Assembly (NCBI GenBank): GCA_028282705.1
Contig: JANQHI010000006.1
Location: 1-64,000 of the forward strand
Source of the DNA: Prolixibacteraceae bacterium
GTDB taxonomy: Bacteria; Bacteroidota; Bacteroidia; Bacteroidales; Prolixibacteraceae
Direction of reading: 5' to 3'
Length of the DNA: 64,000 nucleotides
Below are positions 1-64,000 of the stretch, in pieces; within the stretch, counting starts at the first letter, position 1, and every line of letters starts with the position of its first letter. A program made the position numbers and the translations under genes. The notes beneath the pieces are model-generated. The model was not told the origin of the DNA. It searched no databases and saw only the letters and a program-made list of their open reading frames with translations.

Positions 1-111
1 CCCTATGATCGAATTGAAATTTTTGCCAACCATGTTGCAATATAAGAAGATAATTACATAAATTCAAAAATATTTATGTAACTTTATATATAATTACCAA
101 AAGTTAAATGC

Positions 112-672
112 TTATTTTTTCACTTTGCCAGGATTTTTGTGTACAAAATCTTCCCAGTTTTTGTATTCTTTGGTTTGTGTAGGTTTGTTTTGCTGGATAA
201 AATGGCAAATAGCAACTGCAATAGCATCAGTGGCATCCAGTTCTTTGGGGATTTCATTTAAGTTGAAAAGCTGTTTCAGGAAGTAAGCCACTTGTTCTTT
301 AGATGCACGCCCCATGCCTGTGATAGACTTCTTCACAAGGAGGGGGGCATATTCATAAATGGGTAATGAGCAATAAAGGCCTGCTGCCATAATTACTCCT
401 TGTGCACGCCCCAGCTTTAACATTGATTGTACATTTTTCCCATAAAATGGGGCTTCAAGTGCCATTACATCTGGCTTTGATTGCTCAATAAGGTACAGTG
501 CCCTTTCATGCAGGTATTTAAGTTTTTGATAGTGGTCTTCAAATTTTCCTGGGCGTATAATCCCAGTCCTTAAAATAACAGGTTTCTTATCCTTTATTTC
601 AATAAGCCCATAACCCGTTACACTGGTGCCAGGGTCAATCCCTAAAATCTTTATATTCTTTGAATCTGGCAT
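112..672 (-). CDS. ruvC: Crossover junction endodeoxyribonuclease RuvC
   Basis: Protein motifs ILGIDPGTSVTGYGLIE, ALEAPFYGKNVQSMLKLGRAQGVI and DATDAIAVAICH; start trimmed to MPDSKN, which removes the overlap with the upstream gene. Confidence 0.95.
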   Translation of the reverse strand: MPDSKNIKILGIDPGTSVTGYGLIEIKDKKPVILRTGIIRPGKFEDHYQKLKYLHERALYLIEQSKPDVMALEAPFYGKNVQSMLKLGRAQGVIMAAGLYCSLPIYEYAPLLVKKSITGMGRASKEQVAYFLKQLFNLNEIPKELDATDAIAVAICHFIQQNKPTQTKEYKNWEDFVHKNPGKVKK

Positions 673-673
673 G

Positions 674-1561
674 TTAAGCTTTTCTGCCTTTTTTAATTTG
701 TTGGAACAATATCCCTCCAACAATAAAAATAATCCCAATAAATGTAGTAATGAATATCTCTTCTTTCAAAATAAAATAGATAAAAATTAGGGAGATAAAT
801 GGAGCCAGGAATACCAGGTTGCCAATCACAGCATTGTTCTTGCTCAGTTGCATGGCTTTAAGCCAAAGGATATAAGTAATGCCAATTTCAAAGAAGCCAA
901 TGTAAATACCAGCAAATAATGCTTCTCCAATTTGGAATGTAAAGCCTGAAAAAAAGGTAAGTGCAATGGATAGGAAGGCAAACCCAAAAACAAAGTTCAT
1001 AAATAGTTTGAGGGTTTCATCCCTGTTGTCTTTTACATTCAAAATCCAATAAAGTGACCAAATAACTGAAGACACTATGGCAAGCACTACCCCTAAAAGG
1101 CTTGTTTTATGAAAACCATTGATCCCTCCCTGAGAAGAAATAATAATGACTCCTATAAAACTAATGCCTAGTGCTACAAAACTTTGCCAGCCAATTTTTT
1201 GCCTAAGCATTGGAACAGAAAGCAAGGCAAGGATAATGGGCCAGATCATATTAATGGGTTGGGCTAACTGGGCAGGTAAAAGTGAATAAGCTTTGAACAG
1301 GATGATGTAATAAATGAATGGGTTAAATGCACCCAGCAACATGGATGAGACTAGTTGTTTGCTGTTTTGTTGCATCACCAGCTTCATTTTTCCCTGTATC
1401 AGAAGGAAGAAAAACAGGATGATAACTGAAGTCCCTGATGCAATAAAAATTAACTGGGCAGGGGTATATTCTTTTAACCCAAGCTTAAAAGCAGTTGGGG
1501 CAGTTGACCAGCATAAAACAGCTAAAAAGGCAAATAAGACAGGCCTGTTTTTTTGCTTCAT
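674..1561 (-). CDS. EamA/DMT-family transporter
   Basis: 295 aa with about 10 hydrophobic segments and EamA-like duplicated architecture. Confidence 0.85.
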   Translation of the reverse strand: MKQKNRPVLFAFLAVLCWSTAPTAFKLGLKEYTPAQLIFIASGTSVIILFFFLLIQGKMKLVMQQNSKQLVSSMLLGAFNPFIYYIILFKAYSLLPAQLAQPINMIWPIILALLSVPMLRQKIGWQSFVALGISFIGVIIISSQGGINGFHKTSLLGVVLAIVSSVIWSLYWILNVKDNRDETLKLFMNFVFGFAFLSIALTFFSGFTFQIGEALFAGIYIGFFEIGITYILWLKAMQLSKNNAVIGNLVFLAPFISLIFIYFILKEEIFITTFIGIIFIVGGILFQQIKKGRKA

Positions 1562-1566
1562 AATGT

Positions 1567-3438
1567 TTAAATACCTTCAAAGAATTGATATTCAATATTC
1601 TCTTTCGGGGAATCTTCTTCAATACTGTCTCCTCTTAATACCCTGAAACGTTGACGTGACTCTACCACATAAATGCTTCCCGGGTGGTTGACCATCATTT
1701 GCTTATAAAGCCCCAATGCTTTTTCTGCATCCCCAAAGTTGTAATCATAAATGTTGGCCAGCATAAACAAGGCATCGTCAGCTAGTAGTTCATAAGAGAA
1801 GTCATCCAGGATCTGTTGTAACTGGTCAGCAGCCAATTGGTAATTCCTGTTCCTGATATTGATTTTGGCTTTCCTCATCAAAATGTCATCAACAAGGCTA
1901 TGGAATGGATATAGTTCTGCAATGGAATCAATGGTTGCATATGCCAATGAATCTTTTCTCTGGAAAAACAGCAGGTCGGCTTTTGAGAACATTTGCAATG
2001 GAATATCAGTAGTATCGAGGTCTGAATTTTCCCCAATAAACAAGGATAGCTCAAAAGCATCATTAGCAGTTAGTTTTGAAGTGCTGGCCTTTAAAACATC
2101 AAGTTGGGCTTTTGCCCAGGAAAAATTCCCCAAATAATATCCCAACCTGGCTTTTTTTAATTTTACTTCATCACCCAAAGTGTTCTTTTTATTGGCATCA
2201 ATCACTTGTGAATAAATAAGTGTTGCTTCCCAGGGGTCTTCAGCATATACATAAATATCAGCAAGTTTTGTTTTTAATTTGTCCCTTTCCAGTGGCCTTA
2301 ACCTTGGTATTTTAAGGGCTTTATTAATAGACATGATAGCATCTTGTGCACTATCCAAATAAAATGCTAACAGGTCAGCATAATCAATAGCCAGGTCATA
2401 GGCAAGTGGTGAATTGCCAAGGTACTCAAGCCCTGATTTTAATTGTTGTGACAGTTCTTCCCCTTCATCCAGATTTTCATGTTTTCCCTGAATAAAATAT
2501 AAATAAGAGGCTTTTAAATTCAGCAAATAACTTTGTTCATAAAAAGGGGTGCCTTCTCCCTTGCCTAATAAATAGGAATATGCATCTTGGGCATCTTTAT
2601 AGGAGAGGTTATTTAAAGCCATATTGGCAAGGCTTAAAATCTTGACAGCTTCATTTCCTGTTCTTTTGTCAAGTGCTATTGATTGCCTAAGGGCATTTGC
2701 AAACTTCCCTTCCTGCAAAAAAAACCAGATCAACAAACGATTAAATGCAATTACATTGGGTTCAGCCTGCACCCTTTTTAGTGCCATCAATTTAAACTTA
2801 TCCCTCAACTCATTATTAAAATCAAGGCGCAAGGCAGCAGCCAGGTTGCTTTGTACCCTGTCAAGCTTTTTTTCATCAGCTTTGATGTAATTGAGGTATT
2901 CAGCCATCATTTGCTCATAATCTCGCAAATAGTAATTGGTTCTTGCTAATTCATAATAGAACATTTCTCCCTTCAAATTAGCCCTGCCTTTTAAATATGT
3001 TTGCTGGGCCAAGTCATAATACCCCCATTGGGTAAATGCATTGGCAGTTAATATAAAAGATGATTTATTGTTTGAGATGACTTTTAGTGAATGTTTAAAT
3101 TTCTGGGCTGCCTCCTCCTGCCTGTCCTGTAATTCTAAAATATGGCCCAGGTACACATAATATTCTGGGCGTTTTTTATTTTTCCTGATTTCAGTATTTA
3201 TTTCCTTTTCTGCTTTTTCATAATCTTTCAATTGAACAAGGCAGGTAAAATAGAGTTTAAAGTAATAATTGTTTTTTGAAGTAGCATGCAAAGACTTGTA
3301 AAGGGGGGCAGCTTTATCATATTTTTTCTGGCTATAAAATTTGCTTGCCAGTTGTGCTGTTGTTTCCTTCTTTTTTGTTTGTGAAAAACCATTCAAAAAA
3401 CAAAGTGAAAAGGTGATTATGTATAATATATGTTTCAT
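1567..3438 (-). CDS. Tetratricopeptide repeat protein, secreted
   Basis: Signal peptide followed by repeated TPR-like helices (KKYDKAAPLYKSL, KDYEKAEKEINTEI). Confidence 0.8.
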   Translation of the reverse strand: MKHILYIITFSLCFLNGFSQTKKKETTAQLASKFYSQKKYDKAAPLYKSLHATSKNNYYFKLYFTCLVQLKDYEKAEKEINTEIRKNKKRPEYYVYLGHILELQDRQEEAAQKFKHSLKVISNNKSSFILTANAFTQWGYYDLAQQTYLKGRANLKGEMFYYELARTNYYLRDYEQMMAEYLNYIKADEKKLDRVQSNLAAALRLDFNNELRDKFKLMALKRVQAEPNVIAFNRLLIWFFLQEGKFANALRQSIALDKRTGNEAVKILSLANMALNNLSYKDAQDAYSYLLGKGEGTPFYEQSYLLNLKASYLYFIQGKHENLDEGEELSQQLKSGLEYLGNSPLAYDLAIDYADLLAFYLDSAQDAIMSINKALKIPRLRPLERDKLKTKLADIYVYAEDPWEATLIYSQVIDANKKNTLGDEVKLKKARLGYYLGNFSWAKAQLDVLKASTSKLTANDAFELSLFIGENSDLDTTDIPLQMFSKADLLFFQRKDSLAYATIDSIAELYPFHSLVDDILMRKAKINIRNRNYQLAADQLQQILDDFSYELLADDALFMLANIYDYNFGDAEKALGLYKQMMVNHPGSIYVVESRQRFRVLRGDSIEEDSPKENIEYQFFEGI

Positions 3439-3591
3439 TAATTCCTGCTGTGTATTGATACAAAAATAATACTCTTAACTAAAGAAAGGATTTGAAGCAG
3501 CAATATGTTTTAGGAGAAAGCAGCAATTTATGTTGTTTTACATGATTTCTAAATCTTATATAGCTATTTTTGTAGGATTAAAATTGGAGAT

Positions 3592-4455
3592 ATGGCTCAC
3601 GAGTTGAATGGGAGGAAGAGGCTACCTCGTTGGATGAAGATGAAGTTGCCCAAAGGTGAAAGTTATTCAAAAGTAAAGAACCTGGTTGCAAAACATGGGT
3701 TGCACACCATATGTACAAGTGGCAATTGCCCCAATATTGGGGAATGTTGGAACAGGGGGACAGCTACCTTTATGATCCTTGGGGATATTTGTACAAGGAG
3801 GTGTAAGTTTTGTGCTGTAAAATCAGGTAAGCCTTTACCACCAGACTTGAAAGAGCCTGAAAAACTGGCTGAATCAGTTAGGATTATGGGGGTGAAACAC
3901 TGTGTGATCACTTCTGTTGACAGGGATGACCTTGATGACCAGGGGGCAGGGATATGGGCGCAAACCATCACTGAAGTAAAAAGGGTTAACCCAGAAACCA
4001 AGATTGAAGTATTGATTCCTGATTTCAGGGGGAAAACAGAGTTGATACAGCAAGTAATTGATGCTAAGCCTGAAGTAATATCACATAACCTAGAAACTGT
4101 TGAAAGGCTGACCCCATTTGTAAGGTTTGCTTCAAAATACAGGAGAAGCCTTAAGGTTGTTAAGTATATTGCTGAATCAGGTTATGTGGCAAAATCAGGT
4201 ATTATGTTGGGGTTGGGGGAAACACATGAGGAAATATTGCAAACAATGGATGACCTCATTGAAGTAGGTTGTAAAGTAATGACTATTGGCCAATACCTGG
4301 CACCTACTACCCATCATATGCCTGTAGTAAAATATGTTACACCTGAGAGGTTTAAAGAATATAAAGAGATTGGGCTTAAAAAAGGCTTTTCATTTGTTGA
4401 AAGCTCTCCATTGGTAAGGTCTTCATACAGGGCTGAAGAGCATGTGAAAGCTTAA
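3592..4455 (+). CDS. lipA: Lipoyl synthase (radical SAM)
   Basis: CTSGNCPNIGECW and GDICTRRCKFCAVKSGKP, the two LipA cysteine motifs. Confidence 0.97.
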   Translation: MAHELNGRKRLPRWMKMKLPKGESYSKVKNLVAKHGLHTICTSGNCPNIGECWNRGTATFMILGDICTRRCKFCAVKSGKPLPPDLKEPEKLAESVRIMGVKHCVITSVDRDDLDDQGAGIWAQTITEVKRVNPETKIEVLIPDFRGKTELIQQVIDAKPEVISHNLETVERLTPFVRFASKYRRSLKVVKYIAESGYVAKSGIMLGLGETHEEILQTMDDLIEVGCKVMTIGQYLAPTTHHMPVVKYVTPERFKEYKEIGLKKGFSFVESSPLVRSSYRAEEHVKA

Positions 4456-4504
4456 TTGATCATTAGTTTCGAGTTATTAATATTGAGTAGTAGTTACGAG
4501 TTTT

Positions 4505-5173
4505 ATGACATCATTCAATTACATTGATTTAGGGAAAAAGGATTATAAAGAATGCTGGGATTACCAGGAAGAACTTTTGAATGAGGTAGTTACTGACAAA
4601 AGAGCATCAAAAGTCCCTTCTTCTAAAAATTACTTTTTATTGGTTGAACACCCTCATGTTTATACACTTGGCAAAAGTGGGGATGAAAAGAACATGCTTA
4701 TCCATGCAGATTTCCTGAAAAAAATTAATGCAACTTATTATAAGATAAACAGGGGTGGAGATGTTACTTACCATGGACCAGGACAAATTGTTGGCTACCC
4801 TATTATTGATCTTGAGAACTATAACATTGGGGTGCGTGAATACATTGAAAAAATGGAAGATGCCATAATTGCTACCCTTGCTGAATATGGGCTTGAAGGA
4901 GGAAGGAAAGAAGGAGCAACTGGAGTGTGGCTTGATGCAGGGCACAAAGTGAGGGCACGGAAAATTTGTGCCATTGGGGTGCGTGTGAGCAGGTATATAA
5001 CTATGCATGGTTTTGCATTGAATGTGAATACTGACTTGAGGTACTTCAATTATATAAACCCTTGTGGCTTTGCTGCTTATGGAGTTACAAGCATACAGCA
5101 AGAGTTGAAAAAAGAAGTGGATATGGAGGAAGTAAAAACCTACCTGAAGAACCATTTCAACAGGCTTTACTAA
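4505..5173 (+). CDS. lipB: Octanoyltransferase LipB
   Basis: RGGDVTYHGPGQIVGYPI and GVWLDAGHKVRARKICAIGVRVSRYITMHGFALNVN; adjacent to lipA. Confidence 0.97.
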   Translation: MTSFNYIDLGKKDYKECWDYQEELLNEVVTDKRASKVPSSKNYFLLVEHPHVYTLGKSGDEKNMLIHADFLKKINATYYKINRGGDVTYHGPGQIVGYPIIDLENYNIGVREYIEKMEDAIIATLAEYGLEGGRKEGATGVWLDAGHKVRARKICAIGVRVSRYITMHGFALNVNTDLRYFNYINPCGFAAYGVTSIQQELKKEVDMEEVKTYLKNHFNRLY

Positions 5174-5174
5174 A

Positions 5175-6047
5175 TCAGTGATCTTCTAGGTAACTTGTAG
5201 TCAACTGTATTAATTTGTTTTCAAAATCTTTTGGGTGGAGTGAAAATGATTTTGTGAGCTCTGGGAAAATATGGTTTTTTAGCCTTTCCTGTTCATATTG
5301 TATTTTTTCTGAAATAACAGGTGAAACTTTATGGCAGTGCTGGTGGATAAAATTATTAAGTACATCCAGGTCATGTTCGTCTCCAAACAATTCAGTAACA
5401 GCATTTAAAGCTTTGGCAATTTCCCCAAAAAAATAGGGGTTGGTAAATTTTATTGCTTCAAGCTGGTACAAAAGGTTTTTGAGCTTGATCCTGAGTTCAT
5501 GCAAAACAGATGAGCTTTTTTCTTCTGTAATTCCCCGGCAGGCATCATAACATTTCCCATAAGATAGTTGGATGCTTTTCAGTAAGGATAAGTTTCCAAC
5601 AGGCTTCTTAAAATAAGCAGGAAGGCGTTTTTCAAAAGATATTATTTCAGTATGGATTTCAGATAAAATGCTTTGCTCAATAATAATAGATTGAACCATA
5701 GCCTCATTGTTTTCCTTCAGTCGCCTTTGGCATTTTTTAAACCACTGGTTGGATTTTTGTGCTTCAGCTTGAAACAATTTATTGAAACATTCAAGGTTTA
5801 CAAAACTTTCCCTGACAGGAGAGATTGTCCTTCCCAAATCACGGATAAGTACAACCTCCTTTTTCAATTTTTCCTTTAAAAATGATTCCTTAAATAAATT
5901 CAGCCTGGCCCTAATCCTTTTAAAAGACCTCCTGATCTCATGGACTGAAAGGTTAATATCTAATTCTGTTGAATTGCAAAATTGCCTAACCTTTGCTGAC
6001 CTTTTAAGGATGCTATTGTAAACTTTATCTTCTAATAAATTATCCAT
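5175..6047 (-). CDS. CHAD domain-containing protein
   Basis: Conserved-His helical motifs VHEIRRSFKRIRARL and LHELRIKLKNLLYQLE. Confidence 0.85.
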   Translation of the reverse strand: MDNLLEDKVYNSILKRSAKVRQFCNSTELDINLSVHEIRRSFKRIRARLNLFKESFLKEKLKKEVVLIRDLGRTISPVRESFVNLECFNKLFQAEAQKSNQWFKKCQRRLKENNEAMVQSIIIEQSILSEIHTEIISFEKRLPAYFKKPVGNLSLLKSIQLSYGKCYDACRGITEEKSSSVLHELRIKLKNLLYQLEAIKFTNPYFFGEIAKALNAVTELFGDEHDLDVLNNFIHQHCHKVSPVISEKIQYEQERLKNHIFPELTKSFSLHPKDFENKLIQLTTSYLEDH

Positions 6048-6116
6048 CCATATTCCTTCAGGCAGATAAATTTAGGGATTATGGGCAAAACCTGAAACAA
6101 ATATTTTGAAAAGGTA

Positions 6117-7391
6117 CTAATTGATTAGATCAAACCCACAGTAAGGAACCAGCACTTCAGGTATTTTAATCCCCTCAGGAGCCTGGTTGTTTTCTAACAA
6201 AGCTGCTACAATCCTGGGTAAGGCCAAAGCACTCCCATTAAGGGTATGTGCCAGTTGTGGTTTTTTAACCCCTTCTTCGCGGAAACGCAATTTCAACCTG
6301 TTTGCCTGAAATGCTTCAAAATTAGAAACAGAACTTACTTCCAACCATTTTTCTTGTGCAGCTGAATACACTTCAAAATCAAATGTTAATGCTGATGTGA
6401 AACTCAGGTCCCCTCCACAGAGTTGTAGTACACGATAAGGCAGCCCCAGTTTTTGCACAAGGGTTTCAACATAACTAACCATTTCATTCAGTACTTGGTA
6501 TGATTTTACAGGGTGTGCAATTTGCACAATTTCTACTTTGTCAAATTGGTGTAGCCTGTTCAGCCCTCTAACATCTTTCCCATATGAGCCTGCCTCACGC
6601 CTAAAGCAAGCACTATAAGCAGTGTTTTTATACGGGAGGCTATTGGCATCCAGGATTATATCCCTGTAAATATTAGTAACAGGGACTTCAGCAGTTGGGA
6701 TCAGGTATAGGTTGTCTTCAGTTATATGGTACATTTGCCCCTCTTTATCAGGCAATTGCCCAGTACCATATCCTGAGTCTTCATTGACAACCAAAGGTGG
6801 TTGGATTTCTTCATATCCTGCTTCTCTGGCCTGGTCAAGGAAAAAGTTGATCAAAGCCCTTTGCAGCTGAGAACCTTTGCCCCTGTATACAGGGAAACCT
6901 GCACCAGTAAGTTTTACCCCAAGTTCAAAATCAATAAGGTTGTATTTTTGAGCCAATTCCCAATGGGGTAATGCATTCTCAGGAAGGCCGGTTTTGTCAC
7001 CACCTGTTTTTATTGTTATGTTGTCTTCTTCAGAATTTCCTTTAGGGACAGATTCATGTGGCAGGTTTGGCAACTGAATTAGAAGTTCATTTACTTCTTC
7101 ATCGTTGGAAGCAAATTCCTGGTCAAGCTGTTTAATAGTTTCTTTTAATTCAGAAGTCCTATCCTTGGCTTTATTGGCCTCTTCTTTTTTCCCTTCCCTA
7201 AACAAAATGCCAATCTCTTTTGAGATTTTATTCATTTCAGCTTTTGCCTGGTCGGCACTTTGTTGTGCTTTGTTCTTCTTTTCGTAAAGGGCAATAATGT
7301 TTTCTACAATTTCCTTTGCATCAAAATTCTTCACCAAAAGCTTTTTGATCACTAATTCAGGATTATCTTGAATAAATTTTAACGTCAGCAT
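6117..7391 (-). CDS. serS: Serine--tRNA ligase
   Basis: Class II aaRS motifs TAEVPVTNIYRD, YSACFRREAGSYGKDVRGLNRLHQFDKVE and N-terminal coiled coil; start trimmed to MLTLKFIQ. Confidence 0.97.
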   Translation of the reverse strand: MLTLKFIQDNPELVIKKLLVKNFDAKEIVENIIALYEKKNKAQQSADQAKAEMNKISKEIGILFREGKKEEANKAKDRTSELKETIKQLDQEFASNDEEVNELLIQLPNLPHESVPKGNSEEDNITIKTGGDKTGLPENALPHWELAQKYNLIDFELGVKLTGAGFPVYRGKGSQLQRALINFFLDQAREAGYEEIQPPLVVNEDSGYGTGQLPDKEGQMYHITEDNLYLIPTAEVPVTNIYRDIILDANSLPYKNTAYSACFRREAGSYGKDVRGLNRLHQFDKVEIVQIAHPVKSYQVLNEMVSYVETLVQKLGLPYRVLQLCGGDLSFTSALTFDFEVYSAAQEKWLEVSSVSNFEAFQANRLKLRFREEGVKKPQLAHTLNGSALALPRIVAALLENNQAPEGIKIPEVLVPYCGFDLIN

Positions 7392-7424
7392 TTTGTTGGA
7401 TTTTATGAATTGTGGCAAATTTAA

Positions 7425-7462
7425 AAAATAAAAAATCTCCAACTCAAAAGAGAAGGAGATTT
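7425..7462 (-). terminator. Rho-independent terminator downstream of rpmA
   Basis: On the minus strand AAATCTCC-loop-GGAGATTT followed by T-rich sequence, 3' of rpmA. Confidence 0.7.
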
Positions 7463-7487
7463 AATATAAAGAGTTGTTAAATTCTTT

Positions 7488-8147
7488 TTATTTTTCTTCT
7501 TTGTCAGAGCTATCCTCTTTTTTTGCCTTAGGAGCAGCTTTTTTATTAGCTGTAGTGGCTTTAGGTTTAGCTTCTGCTTTAGGAGCAGCCTTTTTTGCAG
7601 CTGGTTTTTTAGTTGTTGCAGCTTTTGCCTTTGGAGCTTCTTTTTCAGCCTTCTCAGCTTTAGGAGCAGCTTTTTTAGCTGTTGTTTTCTTTACTGCAGT
7701 TGCTTTTGGAGCCTCCTCTGTTTTAGCTTTTGAAGTGGTTTTTTTTACAGCAGCTTTAGGTTTAGCTTCTGTTTTTACTTCTTTTTCAGCTTTTGGAGTT
7801 TCGGGCTTTGCAACTGGTTTTTCTTTTACCTCTGCAACTACTGGTTCTGCTTTTGCAGCTTTAGGTTTTTCTAAAACAGCAGTTTCAACAGCAGCTATTG
7901 GTTCAACAGAAACAAAAGACCTGTTTTTTTTCTTTTTCCTGAAAGCAACAGTTCCATCAATAAGAGCAAATAGGGTATGGTCTTTTCCCATACCTACATT
8001 TTCACCTGGATAATGCTGTGTACCTCTTTGGCGGACTAAAATATTGCCCGCTTTTGCAAACTGGCCACCATATATTTTTACACCTAGCCGTTTACTTTCT
8101 GATTCGCGTCCGTTTTTCGAACTACCTACACCTTTCTTATGAGCCAT
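7488..8147 (-). CDS. rpmA: 50S ribosomal protein L27 with long Lys/Ala/Pro-rich C-terminal extension
   Basis: N-terminus [65 protein letters not shown] is canonical L27; about 130 aa low-complexity tail follows. Confidence 0.95.
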
Positions 8148-8162
8148 GGTTTAATTTTTTAA

Positions 8163-8474
8163 TTATCCAACAATAGCATCAATTTGCACCTGGGTGAATT
8201 GCTGCCTGTGTCCATTAAGTTTTTTGTAACCTTTACGTCTTTTCTTTTTGAACACCAATACCTTGTCACCTTTTACATGCTCAAGTATTTTTACAGATAC
8301 TTTAGCACCTTTTACAGTAGGAGTGCCAACAGACACTTTTCCATCATTGTCGACCAACAATACTTTTTCAAAATCAACAACATCGCCTTCTTTTGCATCC
8401 AAACGATGAACATAGATTTTGTTGTCTTTTTCTACTTTAAATTGTTGCCCGGCAATTTCTACAATCGCGTACAT
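8163..8474 (-). CDS. rplU: 50S ribosomal protein L21
   Basis: [25 protein letters not shown] and [21 protein letters not shown]; adjacent to rpmA. Confidence 0.97.
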
Positions 8475-8559
8475 GCTAATTTAATTTTAAGTTACTTTGC
8501 CAGGCGGGAAACATTTTGTTCCCTCTTATTAAAGCCTAAACAAATCAATTTTGGGACTG

Positions 8560-8590
8560 CAAAAGTAGTTATTTTTAAAAGATTAGCAAA
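8560..8590 (-). promoter_or_regulatory. Bacteroidota-type promoter for rplU-rpmA
   Basis: Minus strand TTTG-N19-TACTTTTG, matching the TTTG / TAnnTTTG consensus, upstream of rplU. Confidence 0.5.
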
Positions 8591-8861
8591 TATTTGCTAT
8601 TAAATTTTCACCCAATTAAAATGAGGGTTAAAATATAATGATTTAGGGTGTTAATATAATAGTTTTAAAAGTGAGGGAATCAATGTGGATTCAATAGAAA
8701 ATGTTCTGTCACCATATAAATAGGGTCAACTTTCGGGGTTATTTGCATTGGTAAAAATCCAGGGAGTTTATAAATTTAGCAATTCAGGGAATAATACTGT
8801 AATAAACAAAAATCATTGTTATATTTGTTTTCACAGAAACTGGGCTTGAAAGAATTTAGGA

Positions 8862-9455
8862 ATGCGAAAAATTAGGTTGAATATATTGGGTCTTTCAGTG
8901 AGTCAAACGCAGTCAGGGGCTTATGCCTTGGTTTTAACAGAAGATAAAGGAGACAGAAGGATACCCATTATCATTGGACCTGTTGAGGCTCAGGCAATTG
9001 CTATTCAGCTAGAAGGGTTAAAACCTCCCAGGCCCCTTACCCATGATTTGTTTAAAAATGTTGCAAATGCTTTTGATATTGCTTTAGTTGAAGTAACAAT
9101 ATATAAGCTTGAGGAAGGTATTTTTTATTCTGAGCTTCTGTGTGAAATGAATGGCAAAGAAGTTCGCATTGATTCGCGCACTTCTGATGCTGTTGCATTA
9201 GCACTGCGTTTTAGGTGCCCTATTTATACAACAGAAGATATATTGACCAAAGCAGGGATTGTTTTGGAAGTGGATGATGAAGACACTCCAGTTGGCAGCA
9301 TGGTTGATGATGGACCAGCTGGAACTTCAAGGGATTCAGTATATGAAAAACATACTGCTGCAGAATTGGAAGAGATGCTTGGTGAAGCCATTCAAAATGA
9401 GGATTACGAAAAAGCATCTATAATCAGGGATGAACTGACAAAAAGGGGCAAATAA
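8862..9455 (+). CDS. Bifunctional nuclease (BFN/DUF151) domain protein with C-terminal UVR motif
   Basis: IPIIIGPVEAQAIAIQLEG.RPLTHDLF plus ELEEMLGEAIQNEDYEKASIIRDEL. Confidence 0.9.
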   Translation: MRKIRLNILGLSVSQTQSGAYALVLTEDKGDRRIPIIIGPVEAQAIAIQLEGLKPPRPLTHDLFKNVANAFDIALVEVTIYKLEEGIFYSELLCEMNGKEVRIDSRTSDAVALALRFRCPIYTTEDILTKAGIVLEVDDEDTPVGSMVDDGPAGTSRDSVYEKHTAAELEEMLGEAIQNEDYEKASIIRDELTKRGK

Positions 9456-9550
9456 CATGTAACTTTTTACTATTTTGTTGATGCTTATTTTATATAGGCA
9501 TGTAATGTTTTTTGCCAATTATAAGAATAAATAGAAAATAAACGCCAACT

Positions 9551-11011
9551 ATGAAATTTTTCATTACCCTGATTGCAGCAGCAATTGTTTTGTTTAATGT
9601 TAGCTGCATTTTTGCTCAAGAGGCTGATACAATTACAACTATTGAAACAACCCAAACCACTGTAACATCAAAAAGTGACACTTCAGTAATTCTAATATCA
9701 AAAGAGAGGGAACAACCTTATTCCATAATAACCTTGCTAAGAGGCTTGTTAGGGATGGCTGTCCTTATATTTTTAGGTTTTTTATTAAGTAAGAACAGGA
9801 AAAATATTCCCTGGAAGACAGTTGTTGGAGGGTTGGCCATACAGGTCTCATTGGCTGCAGGCATTTTATATGTTCCCATAGTACGCAAAATATTTGAATT
9901 TTTCGGGAAACTATTTGTCCTTGTCCTTGATTTCACTAAAGAGGGTAGCACATTTTTGTTGGGCGACCTGATGAATGCTGAAACATATGGATATATATTC
10001 CTTTTTCAGGTGTTGCCCACCATTATCTTTTTCTCAGCATTAACAAGCCTGTTGTTTTATTATGGGATCATACAGGTTATTGTAAGGGCATTAGCCTGGG
10101 TTTTTACTAAGGCTTTAAGGATATCTGGTGCTGAATCACTTTCAGTTGCAGGGAATATATTCCTTGGGCAAACAGAATCCCCATTACTGATTAAAGCATA
10201 CTTGGCTAAGATGAGTAAATCTGAAATTTTGCTGGTAATGACAGGAGGCATGGCTACACTGGCAGGAGGGGTATTAGCTGCATACATTGCTGTGCTGGGT
10301 GGGGATGACCCACAGCTCAGGCTTGAATTTGCCAAACACCTGTTGGCAGCTTCTATTATGGCAGCTCCAGCAGCCATAATTTTCTCAAAAATGTTGGTGC
10401 CACCTACTGAAGAAATTGATAAAGAAATAGAAGTTAGCAAAGATAAAATTGGGAGTAATGCCCTTGATGCAATTACAAATGGAACAAGTGAAGGAGTTAA
10501 ACTGGCTGTAAATGTTGGGGCTATGTTATTGGCATTTATTGCCTTTATTGCCATGTTCAACTACATTGTTGGGAAAGTTGGGGACTGGACACAGTTAAAT
10601 GATTTAATAGCATCAGCAACCAATGGGCAATATGATGGTTTGTCTTTACAATTTATTTTAGGCTATACTTTTGCACCACTTATGTGGCTTATTGGTGTTT
10701 GCCCTGAGGATATAACCCTTGTTGGCAGGTTGCTTGGTGAAAAACTGATACTTACAGAATTTATTGGTTATGTTAGCCTGGCTGATTTAAAAACTGCTGG
10801 TGCTTTTACACAAACAAAATCAATTATCATGGCTACCTATATATTATGTGGTTTTGCCAACTTTTCATCCATTGGTATCCAGATTGGGGGTATAGGGTCA
10901 TTGGCTCCAAGCAGGAGGGTATTGTTATCAAAATATGGTGTACCTGCACTTATTGCAGGGACATTAGCTTCATTAATGTCTGCCACAATTATTGGTATGC
11001 TGATGGGGTAA
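9551..11011 (+). CDS. NupC-type concentrative nucleoside transporter
   Basis: FLGQTESPLLIKAYL, MTGGMATLAGGVLAAYI, GFANFSSIGIQIGGIGSLAPSRR. Confidence 0.92.
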   Translation: MKFFITLIAAAIVLFNVSCIFAQEADTITTIETTQTTVTSKSDTSVILISKEREQPYSIITLLRGLLGMAVLIFLGFLLSKNRKNIPWKTVVGGLAIQVSLAAGILYVPIVRKIFEFFGKLFVLVLDFTKEGSTFLLGDLMNAETYGYIFLFQVLPTIIFFSALTSLLFYYGIIQVIVRALAWVFTKALRISGAESLSVAGNIFLGQTESPLLIKAYLAKMSKSEILLVMTGGMATLAGGVLAAYIAVLGGDDPQLRLEFAKHLLAASIMAAPAAIIFSKMLVPPTEEIDKEIEVSKDKIGSNALDAITNGTSEGVKLAVNVGAMLLAFIAFIAMFNYIVGKVGDWTQLNDLIASATNGQYDGLSLQFILGYTFAPLMWLIGVCPEDITLVGRLLGEKLILTEFIGYVSLADLKTAGAFTQTKSIIMATYILCGFANFSSIGIQIGGIGSLAPSRRVLLSKYGVPALIAGTLASLMSATIIGMLMG

Positions 11012-11148
11012 AGTAGGTTAAACAGCTTCTCTTTTTTAACCCCTTGGTAATTTTTGCCTGGAATTAACAAACCTGAACTTTATTTTGTTTTCAGATTATT
11101 AATACCTTTATACAAGCAGGGTAGGGTGAAATACAGATTAGAGAAAGT

Positions 11149-12708
11149 ATGAGGAGTACCATTTTGAAAATAAGCATTGTCCTTTTGGTGGTGATATCCC
11201 TTCCAATTGGGTTTTTCCTGGTAAATGAGCTAACCAAACTCAGTGAGGATGAACAAATGGTTGAAAGGGTATTTACCAAACAACTTGAATCCATACTATT
11301 TTCAGTAAACCAGTATTCAGAAAATGTCATATCCTATTGGGTGAATAACCTTGACTTACCTATTGAATGCAACAGTGATGCCATGCAAGAGGTGGCAAGC
11401 AATGTCTTGGAAAATAATCCATCAATCAGGCAAATAGGTTTTATTGAAACTGGGAAAAATGAATCCCTTGCCATTTATGGGCAAAACCCGGGAACTTTGT
11501 ACACGCGCATAATTGAGGATAAGGAAAAAGTTGATGCCCTGCTTGAATTCCTGGAAAGTGATTACCAAAAAATTGAAATACTTTCTTTAGGAAAAGAAAC
11601 AGGATTATATTTTATCATGAAAAACCAGGGCAGCCAGGTATTATGTTTTATTGTGGTGAACACAGAAGACTTCATCCAGCAAGGGCTTGGTGCTGAAATC
11701 CAGCAGGTATCACAGGAATTGTTTCAGATAGTTGTTTTTGGTCCCATAGATAATAGTATTGTTTATAACACAGGAGTTGATTCTCCTGATATTTCAGAAG
11801 TCCAGCATACACCTTTATGGTATTTCCCAGGCTATGAGCTGGGCATCAAGTTGCTGTCAGGTACAATTGATGGCTTAGTTTCTGAAAGGAGTAAAAAAGG
11901 TAGGAGCATGCTTTGGGGGCTTGTAGCTGTTGTTTTTATTGGGGCTGTTTTTGTGATCTGGAACATCAGGAAAGAAATCAGGTTGGCAGAATTAAAATCA
12001 GATTTTGTATCCAATGTGTCTCATGAGATCAGGACACCTTTGGCACTCATTAGCATGTATGCTGAAACATTAAAATTGAAAAGGCTTTCCAAGCCTGAAA
12101 AATATGAGAGGTACATTGGTACCATCCATGCAGAGTCTGTGAAACTATCAGCTATTGTAAACAACATCCTAAATTTTTCAAAATTAGAAAAGGGGAAGAA
12201 GTTTTTTGGCCTGGTTCCAGAGCCAGTAAATGAGCTTATTGAAACTATATTGCATTCATATAAACCACATTTTGAAGAAAACCAGGTTGAGGTTTCTTAT
12301 ACTCCTTTAGAGAGGAATATTCTGATAAAAGCTGACAGGGAAGGGGTTTCAGAGGCAATAAATAATTTGTTGGATAATGCAATAAAATATGGGAAAGAAT
12401 CTGGCAAAAAAGTAAGTGTAAAATGTATAACTCAAAAAAAGAATGTTTTTATTGAAGTTGAAGACAATGGGATTGGTATTTCAGCAAAAGATAAGAACCA
12501 TATTTTTGATAAATTCTACAGGGTAACAAAAGGAGACCTGGCTAATAAAGTGAAGGGATCAGGGCTAGGGTTGAATATTGTAAAGCAGATAATGAAAAGC
12601 CATGGAGGGGCTGTTTCTGTCAAAAGTAAACCTGGAGAAGGGAGTTGTTTCCGTTTGAAATTTGTAATAGCTAAAAACAAAGGCAATGGTAAAAATTCTG
12701 ATAGTTGA
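11149..12708 (+). CDS. Sensor histidine kinase
   Basis: Two TM segments, H-box FVSNVSHEIRTPLALI, N-box NLLDNAIKYG, G-boxes DNGIGI and GSGLGLNIV. Confidence 0.95.
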   Translation: MRSTILKISIVLLVVISLPIGFFLVNELTKLSEDEQMVERVFTKQLESILFSVNQYSENVISYWVNNLDLPIECNSDAMQEVASNVLENNPSIRQIGFIETGKNESLAIYGQNPGTLYTRIIEDKEKVDALLEFLESDYQKIEILSLGKETGLYFIMKNQGSQVLCFIVVNTEDFIQQGLGAEIQQVSQELFQIVVFGPIDNSIVYNTGVDSPDISEVQHTPLWYFPGYELGIKLLSGTIDGLVSERSKKGRSMLWGLVAVVFIGAVFVIWNIRKEIRLAELKSDFVSNVSHEIRTPLALISMYAETLKLKRLSKPEKYERYIGTIHAESVKLSAIVNNILNFSKLEKGKKFFGLVPEPVNELIETILHSYKPHFEENQVEVSYTPLERNILIKADREGVSEAINNLLDNAIKYGKESGKKVSVKCITQKKNVFIEVEDNGIGISAKDKNHIFDKFYRVTKGDLANKVKGSGLGLNIVKQIMKSHGGAVSVKSKPGEGSCFRLKFVIAKNKGNGKNSDS

Positions 12709-13369
12709 AGATGAGCCTGAAATGTTGGTTGGGCTGCAAGACAACCTTGAATTTGAGGGGTATGAAGTAGATACTGCAAGTAATGGGGAAACAGGGTACA
12801 AAAAATTAATTACAAATAAGTATAGCCTGGCTTTGCTTGATGTAATGCTACCAGACAGGTCTGGTTTTGACATTTGCAAGTCTGCCAGGAAGAAGGGTAT
12901 TGATACGCCTATAATTATGCTTACTGCCAGGGGGGATGAAATGGATAAAGTGAGGGGGCTGGAACTGGGAGCTGATGATTACATAACAAAACCATTCAGT
13001 TTAAGAGAACTTGTGGCAAGGATAAAAACAATCCTCAGAAGGACTTCTGCACAATCAGATAAACCTTCATCAGATGCCTATATAAAAATTGGCAAATTAA
13101 ATGTCTCCTTTGAAAAATTTGATGCCTATTCAAATGAAGGGCCTGTTAAGCTATCCCACAAAGAATTTGATATACTCCAATATTTATATAAAAACCATGG
13201 AGGGGTAGTAACAAGATATAATTTGCTTGACCATGTTTGGGGACTTGATTACCAGCCCACCCAGCGCACAGTTGACAATTTTATCCTCAGGTTGCGACAA
13301 AAAGTTGATACTCCTGAAGAGCAGCATATTATTACTGTTCATGGTATTGGCTATAAGCTTGTTCTCTAG
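12686..13369 (+). CDS. OmpR/PhoB-family response regulator
   Basis: Receiver ILIVEDEPEML..LLDVMLPDRSG..KPFSLRELVARI plus winged helix; overlaps the kinase gene by 23 nt. Confidence 0.95.
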   Translation: MVKILIVEDEPEMLVGLQDNLEFEGYEVDTASNGETGYKKLITNKYSLALLDVMLPDRSGFDICKSARKKGIDTPIIMLTARGDEMDKVRGLELGADDYITKPFSLRELVARIKTILRRTSAQSDKPSSDAYIKIGKLNVSFEKFDAYSNEGPVKLSHKEFDILQYLYKNHGGVVTRYNLLDHVWGLDYQPTQRTVDNFILRLRQKVDTPEEQHIITVHGIGYKLVL

Positions 13370-13461
13370 GTTATTACATATAATATTCATCATGCATATT
13401 GGTATTTCACCCCTGTTTTTGTGACAATCTTATGACATTTTATGGCCACATGTAAAATTAG

Positions 13462-13496
13462 TTTGACATTGTAGTTAAATGGCAGGCCTACTTTTG
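13462..13496 (+). promoter_or_regulatory. Possible Bacteroidota-type promoter
   Basis: TTTG-N23-TACTTTTG upstream of the 13538 CDS; spacer is longer than the usual ~19-21. Confidence 0.3.
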
Positions 13497-13537
13497 GACT
13501 GTAAAACAAAAACATTTAACATTAAAAATTTTAAACC

Positions 13538-13921
13538 ATGAAAACAATTAAACTATTTATGATGACAGGCCTGGTTGTAACATTTTTATTTACAGCTAAT
13601 TTTTCAAATGCAACCTCAGGAGAAGCAGCTTTAGCAAAGCAGGAATTGTACCAAACAATAACTGAAGTATTTGAAAAAGACCTTCCTAAAAAGGGAAATT
13701 ACTTATATGAAAACTACATTTATAAACTAAATGATAAAGTGGCGGTTACTTTCAAGGTAAAAGAAGATGGTGAAGTGAAAGTTTTGGAAGTAAAAAGTAA
13801 GAATTATGATGCATCTCAATACACCAAGCATGTTTTTTCTTCAACCCAGGTGAAAGCCAAACAGCTTCTTGCCGGGAAAACATTTCAGATGGATATACAT
13901 GTAAAATTCAAAGCAAAATAA
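13538..13921 (+). CDS. Secreted hypothetical protein
   Basis: Signal peptide; 127 aa; TonB-C-like KVAVTFKVKEDGEVKVLEVKS. Confidence 0.65.
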   Translation: MKTIKLFMMTGLVVTFLFTANFSNATSGEAALAKQELYQTITEVFEKDLPKKGNYLYENYIYKLNDKVAVTFKVKEDGEVKVLEVKSKNYDASQYTKHVFSSTQVKAKQLLAGKTFQMDIHVKFKAK

Positions 13922-13979
13922 TATGCCATAATCTGTGAATTAAGGTATCAAATTTATACTTTTAGGTAAAATCAAGGAG

Positions 13980-15044
13980 ATGGAGAATAAGTTATTTGGG
14001 ATATGGATTTGTATTATTTTAGCCTTCAGCTTAGGGGAGCTGAGGGCTTCTGATTGGAAAAAAGTTGTGGAGCTGAAAGGAACCTGGCTTTTTTCAATTG
14101 GTGATGATCCAGCATGGGTACAGCCTTCAGCAAATACTGATGGTTGGCACAAAATTTCTGTACCTGCTGAATGGGAAAGGTTTTACCCGGGATACAATGG
14201 GTTTGCATGGTATCGCAGATCATTTGACCTGAAAACTGTACCTGACAGTGAAGAACTGGTTTTGTTCCTTGGTTACATTGATGATGTTGACGAGGTTTTT
14301 ATTAATGGTATTAAGATAGGCCAGTCTGGTGGTTTTTTTCCAAATTACCAAACAGCTTATAATGTTGAAAGGCAATATTTTATCCCAAAGGATTTATTAA
14401 AAACCACAGGCAATGTAATAGCTGTCAGGGTATATGATGAAGGAAAACCTGGAGGTATAATTAATGGTGATAAAATAGGTATATACAGTAATACTGAAGA
14501 TGCTTTATTGATTTATAACCTAAGGGGGAATTGGAAATTTACTACACGTAAATATAACAATATCCATTCACCACAATTTGATGACAGCAGCTTTAAGGAA
14601 CTTTATGTTCCTGCCACGTGGGAATCACAAGGATACCAAAGATATGATGGGCGTGCCTGGTATAGGAAAGAATTTACTTTACCCGAAAACTTCCCTTCAA
14701 GAAATTTATACTTGGTATTGGGAATGATCGATGAGCTGGATAAAGTATACATCAATGGTGAATATATAGGTTCAACAAAGGACCTTGATGTATATAATGA
14801 GAGGAACATAAATGATGCTTATCGTTGGTACAGGTCATATGAAATTCCTGAAGGTACCTTAAAAAAGAATAATGTTATATCTGTTGAAGTGTTGGATAAA
14901 TATGGTGAAGGAGGTATCTATTCAGGGCCTGTAGGCATTATGAAAGAAGAGGATAGGAATGAATTTATAAGATATAACAAGGTAGGTGAGAAAAAAAGCC
15001 TTTTTAGAAGTATCCTTGAATATTTTATGCAATGGGATCAGTAA
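13980..15044 (+). CDS. Secreted protein with two GH2-type sugar-binding (jelly-roll) domains
   Basis: Repeated W.KISVPAEWE..Y.GFAWYRRSF..LFLGYIDDVDEVFINGIKIG, as in GH2 sugar-binding domains; no catalytic domain. Confidence 0.75.
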   Translation: MENKLFGIWICIILAFSLGELRASDWKKVVELKGTWLFSIGDDPAWVQPSANTDGWHKISVPAEWERFYPGYNGFAWYRRSFDLKTVPDSEELVLFLGYIDDVDEVFINGIKIGQSGGFFPNYQTAYNVERQYFIPKDLLKTTGNVIAVRVYDEGKPGGIINGDKIGIYSNTEDALLIYNLRGNWKFTTRKYNNIHSPQFDDSSFKELYVPATWESQGYQRYDGRAWYRKEFTLPENFPSRNLYLVLGMIDELDKVYINGEYIGSTKDLDVYNERNINDAYRWYRSYEIPEGTLKKNNVISVEVLDKYGEGGIYSGPVGIMKEEDRNEFIRYNKVGEKKSLFRSILEYFMQWDQ

Positions 15045-15054
15045 ATTCATAGGG

Positions 15055-16047
15055 ATGAAACTTTTTAATAAACATATAATTTTATTAGCCTTATTTACAC
15101 TTTTTGCAAATTTGGCAACAGGTGTGATTGATACCCACTCTGAGGTAATTTTAGATGGGAAATGGAAATTTAAAGTTGGGGATAACCCTTCCTGGTCATC
15201 GCCTGATTTTGATGATTCAAGTTGGGATGAAATTAAAGCACCTGGTAATTGGGAAAGCCAAGGGTATAGGAAGTATGATGGAATAGCCTGGTATAGGAAA
15301 AAAGTTACACCAAGTAAAAACTTTGAAGGAAGGACATCTGTACTGGAACTGGGTTTTATTGATGACGTGGATGAGGTTTTTATAAATGGTGTTAAAATAG
15401 GGCAAACTGGTAAATTCCCACCTGGGTATAAGACTGGTTATAAAACTTATAGGAAATATCATATTCCAAGCCAGTTAATAAAATTTGGGGAAGAAAATTC
15501 AATTGCAGTCAGGGTATATGATGCAACATTGTTTGGTGGGATTGTTAATGGAAAACTAAAGATACTTTTTAAAGAAGGTAGCCTGCCATTGGATATTGAC
15601 CTTGCAGGAGAATGGTTCTTTAATACTGGGAAAAATGTTGATATAAATAAAAGGACACCAATATATGTGCCTGGATTATGGGAAAACCAGGGTTTTTATA
15701 ACTATGATGGATATGCTGTATATTCAAATACTTTTAAAATTCCTGAAGGCTTAAAATCAAAAAGGCTAGTCTTTATGGTTGGTAGAATTGATGATGTGGA
15801 TAGGGTATATATAAATGGGAAATTGGTTGGGGCAACTGGCAAATATGACCAGAGGGTTGGAGAAGATTACCACCTTGAATTCAGAAATTATTTCATACCG
15901 GAAGGTATAGTAAAACAAGGGCAAATAAACACCATAGAAATAAAAGTTTGGGATGAGAGGTGGGATGGAGGAATTGTTGAAGGGCCAATTGGGATTGTTG
16001 CCCAGGACAAATTCAGGGAGTACTGGATGGGCAAAAGAAGGTACTAA
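15055..16047 (+). CDS. Tandem paralog of upstream secreted GH2-type sugar-binding domain protein
   Basis: Same repeated motifs (IKAPGNWESQGYRKYDGIAWYRKK, ELGFIDDVDEVFINGVKIG, VGRIDDVDRVYINGKLVG); start trimmed to MKLFNKH. Confidence 0.75.
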   Translation: MKLFNKHIILLALFTLFANLATGVIDTHSEVILDGKWKFKVGDNPSWSSPDFDDSSWDEIKAPGNWESQGYRKYDGIAWYRKKVTPSKNFEGRTSVLELGFIDDVDEVFINGVKIGQTGKFPPGYKTGYKTYRKYHIPSQLIKFGEENSIAVRVYDATLFGGIVNGKLKILFKEGSLPLDIDLAGEWFFNTGKNVDINKRTPIYVPGLWENQGFYNYDGYAVYSNTFKIPEGLKSKRLVFMVGRIDDVDRVYINGKLVGATGKYDQRVGEDYHLEFRNYFIPEGIVKQGQINTIEIKVWDERWDGGIVEGPIGIVAQDKFREYWMGKRRY

Positions 16048-16080
16048 CCTGAGCTTAACATTTTAAATTGAGCTCAGGTT
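16046..16080. terminator. Bidirectional hairpin between convergent genes
   Basis: AACCTGAGCT-N15-AGCTCAGGTT perfect 10-bp inverted repeat. Confidence 0.6.
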
Positions 16081-16089
16081 ACTCTAGTT

Positions 16090-17301
16090 TTACTGGATAC
16101 CTTTGGACCAATCAGAATTATAAAGGTAATCATTATAAGGAAACCTGGCTGAATGGACTTTGATCACTTTACCATAAATGGCACGTTTAAAATCATCAAT
16201 ATTTTCTTTCTGAATAGCTGAAATAAATAAAGATGGGGTATTGTTTTTAGCCATCCATGAATTTTGCCACTCTTCCAGTGAAATGTTTTCTTTTGTTTTT
16301 GGGGTAAGGTCATCCTCGTCCTTTTCCACGTAAGTGAAAGCATCAATTTTATTAAAAACGTAAACAACAGGCTTATCTCCTGCATCAATTTCCTTTAAAG
16401 TATTATTCACGATTTCAATTTGCTCTTCAAACCCCGGGTGAGAAATATCTACTACATGTATCAATATGTCTGATTCCCTGACCTCATCAAGGGTTGATTT
16501 AAATGACTCAACCAACCCATGGGGTAATTTTCGTATAAAACCAACAGTGTCAGCCAATAAAAAAGGAAGGTTCTCAATTACCACTTTCCTTACAGTAGTG
16601 TCAAGGGTAGCAAACAGTTTATTCTCAGCAAATACATCTGACTTGCTCAGCAGGTTCATAATGGTTGATTTTCCCACATTGGTATACCCTACCAATGCTA
16701 CCCTGGTAAGTTTGCCCCTGTTTTTTCGTTGGGTTGCTTTTTGTTTGTCAATTTTTTTAAGCTGGTCTTTTAACCTTGATATTTTATCAAGTATGATCCT
16801 TCGGTCAGTTTCAATTTGTGTTTCACCAGGTCCACGCATGCCAATGCCCCCACGTTGTCTTTCAAGGTGGGTCCACATGCGTGTAAGCCTGGGCAATAGG
16901 TATTGATATTGTGCCAGCTCAACCTGTGTTTTGGCATGGGCTGTTTTTGCCCTTTTTGCAAATATATCCAGGATTAAATTTGTGCGGTCAAGTACTTTAC
17001 AATTCAGTTCCTTTTCAATATTCCTAAGCTGGGTAGGGCTAAGTTCATCATCAAAAATAACAGTATCTATCTCTTCTACCTTTATAAAATTATTGATTTC
17101 ATCTAGCTTCCCTGATCCTACAAAGGTGGCAGGATTGGGAATGTCAAGGCGTTGCACAAAATGCTTAAGCACTTCAGCCCCAGCAGTATCTGCCAGGAAT
17201 TCAAGTTCATCTAAATATTCTTTAGCCTGCTTTTCATCCTGGTTGTGGTTGATCAACCCAACAATAATTGCTTTTTCAATATCTGGTGATGTTTCAATCA
17301 T
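16090..17301 (-). CDS. hflX: GTPase HflX
   Basis: GSGKLDEI, RLTRMWTHLERQRGGIGMRGPGETQIETDRR, VALVGYTNVGKSTIMNLL, ADTVGFIRKLPHGLVESFKSTLDE. Confidence 0.97.
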   Translation of the reverse strand: MIETSPDIEKAIIVGLINHNQDEKQAKEYLDELEFLADTAGAEVLKHFVQRLDIPNPATFVGSGKLDEINNFIKVEEIDTVIFDDELSPTQLRNIEKELNCKVLDRTNLILDIFAKRAKTAHAKTQVELAQYQYLLPRLTRMWTHLERQRGGIGMRGPGETQIETDRRIILDKISRLKDQLKKIDKQKATQRKNRGKLTRVALVGYTNVGKSTIMNLLSKSDVFAENKLFATLDTTVRKVVIENLPFLLADTVGFIRKLPHGLVESFKSTLDEVRESDILIHVVDISHPGFEEQIEIVNNTLKEIDAGDKPVVYVFNKIDAFTYVEKDEDDLTPKTKENISLEEWQNSWMAKNNTPSLFISAIQKENIDDFKRAIYGKVIKVHSARFPYNDYLYNSDWSKGIQ

Positions 17302-17308
17302 ATAATAA

Positions 17309-17345
17309 CAAAAAAAACTCCTGGCTCATTAATGAACCAGGAGCA
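17309..17345 (-). terminator. Rho-independent terminator downstream of tonB-family gene
   Basis: Minus strand CTCCTGG..TCAT-TA-ATGA..CCAGGAG followed by a T tract. Confidence 0.75.
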
Positions 17346-17366
17346 CAAAAATATGGTTTTATATTT

Positions 17367-18059
17367 TTACTGCAACACAAAGTTAATAGGGACAGTGTAA
17401 GAAACCCTTACAGGTTTTCCTCTTTGCTTCCCAGGTTTCCATTTAGGTAAGTTGTTTACCACACGCAGAGCTTCTTTGTCAAGTGATGGGTCAACACCTC
17501 TGGCAATAGTTGCATTAGAGATGCTTCCATCTTTATCAACAACAAAAGTTACATAAACTTTTCCTTGGATACCATTTTCCTGTGCAATTACAGGATAACT
17601 TATTGAGTTCCCAATAAATTTCCTTAGAGCTAACTCTCCTCCAGGGAATTCGGGCATTTCTTCCACAATGTAGAATACCTGTGCTTCTTCCTCTTCTTCT
17701 TCTTCAGCAGTCTCAATAATTGGAGCTACATCAATGATGGTTTCATCATCAGCCTCAGTATCTTCAATTTCCAACTCATCTTCAATCTCCACATCATCAT
17801 CAACAATGTTAAGTACCTCAACAACTTTTGGTGGTGGAGGCGGTGGAGGTGGTTTTACTTCTTCCTGCCTTGTAATTGGGATAATTTCTTCTTCAACCTC
17901 TTGAGCCTGAATAGTACCTAAAGAGCTACTTTGTTTAGGTTTGGTAGTCCATTCAAATGCAACAAGCGTGATTAAAAGAGCTATAACCAATCCAGACATC
18001 AGGAAAATATTCCTTTTGCTTTCAAGGTCTGCTTTCTTTGATTTTTTGACTTCCATCAC
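17367..18059 (-). CDS. Energy transducer TonB family protein
   Basis: N-terminal TM, Pro-rich EVKPPPPPPPPKVVEVL, acidic linker, C-terminal FPGGELALRKFIGNSISYPVIAQENGIQGKVYVTFVVDKDGSI. Confidence 0.9.
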   Translation of the reverse strand: MMEVKKSKKADLESKRNIFLMSGLVIALLITLVAFEWTTKPKQSSSLGTIQAQEVEEEIIPITRQEEVKPPPPPPPPKVVEVLNIVDDDVEIEDELEIEDTEADDETIIDVAPIIETAEEEEEEEAQVFYIVEEMPEFPGGELALRKFIGNSISYPVIAQENGIQGKVYVTFVVDKDGSISNATIARGVDPSLDKEALRVVNNLPKWKPGKQRGKPVRVSYTVPINFVLQ

Positions 18060-18274
18060 TTGTTATTTTTAGTTTATTTAATTCAATTTAGCGTTGCAAA
18101 ATTTGGGCTTTAAAGATAAAAAATAATCTGCAAAAGCAACAGGTTTTTAATTTTTAATACATAAAATCCTTATTTCAGGATATAATCAATTTAACCCAAC
18201 CTGGGTTACAACAAAAACTTTACCAAAAACACACAGTAAGGAACAAAAAATATTTTTATATTTGCCACCCAATG

Positions 18275-18348
18275 GGGGCTATAGCTCAGTTGGCTAGAGT
18301 GCTTGACTGGCAGTCAAGAGGTCACGGGTTCGACTCCCGTTAGCTCCA
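18275..18348 (+). tRNA. tRNA-Ala (anticodon GGC)
   Basis: GGGGCTATAGCTCAGTTGGCTAGAGTGCTTGACTGGCAGTCAAGAGGTCACGGGTTCGACTCCCGTTAGCTCCA; acceptor GGGGCTA/TAGCTCC pairs, anticodon loop CTGGCAG. Confidence 0.95.
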
Positions 18349-18350
18349 CA
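18335..18350 (+). repeat. att direct repeat (left, within tRNA-Ala 3' end)
   Basis: TCCCGTTAGCTCCACA, identical to 27299-27314. Confidence 0.92.
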
Positions 18351-18383
18351 GTTTTCTTTGATTAACAGTATTTTACAGTGATA

Positions 18384-18404
18384 TTAGCCAACATTTAGCC
18401 AACC
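18384..18404 (+). repeat. Left arm-type repeat pair (putative integrase arm sites)
   Basis: TTAGCCAACATTTAGCCAACC; 19/21 identical to 27140-27160. Confidence 0.7.
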
Positions 18405-18705
18405 ATTTATCAAAAAGCTTCTTTAATCATTTGAATTTTTAGCGGCCTGGGGATCATATAGGACTGGTGTATGAGGTATCAAAAAAATCGGATAAGTTAG
18501 TGACCGCTCCTTTCTTCTTGCGAAGGTGGTATAACTTACCCGAAATCTTAAATGTAAAGTTATAGTATTCAAATGTGATTAACAACATTTGGTTATCAAT
18601 CACTTACTAAATATCCCGGAATATAAATGAGAAAAGCTTTAAATGTAGTAACCTAAATTATATTAAGATGCTGACAAGTTTTATGGATTGTTTATAGAGA
18701 AGATT

Positions 18706-18999
18706 TTATTTAAGTTGTTTTAGAAGGTGTTCCAAGTCCTGACGAGATTGTATCTTATATATATTCCCATTATATTCTATAAAGCCATTTAACTCGAATG
18801 TAGATTCATTTGATTTAGCAAATAATTCCCAAACTTCTACGCCTAATGCTTCTGAAATGTTTTTAAGCGTAGATAAGGTTGGATTACCTTTTGGAGCCAG
18901 AACCCTCGTGAGGGATTCTCTGGCTATTCCCATTTTTTCAGCAAGGTCCTTTAATTTTATATTCTGTTTTTTACATATTTCTTTAACAATTAGAGTCAT
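18706..18999 (-). CDS. XRE-family helix-turn-helix regulator
   Basis: IKLKDLAEKMGIARESLTRVLAPKGNPTLSTLKNISEALGVEVWELF. Confidence 0.88.
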   Translation of the reverse strand: MTLIVKEICKKQNIKLKDLAEKMGIARESLTRVLAPKGNPTLSTLKNISEALGVEVWELFAKSNESTFELNGFIEYNGNIYKIQSRQDLEHLLKQLK

Positions 19000-19002
19000 G
19001 AC

Positions 19003-19140
19003 GTAATATTGTAAGTTATCCTATAAAGATAATAAATTAACAATAAAATCAATTAAATGTAACTCTTAGTATCACTTTCCGGTTAAAAATTTTTGAATTT
19101 ATTGATTTATAATATATCTTTGAGTAACATATAATATCAC
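19003..19140. promoter_or_regulatory. Divergent control region with three 17-bp operator-like motifs
   Basis: GTAACTCTTAGTATCAC (19059-19075), GTAACATATAATATCAC (19124-19140), inverted copy GTAATATTGTAAGTTAT (19003-19019). Confidence 0.55.
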
Positions 19141-19150
19141 ATCGAATAAA

Positions 19151-19315
19151 ATGGATTATAGACAAATTGAAATAGCAAAACAAAATTACATCAGAATAAA
19201 TGGCATTAAATGGTATTTAGAGAAATATCTTGAATACCTAAAAGCAAGTACGTTTTTAACACAAAAAGAGATTTTTGAGAAATACTATTCTGTTAGAAAC
19301 GAATTATATAAATAA
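19151..19315 (+). CDS. Small hypothetical protein (54 aa)
   Basis: ATG..TAA reading MDYRQIEIAKQNYIRINGIKWYLEKYLEYLKASTFLTQKEIFEKYYSVRNELYK; below the length cutoff of the ORF track. Confidence 0.5.
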   Translation: MDYRQIEIAKQNYIRINGIKWYLEKYLEYLKASTFLTQKEIFEKYYSVRNELYK

Positions 19316-19323
19316 TATTCACA

Positions 19324-19542
19324 ATGGATTTTGAACTATTTAAATTCAGAACTACAACATTGGCAAATGAGTCAAAGCAAATAAAAAGAAATTTTGACTT
19401 AGGCTTAATACCAGGTGAGGAAGCACTGGAGAAATTAGATGTAATTGAAGGTAAACTCTTAGTCCTCATTAATGATATTGATAACTGTAATGGTAAGTCA
19501 AAACAAGTGTTTGGCAGAACCTTATCTTTTAGCTCCAATTAG
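19324..19542 (+). CDS. Small hypothetical protein
   Basis: 72 aa ORF 8 nt downstream of the previous small ORF, same strand. Confidence 0.5.
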   Translation: MDFELFKFRTTTLANESKQIKRNFDLGLIPGEEALEKLDVIEGKLLVLINDIDNCNGKSKQVFGRTLSFSSN

Positions 19543-19558
19543 ATTTAACTAGAATATT

Positions 19559-20029
19559 ATGGAAACACAAGAAATTACTTACACAAATCTCCAAGGAGGA
19601 GAGACTAAATTATCAATTTGTGGGAATTCGATAAAAATTGGAATTTCAACGTTGGACTTAGCTTACCTGGATGATCTATTTGACATAGATACCCCTGAAG
19701 CTTTTGCTAATGCAATCGAGGGATTAGTTTTTGGGTGTTCTCAAATAATATCAGAGGCAACACTGGAAGGTATCAATATTTCTGGTATGGTACCAGCGTC
19801 CATGGATTTTCATATTGCAAAACACATGGTCAAAGCGTTAAGAAAAATTGAGTTCAAAGAGCCAAAGTATGGACCTGAAAGCTGCACAATGGATGAACAA
19901 ATTAAAAGCCTAACCAACCAGGTAGAATATTTAAAAGATGTAAACAAAACATATGGAGAATTCATTGACCGTCATTTACCCGGAGCCCCAAATCAAACAC
20001 ACTTAAAAGTTGTCCACCAAGCAAAGTAA
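19559..20029 (+). CDS. Hypothetical protein
   Basis: 156 aa co-directional ORF. Confidence 0.6.
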   Translation: METQEITYTNLQGGETKLSICGNSIKIGISTLDLAYLDDLFDIDTPEAFANAIEGLVFGCSQIISEATLEGINISGMVPASMDFHIAKHMVKALRKIEFKEPKYGPESCTMDEQIKSLTNQVEYLKDVNKTYGEFIDRHLPGAPNQTHLKVVHQAK

Positions 20030-20075
20030 TTTTTGGTTCAAAATATTTTTATTACAAATCATAAAAGCATGAGCT

Positions 20076-20369
20076 ATGGAAAACCCATTTGAAGTTATTT
20101 TAAAAGAAATTAAGCACTTGAATAATAAAGTGGATCAATTAACTAAAAAGATTGAAACACTTCAGAATAAGGGATATTCTGACCCCTATAAGCTTTTAAG
20201 TGCTGAAGATGTCATGAATGAAATGGATTGGAGCCGAATGACTTTACATCGTAGATTATATGAAAGTGATACTAGCCTCCCAATGGTTAAAGATGGGGGT
20301 AAGTTAAAAATCACCAGGGCAAAATTTGATAGATATAAAAGAGAAATCTATGGAGATAATAAGCCTTAG
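20076..20369 (+). CDS. Putative DNA-binding protein (coiled coil plus HTH_17/excisionase-like)
   Basis: LLSAEDVMNEMDWSRMTLHRRLYESDTSLPMVKDGGKLKITRAKFDRYK. Confidence 0.6.
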   Translation: MENPFEVILKEIKHLNNKVDQLTKKIETLQNKGYSDPYKLLSAEDVMNEMDWSRMTLHRRLYESDTSLPMVKDGGKLKITRAKFDRYKREIYGDNKP

Positions 20370-20579
20370 AATCGACCCTAAGAGGCTTTCTGGAGGTGAG
20401 CTTCAAGAAATAAGGAGGATAAAAGGGAAAATTATGAACAAGATAAAGCTATCTGCCAAGGAGGCTAGTTTTTTATCAGCTATGCAACAAAGAAGTAATA
20501 ATTTTTGATGTCAATCCAATTCTGCAACCTGTATAAATTTTTTCCTGAAGTGTTCAGGATCCCATTTTTTAGAGCTCAT

Positions 20580-21170
20580 TTATCCTATTTTTTGTTCGCA
20601 ATCCTTTGGATACATAAGCACACCATTTTGTCTTAAATATTCCTTGGTTTTTTCCTTAGTGTCCTCACTTATTTCTCCCCGACCATTATCAGGCATCATA
20701 ATAATGCCAGGACTATTTTCTTTGTCGTTGCCGCCGGCAATATCATTTAATCTTACCATAATATTTGCCCCTGTCCTAATGGCTACCAAGGCATCACGGT
20801 TGGTGATGTTTTTGTGGGGATTATTTTTAAAGCTATTTTGAATTACAGAGGTACCTATTTGGGTTAGCTGAACCCCATATTTATATACTTCAGCTAGATC
20901 ATTAGCTCTTGCTTCAATTATTTGCTCCTCCGCAGTAAAATCCTCATTGTGGGCATTTTTTGCAATAGCAAACTGGACTATCTGCTGTAACAGCATATCC
21001 CAATCACCGTCTTTGGACCAACGAGAAATTGTAGTATGTGTAATCTTTTTGGAATATTCCCTTTCGATTTCATTAGTGATATCCCTCAAGGAATACTGTC
21101 TTTTACCTTCGCTATCCCTAGATAAGTAAAGGGATTTCGCAAAATCTTTGATTGTTTGACTAGCTGCCAT
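20580..21170 (-). CDS. Terminase small subunit-like HTH protein
   Basis: N-terminal AKSLYLSRDSEGKRQYSLRDITNEIEREYSKKITHTTISRWSKDGDWDMLL resembles the HTH of phage TerS proteins; start trimmed to MAASQ. Confidence 0.5.
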   Translation of the reverse strand: MAASQTIKDFAKSLYLSRDSEGKRQYSLRDITNEIEREYSKKITHTTISRWSKDGDWDMLLQQIVQFAIAKNAHNEDFTAEEQIIEARANDLAEVYKYGVQLTQIGTSVIQNSFKNNPHKNITNRDALVAIRTGANIMVRLNDIAGGNDKENSPGIIMMPDNGRGEISEDTKEKTKEYLRQNGVLMYPKDCEQKIG

Positions 21171-21189
21171 GTTGTTGTAACATTTTAAA

Positions 21190-21450
21190 TTAAGAAGTTT
21201 CAATCTTTGGAACATTCCCTGAAATGATGTCATCAAAAGAGCAAAATTGATAATATCCCTGCTGTAATTCGTTTAGGGTGATCAAGGCTTCTTCTGAGCC
21301 ATGATATAATACTTTAAAAGTAGGCCTCTTTTTTACTGTACCACTTTGATTTGAAAACAAGTTAAATCCAAGTATCTCTCCAGGAACACCTGGCTTAAAG
21401 GAATGATCAGGGTTCACTCCAACTATATAAGCTTTCTTTAAATTTTTCAT
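21190..21450 (-). CDS. Hypothetical protein
   Basis: 86 aa ORF in a tightly packed minus-strand array. Confidence 0.55.
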   Translation of the reverse strand: MKNLKKAYIVGVNPDHSFKPGVPGEILGFNLFSNQSGTVKKRPTFKVLYHGSEEALITLNELQQGYYQFCSFDDIISGNVPKIETS

Positions 21451-21457
21451 TATCCAT

Positions 21458-22156
21458 TTAATTTAATAGTTTAAAAACCTCAGGATTTGGGTGATATCCT
21501 TGTTCATCACAAATAAATAACTCGTCAAATAGAACATTATCTTCTATCTCCCAAAACTGCTGCATTACTTCATTTACGATGCCACAGGCTTTCAAAGCTT
21601 GCTCATAAGCTTTAACTTGCTTTTCATTTTCAAGATTAACAGTGAAATATGATTCTTTGATGATTTTCCAAGATTCGGCCGATACAAAGACTTTTCCCTT
21701 TTCAATAGAAAGATATCTGGCATCTAATGCTTCACCAGGCAAGTTGAGTAAAAAAGGGCTACTATACAAACGCTTTAGCTCATCAGTGGCTTTATTTAAT
21801 AGAGTAAAATCATCATGGTACTTGGGATTATTTATATTCTTCTGCTCTAAGTGGTGAGACTCAGTCAGGTCCATCCTTACAATTTGTCCTGAAGAAACTT
21901 TATTATCTTCCCTCAACTGACCTTTGAGTATATTCTTAACTTTTACTTCAAGTGGCGCTTTGTCAAGGGTTGCCTCATATGCTTTAATGACTTTTGATCC
22001 CCCATTTACCTGGTCAAGTACCAGTTCTTTGGATGGAACTATGCCCAAACTGGTTAGCTCATCAGCAATTTGCTGATATTTTGGAATTAAGAGTTTCCAC
22101 TCACTCTGGCATTTTTCAAATGCCTGTTGGTTGAACGATATTTGTTTTTTCATCAT
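21458..22156 (-). CDS. Hypothetical protein
   Basis: 232 aa ORF in the same array, no recognised motif. Confidence 0.65.
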   Translation of the reverse strand: MMKKQISFNQQAFEKCQSEWKLLIPKYQQIADELTSLGIVPSKELVLDQVNGGSKVIKAYEATLDKAPLEVKVKNILKGQLREDNKVSSGQIVRMDLTESHHLEQKNINNPKYHDDFTLLNKATDELKRLYSSPFLLNLPGEALDARYLSIEKGKVFVSAESWKIIKESYFTVNLENEKQVKAYEQALKACGIVNEVMQQFWEIEDNVLFDELFICDEQGYHPNPEVFKLLN

Positions 22157-22216
22157 GATACAGTTTTAGATTCAGCCCATTTTTCAAGGTCAGATTGGAA
22201 TTCTTCCTGTAACTTT

Positions 22217-22384
22217 TCATCCTCTGAAGCCATCCTTTATTTTTAAATAATCTTCTTCTAAATCATTTACTACTGTATTGATATCGGTATCACTATCTAC
22301 TGTTATACCTTTTAGAAGAATCAAGGGAATGTTTTTTTTCCTTAGTTCATCTGAGATTTGTGTCAATTTTAAATTCGTGCTCAT
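22217..22384 (-). CDS. Small hypothetical protein (55 aa)
   Basis: Minus strand ORF MSTNLKLTQISDELRKKNIPLILLKGITVDSDTDINTVVNDLEEDYLKIKDGFRG; below the ORF-track cutoff. Confidence 0.4.
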   Translation of the reverse strand: MSTNLKLTQISDELRKKNIPLILLKGITVDSDTDINTVVNDLEEDYLKIKDGFRG

Positions 22385-22412
22385 ATCTGTCTAAATTTTT
22401 AGTGGTAATTAT

Positions 22413-22616
22413 TTAATTACAATTCGTTTCCAATAGGTTAATTGTGTCTATCTTTTCATCAATCAAATCACAGATTTTCCGTAATCTAGTTGTATCAAAA
22501 CTTCCTGTTACAATTGTTTTTGATTCTTCAATCAAAGTTTCAATTTCAATGTTCAATTCATATATTTTATCTTGCGTTTCCATTGTACCAAGTGCATTAT
22601 TTCCGCATGCTTTCAC
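22413..22616 (-). CDS. Small hypothetical protein
   Basis: 67 aa ORF whose start overlaps the end of the ATPase gene. Confidence 0.45.
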   Translation of the reverse strand: MKACGNNALGTMETQDKIYELNIEIETLIEESKTIVTGSFDTTRLRKICDLIDEKIDTINLLETNCN

Positions 22617-23214
22617 CCGAAAACTTTATTACTTTACACAGTCGCCTTATTCTGTCCAATGTTCGGACCCCATACCGTTCAAGTACCTGAGAACTATCAA
22701 GGTTTGTTGATACAAAGAGTATTTTTGATTGCGTTTCGGCTAAGTTGAATAGCCTATTAATAGGCTCAAATTTAGATCCGTAGTCGTTGTGGACCGGCTC
22801 ACATCCCATTTCATCAACTGCAATAAACTTCTTGGTTTTTAAGTGTGGAAGTTTAGCTCCTAGTTCTTCAGCAAGCACTGTTTTTACTACCTTTTTTTTG
22901 AAATGGTAGAAGATCAAGGGTATGACATGAAATATGATATCCGTTTTTCCTCTACCTACATCACCAGTTAGAAAAAGCCCCTTGCCTTTTGTGTTTATCA
23001 TCCATTCTACAACTTGTTCATACTCAGGTATCCAAATAAATTCCTCAATAGTTTGATCAACGGAAAGAATTGCATTTTCAAGTATTCTTTTGCATAATCC
23101 AGCATTTCCAAAGCTAAAGGATGGAAATTGCCTTGTATTAAACTCAAAATTGTCTTTTAGTACATTTACAGACTGGCGAAGTGCTATATTTCCTTCAAAA
23201 TCCTGCATTCTCAA
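22597..23214 (-). CDS. DnaC/IstB-like AAA ATPase (putative helicase loader)
   Basis: Walker A GLFLTGDVGRGKTDIIF, Walker B KKFIAVDEMGCEP, sensor-like ILFVSTNL. Confidence 0.75.
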   Translation of the reverse strand: MRMQDFEGNIALRQSVNVLKDNFEFNTRQFPSFSFGNAGLCKRILENAILSVDQTIEEFIWIPEYEQVVEWMINTKGKGLFLTGDVGRGKTDIIFHVIPLIFYHFKKKVVKTVLAEELGAKLPHLKTKKFIAVDEMGCEPVHNDYGSKFEPINRLFNLAETQSKILFVSTNLDSSQVLERYGVRTLDRIRRLCKVIKFSGESMRK

Positions 23215-23872
23215 CTATTTTTTGCTTTTCAGCTTCATCCTTTGGTTTCATAATTTGACCAGTATCATGTGGCTTTTTCTGATTTGAAAATTTAAGTTCA
23301 TTGTCCTTCCATCGCCGTAACCTTTTTTTAGTGTCCCAGGTTCTTTCAAGCTGCCACCTGATTTTAGTATTAGATTTGTTTGGCTCAGACCAGTAATCAT
23401 AAAACTTCTGAACCATTTCATTTCCGTATTCTTCAATGAAAGGGGTTAGTGTTTCATAAAATGCTTTTTGAATTTCTTCAATATCTACTTTAGTATAGTT
23501 CTTTTTTATACCCTTTTTTATTACTTCCTTTTTTTCAGGGATACCTATCCCTATTGGTATACATACCCTACTCAATATTTCTGAGGATACCCTATCCCTT
23601 TTTATATGGATACCTATCCTCTTTTTTCGGGATAGGTTGTTTAGGATTACTGAAGCTCTTTTTTTTGTTATGCCGAAAAATTTCGCAAACCAAGAATTTG
23701 AAGCAATACACTCTTGACCATTCGCTGAAAATGAGATAATTATGCTTAAAAAAGTCTTTTCTGTAAGATTTAAATCTTTCATTTCCCAAACCTCTCTTGG
23801 TATCCAGATACCTTTAAATTCGGCAATATCATCCTTCTCTATTGCCATATTGAAGATTCCATTATTAAACAC
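23195..23872 (-). CDS. Phage-type replication initiation-like HTH protein
   Basis: Winged-helix-like GIWIPREVWEMKDLNLTEKTFLSIIISF..NSWFAKFFGITKKRASVILNNLSRKKRIGI followed by DnaD/O-protein-like C-terminus; overlaps the DnaC-like gene. Confidence 0.65.
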   Translation of the reverse strand: MFNNGIFNMAIEKDDIAEFKGIWIPREVWEMKDLNLTEKTFLSIIISFSANGQECIASNSWFAKFFGITKKRASVILNNLSRKKRIGIHIKRDRVSSEILSRVCIPIGIGIPEKKEVIKKGIKKNYTKVDIEEIQKAFYETLTPFIEEYGNEMVQKFYDYWSEPNKSNTKIRWQLERTWDTKKRLRRWKDNELKFSNQKKPHDTGQIMKPKDEAEKQKIVENAGF

Positions 23873-24164
23873 TCAAAGGTTGGATTGCAGCCTCAACCTC
23901 ACTACGTTTATAATAAACCCTATTGCCCAAACCGTATGCTTTGAGTTTGCCTCTCTTGGTCCAGTTGTGGACAGTTGAAAGGTCAACATTGAGCAGGTTT
24001 TTTACTTCATTCCTGGTCATAAAGGTTTCAGGCTCTTTGGGCTGAAATTCCTGTTTAAGCTGCTTTATTTCTGCCTTCACGCCTGAAAGAATAGCATCTT
24101 GCAATTGTTCAGGGGTAATCTGGATGAATTGCACAGCCCTTTGAGGTAATTTATCATTTTGCAT
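23865..24164 (-). CDS. HTH_17/excisionase-family DNA-binding protein
   Basis: FMTRNEVKNLLNVDLSTVHNWTKRGKLKAYGLGNRVYYKRSEVEAAI. Confidence 0.85.
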   Translation of the reverse strand: MQNDKLPQRAVQFIQITPEQLQDAILSGVKAEIKQLKQEFQPKEPETFMTRNEVKNLLNVDLSTVHNWTKRGKLKAYGLGNRVYYKRSEVEAAIQPLSV

Positions 24165-24251
24165 TTTAAATACATTTAATATTTAAATGCAAGATCGGGA
24201 GGTATGCGTCTTAAAATTCAGACAGAATAGGAGTTTTGTTACGACAAACTA

Positions 24252-25061
24252 TTAATTGGTGGAATTAGGGTTAAGTACATCTTTTTTTATTCTTTGGTAC
24301 CTATTAAGCCTTTCATTTGTTTTACACACATCATATGTTTTTATTTCAGTGGGGGATTCAAGATCAGAAAAATTATTTTCAAACCAGGTTTTATAATTTC
24401 CTGGTTTAATATGGTCATATATAAAACCATCTTGTTCAAAAGACATTACACGATATATGAAACTATATTCTCGAATATATTTTTTATCATCTGACTCTTT
24501 AATAAAATTTATGAAAATCCTAAAATAATCTTCCTTCTTGAAAATTTCAGGGTGCCAGTTTTTATCTGTTTCTCTTTCTTTATTGTTTGACAATGCAAAC
24601 TCAACTTGAACACTACTTATTACTTCATTATTTTTATGAAAATGAAAATCAAGGGTTGAATCAGTGTAAGAATTGATATTTCGCATTACAATATTAGTAA
24701 AATCAAGATTTTTATAAATGGAACAATTTTCTGAGACTTCCATTATTAAACCATTAAGGGTAAGTTTGCAATTATTGACATAATTGAAATCAGTTTCGTT
24801 ATCAAATGCAGATATACCTTTAGAGACAAGGCCTAAATTATAATCTTTTCCATCATTGAATAATCGATTAAATACTGTATTCAGAAAACCACTTCTGCTG
24901 GTATTATTATGCAGTTGATACAATTCATCAATAACACTATTTGTAGCTTCAGATTCCAGTCTGCACCAATCAATTGAGTCTCCATTCCGAACTTTTTTAT
25001 CATCATACATTCCATTTAAAATATTGATGAGATCAAGATATGTATAATTAGATTTTCCCAT
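24252..25061 (-). CDS. Hypothetical protein (cargo candidate)
   Basis: 269 aa ORF between the TA pair and the excisionase-like gene; no recognised motif. Confidence 0.65.
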   Translation of the reverse strand: MGKSNYTYLDLINILNGMYDDKKVRNGDSIDWCRLESEATNSVIDELYQLHNNTSRSGFLNTVFNRLFNDGKDYNLGLVSKGISAFDNETDFNYVNNCKLTLNGLIMEVSENCSIYKNLDFTNIVMRNINSYTDSTLDFHFHKNNEVISSVQVEFALSNNKERETDKNWHPEIFKKEDYFRIFINFIKESDDKKYIREYSFIYRVMSFEQDGFIYDHIKPGNYKTWFENNFSDLESPTEIKTYDVCKTNERLNRYQRIKKDVLNPNSTN

Positions 25062-25110
25062 TAAATATCTTCAGTACTAGAATTCATATTGGGTTGTTAG
25101 TGAATTGATT

Positions 25111-25413
25111 TTAAATTGGTTGTAGGTCAAAATTAACTTTTGCTCCCAATGCTGCCGCAATTTTATTAATAGTTGCAAGGGTTAGGTTGAATTTACCGTT
25201 TTCAATCTTTGATATCTGACCCTTTTCCATGCCCAATTTTTCAGCCAGTTGGCTTTGAGTTAAATGCTTCTTTTTCCGTAATTCCTTAAACTTGAAAGCA
25301 AGTATATCAGCCTTTAATTCATTTTCAAATTTGATTCTTGCTTCTGTCCCTTTCTCCCCAATAAATCGGTCAAGTACCTCATTATGCGATATTGTTTTCA
25401 TTCCCTTTTTCAT
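25111..25413 (-). CDS. XRE-family antitoxin (HigA-like)
   Basis: FKELRKKKHLTQSQLAEKLGMEKGQISKIENGKFNLTLATINKIAAALGAKVNF; 4-nt overlap with the toxin gene. Confidence 0.88.
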   Translation of the reverse strand: MKKGMKTISHNEVLDRFIGEKGTEARIKFENELKADILAFKFKELRKKKHLTQSQLAEKLGMEKGQISKIENGKFNLTLATINKIAAALGAKVNFDLQPI

Positions 25414-25736
25414 AGCCCTAAATATTTTTTTCTTAACTGCTCTGCTTTATCAATCTCTCTTTTAGGTGTCTTCTGTGTTTTCTTTGTAATTCCATGGGTG
25501 CAAATTACCAAAGTGTTTTGCTGCTTATCCCAAAAGGCAAATAAACGATACTCATTGCTATTATATTCTGCCCGAAACTCCCAAATGTTACTGCTCTTTA
25601 ATTTCTTGAATATCCGTGGGTCATTTATTTCTTGTGATTTGGAAATATTGAAGAATAATTTTTCAGCTGCTTTTAGTTCAATACTTTCCAAGAACTCAAT
25701 TGCGCTAGGCAAATATTTTACATTAAATCGTTTCAC
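25410..25736 (-). CDS. RelE/HigB-family toxin
   Basis: IFKKLKSSNIWEFRAEYNSNEYRLFAFWDKQQNTLVICTHGITKKTQKTPKREIDKAE. Confidence 0.88.
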   Translation of the reverse strand: MKRFNVKYLPSAIEFLESIELKAAEKLFFNISKSQEINDPRIFKKLKSSNIWEFRAEYNSNEYRLFAFWDKQQNTLVICTHGITKKTQKTPKREIDKAEQLRKKYLGL

Positions 25737-25795
25737 TATACAAAGATATTAAAAGTTGAATTATATTGCAACATGGAAGTTAAATAATTATCCTG

Positions 25796-27094
25796 CTAGT
25801 TTGCCTTTTTAATAACTGCCATGGGGGTTTTATCATTGGCTCTTAGTTGATGCTTACTCCAGTATTCAGCTATTTGCAATGCAAAATCATTTGTGGTTTT
25901 ACCAATGTATTCTAAAAATTGTTGTTCTGTACTGTGAGCTGTAATACTCATCAAAAGTGCTGTTGGTATCTCTCCATAAAAATTACTGGCAAAGGATCTG
26001 CGGCACACATGGGAGGTAATTAATTCATACTTTGGATATATCCCTTGTATTTTCCGCCCAATTTCCTTATCCATTTTGGCTCCATCTGTCGGTTCATTTA
26101 TTTCAGCAATTTTACAAAGGTCCTTCAGGTGTTTATTGAATTTTTGTGCTGATAGTTGGGTTGGGAATTGCCCGTTATGTTTATCCAATATTCCCTTTAT
26201 TTTGGGGTGTATGGGAATGGCAACCCTTTTCCCTGTCTTTTTTTGGGTGAACTCAATCAATTCTATCCCGTTTCTTACTTTAATGATGTTGCATGTGAAA
26301 GCTAGCAAGTCGGAAACCCTTTGTCCAGTATAACATCCTATAATCAACCAATCTTTTGCATTCTCAAGAGCTGTCCTTTTATAAATTGTTGTCTCTATTT
26401 TGGATAGTTCATCAAAGGTCAAAAATACTTTAGAAGCTTTTTCAGTAAAACCTTTGATTTGCTTTAGCTGCTTGCTTACTTCATACCCATTTAATTGCGC
26501 ATCAAGACATATTGTTTTTAAAAATCGGATATACCTGCCTGCAGAGTTAGGGTTCAACTTATCTCTTTCAATGAGGTATTTTAAAAAATCATTCCTGAAT
26601 TTTAAATCTACATTTTTAACATAGAAGTGTTTTTTCTTATGTTTCTGATAAGCTCCAATTTTGTTTTTAAGTGTGGTATATTTTTGAATAGTTCCAATTG
26701 CAACACCTCTTTTACCGTTTGGGAATTCTTTATATGGTAAATTGTCAATATAAAGCTGAACGTAGTTGGTAAGTAAGTCTTTATCCGTTTTGTCCTGCTT
26801 GCCAGTGATAGAATTTATTTGTTCATGCAACCAATTACCAGATATTTCAATTCCATTTGTAGTAGCTGAATTACAGCGTTTTTCTATTTCCGTTTTTAGA
26901 TTGCTTAAATCTGTTTTTAAGTTTTTCAGGTTTGTATCTTTGGGTATGGGGAGGTTTGTTTTTCTACTCCAGTTTTTAGGATCAATAATATACCCTGTTT
27001 TTCTTTTAAATACATTTTTACGGCTTATTGATAAGCGGACATAGATATTGGCCGGGTTATTTTGACTCTGTAGCAGGTAACTTATGGTGGCCAT
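25796..27094 (-). CDS. Tyrosine-type site-specific integrase
   Basis: Arm-DNA-binding N-terminus, SAM-like domain, catalytic GCYTGQRVSDLLAFTC, TSHVCRRSFASNFY, TAHSTEQQFLEYIG. Confidence 0.95.
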   Translation of the reverse strand: MATISYLLQSQNNPANIYVRLSISRKNVFKRKTGYIIDPKNWSRKTNLPIPKDTNLKNLKTDLSNLKTEIEKRCNSATTNGIEISGNWLHEQINSITGKQDKTDKDLLTNYVQLYIDNLPYKEFPNGKRGVAIGTIQKYTTLKNKIGAYQKHKKKHFYVKNVDLKFRNDFLKYLIERDKLNPNSAGRYIRFLKTICLDAQLNGYEVSKQLKQIKGFTEKASKVFLTFDELSKIETTIYKRTALENAKDWLIIGCYTGQRVSDLLAFTCNIIKVRNGIELIEFTQKKTGKRVAIPIHPKIKGILDKHNGQFPTQLSAQKFNKHLKDLCKIAEINEPTDGAKMDKEIGRKIQGIYPKYELITSHVCRRSFASNFYGEIPTALLMSITAHSTEQQFLEYIGKTTNDFALQIAEYWSKHQLRANDKTPMAVIKKAN

Positions 27095-27139
27095 TATTGC
27101 TATAAACTTTAGTGATTTGAACAGGTGTAAATATACAAA

Positions 27140-27160
27140 TTAGTCAACATTTAGTCAACC
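27140..27160 (+). repeat. Right arm-type repeat pair (putative integrase arm sites)
   Basis: TTAGTCAACATTTAGTCAACC; 19/21 identical to 18384-18404. Confidence 0.7.
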
Positions 27161-27298
27161 AAATTACAATTTATTTCAATTTGATTAAATCCTATTCAAT
27201 TATAACCTTTCCTGTATATCTTTATATATAAGAGATTATAAGGGCTATGCTTAGTTTTTTGCAATGTTTTAGGAGCCTGTGAAATTTATAGTTTCTGT

Positions 27299-27314
27299 TC
27301 CCGTTAGCTCCACA
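27299..27314 (+). repeat. att direct repeat (right)
   Basis: TCCCGTTAGCTCCACA, identical to the tRNA-Ala 3' end. Confidence 0.92.
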
Positions 27315-27345
27315 AAAGCTACAACTGGAAAGTTGTAGCTTTTTT
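27314..27345 (+). terminator. Rho-independent terminator, probably the original tRNA-Ala terminator
   Basis: AAAAGCTACAACT-GGAA-AGTTGTAGCTTTT perfect 13-bp stem with T tract, directly after the att repeat. Confidence 0.85.
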
Positions 27346-27411
27346 AATGCATTTGATTTACGGAAAATGCAATCAAAATCCAAAAGAGGATTTTACCTTT
27401 TTAACTGGTAG

Positions 27412-28986
27412 CTACTTTTTCATTTCTCCATCTATTAAGCGCCATATTTTATGGTAATCATTTTGAAGTTGTTTTGGAAGTGCTTGCTGTGGAAAGTTTT
27501 GGTAACTAACAGGGCGTAAAAACCTTTTAATGGCATTGGTCCCTACTGAAGTATATTGCCCATTGGTTGAGGCAGGGAATGGACCTCCATGCATCATAGA
27601 ATTTGTTACCTCAACACCTGTGGGGTATCCATTAAAAATGATCCTGCCTACTTTTTTCTCGAGGATGGTTACCAATTCTGAGTAATCTTCTAAATCTTTT
27701 TCTGTGGCATGGATGGTAGCAGTAAGGTGCCCTGATAGGGATTCAGCCACTCTGAAGATATCCTCTTTATTGGTACTTTCTGTAATTAGTGATGAAGGGC
27801 CAAAAACCTCTTCAGATAAAGAAGGGTCGTCCAGAAAGCTTTGAATGTCTGTTTTAAAAAGGGTTGGAACAGCTAGGCTGGAATTTTCAGGTTGCCCTGT
27901 TTTAGTTAGTTTTGACACATGTGCTTTTTCTTCAAAAGAATTCACACCTTTCAAATATGCATTTTTTATGGTTGGTGTTAGCATTGGGGCTGCTGCTAGT
28001 GTGCCTAGTGTGTTTTTTAGTTCATTTATGTAGAACTCAGAATCAGTATTTTTAAGTGATACAATTAAACCAGGGTTTGTGCAAAATTGCCCTACACCAA
28101 GGCTTATTGACCCAGCCAACCCAGCAGCAATGTTTTTTGTATTGTTTTTAAGTGCATCAGGCAATATAAAAACAGGGTTAATACTTCCCATCTCGGCATA
28201 AACAGGTATAGGTTCAGGGCGTACATTAGCCAAATCAAATAAAGCTTTACCACCAGTGTATGAGCCTGTAAAGGCAATTGCTTTTATTGCTGGGTGTTTC
28301 ACCAATAAAACCCCAACCTCATAGCTTTTGCCATGAAGCATAGAAAATACACCTTCAGGCATACCTGTCATTTCAGCAGCTTTTTTAATAGCATCACCTA
28401 CCAGCTCAGAAGTTCCAGGGTGGGCCGGATGTGCTTTTACAATAACTGGGCAGCCTGCTGCTAAGGCTGAAGCTGTGTCACCTCCAGCAACTGAAAAAGC
28501 TAATGGGAAATTACTTGCACCAAAAACTACCACAGGCCCCATAGCTACTTGCATCATCCTCAAATCAGGCCTAGGCAAGGGTTTCCTGCTGGGATCAGAT
28601 GTATCAATCCTTGCTTCAACATAAGACCCTTCAGAAATGTAATTGGCAAAAAGCCTTAGCTGCCCAACTGTCCTTTCTCGTTCTCCTTCAAGCCTTGCTT
28701 GTGGCAACCCAGTTTCCTGCATTGCACGATAAATCAGCACACCTCCAAGTGCTTCAATCTGGCTGGCAATAGCTTCAAGAAATTCAGCACGCCTATGGTT
28801 ACCCAATTTTCGGTAAGAATCAAAACCCTGGGCAGCAAGATTAGCAGCTTGGTTAACCTCTTCATTTGTAGCATCAAAGAAAGTTGGTTCATTGATGTTT
28901 GCATTTAAAGAAGGATCATATGCACTAAACTTTTCTTTCCCTTTTTGGCCGTAAGATTGGCCAATAATGTTTTTTCCTGTTAACAT
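27412..28986 (-). CDS. Aldehyde dehydrogenase (alpha-ketoglutaric semialdehyde dehydrogenase-like)
   Basis: VFGASNFPLAFSVAGGDTASALAAGCPVIVKAHPAHPGTSELV, FTGSYTGGKALFD, GQFCTNPGL, EVFGPSSLI. Confidence 0.9.
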   Translation of the reverse strand: MLTGKNIIGQSYGQKGKEKFSAYDPSLNANINEPTFFDATNEEVNQAANLAAQGFDSYRKLGNHRRAEFLEAIASQIEALGGVLIYRAMQETGLPQARLEGERERTVGQLRLFANYISEGSYVEARIDTSDPSRKPLPRPDLRMMQVAMGPVVVFGASNFPLAFSVAGGDTASALAAGCPVIVKAHPAHPGTSELVGDAIKKAAEMTGMPEGVFSMLHGKSYEVGVLLVKHPAIKAIAFTGSYTGGKALFDLANVRPEPIPVYAEMGSINPVFILPDALKNNTKNIAAGLAGSISLGVGQFCTNPGLIVSLKNTDSEFYINELKNTLGTLAAAPMLTPTIKNAYLKGVNSFEEKAHVSKLTKTGQPENSSLAVPTLFKTDIQSFLDDPSLSEEVFGPSSLITESTNKEDIFRVAESLSGHLTATIHATEKDLEDYSELVTILEKKVGRIIFNGYPTGVEVTNSMMHGGPFPASTNGQYTSVGTNAIKRFLRPVSYQNFPQQALPKQLQNDYHKIWRLIDGEMKK

Positions 28987-29257
28987 GGTGAAAAAGGTTT
29001 ATGTATGGTAACAAATAGATTACAGCTTTGTTGGGAATAAAAAAGAAGTTGTTTCAAAAAAGATGAAAATTATTTCATTAATAAACTGAAAGCAATGGAA
29101 CACAGAAAATACAGGTTGAACAAATTTACACTGATTTTATCTGTGATTATCTGTATTATTAGCGTGCTATCTATTTTTTTATGTTTACAACTTGTAAGTT
29201 CATAAAACAGGATTTTTACTTTCGAGGCAAACTCAAGGTATCCCAATAGGCTATTTC

Positions 29258-29962
29258 CTATTTCATTTTCTTTAAATACAATTCCCTGATTTCTTGTAAG
29301 TATTCAGTTGTAAGTTTATTTGAATAAATCCTGATTAGTTCATGCAGTTCACCTTCCAAATAAAATGAACCAACAGCAGCATCAAATTCATGCCCTTCCC
29401 AATTGTACTCCACAGCTTTTGCTACTTCAGCAAAAGTATCCCTGTCCATGTATTTGGGCAGTTTAAAGTAGCCATGGTTTTCTTCCTTTAAATCAAGATA
29501 AATATTGTCAGCTAGTTTTTCAAGTGAGAGGAATTTAACAATTTTTACCCTAACTGTTTGCTGTTCAGTTTTCCTGCTTTTTTTGCGGAAAATAATCCTC
29601 TGTTTTTCATAAGCTTCAATGATATCTTGTACCAAACCAAAATTAGGGACATGCCTTAACCTAATAACATGTAATTCCTGGATTCCTAGTTCCATATAGC
29701 CTTTCCCTGCATCAAAATGCCATCCGTTTTCTTTCTCAATATTTTGGGTTGCCCTGAGTATCCTTTCCAATGGGCATGGGTCATTTAATACCAGGTATAA
29801 ATAAAAGGGGCAAATATTGTCAGGCTTTTCATGGTAATAACCTGGGAAAGGATTTAATGATTCAAAGGCTTGTATCCCTGAAACTATGTTGTCTTTAACT
29901 GGAATTACTTTTTCAATTTTTGTGAGGTTCCCAAATACTTCTATTTTTTGGTTGTTTGCCAT
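29258..29962 (-). CDS. Hypothetical protein
   Basis: 234 aa from MANNQKIEVFGN; no recognised family; divergent from the YgjP-like gene. Confidence 0.6.
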   Translation of the reverse strand: MANNQKIEVFGNLTKIEKVIPVKDNIVSGIQAFESLNPFPGYYHEKPDNICPFYLYLVLNDPCPLERILRATQNIEKENGWHFDAGKGYMELGIQELHVIRLRHVPNFGLVQDIIEAYEKQRIIFRKKSRKTEQQTVRVKIVKFLSLEKLADNIYLDLKEENHGYFKLPKYMDRDTFAEVAKAVEYNWEGHEFDAAVGSFYLEGELHELIRIYSNKLTTEYLQEIRELYLKKMK

Positions 29963-29989
29963 AATTGATATCTTTGATTTTATTTTTAT

Positions 29990-30703
29990 ATGGTTGAAAA
30001 AACTTTTCATATACCCAAGGTAGGAAAAATCACACTGGTAAAAAATAAGAGGTCTAAACATTTTAAACTTCGTGTAAAACCTGACAAACAAGTTTTTGTG
30101 TCATTACCCTATTATTCAAGTTATGAAAATGCTTTGAAATTTGCCAGAGAACATACCAATTGGATATTAAAACAACAAAATAAGTTTGGCCATGGTTTAA
30201 CAAAATTCAAAATAAATTCAACATATGATACAAAGAAGCATACCATAAAAATTGTGGGTTCTGTCCATGAAAAGCCATATTATTCAAAAAGCAATAATTT
30301 TTTTACAGTGTTTTCACCATCTGAAAATGGGGCAGTGACCAGTGATGGGCAGGATTATATTTCAACTTTAATAACAGAGATTTACAGGAAAGAAGCAAAA
30401 GAGTATTTACCCCAGAAGCTGGCTCAATTGGCTGGGAAACATGGGTTTAGTTATCAAAAGGTAACCATAAGGAATAATAAAACCAATTGGGGGAGCTGCT
30501 CTTCAAAAAATACAATTAGCTTGAATTTACATTTGATGAAATTGCCTTTCCACTTAATTGATTATATTTTATTGCATGAATTAGTACATACCAAAATAAA
30601 AAACCATAGCCCTGCTTTTCATAAAATGCTGGACACAATTACAGGTGGGCAATCAAAAAAACTGGCTAAAGAATTAAAACACTTCTCAACATATACCTAT
30701 TAA
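29990..30703 (+). CDS. YgjP-like metallopeptidase domain protein (M48/SprT-like)
   Basis: NNKTNWGSCSSKNTISLNLHLMKLPFHLIDYILLHELVHTKIKNHSPAFHKML. Confidence 0.9.
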   Translation: MVEKTFHIPKVGKITLVKNKRSKHFKLRVKPDKQVFVSLPYYSSYENALKFAREHTNWILKQQNKFGHGLTKFKINSTYDTKKHTIKIVGSVHEKPYYSKSNNFFTVFSPSENGAVTSDGQDYISTLITEIYRKEAKEYLPQKLAQLAGKHGFSYQKVTIRNNKTNWGSCSSKNTISLNLHLMKLPFHLIDYILLHELVHTKIKNHSPAFHKMLDTITGGQSKKLAKELKHFSTYTY

Positions 30704-30704
30704 G

Positions 30705-32054
30705 ATGGAATGGAATGAACTATTATCAACAAAAAGGATTGGGCTTGAAGAAAGGACAGAGAAGCATAACCTGAAAGACAGGTCACAGTTTCAGCGTGAT
30801 TATGACCGCATAATTTTTTCATCACCATTCAGGAGGATGCAAAATAAAACCCAGGTATTTCCATTGCCAGGGCAGGTTTTTGTGCATAACAGGCTAACAC
30901 ATAGCTTGGAGGTAGCTAGCGTGGGTAGGTCATTGGGTAGCAGGCTTTCTGAAAAAATATTAGATAACAAGTTGGTTGAGAACAATAAGCTGGTACACGA
31001 AATTGGCTCAGTGGTTTCAGCAGCATGCCTTGCCCATGACCTGGGAAACCCTCCATTTGGGCATTCTGGAGAAGCAGCCATATCCAACTTTTTCACAAAA
31101 GGGGCAGGAAAGGAATTTGAATCAAGGTTAATTAAAGAAGGAGAAGGTAAATGGAAGGATTTTACCCATTTTGATGGGAATGCCAATGCTTTGCGCATGC
31201 TAACACACCAGTTTGAAGGAAAAAGAAAAGGAGGTTTTGCATTAACCTATACCACAGTAGCTTCAATTATTAAATACCCCTTTGAATCAACATTGGCAAC
31301 AAAGCAAAAATTTGGTTTTTTCCAATCTGAAAAAGAAATATTTAAACAAGTTGCTGGTGAGTTTTCCATCCCTGTTTTATCTGAAACACCATTAAAAGCA
31401 TGCAGGCATCCACTGGTTTACCTTGTTGAGGCTGCTGATGATATATGCTACCAAATTATGGATGTGGAAGATGCATTTAAGCTGGGCATTTTATCTTTTG
31501 AAGAAGCAAAAGAGTTGTTTTTTGGCTTTTATGATTTTTCAGTTGAAAAGAGGATATTAAGCAGGATTGAAAAAACATTTAAGGAAGTTACTGACCCCAA
31601 TGAGCAAATAAGCTACCTGAGGGCAAATGTAATAGGGAAATTGGTGGCACAATGCATGGGAGTTTTCTGGGAAAATAAAGATGAAATTTTAAAAGGAAAT
31701 TTTGAAAGCAGCCTTATAAAAAACCTTGGCAAAACAGAAGCTAAGGCCATGGAGAGGGTAAAAGAAATATCCTATTCAACCATTTATGCACACAGGTCAG
31801 TAGTTGAGATTGAAATAGCAGGATATAAAATTATTGGCACCTTATTAGAAGAATTTATAGGTGCCCTGACTAACCCCAAAGATCTATATAGCAAAAAACT
31901 GTTATCATTATTACCTGCACAATTTAGGGTACAGGAAGATTCTTTATATAGCCAAATCCAGCCTGTTATTGATTTTGTTTCAGGAATGACAGATGTATTT
32001 GCCCTTGACCTTTACAGGAAAATTAAAGGTATAAGCCTACCAGAAATAGGATAA
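30705..32054 (+). CDS. dgt: dNTP triphosphohydrolase (dGTPase)
   Basis: RDYDRIIFSSPFRRMQNKTQVFPL, RLTHSLEVASVGRSLG, CLAHDLGNPPFGHSGE. Confidence 0.93.
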   Translation: MEWNELLSTKRIGLEERTEKHNLKDRSQFQRDYDRIIFSSPFRRMQNKTQVFPLPGQVFVHNRLTHSLEVASVGRSLGSRLSEKILDNKLVENNKLVHEIGSVVSAACLAHDLGNPPFGHSGEAAISNFFTKGAGKEFESRLIKEGEGKWKDFTHFDGNANALRMLTHQFEGKRKGGFALTYTTVASIIKYPFESTLATKQKFGFFQSEKEIFKQVAGEFSIPVLSETPLKACRHPLVYLVEAADDICYQIMDVEDAFKLGILSFEEAKELFFGFYDFSVEKRILSRIEKTFKEVTDPNEQISYLRANVIGKLVAQCMGVFWENKDEILKGNFESSLIKNLGKTEAKAMERVKEISYSTIYAHRSVVEIEIAGYKIIGTLLEEFIGALTNPKDLYSKKLLSLLPAQFRVQEDSLYSQIQPVIDFVSGMTDVFALDLYRKIKGISLPEIG

Positions 32055-32064
32055 CATTAACAAT

Positions 32065-32095
32065 GTGAGAGTATGACTCCAAGTCATGCCCTCAC
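32065..32095. repeat. Dispersed imperfect palindrome, core ACTCCAAGT (copy 1)
   Basis: GTGAGAGTATGACT-CCA-AGTCATGCCCTCAC, just 3' of dgt. Confidence 0.55.
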
Positions 32096-32147
32096 TAAAA
32101 AGCACTTCCAGCAATACCTTCAGGATTAGTATTAAAGTTTTCATGTT

Positions 32148-32179
32148 CCCCTCCTTTGGAGGGGTTAGGGGAGGCTTTT
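32148..32179 (+). repeat. Dispersed GC-rich palindromic repeat (CCCCTCCTTTGGAGGGG..GGGGAGGC)
   Basis: 28/32 positions match the reverse complement of 59348-59379 inside valS. Confidence 0.65.
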
Positions 32180-32947
32180 TTATCCTTCTAAAAAGCTATT
32201 TAATAAACCTCCTGATTCTTTCCTGGTATTGCCACCTCTTGGAGAAAGTTCAGCAATCAACTTCCTGATAGGCATACTTTGTAACCAGACTTTTCCAGTT
32301 CCTCGCAAAGTTGCCAGAAAGATACCTTCACCACCAAATATCATTGAGCGCAAGCCACCTGCTTGTTCAATGCTATATTCAACAGTGGGTTCAAAGCCAA
32401 CAATACAACCTGTATCAACCCTCAGTGTTTCATTATTCAGCTGCCTTTCAATTACAGTCCCTCCTGCATGGATAAATGCCCTTCCATCTCCTTGCAGTTT
32501 TTGAAGGATAAACCCTTCTCCCCCAAAAAACCCAGCACCCAATTTGCGGCTAAAAGTGATGGATATTTTGATGCCCATTGCTGCACACAGGAAAGCATCT
32601 TTTTGCACAATTACTGATCCTCCAAGGGCTGGAAGGTCAAGAGGGATGATAGTGCCTGGGTAAGGGGCAGAAAAGGCTACATGCTTTTTACCCCATCCCT
32701 GGTTGGTGAAATGGGTGAGGAACAATGATTCACCAGTAATTAGCCTGGATCCCGCAGAAAGCAACTTGTCAAAGAAGCCTGCCCTGGGGTTTGAACCATC
32801 TCCCATCCGTGCAGTATATTCAATGCCATCTTCCATATATAACATGGCACCAGCTTCAGCGATAACTGTTTCAGCAGGGTCTAACTCTATTTCAACCAGC
32901 TGCACATCATGCCCCATAATTTTATAGTCAATTTCATGTGATTGCAT
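32180..32947 (-). CDS. TIGR00266/AIM24 family protein
   Basis: [82 protein letters not shown]. Confidence 0.88.
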
Positions 32948-33068
32948 ATTTCCTGTTTTTTAAGTTTAACTTGGTTTATTTGTGTTTGGTATTTCTAAAA
33001 CATTACTAAAAATAGGAAAAAGCAGTTTATGAGCTTACTGTAAAAAGATGGAATTTTGTTTAAAATTA

Positions 33069-33079
33069 CCCCCCCCCCC
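33069..33079. repeat. Homopolymeric C(11) tract
   Basis: tta-ccccccccccc-taa in an AT-rich intergenic region. Confidence 0.9.
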
Positions 33080-33397
33080 TAATTTTTTATTTTACAATAA
33101 AATAATCTACCTTTGGTTTAGGTAAAAGAAAGATGTTTATCTCCTGGCATAAACTCTCCAACGTTTTCCAGGTTTTTTTAAAGGGTAGAAGAAGGATTTG
33201 TTCAAATGAAGTTATGATTATGTAAACTATAAGTTTATGTATTTGGGCTTGTGTGAATGTCAAATTTCTGAATGAGGGGACAATATATTTCAAGGGTAAA
33301 AAGCAACCCAGCCCTTTAAAAGAACCAGGTTGCAACAGATGTTTATTAACAGGGCAGGGGAGTTACAGCTCCCTTTGCCCACAAACAATGTAAAAGT

Positions 33398-34417
33398 ATG
33401 AAAAAAATTAAATTATTAATGGTATTAACAATGGTATTAGCAATTTTTAATGCCTGCCAAAAGGATGAAATTGTAATTGAGGATATTGCAATAGAAAAAT
33501 TTACTGACCCAATGTTTCAAGAACTGAACAATATTGTTTTTTCCGTTGAAAACAACAGGCTTGTATTTGAAAGTGAGGAAGATTTCCAAAAATGCATTGA
33601 CTTCCTCGCCAATCTTGGTGATGAGAATTTTCCTGCATTTGAGGAATTTATAGGATTTGAAAGTTTTAGAAAAAAGTTCGAAAACAATGTTGAGAAGTCT
33701 TCTCTTTTTGTTGATGAATTGTACACAACCATGTTAAATCCTGAGATGGAAATTGTTATTGGAAAGCACTTATTTAGAGAAAATCCACTTACAAAACAAA
33801 CCTTAGCTTTTGAGGTAGAATTTAGTGAAAACTGCGAATTAAAGAATCATATTTCGGAGTCATCTGACTTAATATTTTCATGGGAAGAGGAGGCATTTGC
33901 CATTATAAGAGGTGAAGAGGTAGAGCCATGGCTTAAGGGTGCATGCAAAAGAAATGACGATAATAAACATGATTTCAATATTCAATCCTATACTTATCCT
34001 CCTCCTGTGCAAAATGCACCTTATGGATATAAAGTAGAGGTAAAATCTAAACTTAATTTTCAAGTTACAGCAATCTTTAAATCAATTATTGCAAAAATAA
34101 AAACCGAGAGTTTTGAACATGCTGGCATGATTATTCATGGTCAACTATTTACAATTAAAATTTCAATGAATGGGAACTATGAATATGATAGACATAGGGA
34201 AAGCAAAAGAAGTGGAACGATAAGCGATTACAAAATAACAAATAGTAGCCAAGATGGCATTAGTTGGAGACCATTTTATGGGACAAGAAGGGTAAACTGT
34301 TATGATATAAACGTAAACTTCAAATGGGAGGTTTGGAGTAATTGGTCTGCCCCCCAGTATTATGGATTAAGTGAAAATAAAACACTTGTTTTACAATGTA
34401 ACGCTAATAGGTGCTAA
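33398..34417 (+). CDS. Hypothetical lipoprotein
   Basis: Lipobox-like LAIFNACQKDE; 339 aa. Confidence 0.65.
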   Translation: MKKIKLLMVLTMVLAIFNACQKDEIVIEDIAIEKFTDPMFQELNNIVFSVENNRLVFESEEDFQKCIDFLANLGDENFPAFEEFIGFESFRKKFENNVEKSSLFVDELYTTMLNPEMEIVIGKHLFRENPLTKQTLAFEVEFSENCELKNHISESSDLIFSWEEEAFAIIRGEEVEPWLKGACKRNDDNKHDFNIQSYTYPPPVQNAPYGYKVEVKSKLNFQVTAIFKSIIAKIKTESFEHAGMIIHGQLFTIKISMNGNYEYDRHRESKRSGTISDYKITNSSQDGISWRPFYGTRRVNCYDINVNFKWEVWSNWSAPQYYGLSENKTLVLQCNANRC

Positions 34418-34572
34418 ATCAAATGAGTTACCTCTAATATATGTATTAAATATCTTTCTGATAAATTTATGACTTGAAAGCATACTCTTTATAAAAAGAG
34501 AAAAATCAATATTAGGGGTAACACAATTTTATATAACATGGTAAGTAATTAGTTAAACAATCTTAATAAATT

Positions 34573-35127
34573 ATGAATAAAAGAACAACTATTTTTTTTG
34601 TCATCATTCTTTTAACGAAAATTTCAATAAATGGATTATGCCAAAATAAGCCATCACTTAACCAAAGAAAATTTCAAATTGAAAATATGGTAATGGCTAC
34701 CACAACACAGGGCGGATTTTTCCCAATTTTCAATAATGAGTTCAGCCTTAGTTATCGTTTTATTGATTTCTTTTCTGCAGGCCTATTTTATGACTATTAC
34801 CATGACTCGCATGAGCTTGATAAAGGAAAACTTGTAAGTAATGAACATTTACCTGGAATTCGTGTAGGAATATCTCTAATATCATTAAAAAATTATTTTA
34901 CAAAGCACAATGTATGGCCAAGGTTTGGTATTCACATTGTGTCTTATTTAAGTTACAATACAGGAGGTATACATCTATCTTATACAGACAAAAAAGATCT
35001 GCAAAAATGGGTTAATTATTATAAATTAAATTTAACATATAACATAATCCAAACATTTTATTTATCAACCAGTGTTGGCCTGTTAAACACAAACAGGATT
35101 ATGCTTGGTGGAGGCATTAAATTCTAG
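34573..35127 (+). CDS. Secreted/outer-membrane hypothetical protein
   Basis: Signal peptide; alternating aromatic beta-strands; 184 aa. Confidence 0.6.
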   Translation: MNKRTTIFFVIILLTKISINGLCQNKPSLNQRKFQIENMVMATTTQGGFFPIFNNEFSLSYRFIDFFSAGLFYDYYHDSHELDKGKLVSNEHLPGIRVGISLISLKNYFTKHNVWPRFGIHIVSYLSYNTGGIHLSYTDKKDLQKWVNYYKLNLTYNIIQTFYLSTSVGLLNTNRIMLGGGIKF

Positions 35128-35130
35128 GAT

Positions 35131-36036
35131 ATGAAATATAAAGCTTTAACCTCTCTATTTTTATACTTTTTAGGTTTAACCTCTTGCCTTAAAATTATAG
35201 AAGTTGATTTGCCTGAGCTGAAAAATAAACCTGTGGTTAATTGCCTCTTTACCAATAACATCCCTTTTAAAGTACATTTAAGTTTGCCAAAACCTCCTAC
35301 TGATACAGCATATACCAACATTGCAAATGCCATGGTGCAAATAAAAGATGAAAATGGCAAAGTAACCCAATTGCCTTACAATGAAGATGGCTTTTATAGT
35401 ACTACCTCCCTGTTGCCTGAACCAGGTGTTTTGTATACAATTTCTGTTAATATACCGGGATATCCTGCACTAATTGCCAGTGATAGTATTCCTAAAGGGA
35501 ATCCCAATATAGATTCCTATTTTACCAAGTCGCAATTTGGGTATCAGGAAGAAATGGAAGTTCCTTACTCTAGGTGCTGTATCAATTTTTCAGTTACAAA
35601 AAAAAACTACTACCTGGGCATTGATGATATTTATGGCGAAAATACCCAACCTTTAATTGATCTAGATGGGAGTCATCTATGGATATATGGTATATTTAGT
35701 GACCACCCTGCCCTTACTACTGAAGCTCCTGAATACTATTTTGAAGATTTTTTAATGTTCAAAAATAATTTGTACAATACCCAGGGATTTCAATTTTATT
35801 TTAACTTTTACTCCTATCCCGATTTTTTTAGGTTATTTAACTTATCCCCTACTTGCTTTAAGTATTTAAAAACCTGGCTTATCCATGATTATACCAAAGA
35901 GTATGATTTTTGGGAGGTTTATGAACCATTACCTATGTTTTCAAATATTGAAAATGGGCTAGGCATTTTTGCAGGCTATTCTTTTAAGCTTTATGAAATG
36001 TACCCTGACACAACAATCTTTATGAAAAATGACTAA
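35131..36036 (+). CDS. DUF4249 family lipoprotein
   Basis: LTSCLKIIEVDLPELKNKPVVNCLFTNNIPFKVHLSLPKP; directly upstream of a TonB-dependent receptor. Confidence 0.8.
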   Translation: MKYKALTSLFLYFLGLTSCLKIIEVDLPELKNKPVVNCLFTNNIPFKVHLSLPKPPTDTAYTNIANAMVQIKDENGKVTQLPYNEDGFYSTTSLLPEPGVLYTISVNIPGYPALIASDSIPKGNPNIDSYFTKSQFGYQEEMEVPYSRCCINFSVTKKNYYLGIDDIYGENTQPLIDLDGSHLWIYGIFSDHPALTTEAPEYYFEDFLMFKNNLYNTQGFQFYFNFYSYPDFFRLFNLSPTCFKYLKTWLIHDYTKEYDFWEVYEPLPMFSNIENGLGIFAGYSFKLYEMYPDTTIFMKND

Positions 36037-38389
36037 GTACCTGCTAATTACATTATTAATCTTTCAGGTATATTTTCCAGCTGCCCAGGAAAAATTTACC
36101 TTATGGGGTTTTGTAAAAGATAAAGAAACAGGAGAACCGCTCATTGGAGCTAATGTATGGTTGGCCAACACCAATATTGGTGTCTTTACAGATGTTCATG
36201 GGTTTTATAGCCTTGAAGTTTATAATACACAAAACATTGAGGTTAATGCAAGTTTTGTTGGTTATAAACTGCACCAAGAAAAAATTTCAGCACAAAAAAA
36301 TACCCAACATACTATTTTTCTAATTCCAGGCATGGGTATAGGTGAAGTTGAAGTAAAAGCCAATAACCCAATGAATAAAATTACTAAAGTTGGAGTAATG
36401 GAAATACCTGTTAAAATGGTTAAAAACCTGCCTATGTTTGGAGAGTATGATGTATTAAAGGCCATGCAACTATTGCCTGGGATACAAGGTGGTAGTGATG
36501 GCAGAAGTGGGCTTTATGTAAGAGGAGGAAGCCCTGACCAGAACCTTTTTATGCTTGATGGCACACCACTCTATTATGTAAACCACCTTGGAGGATTTGT
36601 GTCTGTTTTCCATCCTGATATTTTAAAGAATATCAAACTCTACAAAGGAGGCTTTCCTTCACGTTTTGGAGGAAGGCTTTCATCTATTATTGATTTGCGT
36701 TTAAAAGAAGGGAATAAAAAAAAACTGCATGGAAGTTATGGCGTAGGCATTGTTTCAGGAGATTTCACATTGGAAGGTCCCATTGTAAAAGACAGGACTT
36801 CCTTTATTGTTTCACTAAGAAGGGTTTGGGTAGATTTTTTGTTAAGGCCTTCTACTAAAATTGGGCTAAAATATGCCTCAATGGGATATAACTTTTATGA
36901 TATATATGGAAAAATAAGCCATGATATAAACAGTAAAAACAAGTTATACCTCAGTTTTTATGGAGGTGATGACAGACTGGGTTTTTTCTACAATAATAAA
37001 GGTGAAAAGATAAAAAATAACACCAAATATATTTGGGGAAATATACTTGCAACAAGTCGTTGGCACCATGTTTATTCGTCAAAAATATATAGTGATATAA
37101 CCCTCTTCTATACAAGGTACAGATATAAAAATAATACAAGATACAGGTCAAATAATTCTGAGGGGTATAACTTATATTCTACAGGGGTAAATGATTTGGG
37201 TTTTAAAACTGATTTTAGTTGGCATATTAAAAATAATCTTATCAGGTTTGGAGGAGGGATATCTTATAACTGGTTTAATCCCGGATTAATTAGATATAAG
37301 TCTATTGAAAACATTGAAACAAACAAAACAGTGATTGGTGTATCCAATAAAGACAATGCAACAAATACATTTGTTTATGCAGAATCTGATTATAACCCAA
37401 ACCCATGGCTGAAATTGAATATTGGGTTCAGGGCAACAAATTACCAGACCCAGGGCACCAACTTTTTCTCAGCAGAACCACGCATTTCGTTTAGCTTAAA
37501 TACCAATAAAATAGGGGTTTTAAAATTTGGGTATTCAGAAATGGTACAACCAGTACATATGTTAACCTATTCAGGAAGTGTTTTCCCTACAGACATATGG
37601 CTTCCTTCATCACCTGAAATTGCTCCTGCAAAATCTAAGCAACTTTCTGTTGGTTTTAGCAAAAAAATTAAAGAACAAGGCATTATAATTAGTCTTGAAG
37701 GCTATAATAAAAAGCTTAAAAACCTTATTGAGGTAAAAGGAGGTGTGCCCCTTGTTAATACCCAATCATGGGATGAAAATGTTGAGAAAGAAGGAATAGG
37801 CACATCCAAAGGTATAGAATTGTTTATAAAAAAAGAAACTGGGAAAAGTAAGGGATGGCTTAGTTATACCCTTTCAAAATCAGACAGGCAGTTTATGAAT
37901 ATCAACAATGGTATCCCATATGTTTTTAAATATGACAGGAAGCATGATATTTCTATTGTATTAAGCCATAGCATCTCTGAAAAAATTGATGTTTCAGCAA
38001 CTTGGCTTTATGGAAGTGGATACCCAACAACATTGCATCATGGTGTATACCAAACAATCATACCTCATGGATGGAGTTCAAGCACAATCAGCAATGAGCC
38101 TTTTGAGATGAGAGGAGAAGCTTATATATACCCAGGCAAAAATTGGTTAAAAATGCGTGATTACCATAAATTAGACATAGGTGTTAATTTGAGGAAAAAG
38201 AAGAAAAACAAAAAGGGAAATAATATACTCAGAACATGGACACTTGGGATTTATAATATCTATAACAGGCAAAACCCTGTATACTATTATTATGATTATA
38301 AAAACCAGCACAACAAAAGCCCCATTGTTATTTTCCAACAAAGTGGTTTTCCCTTCTTTCCTACCCTGAAATACTCAATTACATTTTAA
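36029..38389 (+). CDS. TonB-dependent receptor with N-terminal CarboxypepD_reg-like domain
   Basis: GFVKDKETGEPLIGANVWLANTNIGVFTDVHGFYSLEV; plug GLYVRGGSPDQNLFMLDGTPLYYVNHLGGFVSVF; beta-barrel. Confidence 0.92.
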   Translation: MTKYLLITLLIFQVYFPAAQEKFTLWGFVKDKETGEPLIGANVWLANTNIGVFTDVHGFYSLEVYNTQNIEVNASFVGYKLHQEKISAQKNTQHTIFLIPGMGIGEVEVKANNPMNKITKVGVMEIPVKMVKNLPMFGEYDVLKAMQLLPGIQGGSDGRSGLYVRGGSPDQNLFMLDGTPLYYVNHLGGFVSVFHPDILKNIKLYKGGFPSRFGGRLSSIIDLRLKEGNKKKLHGSYGVGIVSGDFTLEGPIVKDRTSFIVSLRRVWVDFLLRPSTKIGLKYASMGYNFYDIYGKISHDINSKNKLYLSFYGGDDRLGFFYNNKGEKIKNNTKYIWGNILATSRWHHVYSSKIYSDITLFYTRYRYKNNTRYRSNNSEGYNLYSTGVNDLGFKTDFSWHIKNNLIRFGGGISYNWFNPGLIRYKSIENIETNKTVIGVSNKDNATNTFVYAESDYNPNPWLKLNIGFRATNYQTQGTNFFSAEPRISFSLNTNKIGVLKFGYSEMVQPVHMLTYSGSVFPTDIWLPSSPEIAPAKSKQLSVGFSKKIKEQGIIISLEGYNKKLKNLIEVKGGVPLVNTQSWDENVEKEGIGTSKGIELFIKKETGKSKGWLSYTLSKSDRQFMNINNGIPYVFKYDRKHDISIVLSHSISEKIDVSATWLYGSGYPTTLHHGVYQTIIPHGWSSSTISNEPFEMRGEAYIYPGKNWLKMRDYHKLDIGVNLRKKKKNKKGNNILRTWTLGIYNIYNRQNPVYYYYDYKNQHNKSPIVIFQQSGFPFFPTLKYSITF

Positions 38390-38486
38390 TTTTAATTCAC
38401 ATTAATTAAATTTTTCTAAGTATTTATCCCAGCCATATTTTTTAATTTTAAGCCTTTAAATAAACAGTAATCCCAATTTAACCATA

Positions 38487-39206
38487 TTGTTATTTACCAT
38501 GAAAACAAAAACTCAAACATTCTTCATTTTCTTTTTCTTATGCGTTAGTTTACACCAAAGCAATGCACAAAAAAAACTAGATATAGGTTTTACTGGCGGC
38601 ATTAACAGGTATTACCCTGAAGCTGATTTTGTTGTCAAAAATCATAACAACTCTTTAAGCAATGGGCTTGGTTGGTCTGCAGGCATGTTCATTGAAAAAC
38701 ATTGGATGCTAAAATTGCACCCTGTACTAGAGTTTAGCTTTACCAGTCTGGGAAGTGATTTATACCTCCAACATAATATAATAGGACAACCTGGAAATCC
38801 TCAGGATAGGGAATACATCATTAAAGATTTAAAGAATGAAAAATTTAATTACTTCTCCTTATCAGCAGGCTTTAAATATTATGTAGGGGATAGGTGGTTC
38901 ATTTATCCGGGTTTTGAAGTTGCCAGGTCATGTAAAAAACAGGATAAATTTGAAGATATTGAGAAATATTTTGATGATTGGCGAGTTACCAACCCATTTA
39001 TTTTAACTGATGAACATACAAACCAATATGTATCTTATGCCAAAATTGGTATTGGGATCGACCTAAATAAAATAAAACTCCTCCTGGAATATGCTCATGG
39101 GCTTAATGATCAACTGGAGTTTTATGATTATGAAGCCCCCTTAGGATTTGCCCGAAAAAACAGTTACATGCAATTCAAAATCCAGGTTCCTGTTTGGAGT
39201 AAATAA
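38487..39206 (+). CDS. Outer-membrane beta-barrel protein (tandem paralog 1)
   Basis: KKLDIGFTGGINRYYPEADF..NNSLSNGLGWSAGMFIE; paralogous to the next two ORFs. Confidence 0.75.
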   Translation: MLFTMKTKTQTFFIFFFLCVSLHQSNAQKKLDIGFTGGINRYYPEADFVVKNHNNSLSNGLGWSAGMFIEKHWMLKLHPVLEFSFTSLGSDLYLQHNIIGQPGNPQDREYIIKDLKNEKFNYFSLSAGFKYYVGDRWFIYPGFEVARSCKKQDKFEDIEKYFDDWRVTNPFILTDEHTNQYVSYAKIGIGIDLNKIKLLLEYAHGLNDQLEFYDYEAPLGFARKNSYMQFKIQVPVWSK

Positions 39207-39245
39207 TCATGCCGAAAACAAATCTATGTCTCGACTATACAAAAC

Positions 39246-39878
39246 ATGAAAACTAAGATTAAAATAATCATCCTTTTATTTTTAATTGTAACCTGTACAA
39301 TAAATATTAGTGCTCAAAGAAAATATGAGTTTGGACTAACTACTGGAGCAGTCAGATTTTACCCAGAAGTACAACATTTAGGGTCAAGTCCTAACAACTC
39401 CATGGAAAATGGGCTTGGATGGTCAGCAGGAGTATATATACAGGACAACTGGAAACCAAGGCTCTCTCAAATAGTTGAACTTAATTATTATTCCATGCAC
39501 AGTGACATTTATCTTGAGAAGTTTCCAACAGGTCCCCATGGTGGACAAACCAAGCCTATCGTAGGTGATTTTAAGAATACTTCTTTTAGCACACTATCAC
39601 TTTCTGCAGGTGTTAAATATTTTCTCAGAAAAAGTTTATTTGTTTATCCATCATTTGAAATTGCAAGGTCACTAAATAAAAAAATTGATATAAATAAGAC
39701 TTCCTATAATGCTACACTGGGAGTTGGTATTGACCTGAAGAAAATAAGTGTCTTATTGGAATATGCTTATGGTTTAAAGTACCAAAGGTTGGTTTATGAT
39801 CCTGCAGTTCCGTTTGCTTCTACACATAGGAATAAGTACCTACAATTAAAAGTACAAGTCCCAATCATAAATATGTAG
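39246..39878 (+). CDS. Outer-membrane beta-barrel protein (tandem paralog 2)
   Basis: KYEFGLTTGAVRFYPEVQH..NNSMENGLGWSAGVYIQ. Confidence 0.75.
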   Translation: MKTKIKIIILLFLIVTCTINISAQRKYEFGLTTGAVRFYPEVQHLGSSPNNSMENGLGWSAGVYIQDNWKPRLSQIVELNYYSMHSDIYLEKFPTGPHGGQTKPIVGDFKNTSFSTLSLSAGVKYFLRKSLFVYPSFEIARSLNKKIDINKTSYNATLGVGIDLKKISVLLEYAYGLKYQRLVYDPAVPFASTHRNKYLQLKVQVPIINM

Positions 39879-39903
39879 TTCATTTAAGATTAAAACCAAA
39901 ACA

Positions 39904-40632
39904 ATGACCTTTAAAAGCATGATAACATTTAAACAAACAATCATTTTAGTATTCTTCCTGTTTATTGCTATCCCATCAGTTTATGCACAAAAAAAATTAA
40001 ATATTGGTATCACTACTGGTGCAATCAGATTTTATCCAGAAGCTTCCTTTTTCCATGGTACATACAACAATTCATTGGAAAATGGTTTTGGCTGGTCAGC
40101 AGGTATTTTCTTTGAGTATCATTGGAAAACAAAAATCCATCCAATAGTTGAATTGAATTATTATAACCTGACCAGTGACCTATACCTTCATGAAACTGTT
40201 TTTTCTTTCACTGAGGATCCTCCAACCAGAAAGGATGTAATAAAAGACTTAGAAGGTGAAGCCTTTAATTATTTGTCTTTGTCATTTGGTTTTAAGTACT
40301 ATTTCGGGGAAAAATTGTATGTATATCCAGGTTTTGAGGTTGCAAGGTCATTTGACAAACCTGTTTCTTTTGACAAACTTAAAGGTTATTTTGGTGACTG
40401 GATGATTACCCAAAAGGCCATAGATATCTTAAAAGAAGAATACACCAAAAGGATTATTTCAAATGCTAAACTTGGGATTGGGCTAAATTTAAATAAACTT
40501 GACCTAATTTTGGAGTATTCCTATGGATTAAATAAACAATTAGATTTTTATGATTTTGAAATCCCCATGGGCTTTGCAAAAAGAAATAACTACCTGCAAT
40601 TAAAAGCCCAAATCCCAATACTGAAAAAATAA
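39904..40632 (+). CDS. Outer-membrane beta-barrel protein (tandem paralog 3)
   Basis: KKLNIGITTGAIRFYPEASF..NNSLENGFGWSAGIFFE. Confidence 0.75.
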   Translation: MTFKSMITFKQTIILVFFLFIAIPSVYAQKKLNIGITTGAIRFYPEASFFHGTYNNSLENGFGWSAGIFFEYHWKTKIHPIVELNYYNLTSDLYLHETVFSFTEDPPTRKDVIKDLEGEAFNYLSLSFGFKYYFGEKLYVYPGFEVARSFDKPVSFDKLKGYFGDWMITQKAIDILKEEYTKRIISNAKLGIGLNLNKLDLILEYSYGLNKQLDFYDFEIPMGFAKRNNYLQLKAQIPILKK

Positions 40633-40655
40633 CAAAGCCATATAAAGCCAAAACA

Positions 40656-41543
40656 ATGTCCTTGAGAATAGCCATAAAAACCATGAGCATTTTAACTTTC
40701 ATCCTAATAAATGGATGTATTGAAGATGTACAGTTAAACCTTAAAGATGAAGAGCCAGAAATTGTATTAAACTGTATTTTAAACACTGGTCAGGATACAG
40801 TAACAGCATGGTTAAGTAAATCACAACTAATCTCTGAGAACAAACCCTTTGTTGCTATCAAAGATGCTGAAATATCCCTCCGAGAAGATGGTGTAACCAT
40901 TGGAGAATTTATTTGGCAGGATAGTAGTGCTTATATCCTCCCCATAAAACCAGAGCCAGGGAAAAAGTATAAAATTGAAGCAAAAGTGGGAGGAAAAACT
41001 GTGTGGGCTGAAACCAATATTCCTGATCCAGTTTTTGCCACTATTCAAATTGCAAAATACAATTTTGTTGGAAAAAATTATATGGTCAGCTTAACAGATG
41101 ACCCAAATACAACTAATTACTATTGGATTTCAGCCTATGGGAGAGAAGGCAGGGAAGAAGACCAACAATACAACATTGCTTTTGCTATCTTTTCAAATTT
41201 TTTATATGCTGATGATTTTAACCAAAGGGTATCTGAATATGGAGGATATAATTTTGAATATGAATATTACTTAAGGTTTACTGATAAAGAAATCCAAAAT
41301 AAACCTGTTGATGTGGTTTTTGTACCTGCAGGAATTAACCTTCCTCATCAGGTTTTCTTATTAAGTACTGATGTACATCTTGATAAATATATGAAGTCAA
41401 GTATCCTATTGGAGCAAATGGATATATTTGTAACAGAATCACCAAATACATATTCACCCTTTCCTGTTTATTCAAATATTTATGGAGGCACTGGTATTTT
41501 TGGCTCAATGAATAGTATATCCAAAACATTCTCAAAAAAGTAG
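40656..41543 (+). CDS. DUF4249 family lipoprotein (second copy)
   Basis: LINGCIEDVQLNLKDEEPEIVLNCILNTGQDTVTAWLSKSQ; upstream of the second receptor. Confidence 0.8.
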   Translation: MSLRIAIKTMSILTFILINGCIEDVQLNLKDEEPEIVLNCILNTGQDTVTAWLSKSQLISENKPFVAIKDAEISLREDGVTIGEFIWQDSSAYILPIKPEPGKKYKIEAKVGGKTVWAETNIPDPVFATIQIAKYNFVGKNYMVSLTDDPNTTNYYWISAYGREGREEDQQYNIAFAIFSNFLYADDFNQRVSEYGGYNFEYEYYLRFTDKEIQNKPVDVVFVPAGINLPHQVFLLSTDVHLDKYMKSSILLEQMDIFVTESPNTYSPFPVYSNIYGGTGIFGSMNSISKTFSKK

Positions 41544-41549
41544 GAAGCA

Positions 41550-43907
41550 ATGAAAAAGTTAAAACAAATACTGCTTCTTACTTTAATCACTTTAATTATC
41601 TCTGGAACCTGTTTAGCCCAAAACAAGGTAATAGTAAGTGGTTATATAAATGATGGTGAAACAGGAGAAAGGTTGGCAGGTGCTACCATATATTCTGCTA
41701 TAGAACAAAAAGGTGCCAGTTGTAATAATTATGGTTTTTTTAGTTTAATACTTCCTGCCAAATCAACAGAGCTTATTGCCAGATTTGTAGGTTATGAAGC
41801 AAAATCCATAACTATCAATATTGAAAAGGATACTATTATAAATATCTACTTATTTGCAAACAATGTTATAGGTGAAGTGGAAGTTAAAGCTTCTGCTAAA
41901 GAAGATTTTTTATTATCACCTACCATGAGTATGCATCAAATAAGTGCTAAAGATATAGGGAAAATACCTGCTGCACTTGGCGAACCAGATGTTTTAAAAG
42001 CCATCCAACTGTTACCAGGGGTATTTTTTGCACAAGAAGGAAACACCGGGTTCAGTGTAAGGGGAGGTAATCCTGACCAAACCTTGATATTGCTGGATGG
42101 TGTGCCAGTATACAATGTAAACCACTTGTGGGGCTTTATGTCTTTGTTTAATAATGATGCAATAAAAGGGGCTAAATTGTATAAAGGAGGGCTGCCTGCA
42201 CGTTTTGGTGGAAGGTTAAGTTCTGTCCTGGATATCAGTATGAAAGAAGGCAACATAAAAAAGAAGTCAGGTACTTTTTCTATTAGCCCAATAGCAGCCA
42301 GGTACACTTTTGAGAGCCCTATTGTAAAAGACAAAGCTTCATTTATGCTTTCTGCCAGAAGGACATGGTTAGATGCTTTGTTACAAGGCTACCAAAGGCT
42401 GGAAGGACAAAATGACTCTGAAGGGGCTCAACTAACCACCTATGGATTCTGGGATATTAATGCAAAAGCCAATTGGATTATAAACCAAAACAACAGGCTG
42501 TACTTAAGCTTCTATACCGGAAAGGATGCTTTTATCCATGAAGACAAGGAGGGAAACTTTAATGACTACTTAAAGTTTAGCTATAATTGGCAAAATTTAA
42601 CCAGTGTGTTAAGATGGAACCATGCCTTTAACCCATCTTTATTTGCAAACTTTTCATTCTATAACAGCCAGTTTAAGCAAGAATACAGCACTAAATTTGA
42701 AAATAATGGTAAAAACTCTTTCATAGGATATAATAAACTGAATGACATTTCTGCAAAAGGGGACTTTGATTGGTATCCTTCTTTTGCAAAAAACATGAAG
42801 TTTGGTTATAAATTGTCCCTGCAGAAGTTTAGCCCTGAAATTATTTCTATAAAAGATGATAGCACTTCCATTGAGCTAAATAAAGATATATTTACTGAGA
42901 ATTTAATTGCTAATGTTTATGCTGAAGGGGAATTTGATTTTTCAGAAAAGTTGACAGCTAATATTGGGGCAAGGATAGGTTTCTTTTCTGCAAACAAAAG
43001 AAAATATTTTAGTTTTCAGCCCAGGGTATCCATGAGGTATTTAATTTCAAATGATTTATCAGGGAAAATATCTTACTCCAGGATGAAACAATATTTGCAT
43101 CAATTGCAAAACACGACATTAGGCATCCCCACAGAACTATGGGTTTCATCCACGAAAAATATTAAGCCAGGCACTTCTAATTTATACTCAGCAGGGTTAT
43201 TTTATCAGCCCTCAGGAAAAATCCAATTTTCAACAGAAATCTATTATTCCTCTTTACAAAACCTTATAAAATACAAACAGGGCATTGAAGCATTAAAAGA
43301 AAGAGGTGAAAGTTGGGAGGATTATATAACTTCTGGTAATGGGAAAACCTGTGGGATAGAATTTATGGCTGAAAAAAAATCAGGGATATTTACTGGGTGG
43401 ATTTCCTATACTTTATCAAGAAGTACTCGCCAATTTGATGAAATTAATTTTGGGAATACTTTTCCTTATGCTTATGACAGAAGGCATCAGCTTTCAGTAT
43501 ATACAAATCTATTTTTGGGGACAAAAAGTAAAAAAGGAAGAAAAATAAATACTACACTATCAACAACTTTTAATTTTGCATCAGGGAATAATATTACCCT
43601 TGCAACACAAGAGTATCAGGCAATTCCACTACCCTTTATGGAAGGGTCAAGATATAGTGCAAAATGGTTTAGCAAAAGAAGTTTAATTAACCAGGAAAAT
43701 AATTTTCGGATGCCAAACTTTCACAACCTAAGCATATCTTATAATATTGAAAGAAAATTAAATGGGAAATCCTCTATCTGGAATTTTTCTATCTACAATG
43801 TTTATAATAGGAGAAACCCTTGGTACTATTACAAAAAAAGCAACCAAATCAAACAGGTTAGCATATTTCCCATTATGCCCTCTATTTCATTTACTTACAA
43901 ATGGTAA
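41550..43907 (+). CDS. TonB-dependent receptor with N-terminal CarboxypepD_reg-like domain (second copy)
   Basis: GYINDGETGERLAGATIYSAIEQKGASCNNYGFFSL; plug GFSVRGGNPDQTLILLDGVPVYNVNHLWGFMSLF. Confidence 0.92.
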   Translation: MKKLKQILLLTLITLIISGTCLAQNKVIVSGYINDGETGERLAGATIYSAIEQKGASCNNYGFFSLILPAKSTELIARFVGYEAKSITINIEKDTIINIYLFANNVIGEVEVKASAKEDFLLSPTMSMHQISAKDIGKIPAALGEPDVLKAIQLLPGVFFAQEGNTGFSVRGGNPDQTLILLDGVPVYNVNHLWGFMSLFNNDAIKGAKLYKGGLPARFGGRLSSVLDISMKEGNIKKKSGTFSISPIAARYTFESPIVKDKASFMLSARRTWLDALLQGYQRLEGQNDSEGAQLTTYGFWDINAKANWIINQNNRLYLSFYTGKDAFIHEDKEGNFNDYLKFSYNWQNLTSVLRWNHAFNPSLFANFSFYNSQFKQEYSTKFENNGKNSFIGYNKLNDISAKGDFDWYPSFAKNMKFGYKLSLQKFSPEIISIKDDSTSIELNKDIFTENLIANVYAEGEFDFSEKLTANIGARIGFFSANKRKYFSFQPRVSMRYLISNDLSGKISYSRMKQYLHQLQNTTLGIPTELWVSSTKNIKPGTSNLYSAGLFYQPSGKIQFSTEIYYSSLQNLIKYKQGIEALKERGESWEDYITSGNGKTCGIEFMAEKKSGIFTGWISYTLSRSTRQFDEINFGNTFPYAYDRRHQLSVYTNLFLGTKSKKGRKINTTLSTTFNFASGNNITLATQEYQAIPLPFMEGSRYSAKWFSKRSLINQENNFRMPNFHNLSISYNIERKLNGKSSIWNFSIYNVYNRRNPWYYYKKSNQIKQVSIFPIMPSISFTYKW

Positions 43908-44042
43908 AAAAATAGCCCTGGATATAATATTTGGAAAGAAAGTATATTACTTAACCAAGAAATAACCTTTTGATTCTGAATAATTACAGGCACTAAAAAT
44001 ATATGAGAATTTTTGCGACCTTTGCCCAATAAATTGAAGCAA

Positions 44043-44945
44043 ATGAGAAATAATAAGGGAAAAACAGGTGAAAATAAAAGTAGGAACAGGGCTAATGAAA
44101 AAGGCATTAGGGGGAAACGCTCAAAACCAGGAGAAAACAATCCTAAGTTTAAGGAAACAGGAAGGAAAAGTAAATTTAAAACCAAGGATAAAAGGAAAAC
44201 TACAAGGCCAACCAAAACAAACCAGGGTAACAGTGAAGGCATTCGCCTAAATCGTTACATATCTAATTCAGGAGTTTGTTCAAGAAGGGAGGCTGATGAA
44301 TTTATAAAGGCTGGTGTAGTAACCATTAATGGGAAAGCAGTAACTGAATTGGGTACAAAAGTTGTTGATGGTGATATTGTGAAATTTGATGGAAGGACAT
44401 TGTATCCTGAAAAAAAAGTTTATGTCTTGCTGAATAAACCTAAAAACTATGTAACAACTACTGATGATCCACATGCTGATAAAATTGTTATGGATTTGGT
44501 TAAAAATGCATGTTCTGAAAGGATATACCCAGTGGGGAGGTTAGATAGAAATACTACTGGGGTGTTGCTTTTTACAAATGATGGGGAATTGTCAAAAAGG
44601 TTAACACATCCCAGCTATAGCCATAAAAAAATATACCATGTAACCCTTGATAAATCTGTAACAAAACAACATATTGTTGACATTGCCAATGGAATTGAAC
44701 TGGAAGATGGCCCAATTGCTGCTGATGCTATTAGTTACATATCTCCTGATAACAAACTGGAAGTGGGCATTGAAATCCATTCAGGGAAGAACAGGATAGT
44801 GAGAAGGATTTTTGAGCATTTCGGCTACCATGTCAGAAAGTTGGACAGGGTCTATTTTGCAGGCTTGACCAAGAAAAATTTACCCAGGGGGAAATGGAGG
44901 ATATTAAGCCAGAAGGAAGTTGGTTTTTTGAAAATGGCAAAGTAG
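44043..44945 (+). CDS. RluB/RsuA-family rRNA pseudouridine synthase with basic N-terminal extension
   Basis: S4-like IRLNRYISNSGVCSRREADEFIKAGVVTINGK; catalytic YPVGRLDRNTTGVLLFTNDGEL. Confidence 0.93.
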   Translation: MRNNKGKTGENKSRNRANEKGIRGKRSKPGENNPKFKETGRKSKFKTKDKRKTTRPTKTNQGNSEGIRLNRYISNSGVCSRREADEFIKAGVVTINGKAVTELGTKVVDGDIVKFDGRTLYPEKKVYVLLNKPKNYVTTTDDPHADKIVMDLVKNACSERIYPVGRLDRNTTGVLLFTNDGELSKRLTHPSYSHKKIYHVTLDKSVTKQHIVDIANGIELEDGPIAADAISYISPDNKLEVGIEIHSGKNRIVRRIFEHFGYHVRKLDRVYFAGLTKKNLPRGKWRILSQKEVGFLKMAK

Positions 44946-45002
44946 GTACTTGCTGAAAATTAATGTAATTTTAGGTCATTTCGCGTACTAATAATTTACG
45001 CT

Positions 45003-45491
45003 TTGGAGAAAGAGTTTTTAAAAATAATAAAACAGAATCAAGGTATCATCCATAAGGTTTGCAGTATTTACTGTGATTCTGAGGAAGATAGGCAAGATTT
45101 ATTCCAGGAGATTGTTGCACAACTCTGGAAGTCTTTCCCATCATTTCGCCAGGAATCAAAATTCTCAACCTGGATGTACAGGGTAGCTTTGAATACTGCA
45201 ATAACCTCTTTCAAAAAAGCGAAAAGAAGGCCAGACCAGGATAAATTAACGTATGATAATTTCCAGGTTGAAGATGATACATTGCATTCAGGATTGGAAG
45301 ATAACATCAAGCTGTTACATAAGGCAATAGCCAGGTTGACAGGTGTTGAAAAATCAATTATCCTGTTGTTCCTTGAAAACAAAAAATATGAAGAAATTGC
45401 TGAAATAACTGGCATTACCCAAAATTATGTGAGGGTAAAGATGAACAGGATAAAGAAGAAGCTTAAAACTTATATGAATATAGTGGAGTAA
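45003..45491 (+). CDS. RNA polymerase sigma-70 (ECF) factor
   Basis: DRQDLFQEIVAQLWKSFPSFRQESKFSTWMYRVALNTAI; region 4 EIAEITGITQNYVRVKMNRIKKKL; starts at TTG. Confidence 0.9.
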   Translation: MEKEFLKIIKQNQGIIHKVCSIYCDSEEDRQDLFQEIVAQLWKSFPSFRQESKFSTWMYRVALNTAITSFKKAKRRPDQDKLTYDNFQVEDDTLHSGLEDNIKLLHKAIARLTGVEKSIILLFLENKKYEEIAEITGITQNYVRVKMNRIKKKLKTYMNIVE

Positions 45492-46175
45492 ATGAAAATT
45501 GAAGACTTACAAAAAGCATGGGATAAATACTCGTCAAAGGATACCATCCAACTTGATGAGGATGCCATTAAGGAAATGCTTGGCAAAAGGACAAAAAGCC
45601 TGATTGAAAGAATTGACAGAAATGTTAAAATTGGGTTTGGCGTGCTGCTGGCTTTGATTCTCTATATCATTATTGATTATTTTGTGATTTATCCAAATTT
45701 TAAAAATGTGAATGGTGTAGAGCTAGATATCCCTACCTGGATTATTGTTATGGATTTGCTTAGCAACTTGTTCATAATCACTACCTTCATCTATTTTGCT
45801 ATTACTTATTTTCGCGTAAAAAACAGGTGCTCAGTAATTTGTAACCTAAAGGATACCCTCATAAGGATCATTAGCATCCTTAAATTATATGAAAGGCTTT
45901 TCTTTTTTGCATTGATCATAATCCTTCTTTCAGTTAGTGTCAGTTACATCTTTGGGCTTCAGTTTGGGTTGATTACCCAGGCAAAAGAGCAAGGGATGGA
46001 GCTATCTGAATTAGGCACTACCCAAATTGCAATTACCCTGGTCATTGGGGTAATGTTCCTGGTTTTAATGGCAGGAGGGCTATTTTTACTTTTTCGTTGG
46101 GGTTTCAGGAGGCTCTATGGAAACTATTTATTCAGGTTAAAAATGACCTTGAAGGAGCTTAATGAAATTGATTGA
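45492..46175 (+). CDS. Membrane protein cotranscribed with sigma factor
   Basis: 227 aa, multiple TM segments, start immediately after the sigma factor stop. Confidence 0.7.
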   Translation: MKIEDLQKAWDKYSSKDTIQLDEDAIKEMLGKRTKSLIERIDRNVKIGFGVLLALILYIIIDYFVIYPNFKNVNGVELDIPTWIIVMDLLSNLFIITTFIYFAITYFRVKNRCSVICNLKDTLIRIISILKLYERLFFFALIIILLSVSVSYIFGLQFGLITQAKEQGMELSELGTTQIAITLVIGVMFLVLMAGGLFLLFRWGFRRLYGNYLFRLKMTLKELNEID

Positions 46176-46374
46176 AAACCATCAAAGCCCATAGGACGTA
46201 TTTAAAATTTGCCATCTGATAATTATACCATGAATGTTCACATAGTGTAACTATTATCCTATAACCAAAATTTTTCAAAGTCCTGGCAGCTTCTTAATAG
46301 AAGTAGGTATTTTTCAAATCCTGTTTTTTATTCAAAGAACCTTGATTACTTTTGGGGAAGAAAAATGCAGCTGT

Positions 46375-47850
46375 ATGTCAGAAGTCCTATTTAACCAGAA
46401 TTTGCTTGTCAAATACCTTCAAAAACCTGCTTCTGAATTTACCAAAGAAGACATTATCCTTTATATAGAAGATCATGAGGTCAGGATGGTCAACCTGCGT
46501 TTTGTTGCTGAAGATGGTAAATTAAAAACCCTGAACTGTATGGTTACAGGCCATTCAGTTCTTGAGAACCTGTTAACCTATGGTGAACGTGTAAATGGGA
46601 GTAGCATTTTTTCATTTCTGGAAAGGAATTCTAGTGATATTTTTATAGTACCACGTTTTAACACAGCCTTTTTGAATCCTTTTTCTGAAGTTCCCTCACT
46701 GGATATTTTGTGTTCATTCCATAATGCTGATGGCAGCCCTCTTGAAAGTGCTCCTGGAAGCATACTTGAACGGGCTATAGAAAGGTTTACTGAACAAACA
46801 GGGATGGAATTTAAATGTATGTTGGAACTGGAATATTATGTGTTTTCTGAATCCAGTGAAGATGCACATGATTATTTTGATAACCATTACATGAGTTCTG
46901 AGCCTTTCACAACTTTTGAAAATTTGAGGATTGAGGCGTTAAAACTTATTGCCCAGTGTGGAGGTAAAATAAAGTTTGGGCATAGTGAGAGAGGCAGGTT
47001 TATAAAAAATGGGAAGGCATTTGAACAGCATGAACTGGAGTTCCAGGTTACTTCTGCAATTGAAGCAGTTGACCAGCTTATTATCTCAAAATGGATATTA
47101 AGGATGCTGGGGGTTAAACATGGAGCCACTGTAACATTTATTCCAAAAATCACTTTGCTACAAGATGGTAATGGCCTCCATTTTCATTTTGAGGTTGAAA
47201 AAGAAGGGGTAAACCAACTTGTTGAAAAAGGGCAGTTAACTGATGTTGCCAAAAAAATGATATCAGGGATCATACACCTGGCACCTGCAATATCAGCATT
47301 TGGGAATACAATACCAGTATCCTATTTGCGAATTATGCCAGGGCAAAATGCCCCACGTTTTTTATGCTGGGGAAAAGGAAACAGGTCAACCATTGTGAGG
47401 ATACCTTCTGTACAGGAAGGAGATAACCAAACTGGAGATAAGGAGCAGTTGGCAGAAAACAACCAAACAATTGAATACAGAGGAGGAGACTCATCAGCTG
47501 ATATAGCATTGTTTACTGCATCATTAATTATTGCTGCACTATATGGTTTTAAGGATGATAAAGGAGCTGATGCATCTGAAGGGTTTTATTGCCCTGAGAA
47601 CCTTTATAAAATAAAAGATGAAGATATTTCGTATAATCAACTTCCTGGCTCTTGTAATGATGCTGCTGGGCATCTGGAAAAATCCAGGCAGGTGTTTGAA
47701 GAAGGGGGTGTTTTCACAAAAACAATAATTAACCATACAATACTTAGGCAAAGGGCTTTTAATGACAAAGACCTTACAAAAAACTATGTATTGTATGGCG
47801 AAAATTCAGAGTTTGAGGATATGATCCAGAAGTATTTGCATTTCATGTAA
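46375..47850 (+). CDS. Glutamine synthetase family protein
   Basis: FKCMLELEYYVF, GNGLHFHFEVEKEG, ISAFGNTIPVSYLRIMPGQNAPRFLCWGKGNRSTIVRIP, IEYRGGDSSADI. Confidence 0.8.
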   Translation: MSEVLFNQNLLVKYLQKPASEFTKEDIILYIEDHEVRMVNLRFVAEDGKLKTLNCMVTGHSVLENLLTYGERVNGSSIFSFLERNSSDIFIVPRFNTAFLNPFSEVPSLDILCSFHNADGSPLESAPGSILERAIERFTEQTGMEFKCMLELEYYVFSESSEDAHDYFDNHYMSSEPFTTFENLRIEALKLIAQCGGKIKFGHSERGRFIKNGKAFEQHELEFQVTSAIEAVDQLIISKWILRMLGVKHGATVTFIPKITLLQDGNGLHFHFEVEKEGVNQLVEKGQLTDVAKKMISGIIHLAPAISAFGNTIPVSYLRIMPGQNAPRFLCWGKGNRSTIVRIPSVQEGDNQTGDKEQLAENNQTIEYRGGDSSADIALFTASLIIAALYGFKDDKGADASEGFYCPENLYKIKDEDISYNQLPGSCNDAAGHLEKSRQVFEEGGVFTKTIINHTILRQRAFNDKDLTKNYVLYGENSEFEDMIQKYLHFM

Positions 47851-47860
47851 AAGAATAGTT

Positions 47861-49243
47861 ATGACATTAATAAGATCTATTTCAGGAATAAGGGGGACTA
47901 TTGGTGGTAAGCCAGGAGAAGGGTTGTCACCTGTTGATGTAGTAAAATATGCAGCTGCATATGCTGAATGGGCAAAGAATGTAAAACCAGGGAACAGGCT
48001 TAAAGTTGTAGTAGGCAGGGATGCGCGTATTTCAGGGGGAATGGTAAGCTCACTTGTGATAAATGCACTTGTGGGGATGGGAATTGATGTTGTTGACATA
48101 GGCTTGGCAACAACCCCAACCACTGAAATAGCAGTGGTAGAAGAACAAGCTAATGGTGGGATAATACTGACAGCTAGCCACAACCCTAAACAATGGAATG
48201 CACTGAAGCTGTTGAATGATGATGGGGAATTTTTAAATGCTCAAGAAGGGGCTAAAATCCTTGAACTTGCTGAAGCCGAAAATTTCAATTTTGCAGAAGT
48301 AGATGAGCTGGGGAGTGTATTAAAAAAAGGCTATACAAATATCCATATTGAGCAGGTTTTAAACCTGGATTTAGTGGATGTGGAGGCAATAAAAAATGCA
48401 GGTTTTAAAGTAGCCATTGATGCAGTTAACTCTGTTGGAGGTATTGCCATTCCCCCTCTTTTAAAAGCTTTGGGAGTTGCTGAAGTAGTTGAAATTAACT
48501 GTGAGCCAACTGGTTATTTTGCCCATACACCAGAACCATTGCCTGAGAATTTGGTTGAAATATCTGAAATTATTAGGAGCAATAAAGTGGATGTTGGCTT
48601 TGTAGTTGACCCAGATGTTGACAGGCTGGCCATAATTAATGAAGATGGCAGCATGTTTAATGAAGAATACACATTAGTAGCTGTAGCTGATTATATATTA
48701 ACCCACACACCTGGCAATACTGTTTCCAACCTTTCATCAAGCAGGGCATTGAGGGACATCACTGAAAAACATGGGCAAAACTATTCTGCAGCTGCAGTGG
48801 GAGAGGTAAATGTGGTAGCCAAAATGAAGGAAACACAAGCTGTAATTGGAGGTGAAGGAAATGGTGGGGTGATATACCCTGCAGCCCACAATGGACGTGA
48901 TGCTTTGGTGGGTGTAGCTCTTTTCCTGACCTTATTGGCAAAAAGTGGATTAAAATCTTCAGAGCTAAGAAAAACCTATCCAGATTATTTTATTTCAAAA
49001 AATAAAATTGAACTGACCCCTGAGATTGATGTGGATCATATCCTGGTACAGGTAAAAGAAAAGTATAAAAATGAGCGAATTACTAATATTGATGGGGTGA
49101 AAATTGATTTTGCAGAATCGTGGGTGCACCTAAGGAAATCCAATACAGAACCCATTATCAGGATTTATTCTGAAGCTAAATCAATGAAAGAGGCAGAAAA
49201 GTTGGCTAATAAAATTATTGCTGATATAAAGTCATTGATTTAA
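47861..49243 (+). CDS. glmM: Phosphoglucosamine mutase / phosphohexomutase
   Basis: ISGIRGTIGGKPGEGLSP, LTASHNPKQWNALK, DPDVDRLAII, GGEGNGGVIYP, LRKSNTEPIIRIY. Confidence 0.9.
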   Translation: MTLIRSISGIRGTIGGKPGEGLSPVDVVKYAAAYAEWAKNVKPGNRLKVVVGRDARISGGMVSSLVINALVGMGIDVVDIGLATTPTTEIAVVEEQANGGIILTASHNPKQWNALKLLNDDGEFLNAQEGAKILELAEAENFNFAEVDELGSVLKKGYTNIHIEQVLNLDLVDVEAIKNAGFKVAIDAVNSVGGIAIPPLLKALGVAEVVEINCEPTGYFAHTPEPLPENLVEISEIIRSNKVDVGFVVDPDVDRLAIINEDGSMFNEEYTLVAVADYILTHTPGNTVSNLSSSRALRDITEKHGQNYSAAAVGEVNVVAKMKETQAVIGGEGNGGVIYPAAHNGRDALVGVALFLTLLAKSGLKSSELRKTYPDYFISKNKIELTPEIDVDHILVQVKEKYKNERITNIDGVKIDFAESWVHLRKSNTEPIIRIYSEAKSMKEAEKLANKIIADIKSLI

Positions 49244-49348
49244 ACAGTCTTATAAAAGAGGCTTTAAAATAATTGCTTACATTTGCCCCCTGATTTTAAG
49301 AAGTAAAACTTGGCAGGTTCCATCACCCTGCTGCAAAAAATTAAAAAA

Positions 49349-50053
49349 ATGCAAAACGAACTTTTATGGCTGGCTATGCTGCTGGCAAATTTTTCCCTGA
49401 TCATTTTAGCATACAAATTTTTTGGCAAATGGGGTTTAATTATGTGGATACCCATATCAGTAATTGTAGCCAACATTCAAGTAATCCAAACCATTACACT
49501 GTTTGGTGTAGTTGCTACCCTTGGCAATATTGTGTATGCATCTTCATTTCTGGTAACAGATATCCTTTCTGAAAATTATGGCAAGAAGGAGGCTCAAAAA
49601 GCTGTATGGATTGGTTTTTTCAGCCTGCTATCAATGGCTTTGCTGATGAACCTTGCCTTATTTTTCAAACCATTTGATGGAGACCCTTTTGCTGCAACAA
49701 CACATGAGGCTTTAAGTACCATATTTAAACTGATGCCAAGGATTGCAGTAGCCAGTTTGGCTGCCTACCTGTTATCTCAAAGGCATGATGTGTGGGCATA
49801 CCATCTCTGGAAAAAAAGGTTTACAAAAGAAAACCAAATATGGATCAGGAACAACCTGAGCACCATGATATCCCAGTTGATTGACAGTTCAGTTTTTGTG
49901 GCCATAGCCTTCTATGGTGTATTTGAGGCACCTGTTTTAATTGAGATTTTCCTAACAACCTATATCCTGAAATGGGTAGTGGCTGCTGCTGATACCCCAT
50001 TTATTTATTGGGCAAAAAAAATATTTAAAAATAGAAAATTCTTAGTGCAATAA
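49349..50053 (+). CDS. Queuosine precursor transporter (YhhQ/VUT family)
   Basis: ASSFLVTDILSENYGKKEAQKAVWIGF, YLLSQRHDVWAYHLWKK, STMISQLIDSSVFVAIAFYG. Confidence 0.9.
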   Translation: MQNELLWLAMLLANFSLIILAYKFFGKWGLIMWIPISVIVANIQVIQTITLFGVVATLGNIVYASSFLVTDILSENYGKKEAQKAVWIGFFSLLSMALLMNLALFFKPFDGDPFAATTHEALSTIFKLMPRIAVASLAAYLLSQRHDVWAYHLWKKRFTKENQIWIRNNLSTMISQLIDSSVFVAIAFYGVFEAPVLIEIFLTTYILKWVVAAADTPFIYWAKKIFKNRKFLVQ

Positions 50054-50056
50054 TTA

Positions 50057-50090
50057 ATGGCAGTATGACTCCAAGTCAAACCATCACTAA
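50057..50090. repeat. Dispersed imperfect palindrome, core ACTCCAAGT (copy 2)
   Basis: AATGGCAGTATGACTCCAAGTCAAACCATCACTAA, immediately 3' of the queuosine-precursor transporter gene. Confidence 0.5.
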
Positions 50091-50093
50091 AAA

Positions 50094-51266
50094 CTAAAAT
50101 GACCTGTACAATTGGACATAAAGGTTTCTTATATTGACTAACTGGTACTTTTTATAATCTCCTTCAATTGGACCATCATAACACAATAAAGTGTTTTTTG
50201 CTTTCTCAGGAAGTATCTTTTTAATCAGGTCAAGCCCCTTAAAGGTTGTTGTGTTGAATGTTTCAGAAGATTTTATTTCAATGGCATCAAACTGAAATAC
50301 ATTATGGGTTAATATATCTACTTCATTATGGTGGCTATCACGATAAAAACAGAGGTTATCCTGTTTCCCTGTATTGGCTAGGAATTTTTTAATTTCCATG
50401 ACAGCTAAATTCTCAAACAGGCTGCCCAGGTATGGTGATATTGAAAGCTGTTTAGGGTCATTTATTCCCATAAGAAAGGCAGCTAACCCAACATCATAAA
50501 AATAGATTTTAGGTGATTTTATAAAACGCTTGTTTATATTGGCATGAAATGGTTTGAGCATATAAATAATATAGGAAGCTTCAAGGATTGAAACCCATGA
50601 TTGGATGGTTTTAACACTTACCCCAACTTCATTTGAAAGGGCTGATGCATTAAATAACTGCCCAATCCTACCTGCACATAAACCCAGGAATTTCTGAAAT
50701 AAGTTTATATCTCTAATAGATATAAATTCATTCAAATCACGCCTAATGTATGTTTCTAAATAGTTGGAGTAGAATTTTGTGGGATTTTGGTTAAATGCAA
50801 AAATCCTTGGAAAAAATCCACGATAAATTATTTCATGGGTAGGTACTTCTCCTTTTAAATTGTAGGCTTCATCAATTGAAAAGGGCAACAGCCTTTGAAT
50901 AGCAGTCCTTCCAGCCAGTGATTGGGAAATTGTGCGTGTAAGTTCAAGCTGTTGGCTTCCTGAAATAATGTACATTCCTGGCTTGTTGGCCTTATCAACA
51001 ATGCCTTGCATATAAGAAACCAATTCAGGAATATGCTGTATCTCATCAATTATGATCCCATCCACGCCATCTTGAAGGAATTTTATTGGGTTGTTTTTAA
51101 CATAGTCCCTAGTATTAGGGTCTTCCAGGGTTACATATTTCTTTTCAGGGAAAAGGTTTTTTAATAGTGTAGTTTTTCCAGATTGGCGTGGACCTGTTAA
51201 AGTAATAACAGGATATTCATTGAATATTGCTTTAAGCTCTTTTTCCTGTTTTCTTTTAATATACAT
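50094..51266 (-). CDS. ATP-binding protein of the AAA_14/DUF4143 family
   Basis: VITLTGPRQSGKTTLLKNLFP, IIIDEIQHIPELVSYMQGIVD, SGSQQLELTRTISQSLAGRTAI. Confidence 0.9.
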   Translation of the reverse strand: MYIKRKQEKELKAIFNEYPVITLTGPRQSGKTTLLKNLFPEKKYVTLEDPNTRDYVKNNPIKFLQDGVDGIIIDEIQHIPELVSYMQGIVDKANKPGMYIISGSQQLELTRTISQSLAGRTAIQRLLPFSIDEAYNLKGEVPTHEIIYRGFFPRIFAFNQNPTKFYSNYLETYIRRDLNEFISIRDINLFQKFLGLCAGRIGQLFNASALSNEVGVSVKTIQSWVSILEASYIIYMLKPFHANINKRFIKSPKIYFYDVGLAAFLMGINDPKQLSISPYLGSLFENLAVMEIKKFLANTGKQDNLCFYRDSHHNEVDILTHNVFQFDAIEIKSSETFNTTTFKGLDLIKKILPEKAKNTLLCYDGPIEGDYKKYQLVNIRNLYVQLYRSF

Positions 51267-51522
51267 TATTGTGTAAAATTGGAGTACAAGTACAAATATA
51301 CGCAATATAATTGTATTTGTGTTTAGTGTTTTGTGTATATTTGTATTTTAGGGTATGGAATATAATTAGGTTTCATTTATGTTGCCATTAAAGATAAGCT
51401 TATTATCCTAAGCCTATAAACACTGCAAAAAAGATTACTTTCAATTCCATAATATAGATTATAAACTATAGGCTTAACTGATCTTTTTTATAGTTTTGTC
51501 ATATTAAATCTAAAGGTCAAAA

Positions 51523-52773
51523 ATGAAAATATTCAAATTTGGAGGTGCCTCAGTAAAAAGTGCCAGTGCTGTCAAAAATGTTGCTGAAATAATAGGTCAA
51601 TATAATGATAATATTGTAATCGTTGTTTCAGCAATGGGTAAAGTAACCAACCTGTTAGAAGAGCTAGTAAGGAATTATTTTTTCAACCAAAAAAAGAAGA
51701 AACAAAATATATTTAATGAATTCAAAAACTACCACCTGGCAATTATTGAAGAATTATTTGGTGAAGGTTGTGTCCCAGAGAGGGTAGCCAAACTTTTTTC
51801 CCAGTTGGAGGAGAAAACAAATTCATCACCTGGTGAAAATTATGATTTTGAATATGACCAGATAATCTATTTTGGGGAATTGTTTTCCACTACAATCATC
51901 AGTGAATATTTTCTGAGTATCAAGAAAAACATCCATTGGGTTGATGTAAAAGAATGTATAAAAACAGATAATTTGCATAGGGCAGCCAATGTAAACTGGG
52001 AGTTGAGCAAGAAATCAATTAAAGAAGTATTCTCGTTTTCAGGTACCAACCTTTACATTACACAAGGCTTTATTGGGTCTACAGAAGAAGGGGTTCCCAC
52101 ATCATTAGGTAGGGAAGGGTCAGATTTTACAGCAGCTATTTTAGGAAATGCCCTTGATGCAAAAGATGTTACCATTTGGAAAGATGTACCTGGGGTATTA
52201 AATGCTGACCCCAAGTTAATACAACCTACCCAAAAACTGAATGAATTGTCATACAGGGAAGCCATTGAAATGGCTCATTCTGGAGCCAAAGTAATCCATC
52301 CCAAAACCATCAAACCTCTTCAAAACAAGGATATTCCATTATGGGTTAAATCATTTGTTGATCCTGAAGCTGAAGGTACTTTGATCCATCCAGTTGGTTA
52401 TAAACTTGAACTCACGCCTGTGTATATTATCAAGCAGGAACAGGTGCTTATAACCCTCTCTCCCAGTGATTTCTCTTTTGTGGGGATTGATGATATCCAG
52501 GACGTGTTTACCCATTTTCCAGGGGTGAGGTTCAGGGTCAACATGTTCCAGCAATCAGCCATTGACTTAAACCTGGTTATCGACCATCCTGAATTTGGAT
52601 TGGATGATATTATTGCAGACCTGTCAAAAAACTATGAGGTTAAATACAATACTGGGCTTGAATTGGTTACCATAAGGTATTATACTGATGAGGTTGTTGA
52701 TAAACAAATTAAAGGGCGTAAAGTATATATTGAACAGAAAAGCAGGAAAACTGCCAGGTTGGTGCTGAAATAA
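51523..52773 (+). CDS. lysC: Aspartate kinase
   Basis: KIFKFGGASVKSASAVKNVA, TSLGREGSDFTAAILGNALDAKDVTIWKDVPGVLNADPK, EAIEMAHSGAKVIHPKT. Confidence 0.92.
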   Translation: MKIFKFGGASVKSASAVKNVAEIIGQYNDNIVIVVSAMGKVTNLLEELVRNYFFNQKKKKQNIFNEFKNYHLAIIEELFGEGCVPERVAKLFSQLEEKTNSSPGENYDFEYDQIIYFGELFSTTIISEYFLSIKKNIHWVDVKECIKTDNLHRAANVNWELSKKSIKEVFSFSGTNLYITQGFIGSTEEGVPTSLGREGSDFTAAILGNALDAKDVTIWKDVPGVLNADPKLIQPTQKLNELSYREAIEMAHSGAKVIHPKTIKPLQNKDIPLWVKSFVDPEAEGTLIHPVGYKLELTPVYIIKQEQVLITLSPSDFSFVGIDDIQDVFTHFPGVRFRVNMFQQSAIDLNLVIDHPEFGLDDIIADLSKNYEVKYNTGLELVTIRYYTDEVVDKQIKGRKVYIEQKSRKTARLVLK

Positions 52774-52979
52774 TCACGTGTTAGGAAAAACCAGGGAAAG
52801 TATTTTTAGCTTTATTTCTAAATAAATAATTATTTAACAGATTCAATCTCAAAAATATTGTAATTTTATTGGGGTATGTTTTACATATAAATCAAAAATG
52901 TGCTAACATGTGAATGAAGGGCGATCAAGCTTTTCTAAAATTTTTAAATAATTTTTGGGTACTTGAAAATTTCAAAAGG

Positions 52980-54278
52980 ATGAAACAAAAGAAAATACTT
53001 CCTTATGCCATAGTACTATTAGTTGTAGCAATCATATTACTGGTAGTTGGTAAAAATGCTGGATGGTTTGGTAGTTCAGTTACTGTTAAAGTTGCAACAA
53101 AAGTTGTTGAAAGTAAGACTATTACTGAGTTAATTACTGCCAATGGCAAAATACAACCTGAGACTGAAGTAAAAATAAGCCCTGATGTTTCAGGAGAAAT
53201 TATTGAATTATATGTAGAAGAAGGGAATGAAGTTACCAAAGGAGACCTTTTGGTGATTATCAAACCTGATGTATATATTTCAGCTTTGAACAGGATGGAG
53301 GCCACATTAAATTCAGCTAAAGCAAGGCTTGCCCAGGCTGAAGCACAAGAAATTGAAAGGGGGCTATCTTTTAAAAGGGCTAAGCAATTATTTGAAAAGG
53401 GTACCATACCTGCATCTGAATTTGAAACAGCTGAGTCCTCATACAAAGTGGCTAAATCAGAAGTAAAAGCAGCCCAGTTTTCTGTGAAAAGTGCAGAGGC
53501 TTCAGTAGCTGAAGCACAAGAACAATTGACGAAAACAAAAATTTATGCCCCAATTTCAGGAACTATATCACGCCTAAATGTTGAAAAAGGAGAACGTGTA
53601 GTAGGTACCAATATGTATGCCGGTACTGAGATGATGGTGATTGCCAACCTTGACCTGATGGAGGTAAAAGTGGAGGTGAATGAGAATGATATTGTAAAAG
53701 TAGCTAAAGGAGATACTGCTTTGGTTGAAGTGGATGCTTACCTTAAAAGGAAATTTAAAGGGATAGTTACTGAGATAGCTAATTCAGCAAATACAACAGG
53801 GGCAACAACTGACCAGGTCACAAATTTTGATGTAAAAGTTTTGCTTCTTAAAAATTCTTATGCTGATTTGTTCAATGAGAATGAAAACAGTTTTTACCCA
53901 TTTCGCCCAGGAATGTCAGCAACTGTTGATATTCAAACAGAAACCCGGGAAAATGTAATTTCAGTTCCAATCCAGGCTGTTACAACAAGGCTTGTGAATG
54001 AAGAGAAAGATAAGGAAGAAGGGCCTGAAAATAGGGATAGAGACAAAAAAGAACCTGAAGAAAAAGAAGAAGTTGTATTTGTTCTGGGAGATGATGCCAG
54101 GGTAAAAAAAGTTAAAGTTGAAACAGGTATCCAGGATAATAATTTTATTGAAATAATAAAAGGGCTGGAATCTGGAAATGAAATAGTGGTGGCACCTTAT
54201 AATGCAATTACCAGGAATTTAAAAGATAGCATTGTGGTGGAAGTGGTAAAAGAGGAAGATTTATATAAAAAGAAATAA
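52980..54278 (+). CDS. Efflux RND/MacA-type periplasmic adaptor subunit
   Basis: N-terminal TM, GKIQPETEVKISPDVSGEIIELYVEEGNEVTKGDLLVII, coiled-coil hairpin, KIYAPISGTISRLNVEKGERVVG. Confidence 0.92.
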   Translation: MKQKKILPYAIVLLVVAIILLVVGKNAGWFGSSVTVKVATKVVESKTITELITANGKIQPETEVKISPDVSGEIIELYVEEGNEVTKGDLLVIIKPDVYISALNRMEATLNSAKARLAQAEAQEIERGLSFKRAKQLFEKGTIPASEFETAESSYKVAKSEVKAAQFSVKSAEASVAEAQEQLTKTKIYAPISGTISRLNVEKGERVVGTNMYAGTEMMVIANLDLMEVKVEVNENDIVKVAKGDTALVEVDAYLKRKFKGIVTEIANSANTTGATTDQVTNFDVKVLLLKNSYADLFNENENSFYPFRPGMSATVDIQTETRENVISVPIQAVTTRLVNEEKDKEEGPENRDRDKKEPEEKEEVVFVLGDDARVKKVKVETGIQDNNFIEIIKGLESGNEIVVAPYNAITRNLKDSIVVEVVKEEDLYKKK

Positions 54279-54298
54279 GTAAACCTAAAAATAATTCT

Positions 54299-54322
54299 AA
54301 GGCTGGTTTTTCCAGCCTTTTT
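54299..54322 (+). terminator. Rho-independent terminator
   Basis: AAGGCTGG-TTTTT-CCAGCCTT with T tract after the adaptor gene. Confidence 0.85.
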
Positions 54323-54349
54323 TATGCTTGCCGGCTCCAAAACAGCCTC

Positions 54350-55486
54350 TTATTTTCCCTCAAAATAATCACGTGAGGTAATGGTATTGTTTTCAGCAAT
54401 TGCAGATTTTACAATCAGTTTTGTTGATTCCTTTATTTCAACACCATCCTTTTTGTAGGTTTTATTGAGGGATAGGTCTTCTACACCTTTATTGTTATAG
54501 TTCACAGAAAAATCATAAGCAACATCAGTGATAAAATTGTTATTATCAGCACTAATTGCCAAGCCCCTTCCCAATTGGTTTTGTTTTGGGGCAGAAACCC
54601 AGCACTCGATCCTCATCACAGCATAATTATTTTTGTTGATGTATATTTTCCCTTCAAATTGATTGGCATAAAAATCACCTGTGCCTTCAAATGTAGGGGC
54701 TAATTGTTTAAAACCAACCAGCCAAGTTGAAACCCCTTTGTAAGTGGGTTCTTCTTCCATGCTTAATATGTAAGAATTTAGCAAGCTGGGGTTTAAAATG
54801 GAAGAGGCAGACCTGGCAAAATCAAGGTTCAATAGCTCGTCAAGGTTTGTATTACCATCATACAGGCTGTAACTTTCAAAGTTCTTTTTGACATTAGAAA
54901 AACGGTAATTCCTGTTTTGGTAAGCATCTAGTTTTGATGGAGCCTCATAGCCATTTTTGTCTGTAATTTCAACTGTTGCATCACGTTTTTTTGATTTCCC
55001 TTCTGCAATTTTTTTCCATGAATAATCACATACCATAGTAAAAAGGCCATCCTGGAAGTTTTTATGGATATTTTCAGATGCAGTTCTCAATATCCTCAAC
55101 AACACTTTTGATTGGGCATTAATATCAATATCATCAATACTGTAAGATTGGGCTTCAAGCCTTACCAGGGCAAACTCCTTTCCAAATAACTGGGATACTG
55201 GGAGGGTTTTATTTTTAAAACCAACAGCAGAAAAGAAAATTTGATACTCCTTGAACTCTTCAGGGATTTTCAGTTCAAACTCACCTTCAGCATTGCTGGC
55301 AGTGCCATAATATGTTCCTTCTAGCCCAATGTTTGTATAAGCAACAGGGTTGCCTGAATTATCTACAACTTTACCAACCAAGGTAGCTGCTACATTTCCT
55401 TCCTGGGCATTGGCTGCCAAACTGCCAATAACAAATACCAATAAAATTAAACTCCACTTTGATTGCTGTCCTATTATTTGTTTCAT
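54350..55486 (-). CDS. CarboxypepD_reg-like domain protein
   Basis: Signal peptide; LVGKVVDNSGNPVAYTNIGLEGTYYGTASNAEGEFELKI. Confidence 0.82.
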   Translation of the reverse strand: MKQIIGQQSKWSLILLVFVIGSLAANAQEGNVAATLVGKVVDNSGNPVAYTNIGLEGTYYGTASNAEGEFELKIPEEFKEYQIFFSAVGFKNKTLPVSQLFGKEFALVRLEAQSYSIDDIDINAQSKVLLRILRTASENIHKNFQDGLFTMVCDYSWKKIAEGKSKKRDATVEITDKNGYEAPSKLDAYQNRNYRFSNVKKNFESYSLYDGNTNLDELLNLDFARSASSILNPSLLNSYILSMEEEPTYKGVSTWLVGFKQLAPTFEGTGDFYANQFEGKIYINKNNYAVMRIECWVSAPKQNQLGRGLAISADNNNFITDVAYDFSVNYNNKGVEDLSLNKTYKKDGVEIKESTKLIVKSAIAENNTITSRDYFEGK

Positions 55487-55684
55487 ACCTAAAAATCTTT
55501 ATTCCTTAGAATTTTCTAAAATTACAAATAAATACAATTCCACTATTCTTATAACGTTATTATAGCAGTGTATTATTTTTATCTTTGTAAAACTTAATAG
55601 AAATTTTATGAAATTGGTTCAACTTCAATATGGCAAGGGATAACAAAATTCATAATTTTTCTGAAAACAAAATAGATTTAACAA

Positions 55685-56341
55685 ATGAATAGGAGCGTAA
55701 TTACCATATTATTGACTGGGTTTGTGATTTTCTTTTCCTCTTGTGTAGCCAAGAAAAAATATTTGGAAATGGAAAAGGGAAGGTTAAATGCTGAACAAAA
55801 AGTGCGCGAATTAACAACAGAGAATAATGCAAAAGCAGAACGCATAAAAACAATCCTGGCTGATTATGAAAAACTAAAAGCAGAACTCTTAGGAAGCAAT
55901 GCTGTGAAAGACCAATACATTGATTCATTAAATAAAGAAGTGTTTATTTTAAGGTCAAATATCAGCCAGAAAAGTGAAACCATGGAAGAAAAGAATTATG
56001 CTTTTGAATTTGAAAAACGAAGGCTAAACAATACCCTGGTTGAGCGTGACAGGCGGATAAAGTCAATGCAGGCAGAGATCACACGCCTTGAAAATAATAT
56101 AAAGGAAAAAACCATTACCATTGAGCAAGGAGAATTTGACCTTAATGAAGCAAAGAATGAGCTAAAAGTGATGGAAGGCTTAAAACAAAGGCAAGAAGAA
56201 TCAGCAAATGCTTTGGAAGGAAGATTAAAAAAATCCCAGGATGAAGTAGCTGCATTAAAAGCCCAAATGAAAGAAAAAGATGCTGAGATAACCAGGCTAA
56301 GCAATACAGTTAAATTATTGAAAAAAGAATTAGGGAGTTAG
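55685..56341 (+). CDS. Coiled-coil lipoprotein
   Basis: Lipobox-like FSSCVAKKK followed by a long heptad-rich coiled coil. Confidence 0.65.
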   Translation: MNRSVITILLTGFVIFFSSCVAKKKYLEMEKGRLNAEQKVRELTTENNAKAERIKTILADYEKLKAELLGSNAVKDQYIDSLNKEVFILRSNISQKSETMEEKNYAFEFEKRRLNNTLVERDRRIKSMQAEITRLENNIKEKTITIEQGEFDLNEAKNELKVMEGLKQRQEESANALEGRLKKSQDEVAALKAQMKEKDAEITRLSNTVKLLKKELGS

Positions 56342-56389
56342 CCTTTGTCCAACATAAAAAGCTATTATTAACCTAAACCTATATTACTG

Positions 56390-56998
56390 ATGAATCATTT
56401 TAAAATATTTTTGACAATCTTTTTGTGTGCAACATTGTCTACATTCTCTGTTCAGGGGAAAGAGTATAAATCTATTTTTAATGGGAAAAACCTTAAAGGG
56501 TGGCAAATCCATGGTACTGAAAAATGGTATGTTGAAGATGGGCTATTGATATGTGAAAGTGGACCAGATAAAGAATATGGATATCTTTCAACTGAAAAGT
56601 TTTATGATGATTTTGAATTAACCCTTGAGTTTAAGCAACAATCTGATGGGAACAGTGGTGTATTTTTCAGGTCAACTTTTGAAGGCACAAAAGTAAGTGG
56701 TTGGCAGGTTGAAGTGGCTCCCCCAGGGCATGGCACAGGAGGTATTTATGAATCTTATGGAAGGGGTTGGCTTATTCAAATCCCTGAGGGAAAAGAAGAT
56801 ATCCTGAAAATGGGGGAATGGAATAAAATGAAAATAAAGGCTGTGGGTGGCCATGTAACAACCTGGTTGAATGGAGCTCAGATGGTTGACATTAAGGATG
56901 AGAAAATAGCCAAAGGCAAAGGTTCAGTAGCTTTGCAAATACATTCAGGTGGAGGCATCAAAGTACTCTGGAAGAATATCAAAATAAAGGAATTATAA
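56390..56998 (+). CDS. DUF1080 (3-keto-disaccharide hydrolase) domain protein
   Basis: KSIFNGKNLKGWQIHG..WYVEDGLLICESGPDKEYGYLSTEKFYDDFELTLEFK. Confidence 0.9.
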   Translation: MNHFKIFLTIFLCATLSTFSVQGKEYKSIFNGKNLKGWQIHGTEKWYVEDGLLICESGPDKEYGYLSTEKFYDDFELTLEFKQQSDGNSGVFFRSTFEGTKVSGWQVEVAPPGHGTGGIYESYGRGWLIQIPEGKEDILKMGEWNKMKIKAVGGHVTTWLNGAQMVDIKDEKIAKGKGSVALQIHSGGGIKVLWKNIKIKEL

Positions 56999-57062
56999 CA
57001 TAGGTTTTCTTCTATGAACTTTTATGATTTGGAAGGATATGCTTCATCTGTTTCCTATCCTT

Positions 57063-57107
57063 CTCCCCAAGTTTTAGGGGAGATGTCATCAGTTATCTTA
57101 CTGATGA
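57063..57107. repeat. Two adjacent inverted repeats between convergent genes
   Basis: CTCCCC-N8-GGGGAG followed by TCATCAGT-TATCTT-ACTGATGA. Confidence 0.6.
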
Positions 57108-57121
57108 TAGAGGGGTAACAT

Positions 57122-57898
57122 TTACCTCAACCTACCTTCACGTTTATAAATTTCAAAATATTCCCTAATTGTTGCCCTGACTTCATAGTCACTTGATGTG
57201 TAAGCCAATACTTGCTTGCTATTGAACCATATCATAAACTCATCTGCCTGTGATTCATTCATGCCAGTAAGCATCATCACTTTTTCCTTGTTGTAGTTTT
57301 GGGAATGCAATTCCCAGTTTTTCTCAAGAGCCACGGCTTGCCTTACAGCCCTTTTCCTTTTCTCTTTTTTGCTGAGGTAATACTGCCAATAGGAAACAGG
57401 GTTAAATAGGGCTGCCAATACAGGAGGTTTCTTATTAAATGCATCACCACGCAATTCTGTGGGTACATCTGTGGGCTTTCCATATTGGTCACCTCCAAGG
57501 TTTACTTTTTGTTTTTCTCCTGTTACAGTAACTTCATTAATGGGAAAAACAACAGGTTGCAATAAAATGGTTAAAACACTGTCCTCCCTATGGGTTGGAG
57601 GGATACCCACAGTTTCATCAACAAACCCAACTGCCGAGATTTTCAGGCTGTCAATGTTAAGCATATCTATGGTGAAGTAACCTTCTATATTGGTAGTTGT
57701 ACCACCATGGGTCCTGGGGTTTACCACATGGGCATAAGGAACAGGCAACTTGTCAGCTAAATTTATGATCCTGGCTTTTAGGCGTAAAGGCATGGGGTCA
57801 ATTTCAAAGCCACTATCATAAGCGTCCTCAAATTGGGCATATAAAGAGGTAGTTAAACTCCCCAAAAAAACCAGGAATATGATTTTTATTGCCTTCAT
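57122..57898 (-). CDS. CarboxypepD_reg-like domain protein
   Basis: Signal peptide; ARIINLADKLPVPYAHVVNPRTHGGTTTNIEGYFTIDM. Confidence 0.75.
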   Translation of the reverse strand: MKAIKIIFLVFLGSLTTSLYAQFEDAYDSGFEIDPMPLRLKARIINLADKLPVPYAHVVNPRTHGGTTTNIEGYFTIDMLNIDSLKISAVGFVDETVGIPPTHREDSVLTILLQPVVFPINEVTVTGEKQKVNLGGDQYGKPTDVPTELRGDAFNKKPPVLAALFNPVSYWQYYLSKKEKRKRAVRQAVALEKNWELHSQNYNKEKVMMLTGMNESQADEFMIWFNSKQVLAYTSSDYEVRATIREYFEIYKREGRLR

Positions 57899-58002
57899 GG
57901 TTAAAGTATCAGCTTTTCAAAAATAGTTTTTCAAAGTGTATGCCACAAATTGGTAACATTTTTTAACTGCATTTTAACCTTGGTTAAGGAAAGGGAAGGA
58001 TA

Positions 58003-58040
58003 GTTAGTCAGGGCTTTACTCCAAGTAAAACCCTTATTAA
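58003..58040. repeat. Dispersed imperfect palindrome, core ACTCCAAGT (copy 3)
   Basis: TTAGTCAGGGCTTTACT-CCA-AGTAAAACCCTTATTAA, 3' of valS. Confidence 0.5.
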
Positions 58041-58058
58041 CAGTGGATATGTGGGGTT

Positions 58059-60731
58059 TTACTTCAACCCTGCAATCCTCTCTTCTAGTACCTTTATTTT
58101 GGATTCAGTATCAGCTTTTTTAGCTTTTTCTTTATTGACAACAGCCTCTGGGGCATTGTTTACAAAATGCTCATTGCTTAATTTTTTATTAACTGAATTC
58201 AGGAACCCTTTGGCATATTTTAACTCTTCTTCCAGCTTTTTCAGTTCTTCTTCTGTGTCAATTAAATTGCTAAGTGGGATATAGAAATTGGTTGATTTTA
58301 CCCTAAAAGATGTAGTACCCTTAACTTCTTCTTTTACTTCTTCCATATTAGTGAGGTTTCCTAGTTTTGAAAGGATACTCTCAAATTCTTTATGATAGCC
58401 TTTATTCCCTATCTGAATGAAAAGTTCCAGTTCTTCTTTGTTGGGAATATTCTTTTCAAGCCTAATCTTTCTTATTCCTGAAATGGCTTCTTTAACATCT
58501 TCAAAAGCTGCAAGCAGTTTTTTATCGAATTTTTTTGCTTCAGGAATCCTTTCAACCATAATGCTCTCCCCTTCTTTCCTCTCTTTCATGTATTGCCAGA
58601 TTTCTTCAGTAATAAAGGGCATAAATGGGTGGAGCAGCCTTAACAACTGGTCAAACAACTCAATCAATTCTGCATAAGTATTGGCATCAATGGGTTGCTG
58701 GTATGCAGGCTTAACTATTTCAAGCAACCAACCTGAAAACTCATCCCTGACAGTGGTATAAATAGTCATCAAAGCATCAGATATCCTGAATTTTTCAAAA
58801 TGGTCATCCAGGGTAGCAGTTACCTCGTTTAGTTTATTCCTGAACCAATTAATAGCCAGTTTTGAATGAAGAGGTTGCTCAATGGTTTCATCAACTTCCC
58901 AGTTTTTAACCAGCCTGAAAGAGTTCCATATTTTTGTAGCAAACCCACTTCCTTGCTGTGGTAGGCTTTCATCAAATAAAAGGTCACCTCCAGCAGGGGA
59001 GCACAATAACATACCTACGCGAACACCATCAGCCCCATATTTTTTGATCAGGTCCAGTGGGTCAGGTGAATTACCCAATGATTTTGACATTTTTCTTCTT
59101 TGGGCATCCCTTACCATTCCCGTGAAATAGACATTTTTGAAGGGGAATGTATTTTTGTATTCATATCCTGCAATGATCATTCTGGCCACCCAGAAGAATA
59201 TAATATCTGGTGCAGTGATCAGGTCGCTGGTTGGGTAATAATAGTTTACCTCTTCATTATCAGGTTTTCTGATACCATCAAAAACAGAAATAGGCCATAA
59301 CCAGCTTGAGAACCAGGTGTCCAATACATCATCATCCCGTGTAAGGGAAAAGCCTCCCCCTTCCCCTCCTAAGGAGGGGTGTTTTTCAAGTGCCAGTTTT
59401 CTGGCATCCTCTTCACTTGCTGCAACTACATACCCATAATTTTTAGCTCCCTCTCCTTTTGTGAGGGTTGGAGAGGGGCTTATGTACCAAACAGGTATCT
59501 GGTGTCCCCACCATAATTGGCGGCTAATGCACCAATCCTTGATGTTGCCCATCCAATGTTTGTATATGTTTTTAAATTTTGGAGGATGGAATTGGATGGT
59601 ATCATTCATCACATTTTCAAGGGCAGGCTTTACCAGCTCTTCCATTTTCAGGAACCACTGGGCTGATAATTTAGGTTCAATTACTTCATCTGTCCTTTCA
59701 GAGAAACCTACCTTGTTGGTATAATCTTCAATTTTTGCCAGGGTTCCCTCTTTTTCAAGGTCAGCCACAATTTTTTCACGTACAGCAAACCTGTCTTCAC
59801 CAATATAAATTTGGGCTTTTTCACTGAGTGTACCATCATCATTGAAAATATCTACAGATTCCAAGTTATGCCTCATACCAATTTCATAGTCATTGATATC
59901 ATGGGCAGGCGTGATCTTAAGGCAGCCAGTCCCAAATTCCATATCCACATAGCTGTCTTCAATAATGGGAACAGAGCGTTTGATCAATGGGACTAGTACC
60001 CTTTTCCCCTTTAGGTTCTTAAACCTTTCATCTTCAGGGTTTATACACACTGCTGTATCTCCCAGGATGGTCTCAGGGCGAGTGGTTGCAATGGTTACAA
60101 ACTCATTTTCTTCCCCCTCAACCTGGTATTTCAGATAATATAATTTTGATTGTACTTCCCTATAAATTACCTCTTCATCAGAAAGGGCAGTTTTGGCTGA
60201 TGGATCCCAATTTACCATCCTGACTCCCCTGTATATCAACCCTTTTTTATATAGGTCAACAAATACTTTGATCACAGACTCACTCCTGGCTTCATCCATG
60301 GTGAAGGCTTTCCTGTCCCAGTCACAAGAGGCTCCCAGTTTTTTTAGTTGCTCCAGGATGATCCCTCCATGCAGGTGGGTCCATTCCCAGGCATGCTCCA
60401 AAAATTCTTCCCTTGAAAGGTCATATTTATCAACCCCTTTTTCTTTTAATTTATTTACCACTTTGGCTTCAGTGGCAATTGAGGCATGGTCAGTCCCGGG
60501 TACCCAGCAGGCATTTTTACCCTTCATGCGTGCCCTCCTGGCAAGTATATCCTGTATGGTATTATTGAGCATATGCCCCATGTGTAAAACCCCAGTTACA
60601 TTAGGTGGAGGTATCACAATGGTATAAGGTTCTTTTTCATTTGGAACTGAATGGAAAAACTTATTGTCCATCCAGTATTGATACCACTTTTCCTCAACTG
60701 ACCCAGAGGAATATTTGCTAGGAATTTCCAT
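58059..60731 (-). CDS. valS: Valine--tRNA ligase
   Basis: [21 protein letters not shown] (HIGH), [17 protein letters not shown] (KMSKS), [12 protein letters not shown]; start trimmed to MEIPSK. Confidence 0.97.
59348..59379 (-). repeat. Palindromic repeat inside valS, same family as 32148-32179
   Basis: AAAAGCCTCCCCCTTCCCCTCCTAAGGAGGGG on the + strand; reading frame kept open. Confidence 0.65.
59446..59481. repeat. Second palindromic repeat inside valS
   Basis: CCCTCTCC-N13-GGAGAGGG inverted repeat within AGCTCCCTCTCC..GGAGAGGGGCTT. Confidence 0.6.
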
Positions 60732-60758
60732 GTTTGAAACAATCAAAAATTAAAGCTG

Positions 60759-60789
60759 CAAATGTACAAGGAAAATAGGAAAAGACAAA
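60759..60789 (-). promoter_or_regulatory. Bacteroidota-type promoter for valS
   Basis: Minus strand TTTG-N19-TACATTTG directly upstream of valS. Confidence 0.5.
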
Positions 60790-61014
60790 GGCTAAAGCTC
60801 TACTCAAAATACTTAAAGTAAACATGGCTTCATGTTTTGCAAAATAATTCCTTTGGTAGGTAGAATTTGTGCTTATGTTTGTTTTTTAACCTCTTTTATT
60901 CTTCTCTTTTTGTTAGGATTTATCTACTTAAAGTTTGAGAAATATTGAATCTCCATGCCCAGATAGAATTCCAATACAGATCAATAAACAATTGATTAAC
61001 AAAGAATCTAAAAA

Positions 61015-62562
61015 TTATTGCTTAACCCAGATGTATTCTAGTGCTACTCCAACCCCTCCTAAAAAAATTTGGAGCTTCAATTCATCTGAAGGATTTTTGG
61101 GCACTTTGAAATTATATGTTTGCTGATCACTTCCAGTATAATTCCCTCTTGAATTGTTTCCTATAAAAATGGTATGTTTCCCACCTGAATTAGGTGGTGG
61201 GTCAAGAGTTAAGTCAATACCTTTGACTACTACCCCCACAGTCATGCCTATACCATGAGCACGAACAGCTCCAGATGCTTTGCCAGATATGTAAATTGAA
61301 AAGGGATCTTTAGCATAAAGAACATCTGGTATATCTCCATCAATAGTTACATTAAAATTCCAGTCATAAAATACATCTGTTGAATTTCCCCAAAATTGTT
61401 TTGACGTAATTGAAGAAAAGGAAATGGTTGTGGTATTATAGTAGAAATCGTTCCATTTTTGTGAAAATGCAATATTTTGTGGATTCTTTTTTGGCCAGCC
61501 CTCTTTCATAATCCACTTGTATTTAGAATTTTTTTGTGTACTGGTTGGTTCTTTTACATTACTTCTCTCAGCCAAACAATTCAGTAATCCATTTATTTCT
61601 TTTTGCAATAGTTTAATTTCTGTATTTAAATTAACTTTTGTTTTTTCATAATTCTGAAGATTTAGTTTTTCTTCTTTTATAAATTGTGACTCAATAGAAT
61701 TTTCCCTATTTGTATTACTTAATTTTGAATTAGCTTGTTCCTGTGCCAGCTGGATTTTAAGATTGAAAAGTTGTGAACGGTTGGATTCTATAGTTTCTAT
61801 ATCAAGATCAAGTTGATCTGCTTCCTTTTTTTGTTTTCCTAGAAACTTCAGTAAATCCTCAGATCTCCAAGACCACTGATTATGATAGTTTGGGTTAAGT
61901 ATGTTTGTTGGAATTGTCCAACCAGATTCCTGACTGATATTTTGCATTAATCTGTCAACCTGGTTTTTGTAATTTGCAATTTGCTCTTCCTTTTCCTGTA
62001 TTAAACGTCTAACCCTTGCATTTAGGGTAACATACATATCTTCAAGTTCTTTTTTCTCATCTTCAATAGTTTTCATATTAAAATAAGCAGAACTCATCTG
62101 TTTGTATTTATTTTCGGCATTCTGGATCATATTTTGCCTTGCTAAAAGCTCTGCTTTCTTGTCTTGAAGAGTTAATAAGGATTTTTCAATGCTGTTTATC
62201 TTATCTTGCAGTTCCTTTAATTTTTTATTCTCAGGTTTGTTTCCATATACTTGGTTCTCTAATCCTTTCCAGTCATCAATGGCTTCCTTTGTGTCTTCAA
62301 TTTGCTGATTTAATGTTTCAAGTTGTTCATTTTTATTATTAAGAGAATTTGTTTTGGAATTAATCATGTTTTGTAATTGAACATTTGACAAATGAGAGTA
62401 TTGCTCACAATTAATGCTGGAATTTAAATCTAAAGGATTATTTGTTTTTGAATTGCCAAGCTGTTCCAGTTGGTTGATCTCTTTTTGTAGCTTAAATATT
62501 TTGTTTTGAAGTGCCTCTTGGTTTAATCTTGAACTTGTTTTATACAACTCAACCTGATTCAT
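61015..62562 (-). CDS. Coiled-coil protein with C-terminal beta-rich domain; gene start possibly disrupted
   Basis: 515 aa with extended heptads, then a non-coiled C-terminus; the frame is open upstream of the annotated ATG and a secretion-signal-like segment lies in another frame. Confidence 0.65.
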   Translation of the reverse strand: MNQVELYKTSSRLNQEALQNKIFKLQKEINQLEQLGNSKTNNPLDLNSSINCEQYSHLSNVQLQNMINSKTNSLNNKNEQLETLNQQIEDTKEAIDDWKGLENQVYGNKPENKKLKELQDKINSIEKSLLTLQDKKAELLARQNMIQNAENKYKQMSSAYFNMKTIEDEKKELEDMYVTLNARVRRLIQEKEEQIANYKNQVDRLMQNISQESGWTIPTNILNPNYHNQWSWRSEDLLKFLGKQKKEADQLDLDIETIESNRSQLFNLKIQLAQEQANSKLSNTNRENSIESQFIKEEKLNLQNYEKTKVNLNTEIKLLQKEINGLLNCLAERSNVKEPTSTQKNSKYKWIMKEGWPKKNPQNIAFSQKWNDFYYNTTTISFSSITSKQFWGNSTDVFYDWNFNVTIDGDIPDVLYAKDPFSIYISGKASGAVRAHGIGMTVGVVVKGIDLTLDPPPNSGGKHTIFIGNNSRGNYTGSDQQTYNFKVPKNPSDELKLQIFLGGVGVALEYIWVKQ

Positions 62563-63035
62563 ACCCTGTTCAGTTGTTAACTCACCTAGCGCAATTTTCC
62601 CAAAAATCTGTTCTAATATTTTTTCTGGGATACAAGTTTAAATTTATTGTTTTCGCCTATTAAAAAATGTGTTTCAGAATTGTACTTCTGCAATAAATCT
62701 TTACACTCATTATATTCCTTTTTTAGGAGAATTAGTTTTTCTTCACCACTTGCAAATATATCTTGCCCTATAAACAGGATAATTGAAAAACAGAAGAATA
62801 CTTTAAAGAAATTACACCCTGGGAAATCATTTTATTTCGAGTTTTGGTTTTTATCAATATTACAGAAAAAAGGCAAGAAATAAAATTTTCGACCAAAGTA
62901 TTTGCCTGAGATAAAATCGCTTAGGTTTGTTTAATCAAAGGTATTATTTTACTGTAACAATAGATTTATTGAGCTAAGGGTGGTTATTAAATATAGTCAA
63001 ACAGAAGTAATTTACATTAACCAATTAACGCTAAA

Positions 63036-63069
63036 AAGTCAGGGTTTCATTTTAAATGAAACCCTGACT
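63036..63069. repeat. Long palindrome/terminator 3' of asd, possibly same family as the ACTCCAAGT palindromes
   Basis: AGTCAGGGTTTCATTT-T-AAATGAAAACCCTGACT; 16 paired positions with one bulged A. Confidence 0.6.
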
Positions 63070-63095
63070 AAAGTTGGCCTTTATGCTATATTTTT

Positions 63096-64000
63096 CTAAA
63101 CTTCTCCTTCTTTGATCAGGTATTCAGCAATTTGAACTGCATTCAGTGCTGCACCTTTTTTAATTTGGTCACCCACACACCAGAAAGTAATGCCATTAGG
63201 TTTTGCCAGGTCTTTCCTGATCCTACCCACATATACATCATCTTTGCCTGCAACAAACAGTGGCATTGGGTATTCATTTTTAGCTGGGTTGTCAATTACT
63301 GTAAGCCCCTCAGCATTTTCAAAAGCTTTTACTACATCAGCCACTTCCAGGGGTTCTTCAGTTTCAACCCAAATAGCTTCTGAGTGTGCTCTCATAACAG
63401 GGACCCTTACACAAGTTGTACTGACCAATGCATCTGTATGCATAATTTTTTGGGTCTCCCAGAACATTTTCATCTCTTCTTTTGTGTAGTTATTTTCCTG
63501 AAACTTATCAATGTGTGGGATCAGGTTCATAACCAACTGGTGTTGGAAAGCTTCTACTTCAGGTTTTTCTCCTTTGGCAGCTTGCTGTAGTTGCTCTTCC
63601 AGTTCATACAAACCACTGGCTCCAGCTCCACTGGCAGCCTGGTAAGTAGCCACATGGATTGATTTGATATGTGATAATTCCTCTATGGGTTTCAAAGCTA
63701 CCACCATTTGGATGGTTGAACAATTGGGGTTGGCAATAATATTTCTGGGCCTGTTTTTAGTATCCTCAGCATTTACTTCAGGAACTACTAAAGGGATATC
63801 ATCATCATACCTGAATGCACTGGAGTTATCAACCATGATTGCCCCATGTTTGGTAATGGTTTCAGCATATTCTTTTGAAATACTGGCACCTGCTGAAGTC
63901 AGGGCAATGTCAATATCTTTAAAATCATCATTGTGCTGCAATTCCTTCACTGTAAGCTTTTTCCCCTTGAATGTGTATTCCTTACCAGCACTCCTTGCTG
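63096..64000 (-). CDS. asd: Aspartate-semialdehyde dehydrogenase (partial, runs off window)
   Basis: [54 protein letters not shown]; frame stays open to the window end ([20 protein letters not shown]). Confidence 0.95.

Follow-up and report, generated by a model that had tools for sequence, protein, structure and literature searches.

What is the segment of about 9 kb that lies at the 3' end of a tRNA-Ala gene in a Prolixibacteraceae (Bacteroidales) genome, and how would such a segment be moved between cells? The initial annotation had read it as a PICI-like phage satellite, and this reading is examined here from the ends of the element inwards.

Insertion into tRNA-Ala(GGC)

The element occupies about 8.96 kb (18351-27314) of the window, the whole 64-kb stretch of DNA that was analysed. 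It lies at the 3' end of tRNA-Ala(GGC), bounded by two exact copies of a 16-bp repeat. The features that define its ends are:

18275-18349, plus strand: tRNA-Ala (GGC), integration target (ARAGORN; Rfam RF00005, 69.1 bits)
18335-18350, plus strand: attL core TCCCGTTAGCTCCACA, exact 16-bp repeat equal to the tRNA 3' end
18384-18404, plus strand: putative left arm-type integrase site pair (TTAGCCAACATTTAGCCAACC), pattern TTAGYCAACATTTAGYCAACC
25796-27094, minus strand: tyrosine integrase, 432 aa (PF00589, 2.9e-7; PF13102, 1.4e-8; both above cutoff)
27140-27160, plus strand: putative right arm-type integrase site pair, pattern TTAGYCAACATTTAGYCAACC
27299-27314, plus strand: attR core, second exact copy of TCCCGTTAGCTCCACA
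27314-27345, plus strand: displaced tRNA-Ala terminator hairpin (13-bp stem, -16.6 kcal/mol, T-run)

The repeat TCCCGTTAGCTCCACA is present in exactly two copies in the window, even when up to two mismatches are allowed, and in dinucleotide shuffles the mean was 0.01 matches and two were never reached, which confirms the att repeats described in the initial annotation. The 21-bp double repeat TTAGYCAACATTTAGYCAACC is found just inside both ends of the element and nowhere else in the window at up to three mismatches (shuffle expectation 0.01), and these pairs fit arm-type sites at which the integrase may bind. Independent proof of the insertion is given by the displacement of the terminator. 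A terminator hairpin sits after the attR copy and none follows tRNA-Ala itself, and in two Prolixibacter genomes, in which a related TonB gene precedes tRNA-Ala(GGC), the tRNA runs directly into its terminator with no integrase after it; the element has therefore displaced the tRNA's own terminator by 9 kb. Integration at tRNA-Ala is thus established by the att repeat, the displaced terminator and the unbroken tRNA of Prolixibacter. As synteny at the insertion site is not kept in the right-flank neighbourhood of same-genus genomes, the evidence for an uninterrupted site comes from the Prolixibacter TonB/tRNA-Ala arrangement. The element thus has the specific att site and the cognate integrase expected of a PICI, the tyrosine integrase of the initial annotation being confirmed by PF00589 and PF13102. 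Its GC content is 33.0%, as compared to 35.9% in the remainder of the window, its coding fraction is 87% under our gene model, its main ORFs are all open, and neither end has lost its att or arm sites.

Gene content and regulators

Read on the minus strand from attR to attL, the element encodes the integrase, a Gp49-type toxin with an XRE antitoxin, u269, an HTH_17/AlpA-like protein, Rep, a DnaC-like loader, two small ORFs, u232, an 86-aa ORF and a TerS-like protein. On the plus strand, an operon of small ORFs, which includes a second HTH candidate, converges on the minus-strand genes and is divergent from an XRE repressor. The regulators, the toxin-antitoxin genes and the small ORFs of the operon are:

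18706-18999, minus strand: XRE/Cro-CI-type repressor, 97 aa, divergent from the plus-strand operon (PF01381, E=1e-10; phage repressor PHROGs)
19151-19315, plus strand: small ORF, 54 aa (no PHROG match)
19324-19542, plus strand: small ORF, 72 aa (no PHROG match)
19559-20029, plus strand: protein of 156 aa (no significant family)
20076-20369, plus strand: coiled-coil and HTH protein, AlpA/excisionase-like candidate, 97 aa (weak PHROG matches, phrog_7338 9.5e-4 and phrog_66 0.07)
20326-20508, plus strand: small ORF, 60 aa, a weak candidate that overlaps the HTH gene at 20076-20369 (no PHROG match)
23865-24164, minus strand: excisionase/AlpA/MerR-like HTH protein, 99 aa (HTH_17, 1.2e-12; phrog_66 excisionase, 1.3e-10; TIGR01764 above cutoff)
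25111-25413, minus strand: XRE antitoxin-like protein, 100 aa (HipB/HigA-type NCBIfam matches below cutoff)
25410-25736, minus strand: Gp49/RelE-HigB-type toxin, 108 aa (PF05973, 8e-17, above cutoff)

All ORFs named in the initial annotation are present, and the XRE repressor that it had placed opposite a short-ORF operon is borne out by PF01381 (1e-10). Its excisionase-like HTH protein was also found, and there are two small candidates for this role, one at 23865-24164 (HTH_17, 1e-12) and a weaker one at 20076-20369, and the gene list has to be corrected at 25111-25736 to include the Gp49-type toxin and XRE antitoxin pair. The XRE repressor and the HTH_17/AlpA-like protein together form an AlpA/MerR or Stl-like regulator module of the kind seen in PICIs. 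Pfam, PHROGs, NCBIfam and PADLOC, searched with the ORFs (the short ones not all in every library), gave no match to a capsid, portal, TerL, tail, lysis, relaxase or T4SS gene, in agreement with the initial annotation, which had recognised no capsid, portal, large terminase, tail, relaxase or T4SS gene. The element thus lacks the capsid, portal, large terminase and tail genes that are also missing from PICIs; a temperate phage would carry TerL, portal, capsid and tail genes between its att sites, and an integrative mobilisable or conjugative element would carry a relaxase or conjugation gene, of which the scanned ORFs hold none. No gene for capsid-size redirection or phage interference was recognisable in the element.

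The replication module and u269

The central part of the minus-strand gene series consists of the following genes:

22597-23214, minus strand: DnaC-like helicase loader, 205 aa (phrog_3277, E=4.5e-19)
23195-23872, minus strand: replication initiation protein (Rep) with a winged-HTH N-terminus (PF13730, 1.7e-6; phrog_270 replication initiation, 1.4e-8; phrog_19415, 1.5e-22)
24252-25061, minus strand: u269, its N-terminal 140 aa conserved with a sister element in the same relative position

The initial annotation was right in assigning Rep-like and DnaC-like functions to 22597-23872, but this stretch consists of two overlapping genes, Rep-like at 23195-23872 and DnaC-like at 22597-23214. The element thus possesses a replication module of its own, as PICIs do, with a DnaC-like loader instead of the Pri-Rep type. 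As regards the organisation of the replication origin, which is conserved among PICIs, a repeat scan of the element gave no clear iteron array. The DnaC-like protein is 51% identical to that of the sister element, which resides in Prolixibacter denitrificans, and 45% identical to those of two phage or prophage loci (G190 and G120), and tblastn matches to Rep were obtained in Bacteroidota phages. At G120, relatives of DnaC (45%) and Rep (40%) adjoin what reads as a full prophage, its structural genes being read by eye. One query of IMG/VR with DnaC returned nothing. Other DnaC relatives with about 30-39% identity were considered as further elements and rejected, those inspected looking like phage, prophage or other loci that, beyond DnaC, had just integrase/HTH-type and short weak matches to element genes. 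The u269 protein is 45-46% identical to its homologue in the sister element (E about 1e-38), and in a scan of 85,462 species the sister locus was the sole relative found.

A probable small terminase subunit

In order to be packaged by a helper in the manner of a PICI, the element would need a packaging function, that is, a TerS or a helper-like cos site. The genes at the attL end of the minus-strand series are:

20580-21170, minus strand: terminase small subunit-like protein, 196 aa, ATG start (full-length relative on phage contig G190:C62, where it overlaps a Terminase_3 TerL)
21190-21450, minus strand: ORF of 86 aa (no family)
21458-22156, minus strand: u232, perhaps distantly related to ORFs at the corresponding place in the sister (weak BLASTP, E 0.002 and 0.04)
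22217-22384, minus strand: ORF of 55 aa, relative of a 71-aa protein of the sister (34-37% identity, E about 1e-5 in a search within the sister)
22413-22616, minus strand: ORF of 67 aa (no PHROG match)

The start codon of the TerS-like gene is most likely the ATG at 21170. A survey of 393 Bacteroidales genomes yielded one relative of this protein, at G190, with 23-25% identity (BLASTP 8e-19 as a single comparison; HMMER E=3e-15 per genome), and the similarity spans nearly the whole protein, beyond the HTH. The gene for the relative overlaps with the beginning of a gene for a Terminase_3 large subunit (PF04466, 1.2e-35). Downstream of the latter come genes for Portal_Mu, Mu F, a ClpP-type protease, a DUF2586 protein and a TMP_3 tape measure, and the relative thus occupies the place at which tailed phages encode TerS. 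As this contig of 36.6 kb also encodes the DnaC that is 45% identical to that of the element, a single phage lineage has counterparts of both the loader and the packaging protein of the element. The TerS-like protein of the window has no match in Pfam, PHROGs or NCBIfam, the TerS models of Pfam and PHROGs included, and PHROGs likewise do not recognise the G190 relative as a TerS. No match was found between the TerS-like protein and PDB sequences, or for it and u232 in the phage collection, and a profile of the TerS-like protein found that protein alone in 396 genomes of the phylum. AlphaFold models were poor, with pLDDT values of 46 for the TerS-like protein and 40 for u232. Owing to the low identity and the failed AlphaFold model, the assignment of 20580-21170 as TerS is probable, not proven, and it is through homology and the position of the homologue, not through function, that the element can be credited with a packaging gene. 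The TerS-like HTH protein of the initial annotation has nevertheless gained a phage homologue in TerS position beside TerL. Homology of u232 with ORFs of the sister is no more than suggestive; in the 393 Bacteroidales genomes it found itself alone.

The low TerS similarity and the several ORFs without assigned function would also agree with the element being an integrative mobilisable element or another genomic island moved by conjugative helpers or generalised transduction, with the TerS-like protein as a DNA-binding regulator, and Bacteroidota are known for integrative mobilisable elements such as NBU1 (PMC11389934). However, no relaxase, MobA/B, coupling protein or T4SS was matched in Pfam or NCBIfam among the scanned ORFs, Rep, the DnaC loader and TerS are phage-type genes, and the TerS relative is full length and in TerS position, so that we regard such an island as quite improbable.

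A sister element in Prolixibacter denitrificans

Mainly through the searches with DnaC and u269, a sister element was recognised in P. denitrificans DSM 27267 (NZ_PYGC01000001, G008:C1, about 218825-233137), where a 48-bp piece of tRNA-Lys is repeated at a distance of 14.3 kb as att. Its gene order is integrase, u269 homologue (45%), HTH, Rep, DnaC (51%), two ORFs without assigned family, tape measure, an ORF, the relative of the 55-aa ORF of the window, minor-head protein, an ORF, TerS and small ORFs, and the front-end order int-u269-HTH-Rep-DnaC is therefore common to both elements. The tape-measure protein has 1090 aa (PF20155, 2.6e-28) and is shorter than its relative in Bacteroides phage p00 (gene of 4365 bp, about 1454 aa), the minor-head/head-morphogenesis protein matches phrog_7625 (6e-46), and the terminase small subunit matches phrog_309 (4.8e-50), a family other than that of the TerS-like protein of the window. 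No large terminase, portal or major capsid gene was recognised in the sister, and the Gp49-type toxin-antitoxin pair was not found there. A sister with an unambiguous TerS and a matching front end strengthens the reading of the window element as a satellite.

Both elements bear on the question of whether the segment is what remains of a full temperate prophage from which deletion has removed the structural and lysis genes but not the integrase, the replication genes and TerS. Such an origin would agree with Rep and DnaC being 40-45% identical to those of apparent full phages or prophages within the order Bacteroidales, and with the phage counterpart of the TerS-like protein. Against this, the main ORFs are open at a coding fraction of 87% with att and arm sites intact at both ends, nothing left of TerL, portal, capsid or tail genes is detected inside the element by Pfam and PHROGs, and the sister, in another genus and at another tRNA, is likewise built without a capsid gene, its tape-measure, minor-head and TerS genes not following phage order. 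In the sister, the tape-measure gene precedes the head and TerS genes, whereas phages normally have it after them, and this argues against simple prophage decay; we consider a prophage remnant unlikely. The initial annotation had held that a protein unrelated to TerS accompanied by mobilisation homologues, or relatives pointing to a decayed prophage, would speak against a satellite; on examination, the satellite reading survives, as the TerS-like protein has its phage homologue beside TerL and no mobilisation gene was found.

Helper and proposed mode of action

The genome that contains the window (4.29 Mb, 85 contigs) gave no match above cutoff to the TerL models PF04466, PF03237 and PF03354 in a search for a helper prophage, and any helper would therefore either arrive by infection or have a divergent terminase. 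This absence, and the fact that a single copy is known, could be taken to indicate a dead or domesticated satellite, for example one that the cell keeps as an anti-phage island because of its toxin-antitoxin pair. Satellites can, however, lack a resident helper (discussed in PMC11389934), the main ORFs are intact, and both att sites and the paired arm sites are exact; this possibility appears very improbable.

We think it likely that the element is a phage satellite, integrated in its Prolixibacteraceae host and working in the manner of a PICI. The CI-type repressor would keep the element silent. Upon infection by a helper, derepression would occur and the AlpA/excisionase-like HTH proteins would let the tyrosine integrase excise the element, which the anatomy of the locus shows to be integrated, at the 16-bp att sites. 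Judging from homology, Rep and the DnaC-like loader would replicate it autonomously, and its TerS would recognise a packaging site on the satellite DNA and recruit the TerL of the helper. The DNA would then be loaded into particles whose heads and tails all come from a tailed phage, for which a phage with Mu-type head genes is the most plausible candidate, and the Gp49-type pair may stabilise the element or interfere with phages.

Relation to known satellites

Moura de Sousa et al. (2023) have reportedly made a large survey of satellites. The PICIs known from Firmicutes and Proteobacteria resemble the element of the window in their tRNA/att site, terminal integrase, AlpA/Stl-type regulators, own replication module and size of about 9 kb, and also in lacking structural genes and, in some cases, in encoding a TerS. 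The element differs from them in its DnaC loader in place of Pri-Rep and in having no match to a PICI-specific protein. General family libraries (Pfam, PHROGs and NCBIfam) revealed no recognisable PICI-exclusive protein. As no PICI-identifying family was matched beyond generic integrase, HTH and Rep domains, we do not claim membership of the PICI family; the proposal in the initial annotation is supported in part, for the satellite reading and the PICI-like anatomy. As a description of how the element would work, "PICI-like" is fair, the anatomy being that of a TerS-type PICI.

Capsid-forming PICIs are likewise integrated satellites with a packaging gene, but they encode capsid, portal, protease and both terminase subunits (PMC10690885), whereas the element of the window has neither a head gene nor TerL and so falls outside that group. 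PICMIs of Vibrionaceae (PMC10803314) are also small satellites of reduced gene content without a capsid-remodelling gene, but belong to another phylum and have other genes. In Vibrio cholerae, PLE satellites supply a tape measure of their own, and the resulting tails are chimeras that include parts of the helper (PMC12987554). The sister element likewise encodes a tape-measure protein and, by analogy only, might make chimeric tails; the element of the window has no such gene, and the likeness to PLEs is one of gene type.

A PICI survey (PMC6092414) names Gram-positive cocci and Gammaproteobacteria as hosts and contains no instance of the word stem "Bacteroid"; a review adds Cyanobacteria and Actinobacteria to the hosts of satellites. 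In searches of a collection of PMC papers combining satellites with Bacteroidota, Bacteroidetes, Bacteroidales or Flavobacteria, no title or abstract describes a satellite in the phylum, although earlier reports are not certainly absent. The evidence for and against a broader proposal is about evenly balanced: that Bacteroidales have a native lineage of phage satellites whose packaging end is modular, in which the member in the window would hijack helpers with its own TerS alone and the Prolixibacter sister would replace TerS, the minor head protein and, with a shorter version, the tape measure, giving chimeric particles. If this proposal holds, satellites would have arisen or spread in a phylum where none was found described. 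Satellites shape phage defence and gene transfer, and Bacteroidota are a dominant phylum of gut, soil and sea. With a candidate in Bacteroidales and a sister in the cultured, named strain DSM 27267, it becomes directly testable whether the phylum has satellites of its own, and u269, the DnaC type and TerS provide seeds for further searches.

Relatives of the window element and a possible helper phage

The sister of the window element and a tailed-phage contig are the following:

G008:C1, about 218825-233137 (L039 and L040; NZ_PYGC01000001): capsid-less element of 14.3 kb in tRNA-Lys of Prolixibacter denitrificans
G190:C62 (L086, L048, L049, L075): Mu-headed Bacteroidales phage contig of 36.6 kb with Portal_Mu, Mu F, DUF2586 and Terminase_3

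The P. denitrificans element has genes of its own for a tape-measure protein, a minor-head protein and a TerS, and by eye, paired TGATTTCRC-type repeats were seen at both of its inner ends. The protein encoded at 24252-25061 of the window (u269) belongs to no known family, is conserved only between the window element and the P. denitrificans element, where it occupies the same position, and is possibly a signature gene of the satellite lineage.

Both the DnaC-like and the TerS-like protein of the window element have relatives on G190:C62, and a phage of this kind is a possible helper type. Rep and DnaC proteins similar to those of the window element were also detected in an apparent full prophage adjoining tRNA-Pro in another Bacteroidales genome (G120:C13; L041, L042).

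In the host genome, a TerL_ATPase-like stretch at G000:C79:32657-33052 (L093) fell below threshold (E 0.06) and contains three internal stop codons; it is perhaps a chance match or a prophage relic. Among phage database records, OQ791282.1 (named Shigella phage Henu10) gave a match identical in coordinates and score to that of Riemerella phage vB_RanS_PT15, and its host label may be wrong.
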